A DNA stretch of 52,611 bases from Methylophaga sp. UBA2689 (GTDB taxonomy: Bacteria; Pseudomonadota; Gammaproteobacteria; Nitrosococcales; Methylophagaceae): assembly GCA_002354555.1 (NCBI GenBank), contig DELT01000065.1:1-52611 (forward strand), written 5' to 3'. The notes beneath the pieces are model-generated. The model was not told the origin of the DNA, searched no databases, and saw only the letters and a list, made by a program, of their open reading frames with translations. Shown here piece after piece: positions 1 to 52,611 of this stretch; positions within the stretch are counted from its first letter, which is position 1, and each line of letters opens with the position of its first letter. Both the position numbers and the translations under genes were made by a program.

Positions 1-638
1 TCAATGAACTTGCCTTTACGAGCACCCAGGTTCATCAAAACACCCAGAGTAAAGAAACCCGCTACAGCATGTACAACGCCAGAAGCACCGACATCGTGAT
101 AACCGAATTCGGTTAACAACCAGCCATCTGGATGCCACCCCCATGCGCCTGCCATAATCCAGACAACACCACCTAGGAAAATAGTCAGTATCAGAAATGC
201 ACTGACCCTTATCCTTTCAATAACCGCCCCGGAGAGTATTGACCCGGTTGTGGCCCCGAATAAGGCAAATGCTGCCCAGAAAATCCCAGTCCCCATATCC
301 TGAACATCAGGACCCATGCTGGCAGCCCATGGTAAAGCAGCCGCTGCTTCAATCGGTACAAAACCATTAGGAAATGCGTTATAAATCCACCAGCCAAACA
401 AATAAAAGGCTGGAATAATCAATGCGATAGCAAGAATATTCTTGATACCGGCAGCGAGTGCGTTTTTACTTCGTGAAGCGCCCATTTCATAGGCCAGAAA
501 GCCTGCATGTATCATTAACATGATGGCAGTACACCACCAGTAAAAAACTTCTACATTCATGGCCTGATGCATTTCGAATACAGCTTGCTGGGCATCTAAC
601 GCTGCCTGCAAGGATTCTAGTGTTGGCGAGTTTTCCAT
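1..638 (-). CDS. amt: Ammonium transporter (Amt/MEP family), C-terminal part outside window
   Basis: Membrane channel for ammonium/ammonia of the inner membrane. The first 212 codons are present; the rest lies beyond base 1. The protein begins MENSPTLESL, without a clear cleavable signal, and shows several hydrophobic segments with Amt-like stretches (FLAYEMGASRSKN, GVVHAVAGF). The ATG at 638 is preceded by a good GAGGA ribosome site. It lies 25 nt behind eutC on the same strand, so it is probably co-transcribed with eutBC. Its job may be to recapture or export ammonium released by ethanolamine cleavage; the family is clear, that role is inference. Confidence 0.9.
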   Translation of the reverse strand, partial: MENSPTLESLQAALDAQQAVFEMHQAMNVEVFYWWCTAIMLMIHAGFLAYEMGASRSKNALAAGIKNILAIALIIPAFYLFGWWIYNAFPNGFVPIEAAAALPWAASMGPDVQDMGTGIFWAAFALFGATTGSILSGAVIERIRVSAFLILTIFLGGVVWIMAGAWGWHPDGWLLTEFGYHDVGASGVVHAVAGFFTLGVLMNLGARKGKFI

Positions 639-663
639 CTTACTATCCTCATTTTAGTTAAAG

Positions 664-1563
664 TCATTTCCCGTTTACCCCTTTTCGGTCAACTTTGTTG
701 TCCAGCAAAAAGCTGGTTTGAACGGCGCTGCTATCAAGGATCTTTTCAGTCGATCGATCCTTGATAGCAACACCAGAACACTGGAGCCTGCGAGCTTCAC
801 TCAGCAGATAAAGGCATTTGTGTGCTGCAGTAGCGTAGGAGAGCCCTGCTTGCCGCACGTTGGAGATACAATTTCGTCTGTCATCGGTCAGGCCACGTTT
901 GGGCGACCAGGTCATATATAAGCCAAGACTGTCCGGTGAACTAAGACCGGGGCGTTCGCCAATCAGCATCAATACCGCCTTGGCATTCAATGCTTCACCG
1001 ATATCATCACCAATGGCCACGCGGCCTTGTTTAACCAATGAGATCGGTGCCAGAGAAAAGTTCTCAATTCCGTCGATCAGGATTGGTAGCAAACAGGTAA
1101 TAAAGGGCACGACATTTTGATGAATGGCGGTGGCTGACAAGCCGTCAGCAATGACCAGCGCCAGGTCATAAGGCGGTTTTGAGTAATAGGGTTTCAGGCT
1201 GGTAAAACTTGTCTCATCCAACTGTCGTCCATAATCAGGACGTTGCAGATAGGTCACCCGATCGATGGCCCGACTGTGTAATACCAATGGCGGTTGAAGA
1301 TTGATTTGTGGAAAATCCTGCTGCAACTCGATTAGCTGCTGTTGCAAGGATTCGACATCAAGCTCGGTATGCACCGCATCACGAGCCTGGGCATGCGCCA
1401 GTTGAAATTCAAGAGATTCCCGTGTTGGCGTACTGACCCCGGCGCGACCAAGACCAATACGTGCCGCCGTAAACTGTCTGAGCTGACGCCATGGGTTATG
1501 CGTCACCATGTCATCATCAGCCTTGTATTCATCGGCTATCAATATGTCTTTATCCTCAACCAC
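664..1563 (-). CDS. eutC: Ethanolamine ammonia-lyase, small subunit
   Basis: Small subunit of the adenosylcobalamin-dependent enzyme that splits ethanolamine into acetaldehyde and ammonia. It is 299 aa, close to the usual size of about 295. Recognisable EutC stretches include the N-terminal NPWRQLRQFTAARIGLGRAG, then VIADGLSATA and LIGERPGLSSPDSLGLYMTW, and a Cys-containing segment near the C terminus. The start overlaps the end of eutB by 8 nt, so the two subunits are probably translationally coupled. No eut microcompartment shell, EutA reactivase or acetaldehyde dehydrogenase gene is seen in the window. Confidence 0.95.
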   Translation of the reverse strand: MVEDKDILIADEYKADDDMVTHNPWRQLRQFTAARIGLGRAGVSTPTRESLEFQLAHAQARDAVHTELDVESLQQQLIELQQDFPQINLQPPLVLHSRAIDRVTYLQRPDYGRQLDETSFTSLKPYYSKPPYDLALVIADGLSATAIHQNVVPFITCLLPILIDGIENFSLAPISLVKQGRVAIGDDIGEALNAKAVLMLIGERPGLSSPDSLGLYMTWSPKRGLTDDRRNCISNVRQAGLSYATAAHKCLYLLSEARRLQCSGVAIKDRSTEKILDSSAVQTSFLLDNKVDRKGVNGK

Positions 1564-2986
1564 GGTAATACCTCACGGCTGAGCTGTTCAGTGAACCGGC
1601 GAAGGCTGGGGGTAAATGATTGGTCAGTTGAGCCAATCCTGCATTAGTCATGATCTGCATTTTTTCCAGCCATGCTTCAAATTCCGGAGCTGCACCCAAA
1701 CCCAACACCCGGCGAGCATATAAAGCATCATGGAATGAGGTTGTTTGATAATTGAGCATGATGTCGTCTGAACCGGGTATGCCCATCACAAATGAGCAGC
1801 CGGCTGTACCGAGTAAGGTCAGCAGGTTATCCATATCATTCTGATCGGCTTCGGCATGATTGGTGTAGCAGACATCACAGCCCATCGGCAGACCTAATAA
1901 CTTGCCACAGAAATGATCTTCCAGACCGGCACGAATGATTTCCTTACCATCAAACAGATATTCGGGACCGATAAAGCCGACCACAGTGTTGACCAGTAAT
2001 GGGTCAAATTTACGGGCCACGGCATAGGCTCTGGCCTCACAGGTTTGCTGATCAAGACCATGATGTGCATTGGCAGAAAGGGAGCTGCCTTGTCCGGTTT
2101 CAAAATACATCACGTTCTGGCCAACTGTGCCTCGCTTGAGCGATAAGGCCGCTTGTTGGGCCTCAGCCAGGATCGCCAGATTAAAGCCAAAGCTGCTGTT
2201 GGTTTTTTCGGTTCCGCCAATTGATTGAAATACCAGATCGACCGGAGCACCGTTTTCAATACATTCCAATGTATTAGTGACATGGGTCAATACGCAGGAT
2301 TGAGTTGGGATTTCATACAGGGAAATCACTTCATCCATCAACGACATTAATCGAGTGGCCTGAGCGACATTATCAGTTGCTGGATTAATACCGATAACTG
2401 CATCACCTGAACCATATAACAAGCCATCCAGCATGCTGGCCGCGATGCCATTGACATCATCGGTCGGGTGGTTAGGTTGTAGTCTGGTAGACAGGCGTTT
2501 AGGTAAGCCGATGGTGTTGCGAAATGCTGTTATCACTCGACATTTTTGGGCCACCAGAATCAAATCCTGGTTGCGCATGATTTTGCTGACGGCAGCAGCC
2601 ATTTCCGGAGTAATGCCAGCACTGATTTGTTTCAGGACTTCGGTGCTTGCGGTATCGGTAAGTAACCAATTCCGAAAATCGCCTACCGTCAGATGAGAAA
2701 TCACTGAAAATGCTTCTGCATCATGTTCATCAATAATCAAACGCGTAATTTCATCGTTTTCATAAGGTATTAACGTTTCATTGAGAAACGTTTTTAAAGG
2801 TACTTCAGCTAACAGCAACTGAGCGACTGCACGTTGTTCTGCTGATTCAGCAATAACTCCAGCCAATCGGTCTCCTGAGCGGGCAGGGGTCGCCTTCGCC
2901 ATCAATTCAGCTAAGTCTGTGAATTGATAGGTTTTGCTGCCCAACTGATATCGATAGCTTTGGCCCATAAACTGCTTTAAATCCAT
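1556..2986 (-). CDS. eutB: Ethanolamine ammonia-lyase, large subunit
   Basis: Large, catalytic subunit of ethanolamine ammonia-lyase. Strongly conserved EutB segments are visible: SARLQPNHPTDDVNGIA-like, GDAVIGINPATDNV, YFETGQGSSLSA, NTVVGFIGPEYL, GLEDHFCGKLLG and CYTNHAEADQN. The reading frame is open upstream to 3049, but the extra N-terminal 21 residues look non-native. I place the start at the ATG at 2986 (MDLKQF), giving 476 aa; the ATG at 2967 (MGQSYRYQ) would be nearer the 453 aa of the enteric protein. Neither has a strong ribosome site. Divergent from the AraC-type regulator at 3147, which probably controls it. Confidence 0.95.
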   Translation of the reverse strand: MDLKQFMGQSYRYQLGSKTYQFTDLAELMAKATPARSGDRLAGVIAESAEQRAVAQLLLAEVPLKTFLNETLIPYENDEITRLIIDEHDAEAFSVISHLTVGDFRNWLLTDTASTEVLKQISAGITPEMAAAVSKIMRNQDLILVAQKCRVITAFRNTIGLPKRLSTRLQPNHPTDDVNGIAASMLDGLLYGSGDAVIGINPATDNVAQATRLMSLMDEVISLYEIPTQSCVLTHVTNTLECIENGAPVDLVFQSIGGTEKTNSSFGFNLAILAEAQQAALSLKRGTVGQNVMYFETGQGSSLSANAHHGLDQQTCEARAYAVARKFDPLLVNTVVGFIGPEYLFDGKEIIRAGLEDHFCGKLLGLPMGCDVCYTNHAEADQNDMDNLLTLLGTAGCSFVMGIPGSDDIMLNYQTTSFHDALYARRVLGLGAAPEFEAWLEKMQIMTNAGLAQLTNHLPPAFAGSLNSSAVRYYRG

Positions 2987-3146
2987 ATAGATGGAATAAG
3001 AATTGCACCTGAATAAACAAAGTTTACAAACTATGAATGCGATATCCATACCTGCCGAATATCGAAAATCGGCAAAATAATATTGGGTTTATATTCAGTT
3101 ACTTACTTAGGCAGAGCCGGCATTATTATTAAAACAGGTAAAGCAG

Positions 3147-4148
3147 ATGACAGATAATCTTGAAAATTTTGCACCTAAACAAAGCGGTACTGTATCTAAA
3201 TGGTGCGTAATGGAAGCTTCAGATGCCGATGAGCAGGCTCATAATCTGAAAAACTGGCAACAACAATATGACCAGATAAGTAATGGACGCTTTTACGGCA
3301 AAATTGAAGAAGTATTGTTTGATTCAGTACATGCTTTTCGCGAACACACCAGTCAAACCGTAAGACAACAATGTAATGTTTGGCCTAATGCAATCTGGCT
3401 GGGGTTTTCAGCTGATCAAAAATCCTGCCGTATCAATGGTCATCAGGTGAGTAGTGATCATCTGATGATTCGGCCTGGCAATACCCAGTTTGAACTGGTT
3501 ACACCAGAACAGTTTAATATTTTTGGCATTGTGATTAATCAAGCCACATTAAATGCTGTCGCTCGTAAACAGGGAATTGAATTGGACAACAGTTTGTTTT
3601 ATTCGCCATTAAGATTCTGGCAGTCCGATAAACTGAATTCACTACGTTACTTGTTAAATGAGGTTTTGAAGCCACAACAAGACCATCTGATCAGGCAACA
3701 TCAGGAAGATATTTTAATTATGGCGGTGCTGGAGATTCTGCAACAAAACGAGCAGCAGATTCATGAAAAACCAAGTTTTGTAAAACGCCGTGCTGTGGTA
3801 GATAAGGTCACAGCGTATCTCGACTCCCACCCTGATAAACCTCTCACAATTACGGATCTTTGTGATCTGGCACACGTCAGTCGTCGAACCCTGCAATACT
3901 GTTTTGAGGATGTACTGGGAATAAGCCCGCTTAAATGTATGCGGATTTCAAGGCTCAATGCGGTAAGACGGATTTTGCTAAACGGATTAGAGGACGATCA
4001 GACCATCTCGATGATTGCCCAGCAATGGGGCTTTTTTCATGCCGGGCAGTTTAGCCATGATTACACTAGTCTGTTTGGTGAGAATCCCTCAGTTACAGCA
4101 ATGCGCCATCAACAAGATTCGGCGGAAAAACAGATTATTCAAAGCTGA
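3147..4148 (+). CDS. AraC-family transcriptional regulator, EutR-like
   Basis: 333 aa, similar in length to EutR. The N-terminal part (about 1-215) is an effector-sensing region; the C-terminal part (about 220-325) is a double helix-turn-helix AraC domain with ITDLCDLAHVSRRTLQYCF followed by FEDVLGISPLKCMRISRLNAVRR, which strongly resembles EutR. It is transcribed away from eutBC-amt across a gap of about 160 nt that should hold both promoters. By analogy with EutR it probably activates eutBC in response to ethanolamine and B12; the ligand cannot be read from sequence. Confidence 0.85.
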   Translation: MTDNLENFAPKQSGTVSKWCVMEASDADEQAHNLKNWQQQYDQISNGRFYGKIEEVLFDSVHAFREHTSQTVRQQCNVWPNAIWLGFSADQKSCRINGHQVSSDHLMIRPGNTQFELVTPEQFNIFGIVINQATLNAVARKQGIELDNSLFYSPLRFWQSDKLNSLRYLLNEVLKPQQDHLIRQHQEDILIMAVLEILQQNEQQIHEKPSFVKRRAVVDKVTAYLDSHPDKPLTITDLCDLAHVSRRTLQYCFEDVLGISPLKCMRISRLNAVRRILLNGLEDDQTISMIAQQWGFFHAGQFSHDYTSLFGENPSVTAMRHQQDSAEKQIIQS

Positions 4149-4168
4149 AAGGGGTGAGTATTTAATCG

Positions 4169-4507
4169 TTAAGCAATGACAGCTTTCGCATAACTTTCAG
4201 TATCAATATCCACCGTTTCCAGCGTTATCGTAGTACTTTTTAATGAAAGCTTTTCCAACTGCCGTAATACCAGCTTGGTTAACTGTTGCTTCTGTTGTGT
4301 GGTGCGGCCGTGATGCAGACGGATAGTGACATGGATAAAATCGTTATAATCCTCCGCCAGTCGAAAATGCTCATAAGCCAGTGCTCGGGTTTTTATATGA
4401 GATGGCTCAAATAAAGCCGATTCCATTACGCCATGGTGAACGGCTTCCACCAATAAGGCTGGTGAGATATCCAGTGAGCTGGAAAATTCAATAATGCAAT
4501 GTGGCAC
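4169..4507 (-). CDS. 5-carboxymethyl-2-hydroxymuconate isomerase family protein (tautomerase superfamily)
   Basis: 112 aa, resembling CHMI/HpcD-type isomerases. Proline follows the initiator Met (MPHCIIEFSSSL), as required for the catalytic N-terminal Pro of the tautomerase superfamily, and the later segments ALAYEHFRLAED and FIHVTIRLHHGRT fit the family. The family acts in homoprotocatechuate breakdown, but no other genes of that pathway are nearby, so the substrate here is unknown. It follows the 110-aa membrane-protein gene by 6 nt, suggesting a two-gene operon, and converges with the AraC gene. Confidence 0.75.
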   Translation of the reverse strand: MPHCIIEFSSSLDISPALLVEAVHHGVMESALFEPSHIKTRALAYEHFRLAEDYNDFIHVTIRLHHGRTTQQKQQLTKLVLRQLEKLSLKSTTITLETVDIDTESYAKAVIA

Positions 4508-4513
4508 AGCAAT

Positions 4514-4846
4514 CTATCTCAATAGCAGATAAATACATATCAGCACGGATATTGCTGACAAACCTAATGAAAGAAATAATAGATTTCGATACGTTTTAAC
4601 CTGCTTTTTGGCTTCTTCAGCAGCGGTTTCAAAGCCGCTAATCGCTTGCTGCATATTTTCGGCCAGCACATGAATGGACTGAGCGTTCTGCGTTGCTGCT
4701 TTCTGCAGTTCTTCTATCTGTTTAACCAACACCGGATCGGCTTTGACCGCTTCGGGTTTGGCTGTAAATGCCGGAATTGCATAGGCTGCAACCTGAGCAA
4801 CATAGGGCGCAACAGCTTTGATAATCGGTAGAAATTGAATGGCCAT
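4514..4846 (-). CDS. Small membrane-anchored protein of unknown function
   Basis: 110 aa, not recognised. The N-terminal 30 residues are hydrophobic and Ala-rich (FLPIIKAVAPYVAQVAAYAIP), residues about 40-85 look helical and coiled-coil-like (EELQKAATQNAQSIHVLAENM), and a single transmembrane helix ends the protein (about 88-109, LLFLSLGLSAISVLICIYLLL). An AAAGAG ribosome site precedes the ATG. It leads a probable operon with the CHMI-like gene. No function is proposed. Confidence 0.6.
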   Translation of the reverse strand: MAIQFLPIIKAVAPYVAQVAAYAIPAFTAKPEAVKADPVLVKQIEELQKAATQNAQSIHVLAENMQQAISGFETAAEEAKKQVKTYRNLLFLSLGLSAISVLICIYLLLR

Positions 4847-4867
4847 AAAAACTCTTTTTAGGGGTAA

Positions 4868-5053
4868 ACAGTAAAATTTAATTTTGATATATACATAGCA
4901 AATAATTCAGGAACCACCAAGAGTAGCGACACCCTCAAAGCACCAAAACCGGCTGCAAAAGTCGAGATAATAAAGCTGACTCATGCGCAGACCAGGCTGC
5001 TTGAAATGGTAAAACAAAAAAACTTCAATATGGGGAAAGAGCATTTCCACTAA
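4868..5053 (+). pseudogene. Possible remnant of a coding region without a start codon
   Basis: A frame free of stops for 61 codons whose last 45 or so read like protein rather than chance: ...TLKAPKPAAKVEIIKL, then THAQTRLLEMVKQKNFNMGK and EHFH before the stop. There is no ATG, GTG or TTG near the beginning of the frame, and an in-frame stop lies at 4865-4867. It may be the tail of a decayed gene. The rest of the gap to the ACT gene at 5269 shows nothing I recognise. Confidence 0.3.
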
Positions 5054-5268
5054 CCCAGTTCGCTTCCGGGCAAGCCATCCACTAATTTGATAAGCTATCC
5101 GACTATTCTATATCTGTACAAAAAATTCATCGTTAATGAATTAAAATCCATCTAAATGTGACTTTGTCGATTTGCGTTGGTCTATTGACCTCCAGAGCAG
5201 AAGTAAAGCTCATAGCGAATCATATCCAAACCTGCTTTCAACCATTAGATCTCATACGAGGAGACATC

Positions 5269-5835
5269 GTGAACAAGGCACTCATTTCGGTTCTTGGTAA
5301 TGATCAACCCGGCATTATGGCTGCGGTTGCCACCGTCATCACTGAACACGGCGGTAATATTGAAAACCTCAGCCAAACACTGCTTCAGTCGGTATTCGGC
5401 GCATTATTGATGGTTTCCATGCCAGAAGATGCTCAATGCAAGGAGTTACAACAGGCACTGCAGCAGATAGGGCAGAAAATGCGTTTGTCGATCCACGTGG
5501 ATCCCTGGGATGAGCAACCCACACCTTGGCAGGAAAATCCGCCGGAAGTGCAACCCTACATTCTGACCGTAATCGGCCCGGATCGTCGTGGTCTGGTTGC
5601 TGAAGTATCCACCCAGCTGGCACGTCATGGGGTGAATATCACCAATATTCAGGCTATCTTCAAAGGAGGTAAGAATCCGATGGACAATCTGATGGTGTTT
5701 GAGGTTGATGTACCGCGTTCAACCGTCATGCAGGATTTGCGTGATGCACTCCATGAAGTCGGCCAGAGACTGGATATCGAAATTGATACGCAACATCGCA
5801 AGATTTTCGAATCCGTGAGCAACATCAGTAACTAA
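5269..5835 (+). CDS. Double-ACT-domain regulatory protein, GcvR-like
   Basis: 188 aa with two ACT domains (about 3-75 and 92-175): the first opens ALISVLGNDQPGIMAAVATV, the second ILTVIGPDRRGLVAEVSTQL with HGVNITNIQ. ACT pairs bind small ligands, usually amino acids; GcvR, of this type, represses glycine cleavage indirectly. I chose the GTG at 5269 because a strong ACGAGGAG site sits just before it; an upstream start at 5158 in the same frame gives 37 poorly conserved residues. It lies 10 nt ahead of the UPF0210 gene, an ACT-UPF0210 pairing also known in Gram-positives and archaea. Confidence 0.85.
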   Translation: MNKALISVLGNDQPGIMAAVATVITEHGGNIENLSQTLLQSVFGALLMVSMPEDAQCKELQQALQQIGQKMRLSIHVDPWDEQPTPWQENPPEVQPYILTVIGPDRRGLVAEVSTQLARHGVNITNIQAIFKGGKNPMDNLMVFEVDVPRSTVMQDLRDALHEVGQRLDIEIDTQHRKIFESVSNISN

Positions 5836-5845
5836 GGAACCTCTC

Positions 5846-7219
5846 ATGCTCAACGAAAAAGACATTATTTCCACCCTGATGATGGTGCGCGAACAAAACC
5901 TGGATCTACGCACCGTAACTGTTGGCATCAACCTGACCGATTGTGTCAGTCATGATCTGGAAACATTTAAACGTAAAATTTACGACAAAATTACTCGTTA
6001 CGCTGGCCAATTGGTCGCTTCCTGTAATCGCATTGAAAGACGTTACGGTATTGAAGTTGCCAATAAACGTATTTCCATTAGCCCCATTGGTGTTGTCGGT
6101 GCACCTTTCAGTTCTGAACAATTAGTTGAGGTTGCCGTTACGCTTGATAAAGCGGCCCATGAACTGGGTGTCGATTTTATCGGTGGTTTCACGGCATTGG
6201 TAGAGAAGGGCATGAGTAAAGGCGATCAGGCTTTGATTGAAGCGATTCCTCAGGCTCTGACGGAAACGCAACGAATCTGTTCATCAGTAAATGTTGCCAG
6301 TACCCGTGCCGGTATCAATATGGACGCCATCCTCAAGATGGGAGAAATCATCAAACAGGCAGCCGAACTCACAGCCGATGATGATGGCCTGGCTGCTGCG
6401 AAGCTCGTCGTATTTGCTAATATTCCTCAGGATGTGCCGTTTATGGCAGGTGCTTATTTAGGTATTGGTGAAGCAGATGCCGTCGTCAGTGTTGGTGTCA
6501 GTGGTCCTGGTGTGGTTAAAGCGGCTTTGGAAAAGGCCCTGGCCGAAGATGAAAATATGGATCTCAGTCGTGCGGCAGATGTTATCAAACAAACTGCTGC
6601 CAGATTAACTCGTGCCGGTGAACTGGTTGGCCGTGAAGTTGCCCAATTACTAAATCTGCCATTTGGTATTGTCGATCTGTCTCTGGCGCCAACACCGAAT
6701 CGTAATGACAGCGTGGGCGAAATCTTTGAAGCGATTGGCTTACCTGCTTTTGGTGCACCAGGTAGTACCGCTTTTTTGTCGATGCTGAATGATGCCGTTA
6801 AAAAAGGTGGCGCCTTCGCAAGCTCACATGTCGGTGGTTTAAGTGGTGCATTTATCCCCGTGTGCGAAGATTTAACCATTGCTGAATCTGCTGCGAATGG
6901 CACTTTGAATCTGGAAAAACTTGAAGCCATGACCGCTGTCTGCTCAGTTGGTCTGGATATGGTGGCTATTCCTGGTGATACCACAGCGGAAATGATTTCA
7001 GCGATTATTGCTGATGAAATGGCAATTGGTGTCATCAACAAAAAAACCACAGCCGCGAGATTGATTCCAGCACCGGGCAAAAAAGCTGGTGATATTGTCC
7101 GTTTTGGTGGTCTATTGGGTGAAGGCCCGGTTATGGCTGTCAATATGGGTAGTCAGGAAAACCGCTTTGTTCGCTTAGGCGGCCGTATCCCGGCACCGAT
7201 TCAAAGTCTGGTGAATTGA
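5846..7219 (+). CDS. UPF0210 (DUF711, PFL-like fold) family protein
   Basis: 457 aa, the usual size for UPF0210. Typical stretches are visible: MVREQNLDLRTVTVGINLTD at the start, GVVGAPFSSEQLVEVAVTLD, FIGGFTALVEKGMSKGDQ, DLSLAPTPNRNDSVGEIFE, and GGRIPAPIQSL at the end. The family has a fold related to pyruvate formate-lyase but no proven reaction. An AAGGA site precedes the ATG. The constant association with an ACT protein suggests the pair senses or processes an amino-acid-like ligand (inference). A hairpin with a T run follows the stop. Confidence 0.9.
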   Translation: MLNEKDIISTLMMVREQNLDLRTVTVGINLTDCVSHDLETFKRKIYDKITRYAGQLVASCNRIERRYGIEVANKRISISPIGVVGAPFSSEQLVEVAVTLDKAAHELGVDFIGGFTALVEKGMSKGDQALIEAIPQALTETQRICSSVNVASTRAGINMDAILKMGEIIKQAAELTADDDGLAAAKLVVFANIPQDVPFMAGAYLGIGEADAVVSVGVSGPGVVKAALEKALAEDENMDLSRAADVIKQTAARLTRAGELVGREVAQLLNLPFGIVDLSLAPTPNRNDSVGEIFEAIGLPAFGAPGSTAFLSMLNDAVKKGGAFASSHVGGLSGAFIPVCEDLTIAESAANGTLNLEKLEAMTAVCSVGLDMVAIPGDTTAEMISAIIADEMAIGVINKKTTAARLIPAPGKKAGDIVRFGGLLGEGPVMAVNMGSQENRFVRLGGRIPAPIQSLVN

Positions 7220-7223
7220 TTCA

Positions 7224-7258
7224 ATGCCCCACGTCAGCGATGTTGGCGTGGGCATTTT
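7224..7258 (+). terminator. Rho-independent terminator after the UPF0210 gene
   Basis: Imperfect hairpin with arms AATGCCC(C)ACG and CGTGGGCATT, followed by TTTT, starting 4 nt after the UPF0210 stop codon. Confidence 0.65.
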
Positions 7259-7273
7259 CCAAATCTTATTTGA

Positions 7274-7753
7274 ATGAAAAAACTTGTTTTACAGTTCATC
7301 ATCCATCAGTGGGATAAATCCCAACTCACAGAACATCATGAACAACAAAGACAGGCGCTACCTGATCGTTATCCTATTGGTAATGAGGCATTAGCATTAT
7401 TTGATGATCGGGTGCTGTTGGAACAATTTGGCGATGACGTTTCCGGTAATCGTCTTCAATACCAGCTGCTCGACAATAACTTGTTAATTGATCGTTTTCG
7501 GTTCGACCTTCAAACCCAGATTGTTGAATTCAAACGACGATTAAAGGCTGATGAGCCACCGATATCACTTACTTCGATCGAAGCAGGCTGGATACAGTGT
7601 CAGTACAAGTGGCGCTACCGGATAGATGAAGGCGGTTATATTTACTGGCTTTATGAAAAGGTAATCGTAAATGTCTGCTTCACAGAAATAAACGAACCGG
7701 ATATTTTTGTGGACTCATCTCCTTCCCAATGTTTTAACTTTCTGCTGACCTGA
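7274..7753 (+). CDS. Hypothetical protein
   Basis: 159 aa, not recognised. It starts MKKLVLQFIIHQWDKSQ and has mixed alpha/beta character with many aromatic residues in the second half (WIQCQYKWRYRI, YIYWLYEK). No signal peptide or membrane segment. Codon use matches the neighbours, which supports a real gene, but no ribosome site is obvious before the ATG. It stands alone after the terminator at 7224-7258. Confidence 0.6.
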   Translation: MKKLVLQFIIHQWDKSQLTEHHEQQRQALPDRYPIGNEALALFDDRVLLEQFGDDVSGNRLQYQLLDNNLLIDRFRFDLQTQIVEFKRRLKADEPPISLTSIEAGWIQCQYKWRYRIDEGGYIYWLYEKVIVNVCFTEINEPDIFVDSSPSQCFNFLLT

Positions 7754-8160
7754 ATCAGCAAGCTCCCACAAAAATCATAAAGCCAACTCGCTATCAGTTC
7801 ATGCTTGAAGATGAGAGGAAGAGCACAGGTTTTATGAGACTAAATCTCTATAATCGCGTCAAATTTCTACGGGAAAAATTATTTTGATTCCTTGGAGTCA
7901 ATATATATTACCGGTAAGGTAAAAGTCCCTGGTTTTAGTGAGAATTACCCCTTGTAATAGAAAGGTAATATGCCTAAGATGCCCCGGCATTTTGACATCA
8001 TTAAAATCAATTAACAGTTCTGTTTAAAAATTTTTAATTGCATGTTCTGAATCAGAAAATCCTTGAAATTATTTCAAATTATTCACTAAGTAAAAAACAG
8101 ACGGGGTATTGACCATCTATCTAATGACCACCTCTCCCAAACCAAGCCCAAAAGTCTATC
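7754..8160. other. Intergenic stretch, no gene seen
   Basis: About 400 nt of AT-rich sequence between the hypothetical gene and the large GGDEF-EAL gene. No open frame of note. A TTGACA box at 7992-7997 could be a -35 element, but I find no convincing -10 partner. Confidence 0.5.
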
Positions 8161-11100
8161 GTGAATAGCTATCTAGCCGATAGCTCGCCGGTGGTCATAG
8201 TAAAGTTTTGTCTGCAATCAGAGCAGCAGATGGAAATACTCGACAGCACATCTTCCATAGTTGATATTTTTGGCCTTACCGCAACACAAATTATTGAGGA
8301 TCCCTCCGCTGCCTGGATGAGCATTGATTCTGAGGACCGCGTCACAATTCTGCAAAAAATGGCTGATTCAGCCAAAACAATGCAACCTCTAAAATTGGTA
8401 TGGCATGTGATGCACCCTCAGAAGGGTAAGGTATTAGTGGATTGCAAGGCCATGCCTGAACTAGATTCAGACAAAAAAACTGTGTGGCATGGATCTTTTC
8501 AGAATATCACCGACCTGAAACGCACAGAGCAGGAAAATAAAACTCATCTATGGTTTCTCGAATGTCTGGATCAGGTCAATCGAGCTATTCAGGGCACAAA
8601 TGATCTTGAACAAATGATGAGTGATGTGCTTGAAGCTATTCGTAATTGTTTCGAATGTGATCGTGCATGGCTGATCTATCCTTGTGACCCTGATAGCGAT
8701 TGGTGGAGTGTTCCGATGGAACAAACCCATCCTGATTACCCGGGGGGACGGGCAACAGGATTGGATTATCCTATGTCAGATGTTTTAGCTCAGGTAATGA
8801 GAGCTTATATGAAGTCGGAACAGCCAGTGGCTATGGTTCCTGATTTCGATAGCCCCGACACGTCCGAAATGATCAGGAAATACCAAGTCCGATCACAAAT
8901 GGGTACAGCTCTCTACCCAAAAGTTGGCAAACCATGGATGTTTGGGCTACATCAGTGTGCCTATGCGAGAATCTGGACACAGGAAGAAAAGCGTTTATTC
9001 AGTGAAATAGGTCATCGTCTGTCTGATGGATTAACCAGTTTACTGATATATCGCGAGCAACGTGAGAGTGATGAGCGCTTTCGACAGGCATTTGAATTTG
9101 CTGCGATTGGAATGGGGGTGTTGTCCTTAAGTGGTCAATGGTTACGGGCTAACCATTCCCTTTATGAAATGGTCGGCTATTCCGAAACTGAACTATTACA
9201 AATGACCTTTCAGGAAATGACCCATCCTGATGATTTGCAAAACGGGCAAGCAGAGCTCAATCAACTGATTGCTGATCAAATTCCCTATATGCAGATTGAA
9301 AAACGCTACCGGCATCAAAACGGGCACTATTTCTGGGCTAGACTCACAACCAGTATTGTTAGAGATACAAACCACCAACCGTTGTATTTTGTTTCTCAGA
9401 TAGAAGATATTGAAGAGAGTAAGAAATCTGAACAAAGTATTGCTTTGTTAAATTTTGCTATCAATCAGGTAAAAGAGTGCATTTATCTGCTGGATGGAAA
9501 AGGACGTATCCAATATGTAAACGATGAAACCTGTCATAACATGGGATATAGCTACGACGAATTATTAACTATGTCTGTTCCTGAGATTGATCCAGCCACA
9601 TCTCAACAGAATTGGGATGAACATTGGCAAGAACTCAAGCGAGAAGGTTCAGTTCGTTTGGAAACCTTGCATAAAACAAAAAATGGCAGACTCATTCCAG
9701 TCGAGGTGAATGCCAACTATTTCGAATATGGCGGTATTGGCTACAACCTGGCATTGACTCATGATATTTCGGAAAGGAAAGCGGTTGAATATGCTTTGCG
9801 GGAGCAGGAAGAACGATTTCGTCAATTGACAGATAATATTGAAGAAGTCGTATGGCTGACAGATATTGCCATGGGGAAACTACTTTATATTAGCCCAGCC
9901 TATCAACATATTTGGGGGCGCAATTGTGAAAGTCTGTATGAAAATCCGGTTTCCTGGTTGGAAACGATCCATCCTCAAGACATAGATAACGTTCGGCAGG
10001 CACTTGCTCAGGGCAAGGTAACTGGTCAATACGATATTGATTTTCGAATTATTCGCCCTGATGGCACCATACGTCATATTCACCAGAAGGCCTTCCCCAT
10101 ACTGAATGAGGCTGGCGAACTGTATCGAATAGCCGGGACAGCACAAGATATAACCAAACGAAAAGAGCAGGAGGCACACATTGAATATCTTGCCTATCAC
10201 GACTCATTAACCGCTTTACCAAACCGTTTATTGACAATGGATCGCCTGGAACAGGCCACAACACAAGCTATCCGCCATGAAAATGTACTGGCTGTTTTAT
10301 TCCTGGATTTGGATCGCTTTAAAACCATTAACGATTCACTTGGCCATCAGTCGGGTGATTTGCTGTTGCAACAGGTCGGGTCACGCTTACTTGGTGTATT
10401 GCGGGAAGAGGACACTATTGGCCGTGTCGGGGGAGATGAGTTTCTGATACTGCTTTCAACGATTCATTCGCCTGACGATGCGGCACATGTCGCCAAAAAG
10501 CTTCTCGATGTATTGTCTCCACCGTTTATGGTAACGGGCCGTCAATTACATGTTAATGCCAGCATTGGTATCAGCATGTGCCCCCGTGATGCCGTAAATA
10601 CCGAAACATTAGTGAAATATGCTGATACAGCCTTATATCTGGCGAAAGAGCAGGGTCGGGGTGTTTTCCGGTTTTTCAGCCCCGAACTGGATGATCGTGT
10701 TCATGCACGACTGCAATTGGAAAATGATTTACGCAGCGCAATGGATAAGAACCAGCTGTATTTGCATTACCAACCGTTAATGGATTTAGCGTCAGGAGAA
10801 TGCATTGGTACAGAAGCGTTACTGAGATGGAATCACCCTGAAATCGGATTTATCTCGCCAGCAACGTTTATTCCTGTCGCAGAAGAAACAGGGCTCATCT
10901 TGCCCATTGGCGACTGGGTTCTCCGAACCGCCTGTCTTCAGGCCAAAAAATGGTTTGAGGCCGGTAAAACGAATTTTCGAATGGCAGTTAATTTATCACG
11001 GAGACAACTGGACTATGCCGGGTTAGCCACTGATATAAGACGCATTCTGGATGAGACAGGATGTCCGGCCCATTTATTGGAATTGGAGGTGACTGAGTCC

Positions 11101-11487
11101 AGTGCCATGCAGAGTCCCGAACAGGCGATTGTTATCTTAAATTCGCTTCATGAAATGGGCATTTGCCTGGCGCTTGATGATTATGGGACCGGCTATTCGA
11201 GTCTGGCCTATCTGAAACGTTTCCCATTCGATCGGCTCAAGATTGATCGGTCATTTATTGATGGGATCCCGGATGACGCTGATGACATGAGCATTGTGCA
11301 GACCACTATTATAATGGCACGACAGCTAAGACTCAGTGTCATTGCAGAGGGTGTTGAAACCCAGGCCCAGTGCGATTTTCTCAAGGAACATAAATGTGAG
11401 GAAATTCAAGGATATCTGTTCGCAAAACCGATGTCGGCTGAAGATGTCGAAAACCGTTTTGGATTTATCAAACCATCACTTAACTGA
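8161..11487 (+). CDS. PAS-GAF-PAS-PAS-PAS-GGDEF-EAL cyclic-di-GMP signalling protein
   Basis: 1108-aa cytoplasmic sensor that can make and/or break cyclic di-GMP. Domains in order: a PAS-like region (about 1-120), GAF (about 130-295), three PAS/PAC units (about 301-420, 425-545, 550-672), GGDEF (about 680-845, intact motif RVGGDEF with GGDEF near 757) and EAL (about 855-1105, with EALLRW near 884, DDYGTGYSSL, LKIDRSFI and IAEGVETQ). Both catalytic domains look complete. No transmembrane segment, so it senses an internal signal. The GTG start at 8161 has no clear ribosome site; an ATG 23 codons later is possible. Confidence 0.92.
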   Translation: MNSYLADSSPVVIVKFCLQSEQQMEILDSTSSIVDIFGLTATQIIEDPSAAWMSIDSEDRVTILQKMADSAKTMQPLKLVWHVMHPQKGKVLVDCKAMPELDSDKKTVWHGSFQNITDLKRTEQENKTHLWFLECLDQVNRAIQGTNDLEQMMSDVLEAIRNCFECDRAWLIYPCDPDSDWWSVPMEQTHPDYPGGRATGLDYPMSDVLAQVMRAYMKSEQPVAMVPDFDSPDTSEMIRKYQVRSQMGTALYPKVGKPWMFGLHQCAYARIWTQEEKRLFSEIGHRLSDGLTSLLIYREQRESDERFRQAFEFAAIGMGVLSLSGQWLRANHSLYEMVGYSETELLQMTFQEMTHPDDLQNGQAELNQLIADQIPYMQIEKRYRHQNGHYFWARLTTSIVRDTNHQPLYFVSQIEDIEESKKSEQSIALLNFAINQVKECIYLLDGKGRIQYVNDETCHNMGYSYDELLTMSVPEIDPATSQQNWDEHWQELKREGSVRLETLHKTKNGRLIPVEVNANYFEYGGIGYNLALTHDISERKAVEYALREQEERFRQLTDNIEEVVWLTDIAMGKLLYISPAYQHIWGRNCESLYENPVSWLETIHPQDIDNVRQALAQGKVTGQYDIDFRIIRPDGTIRHIHQKAFPILNEAGELYRIAGTAQDITKRKEQEAHIEYLAYHDSLTALPNRLLTMDRLEQATTQAIRHENVLAVLFLDLDRFKTINDSLGHQSGDLLLQQVGSRLLGVLREEDTIGRVGGDEFLILLSTIHSPDDAAHVAKKLLDVLSPPFMVTGRQLHVNASIGISMCPRDAVNTETLVKYADTALYLAKEQGRGVFRFFSPELDDRVHARLQLENDLRSAMDKNQLYLHYQPLMDLASGECIGTEALLRWNHPEIGFISPATFIPVAEETGLILPIGDWVLRTACLQAKKWFEAGKTNFRMAVNLSRRQLDYAGLATDIRRILDETGCPAHLLELEVTESSAMQSPEQAIVILNSLHEMGICLALDDYGTGYSSLAYLKRFPFDRLKIDRSFIDGIPDDADDMSIVQTTIIMARQLRLSVIAEGVETQAQCDFLKEHKCEEIQGYLFAKPMSAEDVENRFGFIKPSLN

Positions 11488-11908
11488 TTTGTTTCACTGA
11501 TTACCTGCATTGGGATCGGACTCTCTCTATCTCAGGCATTTTTAAATGCAACTATTTCCATCTCACTGTTGAGTTCAGGATTATTCGCACAATTATTCAT
11601 CCGGCCATCAATAGTTGAAATCACATGATGTTTAGCGCAACCGGGCAAAGCCAATAAGTAAAAAGCCAAAAATCACTGGAGTAAATGCTTTCGACATAGC
11701 GAACGCCGTGATGATAAAAATAGACTCCTTATAATTACGACTATGCCAACAATCACGGGCTGTAAGAGCACTTTCCTGACTTTTAGGTGAAAAATTCTGT
11801 CCGATTATGGATAACTTCCCTGATAGATGAAACGAAATGGTTGATACGTTGTTGTCTGGCAACGCGTGAGAAGCTTGTCAGATGCCCGACAACACGTAAG
11901 AATATGTT
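11488..11908. other. Intergenic stretch upstream of the second diguanylate cyclase
   Basis: About 420 nt. The only open frame, 76 codons on the minus strand (11632-11862), lacks convincing protein character. The notable element is the inverted repeat at 11846-11897, listed separately. Confidence 0.5.
11846..11897. promoter_or_regulatory. Long imperfect inverted repeat just upstream of the GGDEF gene
   Basis: Arms GTTGTCTGGCA (11851-11861) and TGCCCGACAAC (11883-11893) match with one mismatch, and the match extends outward to ACGT on both sides with a one-base bulge. The loop is about 21 nt. It ends about 12 nt before the ATG at 11909, so it may be an operator or a leader hairpin affecting translation. 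No T run follows, so a plain terminator is unlikely. Confidence 0.4.
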
Positions 11909-13192
11909 ATGGACAAACCTCTTCTTGATTCCTTTAGCGAATATGTAGACTTACTGCTCGACGCCATTTGTGCTGTAGATGAAGACAGCCGCATTATCTA
12001 TGTCAGCAATGGATCACATCGCGTTTTTGGTTATCTGCCTGATGAATTGATTGGCAAAAGAATGCTGGATTTTCTGCATCCGGAAGATCATGACAAAACC
12101 GAGCAAAGCATTAATAGTGTCATGCAGGATAAGCAGATTCTGGATTTTGAGAACCGCTATATACGCAAAGACGGACAAGTCGTGCATCTGCTTTGGTCCA
12201 CCAGCTGGTCTGAGCAACATAAAATGCGCTTGGGCGTTGCCCGTGATATCACCCGTATTAAAGCCGCTGAGGAAATGCAGAATTCGTTGATTGCGATATC
12301 AGACACTGCACACCGAACCAACGGTATCAAACAGATCTGTCAGCAAATCCTGTTTCATCTTGATTCTCATATTTCCATAGCAACCTTCGGCGTTGAAGTC
12401 TCGCCCATAAATGATACTAAATGGCACACTATCTTTGAGAGTGTAGGCGATTGTATGAGCATGTTGAAAAATGAGGTGAAGCTTCACATTGCCAATGATA
12501 ATCAAATCGTTCTTGAAAAAATTGATGGCAAATTAATGTTGCTGGTGCCGCTGGTGTTTGACGAAGAGTTTCACGGAATTATTGGCCTGGCTTTAATGGA
12601 ACAGGACTATTCACTGAATGAAAACGATAGAGCGTTATTAACCTTTACGGCATTACAGGTTGCCACTGCAATTGAGCGTCATCAACGATTTGAACGACTA
12701 CAACATCTGGCTTTATATGATGCGTTAACCGGCTTGCCCAATCGGGAATTGTTTCAAGATAGGGTGCAACGATCATTATTAAGAGCCAAGCGTGAACAAA
12801 CCCACTTTGCTCTGATGTATATGGATCTGGATAAATTCAAAGAGGCTAATGATACTTATGGCCACGCGGCCGGGGATCATCTGTTAAAGGAAGCAGCAGG
12901 ACGTATTACCGATTGTGTGCGAGAAACCGATACCGTTGTAAGATTTGGTGGGGACGAATTTGTCGTGCTGTTGGATACAGTGGAAAATCGCCAAAATGTA
13001 TTAGGAGTAGCCGAAAAAATCCGTTTGGCATTATCAGAGCCCTATGAATGGCAAGAGCATGAAATAGAACTATCGGTCAGTATTGGTATTGCGCTGTTTC
13101 CTGAGCAGGGAGAGCAGATTACCCAACTTATCGCCGCTGCCGATGAAGCCATGTATAAAGCCAAAAAGCGTGGTAAAAACTGTATTCGTTGA
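11909..13192 (+). CDS. PAS-GAF-GGDEF diguanylate cyclase
   Basis: 427 aa. A PAS/PAC unit (about 10-125, ending LGVARDITRIKAAEE), a GAF-like region (about 130-260) and a GGDEF domain (about 270-427) with intact FGGDEF (GGDEF at 347-351), LTGLPNRELFQDR and MDLDKFKEANDTYGHAAGD. It should convert two GTP to cyclic di-GMP in response to a cytoplasmic cue. No EAL domain or membrane segment. It follows the large GGDEF-EAL gene in the same direction but is separated by 420 nt, so it has its own promoter. Confidence 0.92.
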   Translation: MDKPLLDSFSEYVDLLLDAICAVDEDSRIIYVSNGSHRVFGYLPDELIGKRMLDFLHPEDHDKTEQSINSVMQDKQILDFENRYIRKDGQVVHLLWSTSWSEQHKMRLGVARDITRIKAAEEMQNSLIAISDTAHRTNGIKQICQQILFHLDSHISIATFGVEVSPINDTKWHTIFESVGDCMSMLKNEVKLHIANDNQIVLEKIDGKLMLLVPLVFDEEFHGIIGLALMEQDYSLNENDRALLTFTALQVATAIERHQRFERLQHLALYDALTGLPNRELFQDRVQRSLLRAKREQTHFALMYMDLDKFKEANDTYGHAAGDHLLKEAAGRITDCVRETDTVVRFGGDEFVVLLDTVENRQNVLGVAEKIRLALSEPYEWQEHEIELSVSIGIALFPEQGEQITQLIAAADEAMYKAKKRGKNCIR

Positions 13193-13374
13193 ATTGAATC
13201 AGAATTTTTTCTTGTTCCCGCGTTCAGGTGTGAATATAAATCTGCTGGACTCTCTACCACAACGCCAACTCACCCAGATATCAACATTAATTTGTTGCAA
13301 GCCCTTAAAAATTAGACTATTTTCAACAAAAGACAAAATAATGTGTTTTTTAAACGAAGGGTGGGGGGAATGTT

Positions 13375-13710
13375 ATGGCAGCTAAATTTGAAATCTATGC
13401 AGACAAAGCGGGCGAACATCGTTTCAGGCTCAAAGCCGGTAACGGTGAAATCATCTTAAGCAGTGAAGGTTATTCATCAAAATCATCATGTAATAACGGT
13501 ATTGAATCTGTGAAAAGTAATGCACCAGACTCCAGCCGATACGAAAAGAAAGAATCAACAAGTGGTAAATTTTCATTCACATTAAAAGCTGCCAATCACC
13601 AGGTCATCGGCACTAGTCAAAGTTATCAGTCTGCTTCCGGCCGGGATAATGGCATTGCATCGGTCATGAAAAACGCTCCTGATGCCAAAGTGGAAGATCA
13701 AACACAATAA
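13375..13710 (+). CDS. YegP family protein (two DUF1508 repeats)
   Basis: 111 aa made of two similar units: KFEIYADKAGEHRFRLKAGN...SSEGYSSK...NGIESVKSNAPDS and KFSFTLKAANHQVIGTSQSY...NGIASVMKNAPDA. This is the YegP/DUF1508 fold. The cellular role of the family is not established. A purine-rich GGTGGGGGGAA site lies just before the ATG and a strong terminator follows, so it is a monocistronic and probably well-expressed gene. Confidence 0.9.
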   Translation: MAAKFEIYADKAGEHRFRLKAGNGEIILSSEGYSSKSSCNNGIESVKSNAPDSSRYEKKESTSGKFSFTLKAANHQVIGTSQSYQSASGRDNGIASVMKNAPDAKVEDQTQ

Positions 13711-13715
13711 TAATT

Positions 13716-13740
13716 AAAGGGCCTGCGGGCCCTTTTTTTT
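13716..13740 (+). terminator. Rho-independent terminator of the yegP-like gene
   Basis: Perfect 8-bp stem AAAGGGCC / GGCCCTTT with a 4-nt loop and a run of eight T. Confidence 0.9.
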
Positions 13741-13830
13741 GTATTATTTTTATTTCTTATCTTGGTGCGCGGGAAGCAATTATCCTAGGCTTAGCGCATC
13801 AATGAAAAGTTGTAATGAGTTTTTGGGTAG

Positions 13831-14295
13831 TTATCCTATGATGCCCATCCAGCTAAGAACCGCAATGGCAGCGCCGATTATGACACCTAAGAAACCCAGA
13901 ATTAAGTCACTGTATGGTTTGTCTTTTCTGGGGCCAGGGATCAATACAGATTCAGAGGGATTTTTCGGGTTGTAATAAATTTTGATATTACTATTAACTG
14001 GATGTTGATTGGCAAACTCTAGAGTTTCCGGGTACATCAACGTATAAAAGGTGGGTAATGTTCCAGTGTAGTTCTGGCCATTAATTTGATAGTTATATTC
14101 TACATTCAGCTTTTCAACTTCTTTTATTTCCCCACCTATATTTCGTGACCCCCAAAGCAACACATCAGTTAATTGCCCGGTAACACTTGGCCAACGTTGG
14201 CTTGCCAACGCTTTCTGATAATTGCTCAAAGAATGCTTTAACAAATAAATGCCAAACAGGGTTAACGCCAATCCTGCTAATAAAGCTATGTTCAT
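13831..14295 (-). CDS. DUF3592 domain membrane protein
   Basis: 154 aa with one hydrophobic segment at each end (about 3-20 and 130-150) and an exported-looking middle that carries the DUF3592 pattern: WPSVTGQLTDVLL, VEYNYQINGQNYTGTL, YPETLEFANQHPVNSNIKIYYNPKNPSESVL. Such proteins have no defined function. It lies downstream of the 88-aa membrane protein on the same strand, 31 nt apart, possibly co-transcribed. Confidence 0.8.
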   Translation of the reverse strand: MNIALLAGLALTLFGIYLLKHSLSNYQKALASQRWPSVTGQLTDVLLWGSRNIGGEIKEVEKLNVEYNYQINGQNYTGTLPTFYTLMYPETLEFANQHPVNSNIKIYYNPKNPSESVLIPGPRKDKPYSDLILGFLGVIIGAAIAVLSWMGIIG

Positions 14296-14326
14296 TGTTA
14301 TAACTCATTAATGTAAAACGTCATGC

Positions 14327-14593
14327 TCAGCCCGGATTTTTATTAAAAAGATCATAAGAAATCATAAAAAATATAAAGTTAATAATCATAAGAACTAATG
14401 ATATAAAAACAGCATAAATCCTGAATTTTGACCATAACGCAATCATATAAATAGCAGTTAAAACAGGGTAAATCAAAAACAAATCTATTCTGATATTGCC
14501 GGAAGTTTTACTTTCCCAGTACCAATACAACAATGTAACAACTGCTGTGAGAGTAACACGCCATTTGATTGAGGTATCTGCATTAGTATTCAT
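14327..14593 (-). CDS. Small multi-pass membrane protein, unknown
   Basis: 88 aa, not recognised. Three or four hydrophobic stretches are visible (WRVTLTAVVTLLYWYW, LFLIYPVLTAIYMIALW, IYAVFISLVLMIINFIFFMI). Probably an inner-membrane protein. A weak GGAA site precedes the ATG at 14593. Confidence 0.55.
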   Translation of the reverse strand: MNTNADTSIKWRVTLTAVVTLLYWYWESKTSGNIRIDLFLIYPVLTAIYMIALWSKFRIYAVFISLVLMIINFIFFMISYDLFNKNPG

Positions 14594-14812
14594 CAGCTTT
14601 TTTCCAGATTGTTCTTAATGTTTATTCAAAAATAAATACACCTTTGCAACCATTTATCTTTCATTGATTGATTTATTAGCTCTCAGTTAATCCTCAGCGA
14701 GGATTTAGGTTGCGTTACACCTTTCACAAACTCATCGTTTAACAACTAATTTGAAAGGTAGCAATCCTTTATGGTCTATGCAAATTTGCTAATCAACACG
14801 CTTTATGCAATT

Positions 14813-14831
14813 GATAATGATTTAGATTAAG
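14813..14831 (+). promoter_or_regulatory. Fur-box-like operator upstream of TonB-dependent receptor
   Basis: GATAATGATTTAGATTAAG matches the Fur consensus GATAATGATAATCATTATC at 13 of 19 positions, with the first nine bases perfect. It sits about 40 nt before the receptor's start codon, where iron-loaded Fur would block transcription. Confidence 0.55.
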
Positions 14832-14871
14832 TTTAATATGTTGAGCTTTTGATATTCGAACGGAGAAATTG

Positions 14872-16980
14872 ATGCCACGGAAAAAGCTCACACAACAAAT
14901 GTTGTTTTTGTTACCAACGCTATCCTTATCGGTCGGGGTAATGGCCGATGAAGATGCTGTTAAACTGGACGAACTGACCATCACTTCAACCCGCTCGGAC
15001 ACATTGCTAAAAGATTCTCCACAAGTCGTTACTGTTATTAGCCAAGATCAAATACAGCAACAAATGGAATTTTCCAGTGATACCTCTCAGGTGCTCAGCA
15101 GTTTGCTACCATCTTTTTCTCCCAGCCGACAAAAATTGAGCAGTGCAGGGGAAACCTTTCGCGGTCGATCTCCACTTTTCCTGATAGACGGTGTTCCACA
15201 GTCCAATCCATTAAGAGACTCACAACGCGATGGACATACTATTGATTTATCAATGGTTGAGCGTATTGAAGTGATTCATGGTGCGAGTGCTATTCACGGT
15301 TTAGGTGCCACCGGTGGCATTATCAATTTTATTACCAAGCGACCTACGGCTAATACACTAAAGCAGCGTATGTCGGTTTCGACCACCATGCCGACCAATA
15401 AAATTGATGCTGAAACCATGGGCTATCGGGCTGACTACAGCTTACTGGGAAGCCAGAATAATTGGGAATACAGTCTGGGCTTGAGTTATGAAACGCAAGG
15501 CCTGTATCTGGATGATGATGAAGACCCTATCGGCGTCGATAACACGCAGGGTGATCTGATGGATTCACGCAGTTACGATGTCTTTGCCAAACTCGGATAT
15601 TGGTTTGATGATAACCAGAATCTGGAGTTGTCCATTAACCGTTTCCAGCTGGAAGGTAATAATAACTACACCAGTGTTGATGGCAATTTGGCCACCGGTA
15701 CACCCACAACTTCCGTCAATGTGACCCCAATGGGCGATGCGCCGAGAAATCGGGTATTAACCACCAGCCTTACCTATAAAAACTTTGATCTGGCCGGAAT
15801 GGAATTCACCGCCCAGGCTTATCGACAGGAATTTGAAGCATTATTTGGTGTGATTGATTCTCCAAGTTTTGTTGATCCGGTTCTGGCCCCAGAGGGATTT
15901 GACCAATCACAAAATGAATCCGATAAAAACGGTGCCAAATTTACCTTAATGAAAGATGGCTTATTTGATGACAAACTCAAACTGACAACTGGTATCGATA
16001 TTCTTGAAGACACCACCGAACAGCGATTAATGCTGACCGATAGAAGTTATGTGCCAGAGACACAATTCAAAAATTACGCGCCCTTTATTCAAGCGCAATT
16101 CAAGCCAATGGAATCTGTTGTTTTCAACACCGGTTTGCGTTACGAAAAAGCCAAGTTAAATGTCGATACATATCAAACCGTGGCGAGCAGAAATGGTGTA
16201 ACAGTGGAGGGCGGTAACCCTGAATTCAGTGAAACGTTATTTAATATAGGAACAGTAGTCCGCCCAACCTCATGGTTAAGTGTATTTGCTAATTACTCAG
16301 AAGGTTTTGGTATGCCCGATGTTGGTCGAGTATTACGTGGAATTAACACACCCGGATTGAATGTCGATAATTTCCTGGATTTACAACCGATAGTGACGGA
16401 AAACAGTGAAATTGGCTTGCGTATTGACTGGCAGCAAGTGGACTTTGAAATCAGCTATTACCAATCAGATTCAGATTTAGGTTCCAGACTGCAGCAGGTT
16501 GGTGATGACTTTTTCATCCAGCGTGAAGAAACTGAAATCAGTGGTGTAGAAACGACGTTGGGGTATCAGGTAAATAAAGCGAATCATCTCCAACTCAGCT
16601 ATTCACATATTAATGGTAGATCGGATAGTGATGGCGACGGCCAGGTGGACAGAGACCTGACGGGTGCCGATATTCCGCCAAATCGTCTAATTGCCAGCTG
16701 GTCAGCAAACTGGACGCCTAAATTAAGCTCTTTTATCCAGGCTAGTCATAACTTTACTCGCCGGTTTGATGAGAACCCGGAATTGGATTTTGATAGTTAC
16801 ACATTGGTGGATGCATCATTCGGTTATAAATTACCCGCGGGTAAACTTAATCTGGCGTTTGCTAACCTGTTGAATAAAGATTACTTCACCTATTATTCCC
16901 AATCTGCACAGGCCAATCCAACCCGTTATTTTAAAGGTCGTGGCCGAACGGTAACGTTGGGTTACTCACTGGATTTTTAA
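14872..16980 (+). CDS. TonB-dependent outer-membrane receptor (siderophore type)
   Basis: 702 aa from the ATG at 14872, which follows a CGGAG site; a TTG one codon earlier is less likely. A signal peptide of about 25 residues (LLPTLSLSVGVMADED) is followed by a TonB-box-like LDELTITSTRSD, a plug domain to about 150 (FLIDGVPQ, ERIEVIHGASAIHGLGATGG, INFITKRP) and a beta barrel ending in GYSLDF with a terminal Phe. The Fur-like site upstream argues for an iron-siderophore or other ferric ligand; the exact ligand is not readable. Confidence 0.92.
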   Translation: MPRKKLTQQMLFLLPTLSLSVGVMADEDAVKLDELTITSTRSDTLLKDSPQVVTVISQDQIQQQMEFSSDTSQVLSSLLPSFSPSRQKLSSAGETFRGRSPLFLIDGVPQSNPLRDSQRDGHTIDLSMVERIEVIHGASAIHGLGATGGIINFITKRPTANTLKQRMSVSTTMPTNKIDAETMGYRADYSLLGSQNNWEYSLGLSYETQGLYLDDDEDPIGVDNTQGDLMDSRSYDVFAKLGYWFDDNQNLELSINRFQLEGNNNYTSVDGNLATGTPTTSVNVTPMGDAPRNRVLTTSLTYKNFDLAGMEFTAQAYRQEFEALFGVIDSPSFVDPVLAPEGFDQSQNESDKNGAKFTLMKDGLFDDKLKLTTGIDILEDTTEQRLMLTDRSYVPETQFKNYAPFIQAQFKPMESVVFNTGLRYEKAKLNVDTYQTVASRNGVTVEGGNPEFSETLFNIGTVVRPTSWLSVFANYSEGFGMPDVGRVLRGINTPGLNVDNFLDLQPIVTENSEIGLRIDWQQVDFEISYYQSDSDLGSRLQQVGDDFFIQREETEISGVETTLGYQVNKANHLQLSYSHINGRSDSDGDGQVDRDLTGADIPPNRLIASWSANWTPKLSSFIQASHNFTRRFDENPELDFDSYTLVDASFGYKLPAGKLNLAFANLLNKDYFTYYSQSAQANPTRYFKGRGRTVTLGYSLDF

Positions 16981-16991
16981 CAGCAGATTAT

Positions 16992-17063
16992 GTTGGGCTT
17001 CTTGCCTCAGCGCCAACCTACCATAAACCCTCGTTCCCACGCTCCTGCGTGGGGACGAGCGTG
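16992..17063. repeat. Dispersed repeat, family A (single copy)
   Basis: GTTGGGCTTC..GCGCCAACC hairpin followed by CGTTCCCACGC..GCGTGGGGACG hairpin. The same unit occurs three times in tandem near 20870-21041. Here it fills the gap between the convergent receptor and autotransporter genes, where its hairpins may end transcription from both sides. Confidence 0.75.
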
Positions 17064-17175
17064 TTTAAATTAAGTCCTTGATGTCCTTAGGATAAGGCAA
17101 TAACACCTACTTTAAATATTCATATGAACCTATGAAACACGTTTTTCTCTACCCATATTAACTAACCCGCTTTAA

Positions 17176-18951
17176 TTACAAGCCGATAGTGTAATTTACG
17201 TAGGCGGTAGCAGAGCCTGTACTTTGAAATGGCAATTGCTGATAGTAAAAGTCAGCTGAGATCCGTTGGTTAATGGCAGGGCTGAAATATGCACCAATGC
17301 TTGCCACTGGACGTGTTCGGCTAAGACTGTCATTAAAGTTCTCACTGGTTAAACCACTGACGCCCGTCGCTGTTAAGTCATCTACGGAGTGGGAAAGATC
17401 ATGTTCAATACCCAAACTACCGGTGAGATTCACTTTTTCTGTCAGTTTCTGATTGAGCTTCATACCCACTAAAGCGACGGTTGAACGGTCTTCAAGAGCG
17501 GCATAGGTCAAAGGCGAAAAGATAGAACCTTCTTCTGTATAGGCATCCTGTTTGATTCGGGTATAACGCAAAGCGGCATATGGCCTGACTAAGGTTCTCG
17601 CTTCATTCACCAGGAAGCTGTAACTTAATTCACCCACATAGCTTTGGGTATTGATGGACGTGTCACCAACACCGGCTTCTGAGGTATTCATGATCTCGCG
17701 AGTAGTTGTTAAATTTTTATCCTGATAAGCATTGGCAATTTTAAATTGATAGCCCAAGTGGTCTGCATTTTGGTTCCAGACGATAAATATTCCCATCAGT
17801 GGATTTGCATTTGAAATATCCACACTGTCGACGGTATCAGTATTGAAATTGTGGTTTAAAAAGCCACCTAAGCGAAGGGTTGGTGTGGCTTTGTAGCCCA
17901 CTACGATTACGGCAGAAGTCTCATGCGTGCTGGGATTATCCACATAGGTCTGTTGGCCACCCACAGAGACACAAAAACCTCTGGTATCAAACAAATCACA
18001 GTCGTAAGTATTCATGTTGGCAAAGTTTGTAGCAATAAGCTGCTGTGAAAATCCGCCGCGTAGGTCTGATGCTAGAGATTGAACAGAGGCTTGGGTATCA
18101 ATAGCCGATGGACCGGCAAATTTAAATAATAAATCCCAGGCATTTAACAAGCTTTCATTTGCCACCAGACTGTAGTTAAAACGACCATAAGTACCAGTGG
18201 TGTCTGAAATATTGTTGAGGGTCGGAAAATCCTGCAAAACTTCCAGGTATCTTCCCTCAGATACAACAGAAGCATCCACCCCGGAAACAAGTGTTGTGCC
18301 CAAATTACCGTATATGTTGAACGCCATATTTCCATTGTTTGCAGCGGAAATTTGAATATTACCGGGTGCGAAACTTAAAGCTGAGAACTGACCATATTGC
18401 GTTGGACTTTTAATAATGATGTTGTAATTTTCAGGTAAGTTACCACGAATATTTAAGGGCCCAGTTGTATGCGAACCTTGAAAGTTATTAAGGATCTGTA
18501 ATGAGGCACTTGCATTTCCGATGCTGGCAAATCCACCTTTAATACTGCCAATATTAGTTAAGGAGGTGATTGTTGATTGATTACTAATGCCGTATCTGAC
18601 TACACCGGTGATTTGACCAAAGTTAACCACATCAACTTTCCCGCCTGATTTGTTCCATACACCCCATTGATTATTAGTATAAATTGATCCGTTATTGACA
18701 AGCTTGGCTGAAGTTGCTGTTTCCAAAATAACCACTGACCGGCCATTCACACCAAACGGCGCATCATTTGACACCGTTACCCCTGAAGCGATGGTGACAT
18801 CGGTTCCGGTATCAAGCGTCAGTCCCTTCACATTGCCCCCATTACAACTGGCCGTCACTTCCAGGGTAGTTGTGACTGTCACGCCGCCATTACACAGGGC
18901 AAACGCAGGTAGAGTAAACAATACCAATAAGATGGAAATAATTAACTTCAA
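17176..18951 (-). CDS. Autotransporter-type outer-membrane protein
   Basis: 591 aa with a signal peptide (MKLIISILLVLFTLPAFA). Residues about 20-280 form a Gly/Asn/Ser/Thr-rich passenger with repeated beta-strand pattern (LVNNGSIYTNNQWGVWNKSG, VVNFGQITG). Residues about 310-591 read as an autotransporter beta barrel of alternating aromatic strands (VVGYKATPTLRLGGFLNHNF, VRPYAALRYTRIKQDAYTEE, FSPAINQRISADFYYQQLPF). It ends in Leu rather than the usual Phe. The passenger is short and no protease or lipase motif is seen, so an adhesin-like or structural role is more likely than an enzyme. Confidence 0.75.
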   Translation of the reverse strand: MKLIISILLVLFTLPAFALCNGGVTVTTTLEVTASCNGGNVKGLTLDTGTDVTIASGVTVSNDAPFGVNGRSVVILETATSAKLVNNGSIYTNNQWGVWNKSGGKVDVVNFGQITGVVRYGISNQSTITSLTNIGSIKGGFASIGNASASLQILNNFQGSHTTGPLNIRGNLPENYNIIIKSPTQYGQFSALSFAPGNIQISAANNGNMAFNIYGNLGTTLVSGVDASVVSEGRYLEVLQDFPTLNNISDTTGTYGRFNYSLVANESLLNAWDLLFKFAGPSAIDTQASVQSLASDLRGGFSQQLIATNFANMNTYDCDLFDTRGFCVSVGGQQTYVDNPSTHETSAVIVVGYKATPTLRLGGFLNHNFNTDTVDSVDISNANPLMGIFIVWNQNADHLGYQFKIANAYQDKNLTTTREIMNTSEAGVGDTSINTQSYVGELSYSFLVNEARTLVRPYAALRYTRIKQDAYTEEGSIFSPLTYAALEDRSTVALVGMKLNQKLTEKVNLTGSLGIEHDLSHSVDDLTATGVSGLTSENFNDSLSRTRPVASIGAYFSPAINQRISADFYYQQLPFQSTGSATAYVNYTIGL

Positions 18952-18973
18952 CTCTGTTACTCCAGTGAGCTAG

Positions 18974-19486
18974 GCTTAATACTGCAAATTTTTTTGGTTG
19001 AGCAGCGGAAAGTAAAACTACGTTTTTTATTGAGATTACTAATCGCTTAGAGTCGAAGTAGATAAGTAACTTATTATTTCAATTGATTAAATTTATTTTG
19101 CTAAAGGCCTTTGGATTTCATTTTTGAACACTTCAATTACGGCACTCAGACCAAGCCTTTAGGAAGTTTTTAAAGGTTATCACTTTTTAAATAACGCGGT
19201 TAAATTGTTTATAAAGTATTACAAATTCATCATAAATAATAATTAAAAAAGAGAAAAATTCGTTTTGCAATTATCTTGTAACTCAAAAATATAATTAATG
19301 CATATAGAGAAAGATAAATATTAATAGCAATGTTTATATTTTTATCTTATAAATAGAAATCAAAGCAAATCCATTCGTCGAAGATAAATTTGAGTGATAG
19401 GGATAAAAACCATTCCTAAACTTTTCTGAACGATTTACACAATTACTGTCAAAACAGTAACTGACTAATCAATCAGAGGAGTTATT
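18974..19486. other. AT-rich intergenic stretch, no gene seen
   Basis: About 510 nt, strongly AT-rich, between the divergent autotransporter and MltF-like genes. It should contain both promoters. It has no convincing open frame, and I could not assign -35/-10 boxes with confidence. Confidence 0.5.
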
Positions 19487-20854
19487 TTGTCGATTAAAGG
19501 TATGCGTCCACTGCTTTTTGGTGTGGTCACCATTTTATTAATCCCTGCTTGCTCAAGCGAGTCTCAACGAGCCAACCAAAATCTGACAGCACCAGCTGAA
19601 AGTGGAGTTTTACACGTTGCTACACGTAACGGTTCAACTACTTATTTTTTAGACCGTCATGAAAATCCGACCGGACCTGAATATGCATTAATAACAGAGT
19701 ATGCTGCCGCTCGTGGCTGGGAAGTGGAGTGGACAATGTATGACTCAACCTCAGCGGTAATCAAAGCCCTCGACGATTCTTCAGTGCATCTGGCCGCAGC
19801 AGGCCTTACCCTTAACACACTTCGTAATGCAAAATACGCTAAGGGTCCAGCACATACCGAAGTGACCGAACAACTGGTTTGTCATCGGGAGCTGCGTCCA
19901 TTACCTGATTCATACGATGCTTTAAGTGACTTTGAGATTGTGGTGACGGAAGATTCCAGTTACGTAGACACTCTCAAAGAAATTCATGCTGATCTTGCTG
20001 ACATACAGTTTCGTGAAGACTCACGAACCAGTGAGTTGATTCTTACCGAAGTGGCAGAAAAAAACATCCCATGCACAGTGGCTGACGCCAATATCGTTAA
20101 TATTATGCAACGGCATTTTCCTTATCTGGAAGTTGCCATGGATCTTACCGATGGCCGTAATCTCGGCTGGTATGCACCTAATAAATTCAGAGCCATTGCT
20201 GACGATGCTCATGAGTGGATGAACAGCCGTGAAGGTGATCAAGCCATTGGTCGGATGGAAAGTCGTTATTACAGCTACATCAGCGAGTTTGATTTTGTTG
20301 ATTTACGTGCACTCAATCGTAGTATTGATAAACGCCTGAAACGTTATATCGATGAATTCGAAACAGCAGAAGAAAGCACTGGCATGCCTGCAGACCTGCT
20401 GGCCGCCCTGGCGTATCAGGAATCAAACTGGAATCCAAAAGCCGTATCCCCAACAGGAGTGCGGGGCATCATGATGCTTACCCAGGCAACAGCCGAAGAA
20501 CTGGGCGTGGAAGACCGTACTGATCCGGAAGAAGCCATAGAAGCTGGCGCACGTTATCTTGCTGATCGTCATGAACGCTTACCTGAATCAATTCCCGAAC
20601 CCGATCGAACTTACCTGGCACTTGCCAGCTACAACATTGGTCGAGGGCATTTATTAGACGCCCGGCAGCTGGCCCGGGAGTTAGGTAAAAACCCGGATTC
20701 CTGGTCAGATATGCGTGAGGTACTGCCACTGAAAGCAGACAAACGGTATTATCCCAGTACCCGTTATGGCTATGCTCGTGGCTATGAACCTGTTCATTAT
20801 GTGCAACGTATTCGTAACTACCGTGACGTGATTAAGCCGGTCTTTACAGACTGA
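19487..20854 (+). CDS. mltF: MltF-like lytic transglycosylase, lipoprotein
   Basis: 455 aa. A lipoprotein signal ends LIPAC, so it is probably anchored in the outer membrane. An SBP_bac_3-like domain (about 40-270) precedes an SLT transglycosylase domain (about 290-455) with catalytic Glu about 312 in AYQESNWNPKAVSPTGVRGI, then LASYNIGRGHL and RYGYARGYEPVHYVQRIRNY. It cleaves peptidoglycan glycan strands to anhydromuropeptides. It is shorter than the E. coli protein (518 aa). I accept the TTG at 19487 because AGAGGAG lies just upstream; the ATG at 19502 is too far from it. Confidence 0.9.
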   Translation: MSIKGMRPLLFGVVTILLIPACSSESQRANQNLTAPAESGVLHVATRNGSTTYFLDRHENPTGPEYALITEYAAARGWEVEWTMYDSTSAVIKALDDSSVHLAAAGLTLNTLRNAKYAKGPAHTEVTEQLVCHRELRPLPDSYDALSDFEIVVTEDSSYVDTLKEIHADLADIQFREDSRTSELILTEVAEKNIPCTVADANIVNIMQRHFPYLEVAMDLTDGRNLGWYAPNKFRAIADDAHEWMNSREGDQAIGRMESRYYSYISEFDFVDLRALNRSIDKRLKRYIDEFETAEESTGMPADLLAALAYQESNWNPKAVSPTGVRGIMMLTQATAEELGVEDRTDPEEAIEAGARYLADRHERLPESIPEPDRTYLALASYNIGRGHLLDARQLARELGKNPDSWSDMREVLPLKADKRYYPSTRYGYARGYEPVHYVQRIRNYRDVIKPVFTD

Positions 20855-20860
20855 GTATCC

Positions 20861-21041
20861 ACCATAAACTCTCGTTACCATGCTCTTGTGTGGGAATGTA
20901 ATTGTTGGGCTTCGTGTCTCAGCGTCAACCTACCATGCACCTTGTTCCCATGCTCTTGTGTGGGAATGTAATTGTTGGGCTTTGTTCCTCAGCGCCAACC
21001 TTCCATACACCTTGTTCCTACGCTCCTAAATGGGAACGGAC
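20861..21041. repeat. Three tandem copies of dispersed repeat family A, period about 70 bp
   Basis: The words TGCTCTTGTGTGGGAATG (20881 and 20951) and the degenerate CGCTCCTAAATGGGAAC (21021) recur at exactly 70-nt spacing, with GTTGGGCTT..CAACCT between them. The unit is the same as at 16992-17063. The array follows the mltF-like gene and marks the beginning of the repeat-rich accessory region. Confidence 0.8.
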
Positions 21042-21248
21042 TTAAGCTGTAATTCTTACTGACGGAGTTGTAAAAAGTTCATTTTCTGAGAAGCTGAAAA
21101 GTTGGGCTGGATACCAACAATCACGACTAGTAACGGTCTCCGCGGTATATTTTCAACTGGCATTGTCCTTGCGTTTAATTCTGGTAGTTACCTTCAGCGC
21201 TTAAAACATAATTGTGATTAGCGCTCAACTTATCAGGAGGCCAAACCA

Positions 21249-21833
21249 ATGCAAAATTCAGCAACAGAAAATAGAAAGTCCCTGGAAGGCAAAACAATTG
21301 CGTTTCTCGTCACTGACGGCTTTGAACAAGTGGAATTAACGACACCCTGGGAGCAGATCAAGCTTGCAGGCGCCGAAACGGAATTGATAGCTTTGAAAGA
21401 TGGCAAAGTCCAAGGCTTTAATCATCTCGATAAAGGCGATGCGTTTCAGGTGGATAAAACCGTCGCTGATGCATCAGCCGAAGATTATGATGGCTTGGTA
21501 CTGCCAGGCGGCGTAGCCAACCCGGATGCGCTTCGCACGAACCAAAATGCAGTCGAGTTTGTTCGGGCATTTTTTACCGAAAAGAAACCCGTAGCTGTGA
21601 TCTGTCATGGCCCTTGGACGCTAGTAGAGGCTGATGTTGTTCACGGGCGGAAACTCACATCCTGGCCAAGCCTGCGTACCGATATTCAGAATGCAGGTGG
21701 CAACTGGGTGGATCAGGAAGTCGTGGTGGATCAAGGGCTGGTGAGCAGCCGGAAACCTGATGATCTCGAAGCGTTCTGCAGCAAAGCCATTGAGGAATTC
21801 GCCGAAGGCAAACATCAACGCCAGCGGACCTGA
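21249..21833 (+). CDS. PfpI/DJ-1 family protein (YhbO-like)
   Basis: 194 aa, DJ-1/PfpI class I glutamine amidotransferase-like fold. Visible: IAFLVTDGFEQVELTTPWE with the conserved acidic residue, DYDGLVLPGGVANPD, and the nucleophile elbow AVICHGPWTL with Cys119. Members are described as stress proteins, proposed proteases, or deglycases acting on glyoxal adducts; which applies here is open. A perfect AGGAGG site precedes the ATG, and a terminator follows, so it is monocistronic. Confidence 0.92.
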   Translation: MQNSATENRKSLEGKTIAFLVTDGFEQVELTTPWEQIKLAGAETELIALKDGKVQGFNHLDKGDAFQVDKTVADASAEDYDGLVLPGGVANPDALRTNQNAVEFVRAFFTEKKPVAVICHGPWTLVEADVVHGRKLTSWPSLRTDIQNAGGNWVDQEVVVDQGLVSSRKPDDLEAFCSKAIEEFAEGKHQRQRT

Positions 21834-21858
21834 TTAGCCGGATTAGATATCGAAAATG

Positions 21859-21903
21859 GGGCGGGTTTATTTTAGTTAATTAAATAAATCTGCCCTTTTT
21901 TTT
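21859..21903 (+). terminator. Terminator after the PfpI-like gene
   Basis: Hairpin with arms GGGCGGGTTTATTT and AAATAAATCTGCCC (two mismatched pairs) followed by eight T. Confidence 0.75.
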
Positions 21904-21931
21904 AAGTTAGTTGATCCCCGGGTTTTTAAAA

Positions 21932-21973
21932 ATAGGGTAGGTTGGGTTGAGTCTACGAAACCCAACAATCTCC
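21932..21973. repeat. Dispersed repeat family B, copy 1
   Basis: GGGTAGGTTGGGTTGAG followed by TCTACGAAACCCAACAATCT. The inner TTGGGTTG...AACCCAA forms a hairpin. Other copies lie at 22394, 22453 (inverted), 23078 and 24007. Confidence 0.8.
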
Positions 21974-22066
21974 AAAGGATCCCAAAATAACACAGCGAAA
22001 TCATAAGCCTATAAAGCTGAATAACCGCCTGATTCTTGTAAATTCATCAAATTTTAGGAGAAAAAT

Positions 22067-22270
22067 ATGGCTATTCCAATTAAAGATAAAAATTATGATT
22101 TAATTAGCGTCGTCTACCATGCAGCTCAGGGAAGCGAGATCTGCAGACAATATATAGAAGATGCACAAAATGAGGGGGATGAAGCCCTTGCTCAATTTTT
22201 CAGAGAAGTTCAGGAGCAAAATCAGCGATTAGTAGAAAAAGGAAAAGAGCTTCTGAAGAAGAGCTACTGA
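22067..22270 (+). CDS. Small helical protein, conserved-looking, unknown function
   Basis: 67 aa: VVYHAAQGSEICRQYIEDAQ, then EGDEALAQFFREVQEQNQRL and a Lys-rich end. The pattern H..QG.E....Y..DA...GD..L..FF.EVQ recalls small ferritin-like/rubrerythrin-like helical proteins found in many bacteria, but metal ligands are not evident. A TTAGGAG ribosome site precedes the ATG. It stands alone between repeats. Confidence 0.65.
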   Translation: MAIPIKDKNYDLISVVYHAAQGSEICRQYIEDAQNEGDEALAQFFREVQEQNQRLVEKGKELLKKSY

Positions 22271-22393
22271 AAAGAACCAGTAAATTCTCTATTTAATCAA
22301 AGAGGCCAGACTTTTTTGAATTTAAATAGGCATTATCTGTATTTCAAATGCGTCTGACCTCTTTGTTAAATTTTGAACTTATTCCTAAAAACC

Positions 22394-22427
22394 GTGTAGG
22401 GGGGAGTTTACGAAACCCAACAATTAG
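22394..22427. repeat. Dispersed repeat family B, copy 2 (degenerate left half)
   Basis: GTGTAGGGGGGAG then TTTACGAAACCCAACAAT. It is followed 25 nt later by an inverted copy, so the two can form a larger stem. Confidence 0.65.
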
Positions 22428-22452
22428 ATAACGTTGCGTCATTTATGAAATA

Positions 22453-22485
22453 TTGGGTTTCATGCTTCAACCCAACCTACGGGAT
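22453..22485. repeat. Dispersed repeat family B, copy 3 (inverted)
   Basis: TTGGGTTTCATGCTTCAACC then CAACCTACGGGAT, the reverse complement of the family B unit. It lies beyond the end of the yqaA-like gene and may act as its terminator. Confidence 0.7.
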
Positions 22486-22521
22486 CGGTCTCTTTTTATT
22501 GTTGATCGTTTGATGTATCCG

Positions 22522-22962
22522 TCAATTTATGTTCAATACCATGTAACTAATAACGACATAACGCAGAAATTTACCCGCAGTCACCAAGATAAGAAACCAC
22601 TTTAAGCGAACCCGCAAAACACCTGCCATAACGGTTAATGGGTCACCGATTATTGGAACCCAGGCAAAACACAACGCAAACATGCCGTATTTAACAAAAC
22701 GCTGTTCTGCTCGCACGAAATCATCTTCCGACATCCTTAACCACTTTTTTACCACAACCAAGCTAGCCCAGTAACCTAGAGCATAGTTTGTGAGTGAACC
22801 CAAAACATTTCCTATTGTGGCAATGATGACTAGCGTAATAGGTGATAAACCACTCAGCAATAAAGCACTCAAAACAATTTCTGAGCTTAACGGTAAAATC
22901 GTTGCAGCTAAAAATGCAGAGATGAAAAGACCAATATGTCCGAGTTCTAAGAAATATTCCAT
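22522..22962 (-). CDS. YqaA family (DedA/SNARE-associated) membrane protein
   Basis: 146 aa from the ATG at 22962; the frame stays open to a TTG at 22998 that lacks a ribosome site. Four hydrophobic segments, with SNARE-assoc/YqaA signatures: FLAATILPLSSEIVLSALLL, GNVLGSLTNYALGYW, and FAWVPIIGDPLTVMAGVLRV. The G.GDP.T...G motif is the family hallmark. It is an inner-membrane protein distantly related to DedA lipid transporters; its substrate is unknown. Confidence 0.85.
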   Translation of the reverse strand: MEYFLELGHIGLFISAFLAATILPLSSEIVLSALLLSGLSPITLVIIATIGNVLGSLTNYALGYWASLVVVKKWLRMSEDDFVRAEQRFVKYGMFALCFAWVPIIGDPLTVMAGVLRVRLKWFLILVTAGKFLRYVVISYMVLNIN

Positions 22963-23006
22963 GATGCTTAATGTCTGTAGCAAGGGAAAAAATTGCAATT
23001 AATGGC

Positions 23007-23118
23007 GTCAGATACCATTGATTGTTGTGAAGTGAATTTCAATCGAGTTGATCCCTTTGATCTCTCTGGATTTATAAATAGGGTAGGTTGGGTTGAGTTT
23101 ACGAAACCCAACAATCTC
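23007..23118. repeat. Long direct repeat (112 bp, contains family B copy 4), left of the toxin-antitoxin pair
   Basis: Starts GTCAGATACCATTGAT, continues with GATCCCTTTGATCTCTCTGG and ends in the family B unit at about 23078-23118. A near-identical copy in the same orientation lies at 23935-24047, on the other side of the toxin-antitoxin genes. Confidence 0.85.
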
Positions 23119-23212
23119 CGGACTTTCAAACATCCTGACCCCATTGATTTTTGAGGCGTAACTTAACAATATACTGAGTTTCAATATTGTTCACTAGAAA
23201 TGTGGCTACATG

Positions 23213-23241
23213 TTGCGTAACGCGACAAATTGTCGCATACT
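23213..23241 (+). promoter_or_regulatory. Promoter with palindromic operator of the toxin-antitoxin operon
   Basis: TTGCGT (23213-23218) and CATACT (23236-23241) are 17 nt apart, a fair sigma-70 promoter. The spacer and the start of the -10 box contain the perfect 15-bp palindrome GCGACAAATTGTCGC (23222-23236), overlapped on its left by a second palindrome GCGTAACGC. This is the expected layout for autoregulation by the antitoxin. Confidence 0.6.
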
Positions 23242-23301
23242 CTTGCCATAAATATTCATCGTATTGATGAACCCAAAACATAGAGATGAAAGGTATTAAA
23301 T

Positions 23302-23532
23302 ATGGCTACTAGCGTAAGACTGGATGATGAGTTTGTTACTGAGGCCAGAGTTCATGCAGAAGCAGAAAGCCGCTCCTTACCTAAGCAAATAGAGTATTGG
23401 GCAAAAATTGGCCAAATCATGATCGACAACCCGGACTTGTCGTATGAATTTGTACGTGAATCTTTATTGGCGACCGAAGAAGTCAAACAAGGATTAGTTA
23501 AACCTTATGTCAGAAGAACAAAACGAAATTAA
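23302..23532 (+). CDS. ParD-like antitoxin
   Basis: 76 aa. The N terminus MATSVRLDDEFVTEARVHAE has ribbon-helix-helix character, followed by SRSLPKQIEYWAKIGQIMID typical of the ParD_like (PF11903-type) antitoxins, and a basic tail. It should bind the palindromic operator upstream and neutralise the toxin. The toxin gene starts 26 nt before this gene ends. The unit is flanked by long direct repeats. Confidence 0.8.
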   Translation: MATSVRLDDEFVTEARVHAEAESRSLPKQIEYWAKIGQIMIDNPDLSYEFVRESLLATEEVKQGLVKPYVRRTKRN

Positions 23533-23833
23533 TGTTTATGAATCGCGACGATTTGAGAAAGCCATTAAAAAGCTGACAGAAGCGCAACTCAAAGTGGTTG
23601 AAGATGAGATAGAAAAAATCATTGAAGACCCTGAAATAGGGGAGCAGAAAAAAGGCGATTTAGCTTTTTTGAGAGTGCACAAATTCCAACTTGATAAACA
23701 ACTGGCTCTTTTAGGTTACTCGTGGATCGAAGACAGGCTTGAGATATACCTGCTTCAACTAGGTTCTCACGAAAACTTCTATAAAAAGATGAAAGGGCAG
23801 CGAAAAGTTGATCAGAAACTGATTAAATCTTAG
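23507..23833 (+). CDS. RelE/ParE-superfamily toxin
   Basis: 108 aa: VYESRRFEKAIKKLTEAQLK, then GDLAFLRVHKFQLDKQLALL and LLQLGSHENFYKKMK, the order of elements seen in RelE/ParE/YafQ-type toxins (a helix pair followed by a sheet ending in a conserved aromatic/His region). Such toxins either cleave ribosome-bound mRNA or poison gyrase; which type cannot be decided here. It is coupled to the antitoxin by a 26-nt overlap. The N-terminal ten residues (MSEEQNEINV) may partly be non-native. Confidence 0.8.
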   Translation: MSEEQNEINVYESRRFEKAIKKLTEAQLKVVEDEIEKIIEDPEIGEQKKGDLAFLRVHKFQLDKQLALLGYSWIEDRLEIYLLQLGSHENFYKKMKGQRKVDQKLIKS

Positions 23834-23894
23834 TAAATCAATGCTGATGAAGGAGACAGTTAGAGTCGGACTAATTGATTAGATATATCCACTA

Positions 23895-23920
23895 TTTTTT
23901 CAAGTTGGCTGACCCCTTGA
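23895..23920. repeat. Dispersed repeat family C, copy 1
   Basis: TTTTCAAGTTGGCTGACCCC followed by TTGA. Two further direct copies lie at 24777-24803 and 26368-26393. Confidence 0.8.
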
Positions 23921-23934
23921 ACCGCATAAATGAG

Positions 23935-24047
23935 GTCAGTTACCATTGATAGTTGTGAATTTAATTTGAATCGACTCTGATCCCTTTGATCTCTCTGGAT
24001 TTATAAATAGGGTAGGTTGGGTTGAGTTTACGAAACCCAACAATCTC
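23935..24047. repeat. Long direct repeat (113 bp, contains family B copy 5), right of the toxin-antitoxin pair
   Basis: Starts GTCAGTTACCATTGAT, shares TGATCCCTTTGATCTCTCTG and ends in the family B unit at about 24007-24047. It is a same-orientation partner of 23007-23118; most of the differences are in the first half. Confidence 0.85.
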
Positions 24048-24146
24048 GTGAGCAATTAATCAAGCGTGGAAATTGAATCTGCCCCTTTTGATTTGAATAT
24101 TTTCAAGTTTGCAAACGTCTTCATTTTCCTAAATTACAACTGCTCC

Positions 24147-24743
24147 CTAAAGTTTAAATAGGCTCTCAAATAACGCCTGCAGCTTATTGTGTCCCAGACT
24201 ATTCATTAGTGCCACGTTTCGTATTGGAATTTGATCGACATCAGGATATTCCACAATAGCTCGCTCAAGACTCGCCTCCCGAATAAGGTGCAACAAGGGG
24301 TAGGGAGAGCGGTTTGTATAATTCTCAGCATCGTCCGGATTTGTGCCGCCAAATTGGTAATCTGGATGAAAACTGGCGATCTGATAGGTACCTTCCAGTC
24401 CCATTTCCAAAAGGAGGTTATCGGCATTACTCAAAAACTGATTGTAGTCATAAAAGTCCTGCAATACATTTGGGTGAATCAGCAGCGTAGTTTCAACTGA
24501 CGGATCACTATTGAGCAGTTCCAGCTCGTCTTGCAGTGACATCAACAATTGCTCTTCCGTAATCGCTCTTGTGGTAGCAAATCGCACCCGATTGTTCAGC
24601 ATCTCATACTTAGCAAATGGGCAAAGATTCATTTCCATCACAAAAGTGTTAACCCACTGCTGGACCGATATAACAATTTCCTCGTCATTTCGGATCTCAC
24701 TTGGTCGTGATAATTTCTTCATTCGTCTTTCATATATCGTCAT
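24147..24743 (-). CDS. DUF1415 domain protein
   Basis: 198 aa with the DUF1415 signature QWVNTFVMEMNLCPFAKYEM, then HPNVLQDFYDYNQFLSNAD, FHPDYQFGGTNPDDAENYTN and RSPYPLLHLIREASLERAI. The family is common in proteobacteria and has no assigned reaction; conserved Cys, His and Asp suggest an enzyme or metal site. It is a core-type gene lying among the repeats of the accessory region. An ATG at 24719 (MKKLSRP) would shorten it by eight residues. Confidence 0.88.
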   Translation of the reverse strand: MTIYERRMKKLSRPSEIRNDEEIVISVQQWVNTFVMEMNLCPFAKYEMLNNRVRFATTRAITEEQLLMSLQDELELLNSDPSVETTLLIHPNVLQDFYDYNQFLSNADNLLLEMGLEGTYQIASFHPDYQFGGTNPDDAENYTNRSPYPLLHLIREASLERAIVEYPDVDQIPIRNVALMNSLGHNKLQALFESLFKL

Positions 24744-24776
24744 CCAAAATCAAACACTCTGACACTATTGATTCAT

Positions 24777-24803
24777 TGTTTTCAAGTTGGCTGACCTCCT
24801 TGA
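24777..24803. repeat. Dispersed repeat family C, copy 2
   Basis: TGTTTTCAAGTTGGCTGACC followed by TCCTTGA, one base longer than the other copies. It lies just beyond the 3' end of the TIR-like gene. Confidence 0.8.
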
Positions 24804-24839
24804 TAACTTTGATGTTTAGAACGGTATATCATCATCGTA

Positions 24840-25646
24840 TTAATCTGGTTCCACTTGAGCTTTAGGCTGAAGTGTATCTTCGTTTTTCAATAGTTCATCA
24901 ACACCCAGCTCAGTGATTGAATATGAGTAATAATCATAACCATCCTGTGGATCAGTTTCTATGGTTTTGCTTATTAGGCCCATACGCTCGAGTTTAATAG
25001 ATGATATTTGAAGAATAGATTCGCTTACGCCCCTAAAGTTATTAGATATTCTATGGAATGGAAGCCCAACTGGGTCTGCAACGTGACTTTGTAGACAAGC
25101 AGCCAAAAATTTGTAGTCTTGTTCTTTTAGTTCATAGTTGGCTGGATTAGCAATTAGTGCTCTGGATTCGGAAAGACTAGCGTGGTTTATTAGTCCTATG
25201 CGTATTAGTTCCGCTTTAATTAACGAGCAGGCCCTATTAGTTGCCGAAACCAAATCGCCATCAGATCGGTTCGCATCATAATCAGCCGGAGTCACGCCCA
25301 ACAGATCAGTTGGTAAGTGCATATCTGTATCACGAGGCTTAAGCACAAAAGACCTGGACTTTCCAATTGCGCCTACAAATAGCCCCATTTCAAATATTAC
25401 GTTATCCCTAACAACATGTTCTTTTCGATTTCTGATTGTTGTAATGTCGTCAGGCGCAAAAATAAACAGTGCAAAATCTACAGTGGAGGATTTTTCTACA
25501 AGATCCTCGATTGTTGAGGAGGAAAGTTTGAAAGTCCCACTTTTCCAGATGGTAACCTCAAAATCGTGGTCTAAATTGACATTCACGGCCTCGGCTATTG
25601 GAAGACTCTCAAGCGAGGACGCTATAAATAATCGTGGTTTTCTCAA
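24840..25646 (-). CDS. TIR-like (CAP12/Pycsar-type, PF10137) protein with C-terminal winged-helix-like region
   Basis: 268 aa. Residues 1-150 match the TIR-like nucleotide-binding family used as effectors in CBASS/Pycsar anti-phage systems: KPRLFIASSLESLPIAEAVN, STIEDLVEKSSTVDFALFIF, APDDITT, then RDNVIFEMGLFVGAIGKSRS with Glu86 in the NVIFEMG motif, and PTDLLGVTPADY. Residues about 165-255 look like a winged helix (YKFLAACLQSHV, ERMGLISKTI, YSITELGVDELL). The TTG start is supported by GGAG 8 nt upstream. No cyclase gene is adjacent. Probably an NAD-consuming or nucleotide-sensing defence protein; NADase activity is inference. Confidence 0.8.
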   Translation of the reverse strand: MRKPRLFIASSLESLPIAEAVNVNLDHDFEVTIWKSGTFKLSSSTIEDLVEKSSTVDFALFIFAPDDITTIRNRKEHVVRDNVIFEMGLFVGAIGKSRSFVLKPRDTDMHLPTDLLGVTPADYDANRSDGDLVSATNRACSLIKAELIRIGLINHASLSESRALIANPANYELKEQDYKFLAACLQSHVADPVGLPFHRISNNFRGVSESILQISSIKLERMGLISKTIETDPQDGYDYYSYSITELGVDELLKNEDTLQPKAQVEPD

Positions 25647-25738
25647 CTCATGATCTCCGTACTTGATTGAGTGTTATATATCATCGCTACGTCAAATTAA
25701 GACAGCCGAAATAATCGAAAGAAATACAGAATAATGCA

Positions 25739-26281
25739 TCAAATTTTTTTAGCTTCGTTCTTAGACTTTTTAATTAAGTCTTTTCGCCACTCCGAGAGCA
25801 AAAAACATAAATTACTGTACCCAAGCTCGTTTTCAATAATTTCTTGAACTTCTTTTAGCGGGAATTCATTTTCCGAAGTAATTGAATAAGTTGCCAAAGT
25901 TTGGCTCGTTAAGTTATTGGGCCAGAGAGCACCCCATTCATCACGGTGCTTAAAATAATTCGCAGCAGCATTTATGAGTTCGATAGCTGAAAAATTATTC
26001 CTTGAAGAACTATGATCTCGATATGCTTCAATTTTGCTAAGTGCTTTAAGTCCAAAATCTTCTCGAATTTTATTTATATCGTTTAAGCACCCTACACAAT
26101 ATGCCTGACATGCAACTAAGAGGGAACCAAAAAGGACTTCACCATATTCGTTCAACCAAAGTCCATCAAACCAAGGCTCGTTTTCGTTTCTCTCAACGAG
26201 CTTATTTAGCCCTCCCATGAGAATGTCTTCTACATCAGTCAAGGGGCCTAAGCCGTAATCAGCTTCTAACATATGATGCAT
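25739..26281 (-). CDS. Hypothetical protein, probable partner of the TIR-like protein
   Basis: 180 aa, not recognised. It is mostly helical in appearance, with ELINAAANYFKHRDEWGALW and a Lys-rich C terminus. The helical character and the KHRDEW segment recall HEPN-like or RNA-binding helical bundles, but I see no firm motif. A GAGGG ribosome site fits the ATG at 26281. It precedes the TIR-like gene by 92 nt on the same strand, and both lie between two direct copies of repeat C, so they may be a functional pair. Low-GC codon use resembles the TIR gene. Confidence 0.6.
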   Translation of the reverse strand: MHHMLEADYGLGPLTDVEDILMGGLNKLVERNENEPWFDGLWLNEYGEVLFGSLLVACQAYCVGCLNDINKIREDFGLKALSKIEAYRDHSSSRNNFSAIELINAAANYFKHRDEWGALWPNNLTSQTLATYSITSENEFPLKEVQEIIENELGYSNLCFLLSEWRKDLIKKSKNEAKKI

Positions 26282-26367
26282 CTCATGCCCTCTAAAAACT
26301 TACTGCAAAGTTAGGAGCGCTGCCCGCTGATAAGCACGTTTATAATGAATTCAGAGTAAAAATTAAA

Positions 26368-26393
26368 ATTTTCAAGTTGGCTGACCCCTTGAT
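26368..26393. repeat. Dispersed repeat family C, copy 3
   Basis: ATTTTCAAGTTGGCTGACCC followed by CTTGA. With copy 2 it brackets the 180-aa and TIR-like genes as direct repeats about 1.6 kb apart. Confidence 0.8.
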
Positions 26394-26404
26394 GTGTTTT
26401 AGTT

Positions 26405-26473
26405 CTTTAACTTATGCCTAAGCGAAATATGAAGTGCAGCGGAAAACTTGTCCGACAGCAGCGCTTGTTAGCC
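26405..26473 (-). mobile_element. Candidate integron attC site after the HEPN-like gene (degenerate)
   Basis: On the minus strand it reads GGCTAACAAGCGCTGC at the left end and AAGTTAAAG at the right end, about 69 nt apart, with CGGACAAG in between. The left core CGGCTAAC is the reverse complement of the core GTTAGCCG at the beginning of the same cassette. The right half pairs poorly with the left (AAGC/GCTT and TAAC/GTTA only). A piece at 26309-26330 also complements the left half (GCAGCGCT), so the site may have been broken by the repeat C insertion. Confidence 0.45.
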
Positions 26474-26478
26474 GACGG

Positions 26479-27780
26479 TTACTCCGTTGACCGAATAAAT
26501 GTTCTATATTCCAAATAGTCAAAGTCTTCCCCTAGAACTTCATCACATCTTTCTTTGATTAACCTATGGTCATATTTTGCCCCTCGCCTATCATACGTCT
26601 GCGAGTTGTTCTGTGCTTTTACCATGAAGTCAGTTAGTGCTTCTTGATCATAATCCTTAATGTAATCTCTTATTGCTTTATAGAACCTAGTATCCGCATC
26701 ATCATAATCTACGCTAGTGGCGTAGTATGAATTAAGTATTTTTTTACTCAGCAGACTCCATTCAGGTGAGTCAGACATATTAATTAAACTTGATATGTCT
26801 GAGTCTTGAAGCGTTGGATACGCATCACTTACAATCCATCCAATTAAATCATCGCAATGCTGCTCAATGGACTCTTTTAGAAAATAGCAAAGGCATCTTG
26901 AGCTGCTATTGTTTTCGCATATGTGAGCTATAATCATTTTTGCTGCATCATTAAGTGCAGTGTGGATCACTGGCTTCCTTGACAGGAAGTAAATCAAAAA
27001 TGTGGCAGGCGTCCCAGAATTAGCAATGTTTGCGTAGTAATCTTTATCAGACTCAATATCAGTTAATATTTTCTCATATGACCTCTCATAAATTATTTCT
27101 AGAGCCCAGTAGTTAATTGCTCTGTTCTTTTCACATTCTTCATTTTGCACACGAAAAACAAGCTTCCATAGCGACCTGAATAAGCTCATCTCAACATTGA
27201 TATCAATTCGAGAAAGATACTTACTTTCGAGATATTTCTTTAGTTTCTCTTTATCAATAAGTACAGCAGAAGAGGCGGATATATCATTTATAAACTCTTG
27301 AAATATTTGTCGTGTATATATAGGAGGCTTAATCAAAACACCATCAAGAGTGTTTCTTATAAGTGCGCGGACTGTTTCCCTATTTGGTCGGTGTAATTCA
27401 TACCCTTGCGTCAAAACAGGGTGTGCCGACAAATGCCTTTGGCGCTGCAAGTGCATAAGGTTTTCAAAATCTGAAATATCAATAATTGCAGTCTTTTCTT
27501 TTACTAGTTCTACGAGCTTTATTTCCCAGTCAGAAGAGCGTTCATTAGCTGACTGCATCGCTTTAACTTCATCCAAGATTGACTCGGCTATGGTGTCAGA
27601 GTACATGTCGACCATGTGTTTAACTTTAAATAATAAGTCACATACAGCAACAGACCAAAGCATAACAACAGAAGATCTATAGCTGCCATCCCTATAGGAG
27701 GTAACCACCTCTGAAAAATACTCTTTTGTTTTTTTGTGATATATCTTTTCTTGCTTTGACTCAATTGAATATTCGTCCAT
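26479..27780 (-). CDS. HEPN-like protein, large, unknown; gene cassette cargo
   Basis: 433 aa from the ATG at 27780, chosen for the excellent AGGAAGGA site before it. The first 170 residues look like a HEPN domain: a helix with FSEVVTSYRDGSYRSSVVML, WSVAVCDLLFKV, and the R-x4-H motif at 115-120 (RHLSAHP), the signature of HEPN RNases. The remaining 260 residues are helical and unrecognised (LWKLVFRVQNEECEKNRA, FLIYFLSRKPVIHTALND). HEPN proteins with such motifs are often RNases in toxin or anti-phage systems. The gene fills one candidate cassette (27810 to 26411); its stop codon lies just before the attC-like core. Confidence 0.65.
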   Translation of the reverse strand: MDEYSIESKQEKIYHKKTKEYFSEVVTSYRDGSYRSSVVMLWSVAVCDLLFKVKHMVDMYSDTIAESILDEVKAMQSANERSSDWEIKLVELVKEKTAIIDISDFENLMHLQRQRHLSAHPVLTQGYELHRPNRETVRALIRNTLDGVLIKPPIYTRQIFQEFINDISASSAVLIDKEKLKKYLESKYLSRIDINVEMSLFRSLWKLVFRVQNEECEKNRAINYWALEIIYERSYEKILTDIESDKDYYANIANSGTPATFLIYFLSRKPVIHTALNDAAKMIIAHICENNSSSRCLCYFLKESIEQHCDDLIGWIVSDAYPTLQDSDISSLINMSDSPEWSLLSKKILNSYYATSVDYDDADTRFYKAIRDYIKDYDQEALTDFMVKAQNNSQTYDRRGAKYDHRLIKERCDEVLGEDFDYLEYRTFIRSTE

Positions 27781-27804
27781 CGATCCTTCCTGTCTAATTT
27801 GACC

Positions 27805-27881
27805 GGCTAACGTCATGCTTTGCGGCAATTTTGTAACCGCGAAGCGTGTAAAAATTGTCCGGCAAGAGCGCCTTGTTAGTT
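27805..27881 (-). mobile_element. Candidate integron attC site between two cassettes
   Basis: Minus strand: left core AACTAAC, then AAGGCGCTCTTGCCGGACAA, then TTTTTACACGCTTCGCGG, then TTACAAAATTGCCGCAAAGC, ending ATGACGTTAGCC. Length 77 nt, in the attC range. CTAAC pairs with GTTAG, CTTGC with GCAAAG, and CAATTTT with AAAATTG, the stem with unpaired bases typical of attC. The stop codon TAA of the 121-aa gene lies inside the left core, a common cassette feature. Confidence 0.7.
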
Positions 27882-28241
27882 GTATTTCTCAAGTACATCT
27901 GCTGCCTTCATCAAGTCTTCAATTTCGTTCTTTAAGTCAACAGCGACTTGGTATTGATTGCATGTATTATTAAGCTTTCCAAGTTTCAAAAGCTCCAAGA
28001 TGGAACAGTATGCAACCTCTTCTGTAGTGAGCTCGCGTTTCACATTCATCAATGAATCTGTTAGTTCCGCAAGCTCATCGCAATCCTTCTTATCGGGACT
28101 TAGGTTAACCTTGCAAACGTTTTCATGAAGTTGAGATATCCAGGTAAATTCCGCTCTTAGCTGGTGTGCTGCCAAGAGACTTATCAGCGTGACAACAAAA
28201 ATCAAGCCGACTAACCAATAGAGACCTTTTATATATTTCAT
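27876..28241 (-). CDS. Small membrane-anchored protein, unknown; gene cassette cargo
   Basis: 121 aa from the ATG at 28241 (MKYIKGLYWLVG); a TTG nine codons earlier is also open. One N-terminal membrane helix (about 6-25, LYWLVGLIFVVTLISLLAAH) is followed by an acidic domain with four Cys (HENVCKVN, KKDCDEL, YCSILEL, NTCNQYQ) and a helical end. Probably exported and membrane-tethered. Not recognised. It forms the first candidate cassette (28272 to 27811). Confidence 0.6.
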   Translation of the reverse strand: MKYIKGLYWLVGLIFVVTLISLLAAHQLRAEFTWISQLHENVCKVNLSPDKKDCDELAELTDSLMNVKRELTTEEVAYCSILELLKLGKLNNTCNQYQVAVDLKNEIEDLMKAADVLEKYN

Positions 28242-28266
28242 GTACTTCTCGAACAAAGCCGATGAC

Positions 28267-28352
28267 AACTAACAGCATGTTAATTAAGGCCTTCGGCCTC
28301 ATAATAATTATTATCAAGCGGCCATCTAATTCTGACTCCGCCATTGTTGGAT
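28267..28352 (-). mobile_element. Candidate attC (or attI-like) site at the head of the cassette array
   Basis: Minus strand: left core ATCCAAC (fits RYYYAAC exactly), right core GTTAGTT, 86 nt in all. AAC/GTT, ATG/CAT, AATTA/TAATT and GGCC/GGCC can pair with bulges. The right core GTTAGTTGT is the exact reverse complement of ACAACTAAC at the other end of the first cassette. No cassette gene is present upstream of it, so it may be the scar of a lost cassette. Confidence 0.45.
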
Positions 28353-28402
28353 TATCTAACTGTTTGAATAATAGTTAAATAAATCATCCCAAGAAAGCCT
28401 AA

Positions 28403-28427
28403 TTAAAATTAAAAGGCCAATGGCCCG
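28403..28427 (-). terminator. Possible terminator of the Smr gene
   Basis: On the minus strand GGGCCATTGGCC followed by TTTTAATTTT, about 30 nt beyond the Smr stop codon. The stem is short. Confidence 0.4.
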
Positions 28428-28459
28428 AAAAATATAAAATAAAAAGGCGATTTATAAAC

Positions 28460-29008
28460 TTACTTCTCAAACTGCCTCTTCAACAAAACATACAAAGCCC
28501 CAGTCCCACCATCTTCAATCGTTGCACTGCAAAAGGCCAATACGGAATCACTTTGCCTGAGCCAGTGATTGAGTTTGCTTTTTAAAACGGGTTTGTTCTC
28601 ACGTGATCCCCAGCCTTTGCCGTGAATGATTCGAATGCATCTAATCTTTTCTTGCTGACATTGTTCGAGAAAATGGGAGAGGGTGGGTTCGGCTTTGGCG
28701 AGGGTGAGACCGTGTAAATCAAGTTCGGCTTCGAGATGCACTCTGCCACTTTTCAGTTTGGCGAATTGGCGGTTTTGAATGCCGTCCCCACGATATTCCA
28801 GATATTCTTCATTACCCACGGTTTCGGGAGCGAACAGGCTGGAAAACTCGCTTTGATCATTCACCAGATCACTAGGGATATGCTTTCTGACTTTGGGTTG
28901 AGGCGGTGGTTTTATATGCAGTAATTTATCGTGTTTGATAGGCTCGGCGTCGCTCATTTCAGCACGAAATAATTCCAGTTCCTCATCAATGTTTTTATCT
29001 TTGCTCAT
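28460..29008 (-). CDS. smrA: Smr-domain protein (SmrA/YdaL-like)
   Basis: 182 aa, like E. coli SmrA (about 187). The C-terminal Smr domain (about 93-180) shows ELDLHGLTLAKAEPTLSHFL, then IRIIHGKGWGSRENKPVLKS and GGTGALYVLLKR; the DLHG and HGKG motifs are intact. Stand-alone Smr proteins are DNA or RNA endonucleases, some acting at stalled ribosomes. The N-terminal 90 residues are charged and probably disordered. It marks the return to core genes after the accessory region. Confidence 0.9.
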   Translation of the reverse strand: MSKDKNIDEELELFRAEMSDAEPIKHDKLLHIKPPPQPKVRKHIPSDLVNDQSEFSSLFAPETVGNEEYLEYRGDGIQNRQFAKLKSGRVHLEAELDLHGLTLAKAEPTLSHFLEQCQQEKIRCIRIIHGKGWGSRENKPVLKSKLNHWLRQSDSVLAFCSATIEDGGTGALYVLLKRQFEK

Positions 29009-29133
29009 ATCAATATCTGTTTTTTGAGAAACGGTTCGTTAATCAGCCTAATCGCTTACATCAAAATCATAACATCTGGGATACGATTCAAACGTTATTG
29101 ATTTTACTTATTAGCTCTGATGAGGGATGAGAT

Positions 29134-29346
29134 ATGGGCTTACAGGATCGGGATTACTACTGGGAAAAACAGCAAAGTACAGCTAAGGCTAAATCTTCGC
29201 GAATAAAACGCGCCAGTAAACCTATTGGTACAGCAAACCAACCGCCGGATTTGCTGGACATGCTGTCGGGGATTTCTTTTGCAAAATACTTTTTTATTCT
29301 TGTTGTTCTAGGCTGTGCGGGCTTTTTTCTCTATCCCATGCTTTGA
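29134..29346 (+). CDS. Small membrane protein, unknown
   Basis: 70 aa. A charged basic N-terminal half (MGLQDRDYYWEKQQ, KAKSSRIKRASK) is followed by one transmembrane helix at about 50-68 (YFFILVVLGCAGFFLYPM). The MGLQDRDYYWEK start looks like a conserved short protein of gammaproteobacteria, without a known role. A purine-rich GAGGGATGAG lies just before the ATG. Confidence 0.6.
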   Translation: MGLQDRDYYWEKQQSTAKAKSSRIKRASKPIGTANQPPDLLDMLSGISFAKYFFILVVLGCAGFFLYPML

Positions 29347-29353
29347 TTTTTTC

Positions 29354-29388
29354 AATCACTGATTTGCTTAAAGGCAAATTAGTGGATT
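29354..29388. promoter_or_regulatory. Strong inverted repeat between the small membrane gene and the TPP riboswitch
   Basis: AATCACTGATTTGC (29354-29367) and GCAAATTAGTGGATT (29374-29388) pair almost fully around a 6-nt loop. There is no T run behind it, so it is either a weak terminator for the upstream gene or a structure ahead of the riboswitch. Confidence 0.5.
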
Positions 29389-29397
29389 AAGATAATT

Positions 29398-29488
29398 TCC
29401 ACTTGTCGGGGTGCCACTCTGAATTTTCAGAAATGGCTGAGATGAAACCCGTTGAACCTGAAGAGGCTAGAACCTCCGTAGGAAACAA
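29398..29488 (+). promoter_or_regulatory. TPP riboswitch (THI element)
   Basis: Canonical aptamer words in order: GTCGGGGTGCCAC, GGCTGAGATGAAACCC, GTTGAACCTGAAGAGGCTAG and AACCTCCGTAGGAAACAAG. It binds thiamine diphosphate and controls the thiC operon that starts 121 nt downstream. Confidence 0.95.
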
Positions 29489-29510
29489 GCCGGAATGCCG
29501 GTACGTCTGA

Positions 29511-31421
<1,911 letters not shown>

Positions 31422-31442
31422 TTGGGCTGGATTTAGAAGGCT

Positions 31443-32513
31443 ATGAAGCATTATCTGATTATCGGTAGTGGTCTTATCGGACGCCTGACAGGCTGGCGCC
31501 TGATTCAGGCCGGCCATGCCGTGACGATCCTGTCATCAGACGATAAAGCCGGTACTGACAGTGCCGGTTTTATTGCAGCTTCAATGATCGCGCCGTTTAC
31601 CGAAGCAGTCACGGCAGATCGGTCGATTCGTGATCTGGGCATTCAAAGTCAGGCGCTGTGGGATAAATGGCTGCCAGAGTTTGATAAGCCGGTGTTTTAT
31701 CCGAAAACCGGAACACTGGTGGTGGCACATGAGGGGGATAAGGCTGAACTGTCACGTTATCAGCGTCGTGCTGCGCATATTTTGGAGGTGACTGATTATC
31801 AGCAAATTGATGCTCAGCAGTTACAAAACCTGTCACCTGAATTGGCAGAAAACTTTCAGTCAGCATTGTATTTTCCGCAAGAGAGTTGTCTGGATAACCG
31901 CCAGTTTTATCAGCAGGTTGGTGAGTTTCTAACCGAACACGCCAACTGGCAAACCATTGAACCGATTGAAACGTTAACTAATGCCACATTGGAACAAGTG
32001 TGTCAGCAAACTTTGGGACATTCGCTGGATAGATTTACCTCAGTGATGGATTGCCGGGGAAATGGCAGTAAGTCAGATATTAGTGATTTACGCGGAGTTC
32101 GTGGTGAGGTGCTGCGAGTCTATGCACCGGAAGTGAATCTGCAACAGTGCGTGCGGTTAATGCATCCACGTTATCCGCTGTATCTGGCGCCACGACCTGA
32201 CCAGCAATATGTGATTGGCGCAACGGTGATTGAATCGGAAGATCGGTCACCGGTCAGTGTGCGAAGTGCCATGGAATTGCTATCCGCGCTTTACAGCATT
32301 CATAAAGGTTTTGCTGAAGCCCGGGTATTGGAAATGCGGGCACATTGCCGACCAGCATTACCTGATCATTTACCAACCATTCGCCAGCAGGAGTGGGGGT
32401 ATCAAATCAACGGATTGTACCGGCATGGTTATTTGCTGGGCCCGGTGATGGTCGATCAATTACTGACAAAATTATCAGAACAAACAGATTCGGGAGTGCG
32501 TTATGCAAGCTGA
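31443..32513 (+). CDS. thiO: Glycine oxidase for thiazole synthesis
   Basis: 356 aa FAD-dependent amine oxidase of the D-amino-acid oxidase fold. The N-terminal dinucleotide-binding motif YLIIGSGLIGRLTGWRL is intact; later DCRGNGSKSD, LRGVRGEVLRVYAPEV and HGYLLGPVM are typical of ThiO. It turns glycine into the imine needed for the thiazole ring, using O2, so this organism uses the aerobic route rather than ThiH. It lies 21 nt after thiC and overlaps thiS by 11 nt. Confidence 0.9.
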   Translation: MKHYLIIGSGLIGRLTGWRLIQAGHAVTILSSDDKAGTDSAGFIAASMIAPFTEAVTADRSIRDLGIQSQALWDKWLPEFDKPVFYPKTGTLVVAHEGDKAELSRYQRRAAHILEVTDYQQIDAQQLQNLSPELAENFQSALYFPQESCLDNRQFYQQVGEFLTEHANWQTIEPIETLTNATLEQVCQQTLGHSLDRFTSVMDCRGNGSKSDISDLRGVRGEVLRVYAPEVNLQQCVRLMHPRYPLYLAPRPDQQYVIGATVIESEDRSPVSVRSAMELLSALYSIHKGFAEARVLEMRAHCRPALPDHLPTIRQQEWGYQINGLYRHGYLLGPVMVDQLLTKLSEQTDSGVRYAS

Positions 32514-32724
32514 GTCGATTCAACCTGTTTCACTTATTTTGAATGAACTGCCAATAGAAACGACAAACACAAATTTGCAGGCTTTTCTGGCTGAGCATGG
32601 CTGGGAGCAGGGCCGGTTTGTGGTGGTGATTAATGACAATATTATCGCCAAGTCGGCACATTCAACCTTTCAATTATCAGCTGGCGATCGCATTGATGTG
32701 CTGTCGCCGATCAGTGGAGGCTGA
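32503..32724 (+). CDS. thiS: Thiamine sulfur carrier protein
   Basis: 73 aa ubiquitin-like protein ending in the required Gly-Gly (VLSPISGG). The tail becomes a thiocarboxylate and gives sulfur to the thiazole synthase. The N terminus is slightly longer than usual. The adenylating enzyme ThiF is not in the operon. One base separates its stop from the ATG of thiG. Confidence 0.93.
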
Positions 32725-32725
32725 C

Positions 32726-33523
32726 ATGCAGGCATCTGACTGGACCGTTTACGGGCAAACTCTCAGCAGTCGTTTATTTATTGGTACGGCGCTTTATCCT
32801 TCACCGCAGGTTATGTGTGATGCCATCAAAGCGTCAGGTGCTCAGGTGATTACTGTATCTCTGCGTCGGCAAAGCGCCGGGCAAGCCAATAGCGGTCAAC
32901 AATTCTGGAATATGATTGAAGCGCTGGGCTGCCATTTATTACCCAATACAGCGGGTTGTTACAGTGCTGCCGAGGCGATTAAAACAGCCCATATGGCTCG
33001 CGAGTTATTTGAAACCGACTGGATCAAACTGGAAGTATTAGGCGACAGTTTTAATCTGCAACCGGATCCGTTTGCCTTGCTGGAAGCCACCAAAACCCTG
33101 ATTGCTGATGGTTTTAAAGTGTTTCCATATTGCACCGATGATTTGGTGCTGTGCCAGAAACTGGCAGACGCCGGTTGCGAGGTTTTAATGCCCTGGGGTG
33201 CACCAATTGGTACTGGCCAGGGATTACTCAACCCTTATGCATTGAGAATATTGAGAGAACGCCTGCCGGAAATTACCTTACTGGTCGATGCGGGCATTGG
33301 CAAACCTTCTGATGCTGTGCAGGCCATGGAACTCGGTTATGACGGAATTCTGTTAAATACCGCCGTGGCCGAAGCGCTTGAACCGGCGCTGATGGCCGAA
33401 GCGTTTAAACAATCCATTAATGCCGGACGCCTGGCATTTGAAGCGGGCATTATGCCAAAACGTGATTCCGCCAAGCCCAGTACACCGACATTAGATCAAC
33501 CTATCTGGCAGCAACATGGCTGA
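32726..33523 (+). CDS. thiG: Thiazole synthase
   Basis: 265 aa TIM-barrel enzyme joining dehydroglycine, DXP and ThiS sulfur into the thiazole phosphate. Seen: [52 protein letters not shown] with the Schiff-base Lys region, [13 protein letters not shown] and [12 protein letters not shown] start at the ATG at 32726, behind GTGGAGG, although the frame is open further upstream into thiS. It overlaps thiDE by 8 nt. Confidence 0.95.
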
Positions 33524-34985
33524 GCAAAAAACTCAAACTGCAATCTTATTAATTGGTGGACTGGATCCTCAGGGCTGTGCCGGACTGACGGCGGATATTC
33601 AAACTGTCAGCCATCATGGTTTTCATCCGGTGCCATTGGTGACCTGTGTGACCGAACAGACCCAAAATGGTATGCGGGCGCTGAATCCGTTATCTGCTGA
33701 GAAATTTCTCAAGCAATACGAAAGCAGCGTGGCTGATTTTGACATTGCAGCAATCAAAATTGGGTTGATTCCAAACCTTGAAATTGCCCAGGCCATTGAA
33801 CGTATTCTGACAAACCATGATGTGCCGGTGGTGATGGATCCGGTGATGGCTGCAACAAGTGGTGGTCAACAAGCATCACCTGACGTACTGGAGTTTGTTC
33901 GTAAGTCAGTTTTACCAAAGATCACATTGCTCACCCCAAATCTGCCAGAGATGCAGTACATAACCGATAACCCTGATTGGTCGATTGAAAAACAGGTGCG
34001 TCATCTAATTGAAGAAGGGTTATCCGCTTGTCTGGTCAAAGGTGGTCATGGTGATCAAAGTTTCGTTTCAGATTATTTTGCCAATGCGTTTAGTCAATTT
34101 TATTGTTATCAGCGACGACTGAATAAAAATGTTCGCGGTACCGGCTGTGTGCTGGCATCCAGTCTGGCGTGTTATCTGGCGCAGGGCGAAGATATCCGTG
34201 ATGCGGTGATTTTATCGCGTAGTTATATCAATCGCGGGATTCGTGAATCACAGTCTCTGGGCCCTTATCAGCTGTTCTCTCACCAACGACAGCCCTTTGA
34301 ACTTCGCGATATCCCCAGGCTGAGTTACACCCCGGATCTCATTGGTAAGAGTTTCAGTTTTCCGGAATGCCCGGAGCGACTGGGGGTTTATCCTGTGGTC
34401 GATAGTGCGGATTGGGTTAATCGTTTATTAACCATTGGTATCAAGACCCTCCAATTACGTTTAAAACAATCAGATAGCGCTTTTCTTAATGCAGAGATTG
34501 CCAGCGCGGTAGATATCGCCGAGCAGCATGGTGATATTCAGTTTTTTGTGAATGATCACTGGCGTATGGCGATCGATAATGGCGCTTACGGTGTGCATCT
34601 TGGGCAGGAAGATTTGCATGATGCTGATTTGCTGGAAATTGAACAGGCCGGATTGCGGCTGGGGATTTCAACCCATTCATATTGGGAACTGGCCAGAGCG
34701 TTGGCGGTAAACCCCAGTTATATTGCTTTAGGTCCCATTTTCGAAACAGACAGCAAACAGATGCCGTGGCAGCCACAGGGTTTTGATCGGTTAGCTGAAT
34801 GGATACGCTTATTAGATGGACATACGCCGCTGGTAGCCATTGGCGGTATTGATTTGCCGCGTGCCACAGCGTTACATAAAACCGGTGTGGGTTCAGTGGC
34901 AATGATTTCGGCGATTACCAAAGCAGCTGATTATCAACAAGTCACCCATGATTTATTGACTTTATGGCGTGATTCAGCGAATTAA
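33516..34985 (+). CDS. thiDE: Fused HMP-phosphate kinase and thiamine-phosphate synthase
   Basis: 489 aa fusion. Residues about 1-250 are the ThiD kinase ([57 protein letters not shown]). Residues about 290-489 are the ThiE synthase ([69 protein letters not shown]). It phosphorylates HMP-P and joins the product to thiazole phosphate. Its end overlaps the end of the convergent motY-like gene by 12 nt. Confidence 0.93.
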
Positions 34986-35816
34986 ACGTAATTCCGTACG
35001 GCGGTTTTGGGCGCGACCCTCAGGTGTTTTGTTGCTTGCAATAGGTTTGTTATCACGATAAGAATGCGTTTCGATAATGCCTTCGTCGATTTCAGCCTGT
35101 TCTATCAGAAAGCTTTTCACCACTTGCGCCCGTTTATCAGACAGCTCGGTATTCAGTTCACGGCGACCAAAGCTGTCGGTGTGCGATTCAATAATGATTC
35201 GCGAGATACTTTCATCCACTTTAAGGTACTCAGCCAAACGTTTCATCCGTTGGGAGGCGCTATTGTCGAGGATGGCTTTTTCCGATTCAAAATAGACACT
35301 GAATTGCTGTAAATCGTTAAAGCTATCGGGATGCATTTTGTCTGAGCATTCCTGAAACTCACGCATGGCTGGCAGGAATTGCACATTAGTCAGAATTACA
35401 CTGACCGGTTGAATACTGCTTTGTGAGGCATACTTTAGTTGAACAAACTGACCTTGCTGCAAGGCCGCCAGGGCTTTTCTCGCTGCATTGCCTTCTACGA
35501 TAAACTCGCGTTGTCCATAAGTTACTGGCAGAGTCATTAACTTTTGGCTGACCTGGTCGAATTGCCACGGCGTGTTAATGATCATCAGCTCAGCAGTGTT
35601 CTGGGAAGCACGGTGATCTGCAGTGGATATTGAAAGTTGAAGCGGCTCACCATTTTCGCGGTGAAAAACGGTTTTACCAAAGTCAGTGATATCATGACTT
35701 ATCGTGCAGGAAAGCGGGGATGCTTCAGTTTGCCATGTTGCCTCGTGCACAGCCGATTGATAGACCGTGTCAGCGACAACGGGAGAGGCAAATAATAAAA
35801 ACAGTAAAAACTTCAT
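34974..35816 (-). CDS. motY: MotY-like OmpA-family flagellar stator-associated protein
   Basis: 280 aa with signal peptide (MKFLLFLLFASPVVAD). Residues about 17-150 match the MotY N-terminal beta domain; residues about 165-275 are an OmpA/MotB peptidoglycan-binding domain ([63 protein letters not shown]). MotY forms the T ring that anchors stators of polar flagella. No other flagellar gene is here. It starts on the last base of the apt stop codon, so it is coupled to apt. Confidence 0.8.
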   Translation of the reverse strand: MKFLLFLLFASPVVADTVYQSAVHEATWQTEASPLSCTISHDITDFGKTVFHRENGEPLQLSISTADHRASQNTAELMIINTPWQFDQVSQKLMTLPVTYGQREFIVEGNAARKALAALQQGQFVQLKYASQSSIQPVSVILTNVQFLPAMREFQECSDKMHPDSFNDLQQFSVYFESEKAILDNSASQRMKRLAEYLKVDESISRIIIESHTDSFGRRELNTELSDKRAQVVKSFLIEQAEIDEGIIETHSYRDNKPIASNKTPEGRAQNRRTELRLIR

Positions 35817-36331
35817 CAGTATTGGATTACGCTGTGTATGTTAACGTCAGTCAGTAAAGAACGGCCATTCAGTCCAGTGATTTCCATCAGGAATGCACAG
35901 CCAACTACATTACCACCCAGTAATTGGATTAATTCACAACTGGCCTTGGCGGTGCCACCGGTGGCCAGCACATCATCAACAATTAAAATATTGTCATTTT
36001 CAGCCAGCGCATCGGCATGAATTTCCAGGCTGGTTTCACCATATTCCAATTGGTATTCGACCTTATGGGTAGTGTGAGGAAGTTTGCCGGGTTTGCGCAG
36101 TGGAATGAAACCGACCTCCAGCATTGAGGCAGCGAGTGAGCCAAAAATAAAGCCCCGTGCTTCCATTCCGGCAACGGCAGTTATATTGGAATGTCGATAG
36201 GGTGCAATCAGCAATTCAACGGCCTGACGCAGCAAGACAGGGGATTGCATTAACGGTGTGATGTCTTTGAATAAAATGCCGGGTTCAGGAAAATCTGCGA
36301 TATCGCGGATCTTGGTTTTTATCTCGTCCAT
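35816..36331 (-). CDS. apt: Adenine phosphoribosyltransferase
   Basis: 171 aa, typical size. The PRPP-binding motif ILIVDDVLATGGTA is intact, with IRDIADFPEPGILFKDITPL at the N terminus and GMEARGFIFG in the middle. It salvages adenine to AMP in the cytoplasm. It is divergent from the lipoprotein gene at 36443 and coupled to motY downstream. Confidence 0.96.
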   Translation of the reverse strand: MDEIKTKIRDIADFPEPGILFKDITPLMQSPVLLRQAVELLIAPYRHSNITAVAGMEARGFIFGSLAASMLEVGFIPLRKPGKLPHTTHKVEYQLEYGETSLEIHADALAENDNILIVDDVLATGGTAKASCELIQLLGGNVVGCAFLMEITGLNGRSLLTDVNIHSVIQY

Positions 36332-36442
36332 CTGACGCCTAAATTATTTGAGAAGGGATAGTCACCACCAGTATTATAACGACACTAATTACAACAACTG
36401 TAATGCAATTTCCCAGAAATTTTTTCAGGAGTACAACATTTC

Positions 36443-37084
36443 GTGATTCACAGATGGCAGAGAGTGCTGGTTTTTGTTCTGTTCAGTTTATTGACCGGTT
36501 GTTTTGGCTTTGGTGGTGGAGATAAAGAAGCTGAAGATATGCAACCGCGTTTTTATATCGTTGATGTCGATCGAGGTAATGTTGCTGCGCAGTTTGCCCA
36601 GAACAGGGTTTTGCGTATTAAACCCATTCGTATAGCACCCCATTATCGCACCGAGAATATTGTGTTTCGTATTGGCGACAATGAATATCAACCACAGGCG
36701 GGGCATTTGTTACTCACTGATCCGCAAGTGATGTTTACTTCCCAATTACAACGCTGGTTATCCAAGAGTGGTTTATTCAGTGAGGTGATCACCGATGATT
36801 CTCAACCAGCCGATTTGGTACTGGAAGCGGCTGTCACCAAACTTTATGGTGATGAGCGCGCGGAGTATCCGCCGCAGGCTGTTTTAGAAATGCAGTTTTT
36901 TATAAGTCCGGGCGATGCTGACCGCAGCAAGATGCTGTTTCAAACCGGTTTTCGTGTAGATGCATCTATTGATCAAACTACCCCGCAAACCGTTGTAACT
37001 GGCTGGCAAAATGCGCTTGAAGAAATTCTCGCGACGTTGGAGCAGGATTTGAGCGATTATTTTGATAAAGCTGGTGCACCCTAG
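36443..37084 (+). CDS. ABC-type transport auxiliary lipoprotein (PqiC-like)
   Basis: 213 aa with a lipobox LLTGC (Cys near residue 20). The mature part resembles the ABC_trans_aux/PqiC family: PRFYIVDVDRG, VLRIKPIRIAPHYRTENIVF, LLLTDPQVMFTSQLQRWL, SGLFSEV, then LEAAVTKLYGDE and the ending GWQNALEEILATLEQDLSDY. Such lipoproteins support MCE/ABC lipid transport between membranes, but no MCE gene is adjacent. GTG start with AGGAG 11 nt upstream. Confidence 0.75.
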   Translation: MIHRWQRVLVFVLFSLLTGCFGFGGGDKEAEDMQPRFYIVDVDRGNVAAQFAQNRVLRIKPIRIAPHYRTENIVFRIGDNEYQPQAGHLLLTDPQVMFTSQLQRWLSKSGLFSEVITDDSQPADLVLEAAVTKLYGDERAEYPPQAVLEMQFFISPGDADRSKMLFQTGFRVDASIDQTTPQTVVTGWQNALEEILATLEQDLSDYFDKAGAP

Positions 37085-37234
37085 CAGTATCTTATAAACG
37101 TGCAGGAAATCGCTCAGAGTGGTAGGATTACTCCTTTGTGATGGTTAGCATCTGTTCGGGTTTTGACAGCAGAAATTTTTGTCAGAAACTTCAACAAGCT
37201 AGGCTTGCTTTTGTTCATTTTGGAAGAATATTAA

Positions 37235-39814
37235 ATGTCTGAGATTGCTCTGGAACTGGACTCGATCAGTATCGAAGATGAAATGAAACAGTCCTACCTC
37301 GATTACGCAATGAGCGTTATCGTAGGACGCGCCTTACCGGATGTCCGGGACGGCCTGAAACCTGTTCACCGTCGTGTTTTATATGCCATGCGTGAATTAG
37401 GAAACAGCTGGAACAGCCCATACAAAAAATCTGCTCGTATCGTCGGTGACGTTATCGGTAAATATCATCCGCATGGTGATACTGCTGTTTACGACACGAT
37501 GGTTCGTATGGCTCAGCCGTTCTCGATGCGTTATATGCTGGTAGATGGTCAGGGTAACTTTGGTTCAGTCGATGGTGATCCACCTGCAGCGATGCGTTAT
37601 ACCGAAGTGCGTATGGCGAAAATCGCCCACGAAATGCTGGCCGATCTCGACAAGGAAACGGTTGATTTCATCCCTAACTATGATGAATCCGAATCCGAGC
37701 CAGCTGTTTTACCCACTAAATTCCCAGCGTTATTGGTCAATGGTTCTTCCGGTATTGCCGTTGGTATGGCGACCAATATTCCGCCACATAATCTGACTGA
37801 AATTCTGAATGCCTGTATTGCGATTATTGATGATCCGAGTGTTACTACCCGTGATCTGATGGAATTTGTTCCAGGCCCGGACTTTCCAACAGCCGGTATT
37901 ATCAATGGTGCCAATGGTATTGCTGAAGCCTATGAAACCGGCCGTGGCCGTGTTTACATGCGTGCTCGCGCCGAAATCGAAACCAATGAAGCCACTGGTC
38001 AGCAAAGTATTATTGTTCACGAGCTGCCATATCAGGTGAACAAAGCACGTTTGCTGGAAAAAATCGCCGAACTGGTTAAAGAGAAAAAAATCGAAGGTAT
38101 TTCTGCACTGCGTGATGAATCTGACAAAGATGGCATGCGGATGGTAGTGGTCATCAAACGTGGTGATGTGCCGGAAGTTATTCTGAACAATCTTTATCAG
38201 CAAACCCAGTTACAAACGGTGTTTGGTATCAATATGGTGGCGATCGTTGATGGTCAGCCACGCACCTTGGGCCTGAAACCGATACTAGAAGCCTTTATTC
38301 GTCATCGTCGTGAAGTGGTGACTCGTCGTTCGATTTATGAACTGCGTAAAGCCCGTGATCGTGCCCATATTTTGGAAGGTCTTGCCACAGCTCTGGCCAA
38401 TATCGATGAAGTTATAGAGCTGATTAAAGCTTCACCAAGCCCGTCTGAAGCCAGAGAAGCCTTGCTATCTCAAGGTTGGCGCAGCGAAATGATTCTGGAA
38501 ATGCTTGGCGCTGCTGGTGCCCAGGCTTCACGTCCGGAAGATTTAGCCGCTGAATTTGGTTTGGTGGAAGGTCAGTATTACTTATCACCTGTTCAGGCCC
38601 AAGCTATCCTGGATATGCGTCTGCATAGACTGACTGGTCTGGAACAGGACAAAATCCTGCAGGAATACCGCGAAGTTCTCGATGCAATCCGCGACTTGTT
38701 GGCTATCCTGAGCGACCCTGACAATCTGATGGCTGTTATCCGTGGTGAGTTGGTTGCGATTAATGATGAATACGGCGATAACCGTCGTACCGAAATTCTG
38801 GATACACATCTGGATCTGACATTGGAAGATCTGATTACCGAAGAAGAAATGGTGGTCACCTTATCGCATGCCGGTTACGCCAAAACACAGCAATTGGATA
38901 CCTATCAGGCACAACGCCGTGGCGGTAAAGGTAAAGCAGCCACTTCAATGAAAGATGAAGATTTCATTGAACATCTATTTATTGCCAATACACATGACAC
39001 GTTATTGTGTTTCTCCAGTACCGGTAAGGTTTACTGGAAAAAAGTTTATGAATTACCACAAGGTGGCCGTACCGCTCGTGGTAAACCAATTGTGAACTTG
39101 CTGCCATTGGAAGAAAACGAACGCATCAATGCCGTCTTGCCTATCCGTGAGTTTGAAGCCGATAAATTTATCTTTATGGCAACGGCCAGCGGCACGGTTA
39201 AGAAAACGCCATTAGTCGATTATTCTCGTCCACGTGCCAACGGTATTATTGCGGTCGATCTGAAAGACGATGACAAACTGGTTGGTGTGGCATTAACGGA
39301 TGGTGAGTCTGATGTCATGCTGTTTAGCAGCAACGGTAAAGTTATCCGTTTCCCTGAAACCGATGTTCGTTCAATGGGCCGTGTTTCTCGTGGTGTTCGT
39401 GGTATGCGTCTGGCTGATGGGGAGCAGATTATTTCGTTGATTATTGCGCAGCTGGAAGGTGCCATTCTGACAGCAACTGAGTTCGGTTACGGTAAACGCA
39501 CCAACCTGGAAGAATATCGTGTCCAGGGTCGTGGTGGTCAGGGTATTATTTCAATCCAGACTTCTGCTCGTAATGGTCAGGTTGTAGGTGCCGTACAAGT
39601 CTGTGACGAAGATCAGATCATGTTGATTACCAATGGCGGTACGTTGGTTCGTACACCTGTTAAACATGTTTCTCTGGTAGGACGTAATACGCAGGGCGTA
39701 CGTCTGATTAATCTCAGTAATGAAGAAAAACTGGTGGGTCTGGAACGCGTTATTGAAGACGAAGATCAAGATATTGAAGATCTGCCACACACTGATGATT
39801 TAACGGAAGAATAA
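37235..39814 (+). CDS. gyrA: DNA gyrase subunit A
   Basis: 859 aa. It cuts and rejoins DNA for negative supercoiling with GyrB. The catalytic Tyr122 is in AMRYTEVRM. In the quinolone-binding region the sequence is HGDTAVYD, with Thr83 and Asp87 (same numbering as E. coli, which has Ser83); Thr there is common in wild types. The GyrA box QRRGGKG begins the C-terminal DNA-wrapping domain. The acidic tail is present. TTGGAAGA before the ATG serves as ribosome site; a TTGACA box at 37163 may belong to its promoter. Confidence 0.98.
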
Positions 39815-39819
39815 GCACT

Positions 39820-40899
39820 TTGATAGCCTATAACTTTAGTGCCGGCCCAGCGATGTTGCCGGACGATGTAATGCTGACTGCTCAGCAGGAAATGCTGGAC
39901 TGGCATGGCACCGGTATGTCGGTGATGGAAATGAGTCACCGAGGCCCGGAATATACCTCGATTGCTGAACAGGCCGAAGCCGACTTACGTGAATTGATGG
40001 GCATTTCTGATGATTATGCCGTGCTGTTTTTACAGGGCGGTGCTTCCAGCCAGTTTTCAATGATCCCGATGAATCTGCTGAACGGCAAAACACATGCGGA
40101 TTACTTTAATACTGGCGCGTGGTCGGAAAAAGCCATTACCGAAGCCGGTCGTTACACAAAAGTAAATGTGGTGGCTGATGCCAAGCCTTCGCATTACCGG
40201 ACCATACCGGATAAGGCTGAATGGCAGTTATCTGATAATGCGGCCTATGTGCATTACACGCCTAATGAGACTATTCACGGAATCGAATTTGCTGACATTC
40301 CTGAAGTAGGGGATACCCCATTAATTGCGGATATGTCGTCAACCATTCTGTCGCGTCCGGTTGATGTAAGTCGTTTTGGGCTGATTTACGCCGGTGCTCA
40401 AAAAAATATTGGCCCCGCAGGACTGTGTATTGTTATTGTGCGTAAAGATTTGATTGGTAAAACCTTGCCGGGAACACCTGTGATGTTTGACTACAAAATT
40501 CATGCGGACAATGGCTCAATGTATAACACCCCGGCTACTTACAGCTGGTACCTCGCCGGTTTAGTGTTTCAGTGGCTGAAAAAGAACGGTGGTTTAGAGG
40601 GCATGGCCGAAATCAATCAGCGTAAAGCAGCTAAACTTTATGCCGCGATTGATGGCAGTGATTTTTATGCCAATCCGGTTGATATACGCTATCGCTCATG
40701 GATGAATATTCCGTTTACACTGGCAAACAGCGATCTGGATAAACAGTTTGTCGCGGATGCAGCCAAAGAAGGTTTGTTAACACTCAAGGGGCATCGTGAT
40801 TTAGGCGGAATGCGTGCCAGCATCTACAATGCCATGCCTGAATCCGGGGTTGATAAACTAATCGAGTTTATGTCTGAATTTGAGCGCAGGTTTGGTTAA
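39820..40899 (+). CDS. serC: Phosphoserine aminotransferase
   Basis: 359 aa PLP enzyme converting phosphohydroxypyruvate to phosphoserine, and also used in pyridoxal synthesis. Seen: YNFSAGPAMLPDDV, LFLQGGASSQFSMIPMNLL, ADMSSTILSRPVDVSRFGLI and AGAQKNIGPAG with the PLP lysine, and GLLTLKGHRDLGGMRASIYN. It uses TTG as start (TTGATAGCC), 5 nt behind the gyrA stop; no alternative ATG fits the conserved N terminus. Confidence 0.96.
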   Translation: MIAYNFSAGPAMLPDDVMLTAQQEMLDWHGTGMSVMEMSHRGPEYTSIAEQAEADLRELMGISDDYAVLFLQGGASSQFSMIPMNLLNGKTHADYFNTGAWSEKAITEAGRYTKVNVVADAKPSHYRTIPDKAEWQLSDNAAYVHYTPNETIHGIEFADIPEVGDTPLIADMSSTILSRPVDVSRFGLIYAGAQKNIGPAGLCIVIVRKDLIGKTLPGTPVMFDYKIHADNGSMYNTPATYSWYLAGLVFQWLKKNGGLEGMAEINQRKAAKLYAAIDGSDFYANPVDIRYRSWMNIPFTLANSDLDKQFVADAAKEGLLTLKGHRDLGGMRASIYNAMPESGVDKLIEFMSEFERRFG

Positions 40900-40901
40900 A
40901 C

Positions 40902-41990
40902 ATGTCCGAGAAAAAAGCTCTTCAAACCGTTCGTGAACAGATTGATAAAGTCGATAAGCAACTTCAGGACTTATTAAACGAACGCACAGCATTAGCGCAT
41001 CAGGTTGCAGAAATAAAACAGCAATCCGGCGAACAGGCAGATTTTTATCGCCCTGAACGTGAAGCAATGATTTTACGTCAGGTAATGGAACGTAATGTAG
41101 GGCCGCTATCTGACAAAGAGATGGCCAGATTATTCCGTGAAATCATGTCTGCTTGCCTGGCCGCAGAAAAACCGTTAGGAATTGCTTACCTTGGACCTGA
41201 AGGTTCGTTTACTCAAGCAGCTGCTTTAAAACATTTTGGCGGTTCTGCCGAGCTACATCCGGTGAGTACCATTGCGAACGTGTTTAGTGCCGTTGAAACA
41301 GAATATGCCTGTTACGGGGTAGTGCCGGTTGAAAATTCTACTGAAGGTATGGTCAATCATACTTTGGACAGATTTGTCAGTTCACCCTTAAAAATCAATG
41401 GTGAAGTTACGCTTCCGATACATCACTATCTTTTGAGCAATGCAGCGCAGCTATCTGATATTAAAAAGGTTTATGCTCACCCGCAGGCGCTGGCACAATG
41501 TCGTCAGTGGTTAGGTGATCAACTGGCTCAGGCTGAACTGATTCCTCTGGACAGCAACTCCGAAGCAGCAAAACGTGTTGCTGAAATGAATCACGATAGT
41601 GCAGCTATTGCGGCCAGCACGGCAGCAGAAATTTATGGATTGAAAGTCCTGGCCAGCAATATTGAAGATGAAGCGGGTAACACGACGCGCTTTCTGGTAA
41701 TAGGCCGTCAGCATGTCGGTCCGTCTGGTGTGGATAAAACCGCTTTGTTGGTCTCCACAAAAAATAAACCAGGTGCATTACAAAACTTACTGAAACCTTT
41801 AGCTGACAAAGGCATTAGTATGAGTCGAATTGAATCCCGACCTTCACGTAAGGGTATCTGGGAATACGTCTTTTTTATTGATATTGACGGCCATTGTGAG
41901 GATCCGACGGTTGCCAGTGCATTACAGGAACTGGAGTCGGAATCTTCTGTTTTCCGCGTTTTAGGTTCTTATCCAAAGGCAGTGTTGTAA
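40902..41990 (+). CDS. pheA: Chorismate mutase / prephenate dehydratase
   Basis: 362 aa fusion: chorismate mutase (about 1-90, VREQIDKVDKQLQDLLNERT), prephenate dehydratase (about 93-272, IAYLGPEGSFTQAAALKHF, VPVENSTEGMVNHTLDRF, NTTRFLVIG) and a C-terminal ACT domain (about 283-360) with MSRIESRPSRKG for phenylalanine feedback. It lies 2 nt after serC and directly abuts ispH, all in one operon. Confidence 0.96.
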   Translation: MSEKKALQTVREQIDKVDKQLQDLLNERTALAHQVAEIKQQSGEQADFYRPEREAMILRQVMERNVGPLSDKEMARLFREIMSACLAAEKPLGIAYLGPEGSFTQAAALKHFGGSAELHPVSTIANVFSAVETEYACYGVVPVENSTEGMVNHTLDRFVSSPLKINGEVTLPIHHYLLSNAAQLSDIKKVYAHPQALAQCRQWLGDQLAQAELIPLDSNSEAAKRVAEMNHDSAAIAASTAAEIYGLKVLASNIEDEAGNTTRFLVIGRQHVGPSGVDKTALLVSTKNKPGALQNLLKPLADKGISMSRIESRPSRKGIWEYVFFIDIDGHCEDPTVASALQELESESSVFRVLGSYPKAVL

Positions 41991-42953
41991 ATGACCAAAC
42001 TGGTATTAGCCAATCCACGAGGTTTCTGTGCCGGAGTCGATCGGGCCATTGAGATTGTAGAGCGTGCTCTGGAGTTATTCGGAGCACCGATCTATGTTCG
42101 CCATGAAGTTGTGCATAATCGCACCGTGGTCGAAGACTTACGCAACAAAGGTGCAATTTTCATTGAAGAATTAGCCGATGTACCAGATAACAGTACATTG
42201 ATCTTCAGTGCCCATGGTGTTTCCAAAGCTGTGCAGGAAGAGGGTAAACAACGTGGGCTGAAAGTTTTTGATGCGACATGTCCACTAGTGACCAAAGTCC
42301 ATCTTGAAGTCGCCAAACATGAAAAAGTGGCCCGTGAATGTATTCTGATTGGACATGCCGGTCATCCGGAAGTCGAGGGTACAATGGGTCAATATACTGC
42401 TGATCCAACAGCGATGTATCTGGTTGAATCACCGGAAGATGTTGCTAAATTAACAGTTAATGATCCCAATAACCTGTCATTTGTTACCCAGACCACTCTG
42501 TCGGTGGATGATACAAAACTGGTAATTGATGCTTTACGAGAACGCTTTCCGAACATCATTGGCCCTGGTAAAGATGATATCTGTTATGCGACACAGAATC
42601 GTCAGGATGCCGTAAAACGTCTGGCCGAAAATTGTGATCTGGTGCTGGTAGTGGGGTCTGTAAATAGTTCAAACTCCAATCGACTCAAAGAGTTGGCTAC
42701 CAAACTTGGCACAGAATCTTATCTGATTGATGATGCCAATGAAATTGATATAAGTTGGTTAAAAGGTAAAAAACAAATCGGTTTAACTGCCGGGGCTTCA
42801 GCACCGGAATCTTTGGTTCAGGCAGTGGTGGATAAATTAAAAATGTTGGGTGTTGACGCGATTACCGAAGATAAAGGTCAAATCGAAAATATTGCTTTTT
42901 CTTTACCCAAAGCACTTAAAGTAGATATTTCCAGCCTCAGAAAATCAACTTAA
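41991..42953 (+). CDS. ispH: 4-hydroxy-3-methylbut-2-enyl diphosphate reductase
   Basis: 320 aa Fe-S enzyme of the last step of the MEP isoprenoid pathway. Conserved: [20 protein letters not shown] (Cys13), [55 protein letters not shown] and [11 protein letters not shown]. The three cluster-binding cysteines are present. Its ATG follows the pheA stop with no gap. Confidence 0.97.
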
Positions 42954-42961
42954 GGACAGCC

Positions 42962-44371
42962 ATGCCCTTTCTGCCGGTATTCCTGTGGACCGACATTCTG
43001 ATTTTTCTTCTGCTCGCTGTTATTACTGCCGGCATATTCTATCTTCGTAGCAAACCACATTTACGTTCCCCCTGGGTAACGGTAATGCAACGTAAGCGTG
43101 GTGTTATCTCGATAATTATCCTGCTCAGTTACGTTATGATTGGCTTCCTGGACTCATTACACTTTCGAGTCGCGCTTGATTCTGAAACAGCCGAACAGCA
43201 ACATTATTCATCTGAAGTGCTCAGTGTGCTCGACTGGATGGTTACTCCTATTCGAACTCAGGTTGAAAAAACCTATTCCGCACCCTTTGCTACACACCTT
43301 TTTGTCAAAGAAATGCAGATTATTCAGGGAGGACAGCTGGAGTACAGCTACCCAAAACTGAAATATTCTGCACAGCATCTGCAGTCTGAAACGGAGAAGT
43401 GGACAGACATCACTTCAAGTGTGGCAGGCAGTACAACCGCTGCAGTTGTGTTAACGCTGCTGATTATGGCCTGTTACATTTTTTATCGGAAAACACGTTA
43501 CCAGCAGAATATTTTTGCAGAGCTGAAACGAATAATACGCGGCGATTCCGATTATCCGATACGTACCTTTTATCTGATGATTTTTTTGCTTAGCTGGCTG
43601 AGTATTACGTTAATTGTTTTAAGCCACAATTATCATGTATTTGGAACGGATAAAGTCGGTCAGAGCGTGCTTTATCAGGCATTGAAAAGTATCAGAACCG
43701 GCCTGGCCATTGGTACTTTGACGACCTTGATAATGCTGCCGCTGGCGATTTTTCTCGGTATCAGCGCTGGCTATTTTAAAGGCTGGATTGATGATGTTAT
43801 CCAGTATATTTACACCACACTGAATTCCATTCCTGGTGTGTTATTGATTGCTGCAGCCGTTTTGATGTTGCAGGTTTATATCAATAATCATCCTGAAAAT
43901 TTTGCTACCGTGGCCGAACGGGCCGATCTGAGGCTATTGTTTCTCTGTCTGATTCTTGGCGTCACCAGCTGGACCGGTTTATGTCGAATCCTGCGTGGTG
44001 AGACTTTGAAATTGCGTGAAGCTGAATATGTATTGGCTGCCCGGTCGTTGGGTGTCAGTGGTTTCAATATTCTGCATCGGCATATTCTGCCAAACCTTAT
44101 GCATATTGTGCTGATTACCGTGGTGCTGGATTTCAGTGGCCTGGTACTGGCTGAAGCGGTACTGTCATATGTCGGTGTAGGTGTTGATCCTTCCATGATT
44201 AGCTGGGGCAATATGATTAACAGTGCCAGACTGGAAATGGCCAGAGAACCTGTGGTCTGGTGGTCGTTAACTGCCGCCTTTATATCGATGTTTATACTGG
44301 TACTGGCAGCCAATCTGTTTGCTGATGTGGTACGCGATGCCTTTGACCCACGAATGCAGAAAGCACGATGA
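42962..44371 (+). CDS. Peptide-type ABC transporter permease (OppC/YejE-like)
   Basis: 469 aa, longer than usual because of an N-terminal extension. There is one helix at about 10-28, another at about 45-62, a periplasmic-looking segment (about 65-150), further helices, and the binding-protein-dependent permease core (about 230-465). The coupling-loop region is AEYVLAARSLGVSGFNILHRHILPNL. The ATPase gene overlaps its end by 4 nt. A second permease and a substrate-binding protein are not in the window. Confidence 0.85.
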   Translation: MPFLPVFLWTDILIFLLLAVITAGIFYLRSKPHLRSPWVTVMQRKRGVISIIILLSYVMIGFLDSLHFRVALDSETAEQQHYSSEVLSVLDWMVTPIRTQVEKTYSAPFATHLFVKEMQIIQGGQLEYSYPKLKYSAQHLQSETEKWTDITSSVAGSTTAAVVLTLLIMACYIFYRKTRYQQNIFAELKRIIRGDSDYPIRTFYLMIFLLSWLSITLIVLSHNYHVFGTDKVGQSVLYQALKSIRTGLAIGTLTTLIMLPLAIFLGISAGYFKGWIDDVIQYIYTTLNSIPGVLLIAAAVLMLQVYINNHPENFATVAERADLRLLFLCLILGVTSWTGLCRILRGETLKLREAEYVLAARSLGVSGFNILHRHILPNLMHIVLITVVLDFSGLVLAEAVLSYVGVGVDPSMISWGNMINSARLEMAREPVVWWSLTAAFISMFILVLAANLFADVVRDAFDPRMQKAR

Positions 44372-46401
44372 ACTCACCAGTCTTATTAGAAGTTACTGGT
44401 CTTAAAACCTGGTTTGATAGCAAAGATCAGCCGTATAAAGCGGTTGATGGGATTGATTTTCGTATTCATCAGGGCGAAACCTTTGCATTATTAGGTGAGT
44501 CAGGCTGTGGTAAATCTATCAGTGCATTATCTTTGATGCGGCTAAATCCATATCCAGCCAGCCGAATTGTGGCGGGTGAAGTCAAGTTAGATGGAGAGGA
44601 TCTGCTTAAACTTTCTGAAGCGAACATGGAATCCGTTCGAGGCAGACGTGTTGCGATGATTTTTCAGGAGCCGCAAAGCTCTTTGAATCCGGTATTAACA
44701 ATTGGTCAACAAATAGGTGAAACGCTGCGTTGGCATTTCAAACTCTCTTCACAAGAGGTGCAGCAGAGAAGCCTGAAATTACTGGATTCAGTAGGAATAC
44801 CAGACCCATTACGCCGTTTGAAAGATTATCCGCATCAATTATCCGGTGGGATGAAACAACGCGTGATGATTGCGATGGCGCTGGCTGGTGAACCCGAATT
44901 ACTGATCGCTGATGAACCAACGACGGCATTGGATGTGACAATTCAGGCGCAGATCCTGGATTTACTTAAACAAATCCAGCGTGATACCGGTATGGCGATT
45001 TTGCTGATCACTCATGATCTGGGTGTGGCAGCACAGATGGCCGATCAGATTGCTGTTATGTATGCCGGACAAATCGTTGAGCAGGCTGACAGACAGACGT
45101 TTTTTGACAGTCCTCAGCATCCTTATTCACAGAAATTATTTGAAGCATTACCCAGCGAACAGAAACGTGAACAACGGCTGACGGTGATTAAAGGCAATGT
45201 TCCGCCATTGAATCAGCATTTCATTGGTTGTCGATTTGCTGATCGATGTGATCATGCCTGGGATCATTGTCAGCAACATGAACCGCGTTGGATTGAGACC
45301 AATCAAGCTGGGGTTCGATGTCACTTATATGATTCCGCTGTGGTTTCATCACAAGTTGAAAAAATTAAACCATTACATGCCTCCCATCTGTCTGATGTGG
45401 TTCCTTCACAGGTGCATGCACTTGATGTCAGAGGACTGAAAGTGCATTTCCCAATTCGCAAAGGCATTCTGCAACGTCAGGTCGGTCAGGTTAAAGCTGT
45501 GGATGGGGTTAATCTCAGCATACATAATGCTGAGACACTGGCGTTAGTAGGGGAGTCCGGTTGTGGCAAAACCACGGTAGGAAAAGGTATTCTGCAATTA
45601 GTCAGGGTGACCGCAGGTGAAGTACGTTTTCAGGGAAAAGTATTAAACAGACTCTCACAACGTGAGTTAAAACCCTATCGTGGTGAGTTACAGATCATTT
45701 TTCAGGATCCGTTTTCGTCAATGAATCCCCGGATGACCGTTGAGCAGATTATTGAAGAGGCGATTAGTGCCACTGGGATTCGCAAAGATCCAAAGGCGAA
45801 ATCCAGTCACATAGATTCCTTGCTGGAACGGGTTGGATTAAGGCCAGATATTCGTCATCGTTATCCACATGAGTTTTCCGGGGGGCAACGCCAACGGATA
45901 TGTATTGCCCGGGCATTGGCTACCGAGCCTGAACTGATTATCTGTGATGAGCCAACCAGTGCGCTGGATGTATCTGTTCAGGCACAGATCCTGAATTTAC
46001 TGCGCGATATTCAGCATGAGTTTGGCCTGTCATTTCTGTTTATTACCCATAATATCGGGGTAGTAGACTATCTCGCACATCGCGTTGCCGTCATGTATCT
46101 GGGTAGAATAGTAGAGCAGGGCAGTCGTCAGCAGGTACTGGATTCGCCGAAACATCCTTATACGCAGGCCTTATTGGCGTCGGTTCCAGAGATTGGCAAG
46201 CAGACCATGCAGGTTGCGGTTAAAGGCGAATTGCCTTCACCTGCCAACCCTCCCGCGGGATGTCATTTTCACCAGCGCTGTCCACATGTCATGCCTATTT
46301 GCCATGAGCAGTATCCACCAACTAGCTTGCTGGATAATGGGCATCAGGTTAATTGTTTTTTATATGAAGAGAATGAAGATGGACAAACAGACACAAACTG
46401 A
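44368..46401 (+). CDS. Peptide-type ABC transporter, double ATP-binding protein (YejF-like)
   Basis: 677 aa with two complete nucleotide-binding domains. First: Walker A GESGCGKS, signature LSGGMKQR, Walker B LLIADEPTTALD, followed by an oligopeptide-transporter C-terminal region (HPYSQKLFEALP, CRFADRC). Second: GESGCGKTT, FSGGQRQRI, LIICDEPTSALD and HPYTQALLASVP, CHFHQRCPH. It powers import of peptides or related solutes with the upstream permease. The substrate is not readable. Confidence 0.93.
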   Translation: MNSPVLLEVTGLKTWFDSKDQPYKAVDGIDFRIHQGETFALLGESGCGKSISALSLMRLNPYPASRIVAGEVKLDGEDLLKLSEANMESVRGRRVAMIFQEPQSSLNPVLTIGQQIGETLRWHFKLSSQEVQQRSLKLLDSVGIPDPLRRLKDYPHQLSGGMKQRVMIAMALAGEPELLIADEPTTALDVTIQAQILDLLKQIQRDTGMAILLITHDLGVAAQMADQIAVMYAGQIVEQADRQTFFDSPQHPYSQKLFEALPSEQKREQRLTVIKGNVPPLNQHFIGCRFADRCDHAWDHCQQHEPRWIETNQAGVRCHLYDSAVVSSQVEKIKPLHASHLSDVVPSQVHALDVRGLKVHFPIRKGILQRQVGQVKAVDGVNLSIHNAETLALVGESGCGKTTVGKGILQLVRVTAGEVRFQGKVLNRLSQRELKPYRGELQIIFQDPFSSMNPRMTVEQIIEEAISATGIRKDPKAKSSHIDSLLERVGLRPDIRHRYPHEFSGGQRQRICIARALATEPELIICDEPTSALDVSVQAQILNLLRDIQHEFGLSFLFITHNIGVVDYLAHRVAVMYLGRIVEQGSRQQVLDSPKHPYTQALLASVPEIGKQTMQVAVKGELPSPANPPAGCHFHQRCPHVMPICHEQYPPTSLLDNGHQVNCFLYEENEDGQTDTN

Positions 46402-46624
46402 ACTGGAAGCCGCCGCTTTTCGCAGATTAGTTGCGCACTTGCAGGAACGAAAAGATGTGCAGAATATTGATTTGATGAACCTGGCCGGGTTCTGCAGAAA
46501 CTGCCTGTCCAAGTGGTATCTGGCTGCGGCAGAAGATCAGGGCGTAGAAATGGATTACGATGCGGCGCGTGAGCACATCTACGGCATGTCTTATGACGAG
46601 TGGAAACAGAAATATCAGAAATAA
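46379..46624 (+). CDS. DUF1244 domain protein
   Basis: 81 aa from the ATG at 46379; an ATG two codons earlier is equally possible. The DUF1244 pattern is clear: AAAFRRLVAHLQERKDVQNI, then DLMNLAGFCRNCLSKWY and YGMSYDEWKQKYQ. The family is small, soluble and of unknown function; the C..C motif may bind metal. It overlaps the ABC ATPase end by 23 nt, so it is read from the same mRNA. Confidence 0.88.
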   Translation: MDKQTQTELEAAAFRRLVAHLQERKDVQNIDLMNLAGFCRNCLSKWYLAAAEDQGVEMDYDAAREHIYGMSYDEWKQKYQK

Positions 46625-46653
46625 GCTTTAGCAGTATATAACCAGAAGATTTA

Positions 46654-46896
46654 TTAGGTTTTGCTGGTTTGCTCCCGCAATTGTTTCGCCAAATCTTTCA
46701 CTTTGTCATCAACTACTATTGATTGATTAACCGGCATTAACCGAATGCTGGAAATGGTGGTTTTAAGCTGACGCAAATAGTTACGGCAGTTATGACACAT
46801 AAATAAATGCATTTTAAACGCCATACGTTGCCGAAATGACAGATCTTGATCCAGATAGTCACTGGCAAGTTGTTCAATTTCGCGGCATTTAAGCAT
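46654..46896 (-). CDS. Zinc-finger anti-sigma factor
   Basis: 80 aa starting MLKCREIEQLASDYLDQ; an ATG three codons earlier (46905) overlaps the sigma gene and is also possible. The H-x3-C-x2-C motif (HLFMCHNCRNYL) with an upstream Cys is the ZAS fold of anti-sigma factors. No transmembrane helix follows, so it is a soluble anti-sigma factor that likely reacts to redox or metal. It directly follows the ECF sigma gene. Confidence 0.82.
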   Translation of the reverse strand: MLKCREIEQLASDYLDQDLSFRQRMAFKMHLFMCHNCRNYLRQLKTTISSIRLMPVNQSIVVDDKVKDLAKQLREQTSKT

Positions 46897-46897
46897 G

Positions 46898-47518
46898 TTA
46901 ATCATTATCCTGATATTGAGCGATTTTCTGTTGGATTGCTGATCGTGCACGATGCAGCAACACTCTTGCATTGGACGCAGAGATGTCGAGAATATTACAA
47001 ATTTCTGTCATTGATTCACCTTCCAGATCATAAAGGCTCAATACAGCTTGCTGTTGTGGAGGAAGTTGCTCGAAGGTCTGGCTGATGATGTCGCTGAGTT
47101 CACTATTGGCTAGAATGGCTTCTGGGGTTTCCAGTTCCCATTGAGCAACCGGTTCTTGCCAATGACCAGTATGATCAAAACGATCATCTGTTTCTTTTTT
47201 TTGCCAGTTTTCATCCAGTGAGACCTGACGTTTTTCTCTGCGAAGTCTGGTTTTGGCGGCATTGGCTGTAATTTGAATCAGCCAGGTATTCAGGCTGCTG
47301 CGACCGGCAAATTCACTCAACGAACGAATGGCGGATATCCAGGCATCCTGAGCAATCTCTTCTGCGAAAGCTTCCCCAATAATGGCTTTGGCAATCGTCA
47401 CCATCCTTGGATGATAAAGCGCTACAGCCTTTTCAAAAGCGGTTGAGTCACCTTCAAGCATTGCCGCAATTAATGCAGCATCATTTTCGAAGTGGTGCGG
47501 ATCACGCTTGTCGCTCAT
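46898..47518 (-). CDS. ECF-family RNA polymerase sigma factor
   Basis: 206 aa from the ATG at 47518 (MSDKRDPHHF); the open frame continues upstream without protein character. Region 2 (about 20-90) has YHPRMVTIAKAI and AEEIAQDAWISAIRSLSEF; region 4 (about 135-195) has LPPQQQAVLSLYDLEGESMT and NARVLLHRARSAI. It is co-transcribed with the anti-sigma gene. It is divergent from the EGKCG-repeat peptide gene across a gap of about 330 nt, so it may drive that gene under copper or oxidative stress (inference). Confidence 0.88.
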   Translation of the reverse strand: MSDKRDPHHFENDAALIAAMLEGDSTAFEKAVALYHPRMVTIAKAIIGEAFAEEIAQDAWISAIRSLSEFAGRSSLNTWLIQITANAAKTRLRREKRQVSLDENWQKKETDDRFDHTGHWQEPVAQWELETPEAILANSELSDIISQTFEQLPPQQQAVLSLYDLEGESMTEICNILDISASNARVLLHRARSAIQQKIAQYQDND

Positions 47519-47717
47519 TTTTGTTAATGCATCCTGACGCCTACAACCTAGCCTAATGTCTCTAATGTATAGGCAATACAAATGACATTAATAAAGGATG
47601 CTTCTTAAGCCTGCAAGTAAAAAGTTTGTGGTCAATAACTCGAAGAGCATTTTATTTATGGCGATCTACTTACTGAAGTTTGATAGAGAAATGCAATAAT
47701 CAACTAATGCTTTTTTA

Positions 47718-47740
47718 CTGAAAAATCAGGTGTTTTTCAG
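47718..47740. promoter_or_regulatory. Perfect 8-bp inverted repeat in the sigma factor / hvfA gap
   Basis: CTGAAAAA (47718-47725) and TTTTTCAG (47733-47740) with a 7-nt spacer, 110 nt before the peptide gene. It could be an operator. A GTAAC motif at 47758-47762 lies closer to the gene and could be part of an ECF-type -35 box, but I cannot confirm it. Confidence 0.35.
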
Positions 47741-47849
47741 AAAGTCGCATAAAAGTTTGTAACAAATGATTTGCTGGTCAGTCTATGTCAACAAGCCCGG
47801 TTATGAACGTCGGGTTAATAATGTGACTCAATACATAAGGAATTAAAAC

Positions 47850-48143
47850 ATGGCTATGAATAAAAAAACTTCTATCGCGTTGGCTGCCAGTGCAGCAATG
47901 ACTGCAGGTCTGGCTTTTTCGCCCATTGCTGCTGCAGATAGCAACCCATTCCAATCAACTGAATTAAGTAATGGTTACATGCAACTGGCTAAACATCACG
48001 AAGAAGGCAAATGTGGCGAAGCCAAGTGTGGTGAAGACACTAAAAAAGATGCTGAAGGCAAATGCGGTGAAGCCAAGTGTGGTGAAGACAGCAAAAAAGA
48101 TGCTGAAGGCAAATGTGGTGAAGCGAAATGCGGTAATAAATAA
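47850..48143 (+). CDS. hvfA: HvfA-type EGKCG-repeat RiPP precursor (copper-binding peptide)
   Basis: 97 aa. A Sec signal peptide (about 1-29, ALAASAAMTAGLAFSPIAAA) is followed by a linker and three copies of EGKCGEAKCG separated by acidic/Lys spacers (EDTKKDA, EDSKKDA), six cysteines in all. In the HvfA/bufferin families these cysteines are turned into oxazolone/thioamide groups that bind copper, by an MNIO (DUF692) enzyme and a partner protein. Neither enzyme is in this window. A clear AAGGA site precedes the ATG, and a strong terminator follows. Confidence 0.82.
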   Translation: MAMNKKTSIALAASAAMTAGLAFSPIAAADSNPFQSTELSNGYMQLAKHHEEGKCGEAKCGEDTKKDAEGKCGEAKCGEDSKKDAEGKCGEAKCGNK

Positions 48144-48165
48144 TCCGTCATTTGTGATTCAAATT

Positions 48166-48194
48166 AAAAACAGGGGCTACAGGCCCCTGTTTTT
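48166..48194 (+). terminator. Terminator/attenuator between the peptide gene and the DoxX gene
   Basis: Perfect stem AAAAACAGGGGC / GCCCCTGTTTTT with a 5-nt loop. It should make the peptide mRNA more abundant than the downstream genes if they share a promoter. Confidence 0.85.
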
Positions 48195-48212
48195 CCTCTA
48201 GGGACAACCACT

Positions 48213-48848
48213 ATGATCCAGTTATTAACAAGTTTACAGCGGTTATTGCATACCACGCGTAATGTGGATTTTTTGGCGCCTTTATTACTGAGAGCTTACC
48301 TGATACCGGTTTTCTGGGTAGCTGCCAATAACAAATGGAACCCATTCAATACTGAGAGTTCATTACAAAACACCATAGACTGGTTTGCCAATCCAGACTG
48401 GGGATTGGGCTTACCGTTTCCCGAGCTGATGGCTTATATGGCCTGGGGTGCTGAATATTTTGGTGCTATTTTATTATTGCTGGGACTGGCTGTACGCTGG
48501 GTCAGTATTCCATTGATGATTACGATGCTGGTTGCTGCGTTCAGCGTTCACTGGAAAAACGGCTGGCAAGCAATTCATGATCCGATGAGCGCTTTTGCTG
48601 CTGAGAACGCTGTTGAAGCTATAGATCGTTTGGATCGGGCCAAATCAATCCTTCAGGAACATGGAAATTATAGCTGGCTGACGGAACATGGCAGCTTTGT
48701 TGTACTCAATAACGGTATAGAGTTTGCCGCAACCTACTTTGTGATGTTGCTGGCATTGTTCTTTATCGGGGCTGGTCGATATGTCAGTGTTGATTACTGG
48801 TTAGCCAAACGTTATCTGCCAAATGAGGTGAATCATGTGGATTCGTAA
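48213..48848 (+). CDS. hvfX: DoxX-family membrane protein, HvfX-like
   Basis: 211 aa with four hydrophobic segments of the DoxX type: [56 protein letters not shown], and [21 protein letters not shown] long soluble loop (about 115-165) lies between helices 3 and 4. This form accompanies HvfA-type precursors and is named as a copper-RiPP maturation or transport partner; the exact role is unproven. Its end overlaps msrP by 14 nt. Confidence 0.8.
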
Positions 48849-49791
48849 AAAACATTCGTGGGATATTCCTGAGTCAGAAGTCACGGACTATCAGGTCTAT
48901 TTAAATCGTCGACAATTTATTAATGGTGCAGCGGGTTTGGCTGCAGCAAGCGCAATGCCTTTGAGTTTTGCTGCTAAAGCCCCCTCAGGGGAAGCTTATG
49001 CTGACCTTCAACCCAGTGACTTTTCTACTGAAGAAAAACTTACGACCTATGAGTCTATTACCACCTATAACAATTTTTATGAATTTGGCACTGACAAGGA
49101 ATCTCCTTCTGCGTTAGCCGCCGATTTTCCTGATCGTAGCAAGCCATGGATGATTACTGTTGATGGCGAGTGCGATAAACCGGGGCAATATGATTACAAC
49201 GAGCTGATAAAAACGCAGACCCTGGAAGAGCGGATTTATCGGCTTCGTTGTGTTGAAGGCTGGTCAATGGTTATTCCCTGGGTAGGCTTTCCTTTAGCCG
49301 AGGTGTTAAAGCAGGCTCAACCCAACTCCAAAGCTAAATTTGTTGAATTTACAACGTTGTATGATCCTGAACAAATGCCAGGGCAACGTCGTCGCGTGCT
49401 CAATTGGCCCTACCGGGAAGGACTTCGTATGGACGAAGCCATGCATCCTTTAACATTGCTGGCTGTTGGTTTATATGGCCGCGAAATGCCGGGGCAGAAT
49501 GGGGCGCCGATACGTCTGGTGGTCCCATGGAAATATGGGTTTAAAAGCATCAAATCAATCGTACGGATCCGCTTTGTAGAGGAAATGCCTTTAACTGCCT
49601 GGGTACAGGCCAATGCCGGTGAGTATGGTTTTTATTCTAATGTAAACCCAGATGTGAATCATCCACGCTGGAGCCAGCGACGGGAAAGACGCATTGGTGA
49701 ATTCCTTAAGCGAGAAACGCTGATGTTCAATGGCTATGGAGACGAAGTCGCAGAGCTGTATAGCGGCATGGATCTTAAACGATATTTCTGA
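48835..49791 (+). CDS. msrP: Periplasmic methionine sulfoxide reductase, molybdenum subunit
   Basis: 318 aa. A Tat signal with twin arginine ([20 protein letters not shown]) exports the folded molybdoenzyme. The molybdenum-ligand Cys139 lies in [37 protein letters not shown] and [20 protein letters not shown] are typical. It reduces oxidised methionine in periplasmic proteins. It overlaps hvfX upstream and msrQ downstream, so the three are co-translated. Confidence 0.95.
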
Positions 49792-50393
49792 TGCAAAAAC
49801 ATATCACCAGTCTGAAGAGGCTGGTTTTTATCATTTCGTTATTACCACTTAGCTGGCTGATTTATGCGTTGCTGACCGATAAGTTGGGTGCTAATCCCAT
49901 AGAGGCGGTGACCCGTGACACCGGCGTATGGGCATTGCGCTTTATTATGGTGACGTTGCTGATCTCACCGTTACGTAAACTGACGGGCATCAACCACTTT
50001 ATTCGGTTTCGCCGAATGCTGGGTCTTTTTGCTTTCTTTTATGCCAGCGTGCATATGCTGCTGTACCTCGGACTGGACCAGTTTTTTGATATACAGGAGA
50101 TATGGCTGGACATTGTAAAACGTCCTTTTATCACCATTGGCTTTATCAGCTTTGTCCTACTGATTCCATTGACGATTACTTCTACCGACAAGATGATGAA
50201 AAGGCTTGGTGGCCGGCGCTGGAAAAAATTACATTATTTAATTTATCTTATTGTCGTGCTTTCTTGTTTGCATTTTTATATGCTGGTCAAGCAAGATAAA
50301 ACTGAACCATTAATTTATTTATTCATTGCTATCCTGTTGCTTGGCTTCAGGGTCTTCAGCCAGCGCCGGCGTAGTCAATCAGCCGCTTCATAA
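49791..50393 (+). CDS. msrQ: Heme-binding membrane subunit of MsrPQ
   Basis: 200 aa with about six transmembrane helices of the ferric-reductase-like fold. Histidines for heme are visible in FYASVHMLLYLGLD and KKLHYLIYLIVVLSCLHFYM. It passes electrons from the quinone pool or flavin to MsrP. The ATG shares one base with the msrP stop codon. Confidence 0.94.
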   Translation: MQKHITSLKRLVFIISLLPLSWLIYALLTDKLGANPIEAVTRDTGVWALRFIMVTLLISPLRKLTGINHFIRFRRMLGLFAFFYASVHMLLYLGLDQFFDIQEIWLDIVKRPFITIGFISFVLLIPLTITSTDKMMKRLGGRRWKKLHYLIYLIVVLSCLHFYMLVKQDKTEPLIYLFIAILLLGFRVFSQRRRSQSAAS

Positions 50394-50572
50394 AGCTTAA
50401 TTAACCGGCTTTTACGGCAGTTTTTTGTTTTAAATTTTTTCCACAAGGTTTTGATTTTCTTGTCAGAATGGCGCTGTAGCACGCTTTTGTCGGCGTCCCT
50501 GAGTGTGAATTAAACAAAAACTGTTACAATGTGCGGCTGTAATTTATCGCGTTGAGATTTAAGAAGGTATAT

Positions 50573-52611
50573 ATGACTGATTTTGTCGATCACGATCCAC
50601 AAGAAACGCAAGAATGGTTGGACGCTCTGGAATCTGTGCTGGAAGCGGCCGGTGACGAAAAAGCCCATTTCATTATTGAAAAACTTATTGATAAGGCCCG
50701 CCGTAGTGGGGTAAACCTGCCGTACAGTGCCAATACTGCCTATGTTAATACCATTCCGGTGGATCAGCAGGAACGTATCCCCGGTGACCAGGCAATGGAG
50801 CATAAACTACGCTCTTATATCCGTTGGAACGCGATGGCGATGGTGGTTAAAGCCAATATGAAACCCGGCGCAGTCGGCGGACATATCGCGAGTTTCTCAT
50901 CTGCTGCAACACTATATGATGTCGGCTTTAATCACTTCTACAGAGGTAATGATCATGAAGACGGCGCCGATATGGTGTTTGTTCAAGGTCACTCTGCACC
51001 GGGTATCTACGCCCGTTCTTTCCTTGAAGGTCGCCTGACCGAAGAGCAACTGGATAATTTCCGTTTTGAAGTTGATGGCAAAGGCCTTTCATCTTACCCA
51101 CATCCATGGTTAATGCCTGATTACTGGCAGTTCCCGACCGTTTCCATGGGCCTTGGTCCAATTCTGTCGATCTACCAAGCACGTTTCATGAAGTACATGC
51201 ATCATCGTGAAATTGCCAAAACAGCAGGCCGCCATGTGTGGGCTTACCTGGGTGATGGTGAGATGGATGAACCGGAATCTTTGGGTGCAATCACCCTGGC
51301 CGGGCGTGAAAAACTCGATAATCTTATCTTTGTAGTGAACTGCAACCTGCAACGTCTTGATGGCCCGGTTCGTGGTAACGGCAAGATTATTCAGGAACTG
51401 GAAGCGTTATTCCGTGGCGCTGGCTGGAATGTATTAAAAGTCATCTGGGGTAGCGGTTGGGATCAATTGCTGGCGCGGGATACCGATGGCTGGTTGCTGA
51501 AACGCATGGAAGAGGTTGTTGACGGCGAATACCAGAATTACAAAGCCAAAGATGGTGCCTATGTTCGCAAGCACTTCTTTGGTAAATATCCGGAATTGCT
51601 GGATATGGTTTCAGATATGACTGATGAAGATATCTGGCACCTGAGTCGTGGTGGTCATGATCCACGCAAGATTTACGCAGCTTATAAACAAGCAGTAGAT
51701 CATGTCGGTCAACCAACTGTTATCCTGGCTAAAACTGTAAAAGGTTATGGTCTGGGTCAGGCGGGTGAAGGTCAGAACACCACGCATCAGCAGAAGAAAA
51801 TGGAACTGGAGCACATGAAACGCTTCCGTGATCGTTTCAATATTCCAATTCCAGACGATGAAATCGAAGAAATTCCGTATATCAAACTGGATGATGACAG
51901 CGCTGAGAAAAAGTACCTGCTGGAACGTCGTAAAGAATTAGGTGGCTTTATCCCTAAACGGAATCACAGCGCTCCGGCATTGGAAATTCCACCATTAAGC
52001 ATTTTTGATGCAGTACTGAAAGACAGTGGCGATCGTGAGTTATCTACCACCATGGCCTTTGTCCGGATATTAACCGCATTAATTCGTGATAAGAAAATAG
52101 GTAAAAACATCGTACCGATCGTGCCCGATGAAGCACGTACCTTTGGTATGGAAGGCTTGTTCCGTTCGATTGGTATTTATTCATCTTCCGGTCAGATGTA
52201 TGAACCGGAAGACTCAGGCAAGGTCATGTGGTATCGCGAAGACACCAAAGGTCAGATCCTGGAAGAAGGTATTAACGAAGCCGGTTCGATGTCCGAGTGG
52301 GTTTCTGCGGCAACAGCTTATTCCAACTACAACGTGAATATGGTGCCGTTTTATATTTACTACTCAATGTTTGGTTTCCAGCGGGTTGGCGATTTGTGCT
52401 GGTTGGCTGGAGATATTCAGGCCAAAGGTTTCCTGATCGGTGGTACAGCAGGGCGTACTACATTAAATGGTGAAGGCTTGCAGCATCAGGATGGTCACAG
52501 TCTGATTCTGGCTAATACCATTCCTAACTGCCTGAGCTACGACCCGACTTATGCCTATGAAATGGCGGTTATCGTTCATGAAGGTATGCGCCGGATGTAC
52601 GAAAATCAGGA
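50573..52611 (+). CDS. aceE: Pyruvate dehydrogenase E1 component, C-terminal part outside window
   Basis: First 679 codons of a protein usually near 885-890 aa. It is the homodimeric E1 of the pyruvate dehydrogenase complex. Seen: YSANTAYVNTIPVDQQ, VGGHIASFSSAATLYDVGFN, FVQGHSAPGIYARSFLEGRL, the thiamine-diphosphate motif AYLGDGEMDEPESLGAI with NCNLQRLDGPVRGNGKIIQE, VPDEARTFGMEGLFR and GRTTLNGEGLQHQDGHS. ATG at 50573 behind AAGAAGGT. aceF and lpd are expected beyond the edge. Confidence 0.97.
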   Translation, partial: MTDFVDHDPQETQEWLDALESVLEAAGDEKAHFIIEKLIDKARRSGVNLPYSANTAYVNTIPVDQQERIPGDQAMEHKLRSYIRWNAMAMVVKANMKPGAVGGHIASFSSAATLYDVGFNHFYRGNDHEDGADMVFVQGHSAPGIYARSFLEGRLTEEQLDNFRFEVDGKGLSSYPHPWLMPDYWQFPTVSMGLGPILSIYQARFMKYMHHREIAKTAGRHVWAYLGDGEMDEPESLGAITLAGREKLDNLIFVVNCNLQRLDGPVRGNGKIIQELEALFRGAGWNVLKVIWGSGWDQLLARDTDGWLLKRMEEVVDGEYQNYKAKDGAYVRKHFFGKYPELLDMVSDMTDEDIWHLSRGGHDPRKIYAAYKQAVDHVGQPTVILAKTVKGYGLGQAGEGQNTTHQQKKMELEHMKRFRDRFNIPIPDDEIEEIPYIKLDDDSAEKKYLLERRKELGGFIPKRNHSAPALEIPPLSIFDAVLKDSGDRELSTTMAFVRILTALIRDKKIGKNIVPIVPDEARTFGMEGLFRSIGIYSSSGQMYEPEDSGKVMWYREDTKGQILEEGINEAGSMSEWVSAATAYSNYNVNMVPFYIYYSMFGFQRVGDLCWLAGDIQAKGFLIGGTAGRTTLNGEGLQHQDGHSLILANTIPNCLSYDPTYAYEMAVIVHEGMRRMYENQ

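Follow-up and report, generated by a model that had tools for sequence, protein, structure and literature searches.

The cysteine-repeat peptide gene described here most plausibly belongs to an HvfA/oxazolin-type (captophorin-type) RiPP pathway that is divided between two loci under one ECF sigma factor. The probability is put at roughly three in four that these loci form a bipartite copper/oxidant stress regulon, in which the HvfB and HvfC enzymes (HvfBC) modify the peptide HvfA in trans and are induced together with the methionine sulfoxide reductase MsrPQ. The peptide gene lies in a window of 52,611 nucleotides, the whole stretch of DNA analysed, which is contig C68 of the source genome (Methylophaga sp. 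UBA2689, or G000), and the enzyme genes lie on another contig of the same genome, C15. The source genome is 90.85% complete, and statements of absence made for it are limited accordingly.

The peptide and reductase locus

The features of the first locus, in the coordinates of the window, are as follows.

46654 to 46896, minus strand: zf-HC2 anti-sigma factor gene, starting at the Met of MLKCREIEQ, with an HxxxCxxC motif recognized by eye
46898 to 47518, minus strand: ECF sigma factor gene, divergent from hvfA, with Pfam Sigma70_r2, r4_2 and ECF matches above cut-off
47758 to 47785, plus strand: predicted ECF-type promoter of hvfA, TGTAACA-N16-GTCTA, with its end 64 bp 5' of the ATG
47850 to 48143, plus strand: hvfA, a 97-aa EGKCG-repeat RiPP precursor with six Cys and a signal peptide (judged by eye)
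48166 to 48194, plus strand: terminator-like hairpin between hvfA and hvfX, with a 12-bp stem and a U-rich 3' side
48213 to 48848, plus strand: hvfX, a DoxX-family membrane protein and HvfX equivalog
48835 to 49791, plus strand: msrP, a periplasmic molybdoenzyme, the catalytic subunit of methionine sulfoxide reductase
49791 to 50393, plus strand: msrQ, the heme-binding membrane subunit

The cysteine-repeat peptide reported by the first-pass annotation is confirmed, with KCG at residues 54, 59, 71, 76, 88 and 93 of HvfA forming three EGKCGEAKCG units of 17-residue period, two KCG in each, behind the signal peptide. HvfA passes the NCBIfam model KCGExKCG_twice of the HvfA family (NF050137; 73.1 bits, cut-off 19.5) and does not reach the cut-off of the full-length HvfA equivalog (NF050188; 57.1 vs 95 bits); judged by these profiles, it is a relative within the wider HvfA/oxazolin (Buf_EGKCG, type 1) family that falls outside the NF050188 equivalog. 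HvfX exceeds the cut-offs of both NCBIfam NF050144 (236.6 vs 80) and Pfam DoxX (69.9 vs 23.6), and its predicted structure has a mean pLDDT of 67.9. MsrP (NF003767; 472.7 vs 207) and MsrQ (NF003831; 191.7 vs 130) likewise both exceed their NCBIfam equivalog cut-offs, and MsrP matches PDB 1xdq (E 4e-96). The overlapping frames by which msrP and msrQ had been said to follow hvfX are present, spanning 14 nt between hvfX and msrP and 1 nt between msrP and msrQ. The order hvfA-hvfX-msrP-msrQ recurs among relatives and is thus more than a chance arrangement; the neighbours on both sides, an ABC transporter and the gene 3' of msrQ, which we take from its sequence to be aceE, are also syntenic.

The hairpin occupies the 69-bp gap between hvfA and hvfX, and a similar structure occurs at 22 of the 28 family loci scanned, the window included (2 of 30 loci were skipped, and some of the misses possibly stem from wrong start calls). 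It had been overlooked in the earlier annotation, and it is absent from the list returned by a consensus scan. Such a hairpin could end many transcripts after hvfA and leave the peptide in excess, and its recurrence between hvfA and hvfX means that hvfX-msrPQ may be only weakly co-transcribed with the peptide gene. The peptide had been described as joined to MsrPQ, of which the shared locus stands, and the hairpin argues against a simple, equal co-transcript; the term is better taken to denote a shared locus with probable read-through than proven co-transcription.

The sigma factor gene exceeds the cut-off of the NCBIfam sigma70-ECF superfamily model (94.6 vs 42.9), and a sigma gene is divergent upstream of hvfA in all 20 relatives fetched, lying farther away in G012 and G020. 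The gene of the anti-sigma factor adjoins it in 18 of these 20 relatives, and in the window its product passes both Pfam zf-HC2 (43.5 bits vs 22.2) and an NCBIfam anti-sigma family (68.4 vs 50), scores that were computed on a longer, 105-aa reading. This gene pair, too, had escaped the earlier annotation.

The enzyme locus

No DUF692 or DUF2063 gene lies beside hvfA, so the earlier description of a precursor without its maturation enzymes holds for the locus. It does not hold for the genome, in which the suggested search for DUF692 and DUF2063/HvfC genes returned one of each (PF05114 and PF09836), adjacent to one another on C15; a genome devoid of maturation enzymes was rejected on the same finding. 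The two genes identified by this profile search are the following.

C15, 51201 to 51986, same strand as hvfC: hvfB, MNIO (DUF692, PF05114)
C15, 52033 to 52290, same strand as hvfB: hvfC, DUF2063 (PF09836)

Both products surpass the cut-offs of their equivalogs (HvfB, 447.9 vs 360; HvfC, 298.8 vs 142), and among solved structures HvfB matches 3bww of DUF692 (E 4.4e-78). With HvfX also above its equivalog cut-off, the source genome has the gene content of an HvfABCX system, and it departs from the clustering of such systems, where the precursor accompanies the MNIO and its partner, in that these are on different contigs. The first-pass annotation had named, as evidence against a link, a second and complete hvfABC operon that brings a precursor of its own. 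Such an operon was looked for and not found: the C15 locus has no precursor of this kind, no cysteine-repeat gene lies beside hvfBC, and no small Cys-rich ORF precedes hvfB in the source genome. Exact EGKCG-coding DNA occurs in this genome at three sites, all in hvfA, against none for a backwards control, and the genome gave no DUF2282 match.

HvfB is 64% and 59% identical to MNIOs encoded beside EGKCG-type genes (in G049 and G048, respectively), and 36-43% identical to eight other MNIOs, four of which, from the family of the source genome, adjoin CKGHNDCK-type genes. The MNIO of G038, from another family, is 67% identical to HvfB and has no EGKCG gene beside it, which counts against a simple rule that pairs this MNIO type with EGKCG genes.

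Distribution of the split

A total of 58 genomes were searched, 35 of which belong to the family of the source genome, hereafter f1 (G000-G034). Within f1, hvfA lies beside msrP in 32 of 35 genomes, including G008 and G022, which give no exact EGKCG match and carry an EAKCG version, and an MNIO match is present in 30 of 35. Those without an MNIO match are G001, G011, G019 and G020, all 55-85% complete, and G024, a complete genome of 1.1 Mb. Neither hvfA nor msrP was found in G011, G019 and G024, and hvfA is present in G001 (55% complete) and G020 (85%). Of the 27 f1 genomes with a completeness of 90% or more, 26 possess both halves, in no case side by side, and G024 has neither. Across f1, the halves reside either on separate contigs or well apart on a common one, the distance from hvfA to hvfBC being approximately 49 kb in G010, 50 kb in G009, 100 kb in G007, 129 kb in G017, 157 kb in G018, 523 kb in G005 and 600 kb in G015. 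A second MNIO occurs in some f1 genomes and is encoded beside CKGHNDCK-type genes in G005, G016, G029 and G033; the MNIOs of G004 and G029 were left out of closer inspection. With the matching promoter described below, the apparently incomplete pathway is most likely a single pathway split between two places.

Outside f1, the components occur in other arrangements. A Chromatiales MAG (L111) bears hvfA-hvfB-hvfC-hvfX-msrP-msrQ in a row on one strand, and G049 has msrP-msrQ-hvfA-hvfB-hvfC at one locus. In G122 and G166, a sigma gene is found inside hvfX/hvfABC clusters that occupy a single locus, and the 9-10 kb fetched there gave no match to msrP. The sigma linkage and the MsrPQ linkage are each found elsewhere, and the split combined with both was found only in f1 among the genomes searched.

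A shared ECF-type promoter

The two halves carry the same predicted ECF-type promoter. The boxes TGTAAC-N17-GTC precede hvfA in 31 of 32 f1 genomes (29 of 29 aligned, the source genome included, together with G032 and G025), and G028 keeps TGTAACA and has GTATA instead of GTCTA as its -10 box. The same boxes are located 28-42 bp before hvfB in 27 of the 28 f1 genomes examined, a set comprising the 30 MNIO-bearing genomes less G004 and G029, and G007 has only the -35 box there, with no strict -10. The claim that the enzymes are encoded elsewhere is strongly supported by this common promoter type, along with the single hvfBC pair, its lack of a cysteine-repeat neighbour, and the co-occurrence of the halves.

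The hvfA site is the sole occurrence of TGTAACA-N16-GTCTA in the source genome, no further TGTAACA-N-GTCT site exists in the window, and the strict 12-base motif is present in 15 of 23 genomes searched. A looser pattern is not enriched genome-wide (7 sites vs 10 for a reversed control in the source genome, and 73 vs 76 over ten genomes), which slightly lowers the confidence in a split regulon and slightly raises that in a merely inherited gene order, considered below. In 547 kb of relatives' loci, the pattern of the promoter boxes gave 66 sites vs 7 for its reverse, a count that shows position rather than enrichment because the loci were chosen around hvfA and hvfB. As listed, 20 of the 66 sites precede hvfA and 18 precede hvfB, and by their pattern 14 lie in the sigma gene and 6 represent another recurrent form. 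The promoter argument is accordingly framed as one of conserved position. The 14 sites of the form TGTAAC...CGTC on the sigma strand coincide, in the reading frame, with a conserved segment of sigma region 4, probably reflecting coding conservation, and were rejected as promoters; the 6 sites of the other form were rejected in like manner, as was a TGTAAC-type site inside a cold-shock-like gene.

A third recurrent site precedes dsbD, the product of which scores 431 vs 330 bits against the DsbD model, in 15 of 19 loci from the genus of the source genome, mostly 58-61 bp upstream. It is absent in G009, G010, G011 and G012 (G003 was left out) and from all six loci of the next family. Another similar site is present in the source genome and in G007, where it precedes the gene of an Slp-like lipoprotein (64.4 bits, below the cut-off of 88.45). 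Common descent alone gives close relatives such sequence, which makes the dsbD and Slp-like sites weaker evidence.

Alternative explanations

The first-pass annotation had also allowed for HvfA acting unmodified, as a thiol metal buffer, in which case hvfBC would serve another substrate, most likely P0007, a secreted protein of about 250 aa encoded just upstream of hvfB. P0007 precedes hvfB in the source genome and in 16 of 19 relatives fetched, its CGC motif is invariant in all 16 sequences aligned, and small Cys-containing precursors are often encoded directly upstream of MNIO genes, as the available text of PMC12452194 describes. However, P0007 is not beside hvfBC in G026, G030 and G033, where hvfA persists; the predicted ECF-type promoter sits between P0007 and hvfB wherever P0007 is present, leaving P0007 upstream of it; for five of five P0007 homologues outside f1, the flanks fetched (at most 1.5 kb) contain no match to hvfB or hvfC; and the hvfBC products match the HvfB and HvfC equivalogs. 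An AlphaFold2 model of P0007 (mean pLDDT 76.9) gave mostly generic immunoglobulin-like and complement matches, with the copper protein CrdA of H. pylori at rank 28 over 119 columns. For its absence in three relatives, the position of the promoter and the homologues without hvfBC, P0007 was rejected as the main HvfBC substrate and is treated as a neighbour. Unmodified action of HvfA is not needed to account for the locus, and this explanation as a whole is considered quite improbable.

The linkage of hvfA-hvfX to msrPQ might, alternatively, be inherited gene order devoid of joint function, with hvfA a unit of its own that is ended by the hairpin. The frequency of that hairpin (22 of 28 loci) and the synteny of the flanking ABC transporter and aceE agree with such a history, as does the rarity of the linkage elsewhere: in 30 HvfX loci fetched, from a set of 185 genomes of which 60 have an HvfX match over cut-off, msrP is adjacent (within about 1.5 kb) in three of three from f1 and in none of 27 from other families, and hvf genes occur near msrP in only one (L111) of 80 MsrP loci from other taxa, kept out of at least 591, and additionally in L214. 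Yet the hvfA-hvfX gap of the window contains no TGTAAC-N-GTCT site, a sigma-70 consensus scan revealed no forward promoter before msrP, hvfX and msrP overlap, and msrPQ accompanies hvfA in a different order in G049 and within one gene run in L111. The same logic is also displayed by a published ECF-peptide-MsrQP operon, as far as the accessible portion of PMC8315932 documents it, and inherited order without joint function is deemed unlikely.

TGTAAC/GTC is a common shape of ECF promoters, and for this reason the pairing of the neighbouring sigma factor with the boxes is something we infer. The boxes could instead belong to a general envelope-stress ECF sigma factor, to which the genus-wide dsbD site would also conform, particularly in G019, which carries the site and in which hvfA was not found. 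Against this stand the sigma gene adjoining hvfA in every one of the 20 relatives fetched and the single occurrence of the strict form in the source genome, and a general sigma factor is regarded as a doubtful candidate. The preferred reading remains a pathway split into two loci and governed by the sigma factor encoded next to hvfA.

Proposed mode of action

In the split regulon, envelope stress caused by copper and/or oxidants such as HOCl would lead the zinc-finger anti-sigma factor to release the sigma factor, and hvfA at the first locus and hvfBC on C15 would be transcribed together. HvfBC would then act on HvfA ahead of its export by Sec, turning the cysteines of the repeats into 5-thiooxazoles. 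That the KCG cysteines would become copper-binding 5-thiooxazoles is suggested by analogy with relatives of HvfABCX, for which this chemistry and copper binding are reported in the available text of PMC13097082, along with a mass shift of -8 Da for a peptide of two repeats. The modified peptide would buffer Cu(I), and probably also oxidants, in the periplasm, while MsrPQ would reduce methionine sulfoxide with electrons of the quinone pool and HvfX would somehow serve the peptide; the hairpin after hvfA would probably provide peptide in excess over HvfX and MsrPQ. An envelope oxidant response is likewise proposed by analogy, in this case with BcrS-BcrXQP. The joint copper/oxidant response suggested in the earlier annotation is strengthened by the promoter common to both loci, by the one before dsbD in the genus and by the precedent of BcrXQP. 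More speculatively, a thiooxazole RiPP may have replaced the sacrificial, Met-rich peptide of an oxidant defence built on an ECF sigma factor and MsrPQ, the mature peptide scavenging hypochlorous acid or copper-generated oxidants with its ring thiols and being recycled through a DsbD/HvfX thiol pathway as MsrPQ repairs methionines, all within one regulon of three or more loci; this extension is possible, and clearly less probable than the regulon itself.

Comparison with known systems

The closest counterparts of the peptide and its enzymes are the HvfABCX systems of oxazolin, fontiphorin and gonophorin (captophorin), which share an EGKCG-repeat precursor with a signal peptide, an HvfB-type MNIO, an HvfC-type DUF2063 partner and HvfX. 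Unlike these systems, the precursor and HvfX are encoded here at one locus and the enzymes at another, with an ECF sigma factor and a zf-HC2 anti-sigma factor as neighbours and MsrPQ joined.

In layout, the first locus resembles the ECF16 systems BcrS-BcrXQP and SigF-MrpX-YedYZ, in which, by the portion of PMC8315932 available, an ECF sigma factor and its anti-sigma factor are encoded beside a periplasmic repeat peptide and MsrPQ, and the -35 box is TGTAAC. In BcrS-BcrXQP, the sigma factor drives expression of MsrQP together with a Met-rich peptide, and HOCl induces the operon (PMC8315932, same portion). The window has the corresponding adjacent sigma and anti-sigma genes, a predicted promoter before the peptide gene, and msrPQ downstream, whereas its peptide is of the Cys-repeat type and presumably enzyme-modified instead of Met-rich, its anti-sigma factor is a zf-HC2 protein rather than the six-TM DUF1109 type, and its -10 box is GTC rather than CGAA, insofar as the ECF16 features are given in that text. 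From its gene content, the locus would work like the BcrXQP/MrpX-type systems and is not a member of them.

Sigma genes within MNIO RiPP clusters are also known from the Buf1 bufferins, where they are accompanied by NrsF; these clusters differ in their precursor family (DUF2282) and in their anti-sigma factor, according to the available text of PMC12452194. In that text, Antoine et al. mention a few EGKCG clusters that include oxidored_molybd or ferric-reductase genes and suggest that a precursor without a linked MNIO gene might receive its modification from a different locus. The Buf_EGKCG clusters presented there include no pathway split in two under a common promoter, no EGKCG sigma factor and no family-wide case. 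A search of the open-access literature found nothing on MsrP with DoxX, nor on an MNIO together with a methionine sulfoxide reductase and a sigma factor.

What is new relative to these systems is a split that recurs through a family, an ECF-type promoter that would tie its two parts to one another, and the parallel to regulons of a peptide and MsrPQ. Genome mining based on gene neighbourhood would class both this precursor and the enzyme pair on C15 as orphans; here the halves are paired by shared promoter and co-occurrence, an approach by which other orphans could be paired as well. The arrangement also links thiooxazole peptides to the redox repair of periplasmic methionines, and perhaps of disulfides, a link that makes the cellular role of EGKCG peptides, be it in copper, oxidants or both, directly testable.

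ECF-type promoters and associated genes

The ECF-type promoter (TGTAAC-N17-GTC) found before hvfA and hvfB is also located upstream of dsbD: among 19 dsbD loci from the genus, 15 carry it, which suggests that a thiol-redox arm belongs to the regulon.

L269-L278 and L282-L286: ECF-type promoter upstream of dsbD

A site of this same promoter type is likewise present in the window's genome (L264) and in the related genome G007 (L253), in the latter upstream of an Slp-like lipoprotein gene.

Within the hvf loci themselves, the gap between hvfA and hvfX bears a terminator-like hairpin, with a similar form present in 22 of the 28 loci scanned, and hvfB is preceded in 16 of the 19 relatives fetched by the gene of P0007, a protein with an invariant CGC motif and no Pfam match. 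Outside the window's family, P0007 occurs in 5/182 genomes of the class sample.

Window 48166-48194: terminator-like hairpin, hvfA/hvfX gap
L002:4348-5097 (contig C15 of the window's genome): P0007 gene, secreted protein of ~250 aa

Additional MNIOs and one-locus clusters

Second MNIO clusters, separate from the hvf system and each bearing two or three CKGHNDCK-type genes, are found in G033 (L008), G029 (L010), G005 (L012) and G016 (L015). Five genus members (G004, G008, G015, G022 and G023) encode an extra, lower-scoring MNIO (about 275-289 bits).

Elsewhere, a Chromatiales MAG carries the entire set at a single locus.

L111:3350-7601: hvfA-hvfB-hvfC-hvfX-msrP-msrQ

In the genomes G122 (L339) and G166 (L340), which have no msrP match in the 9-10 kb fetched, the hvfABC clusters include hvfX together with an ECF sigma gene that is about 30% identical to the one in the window.
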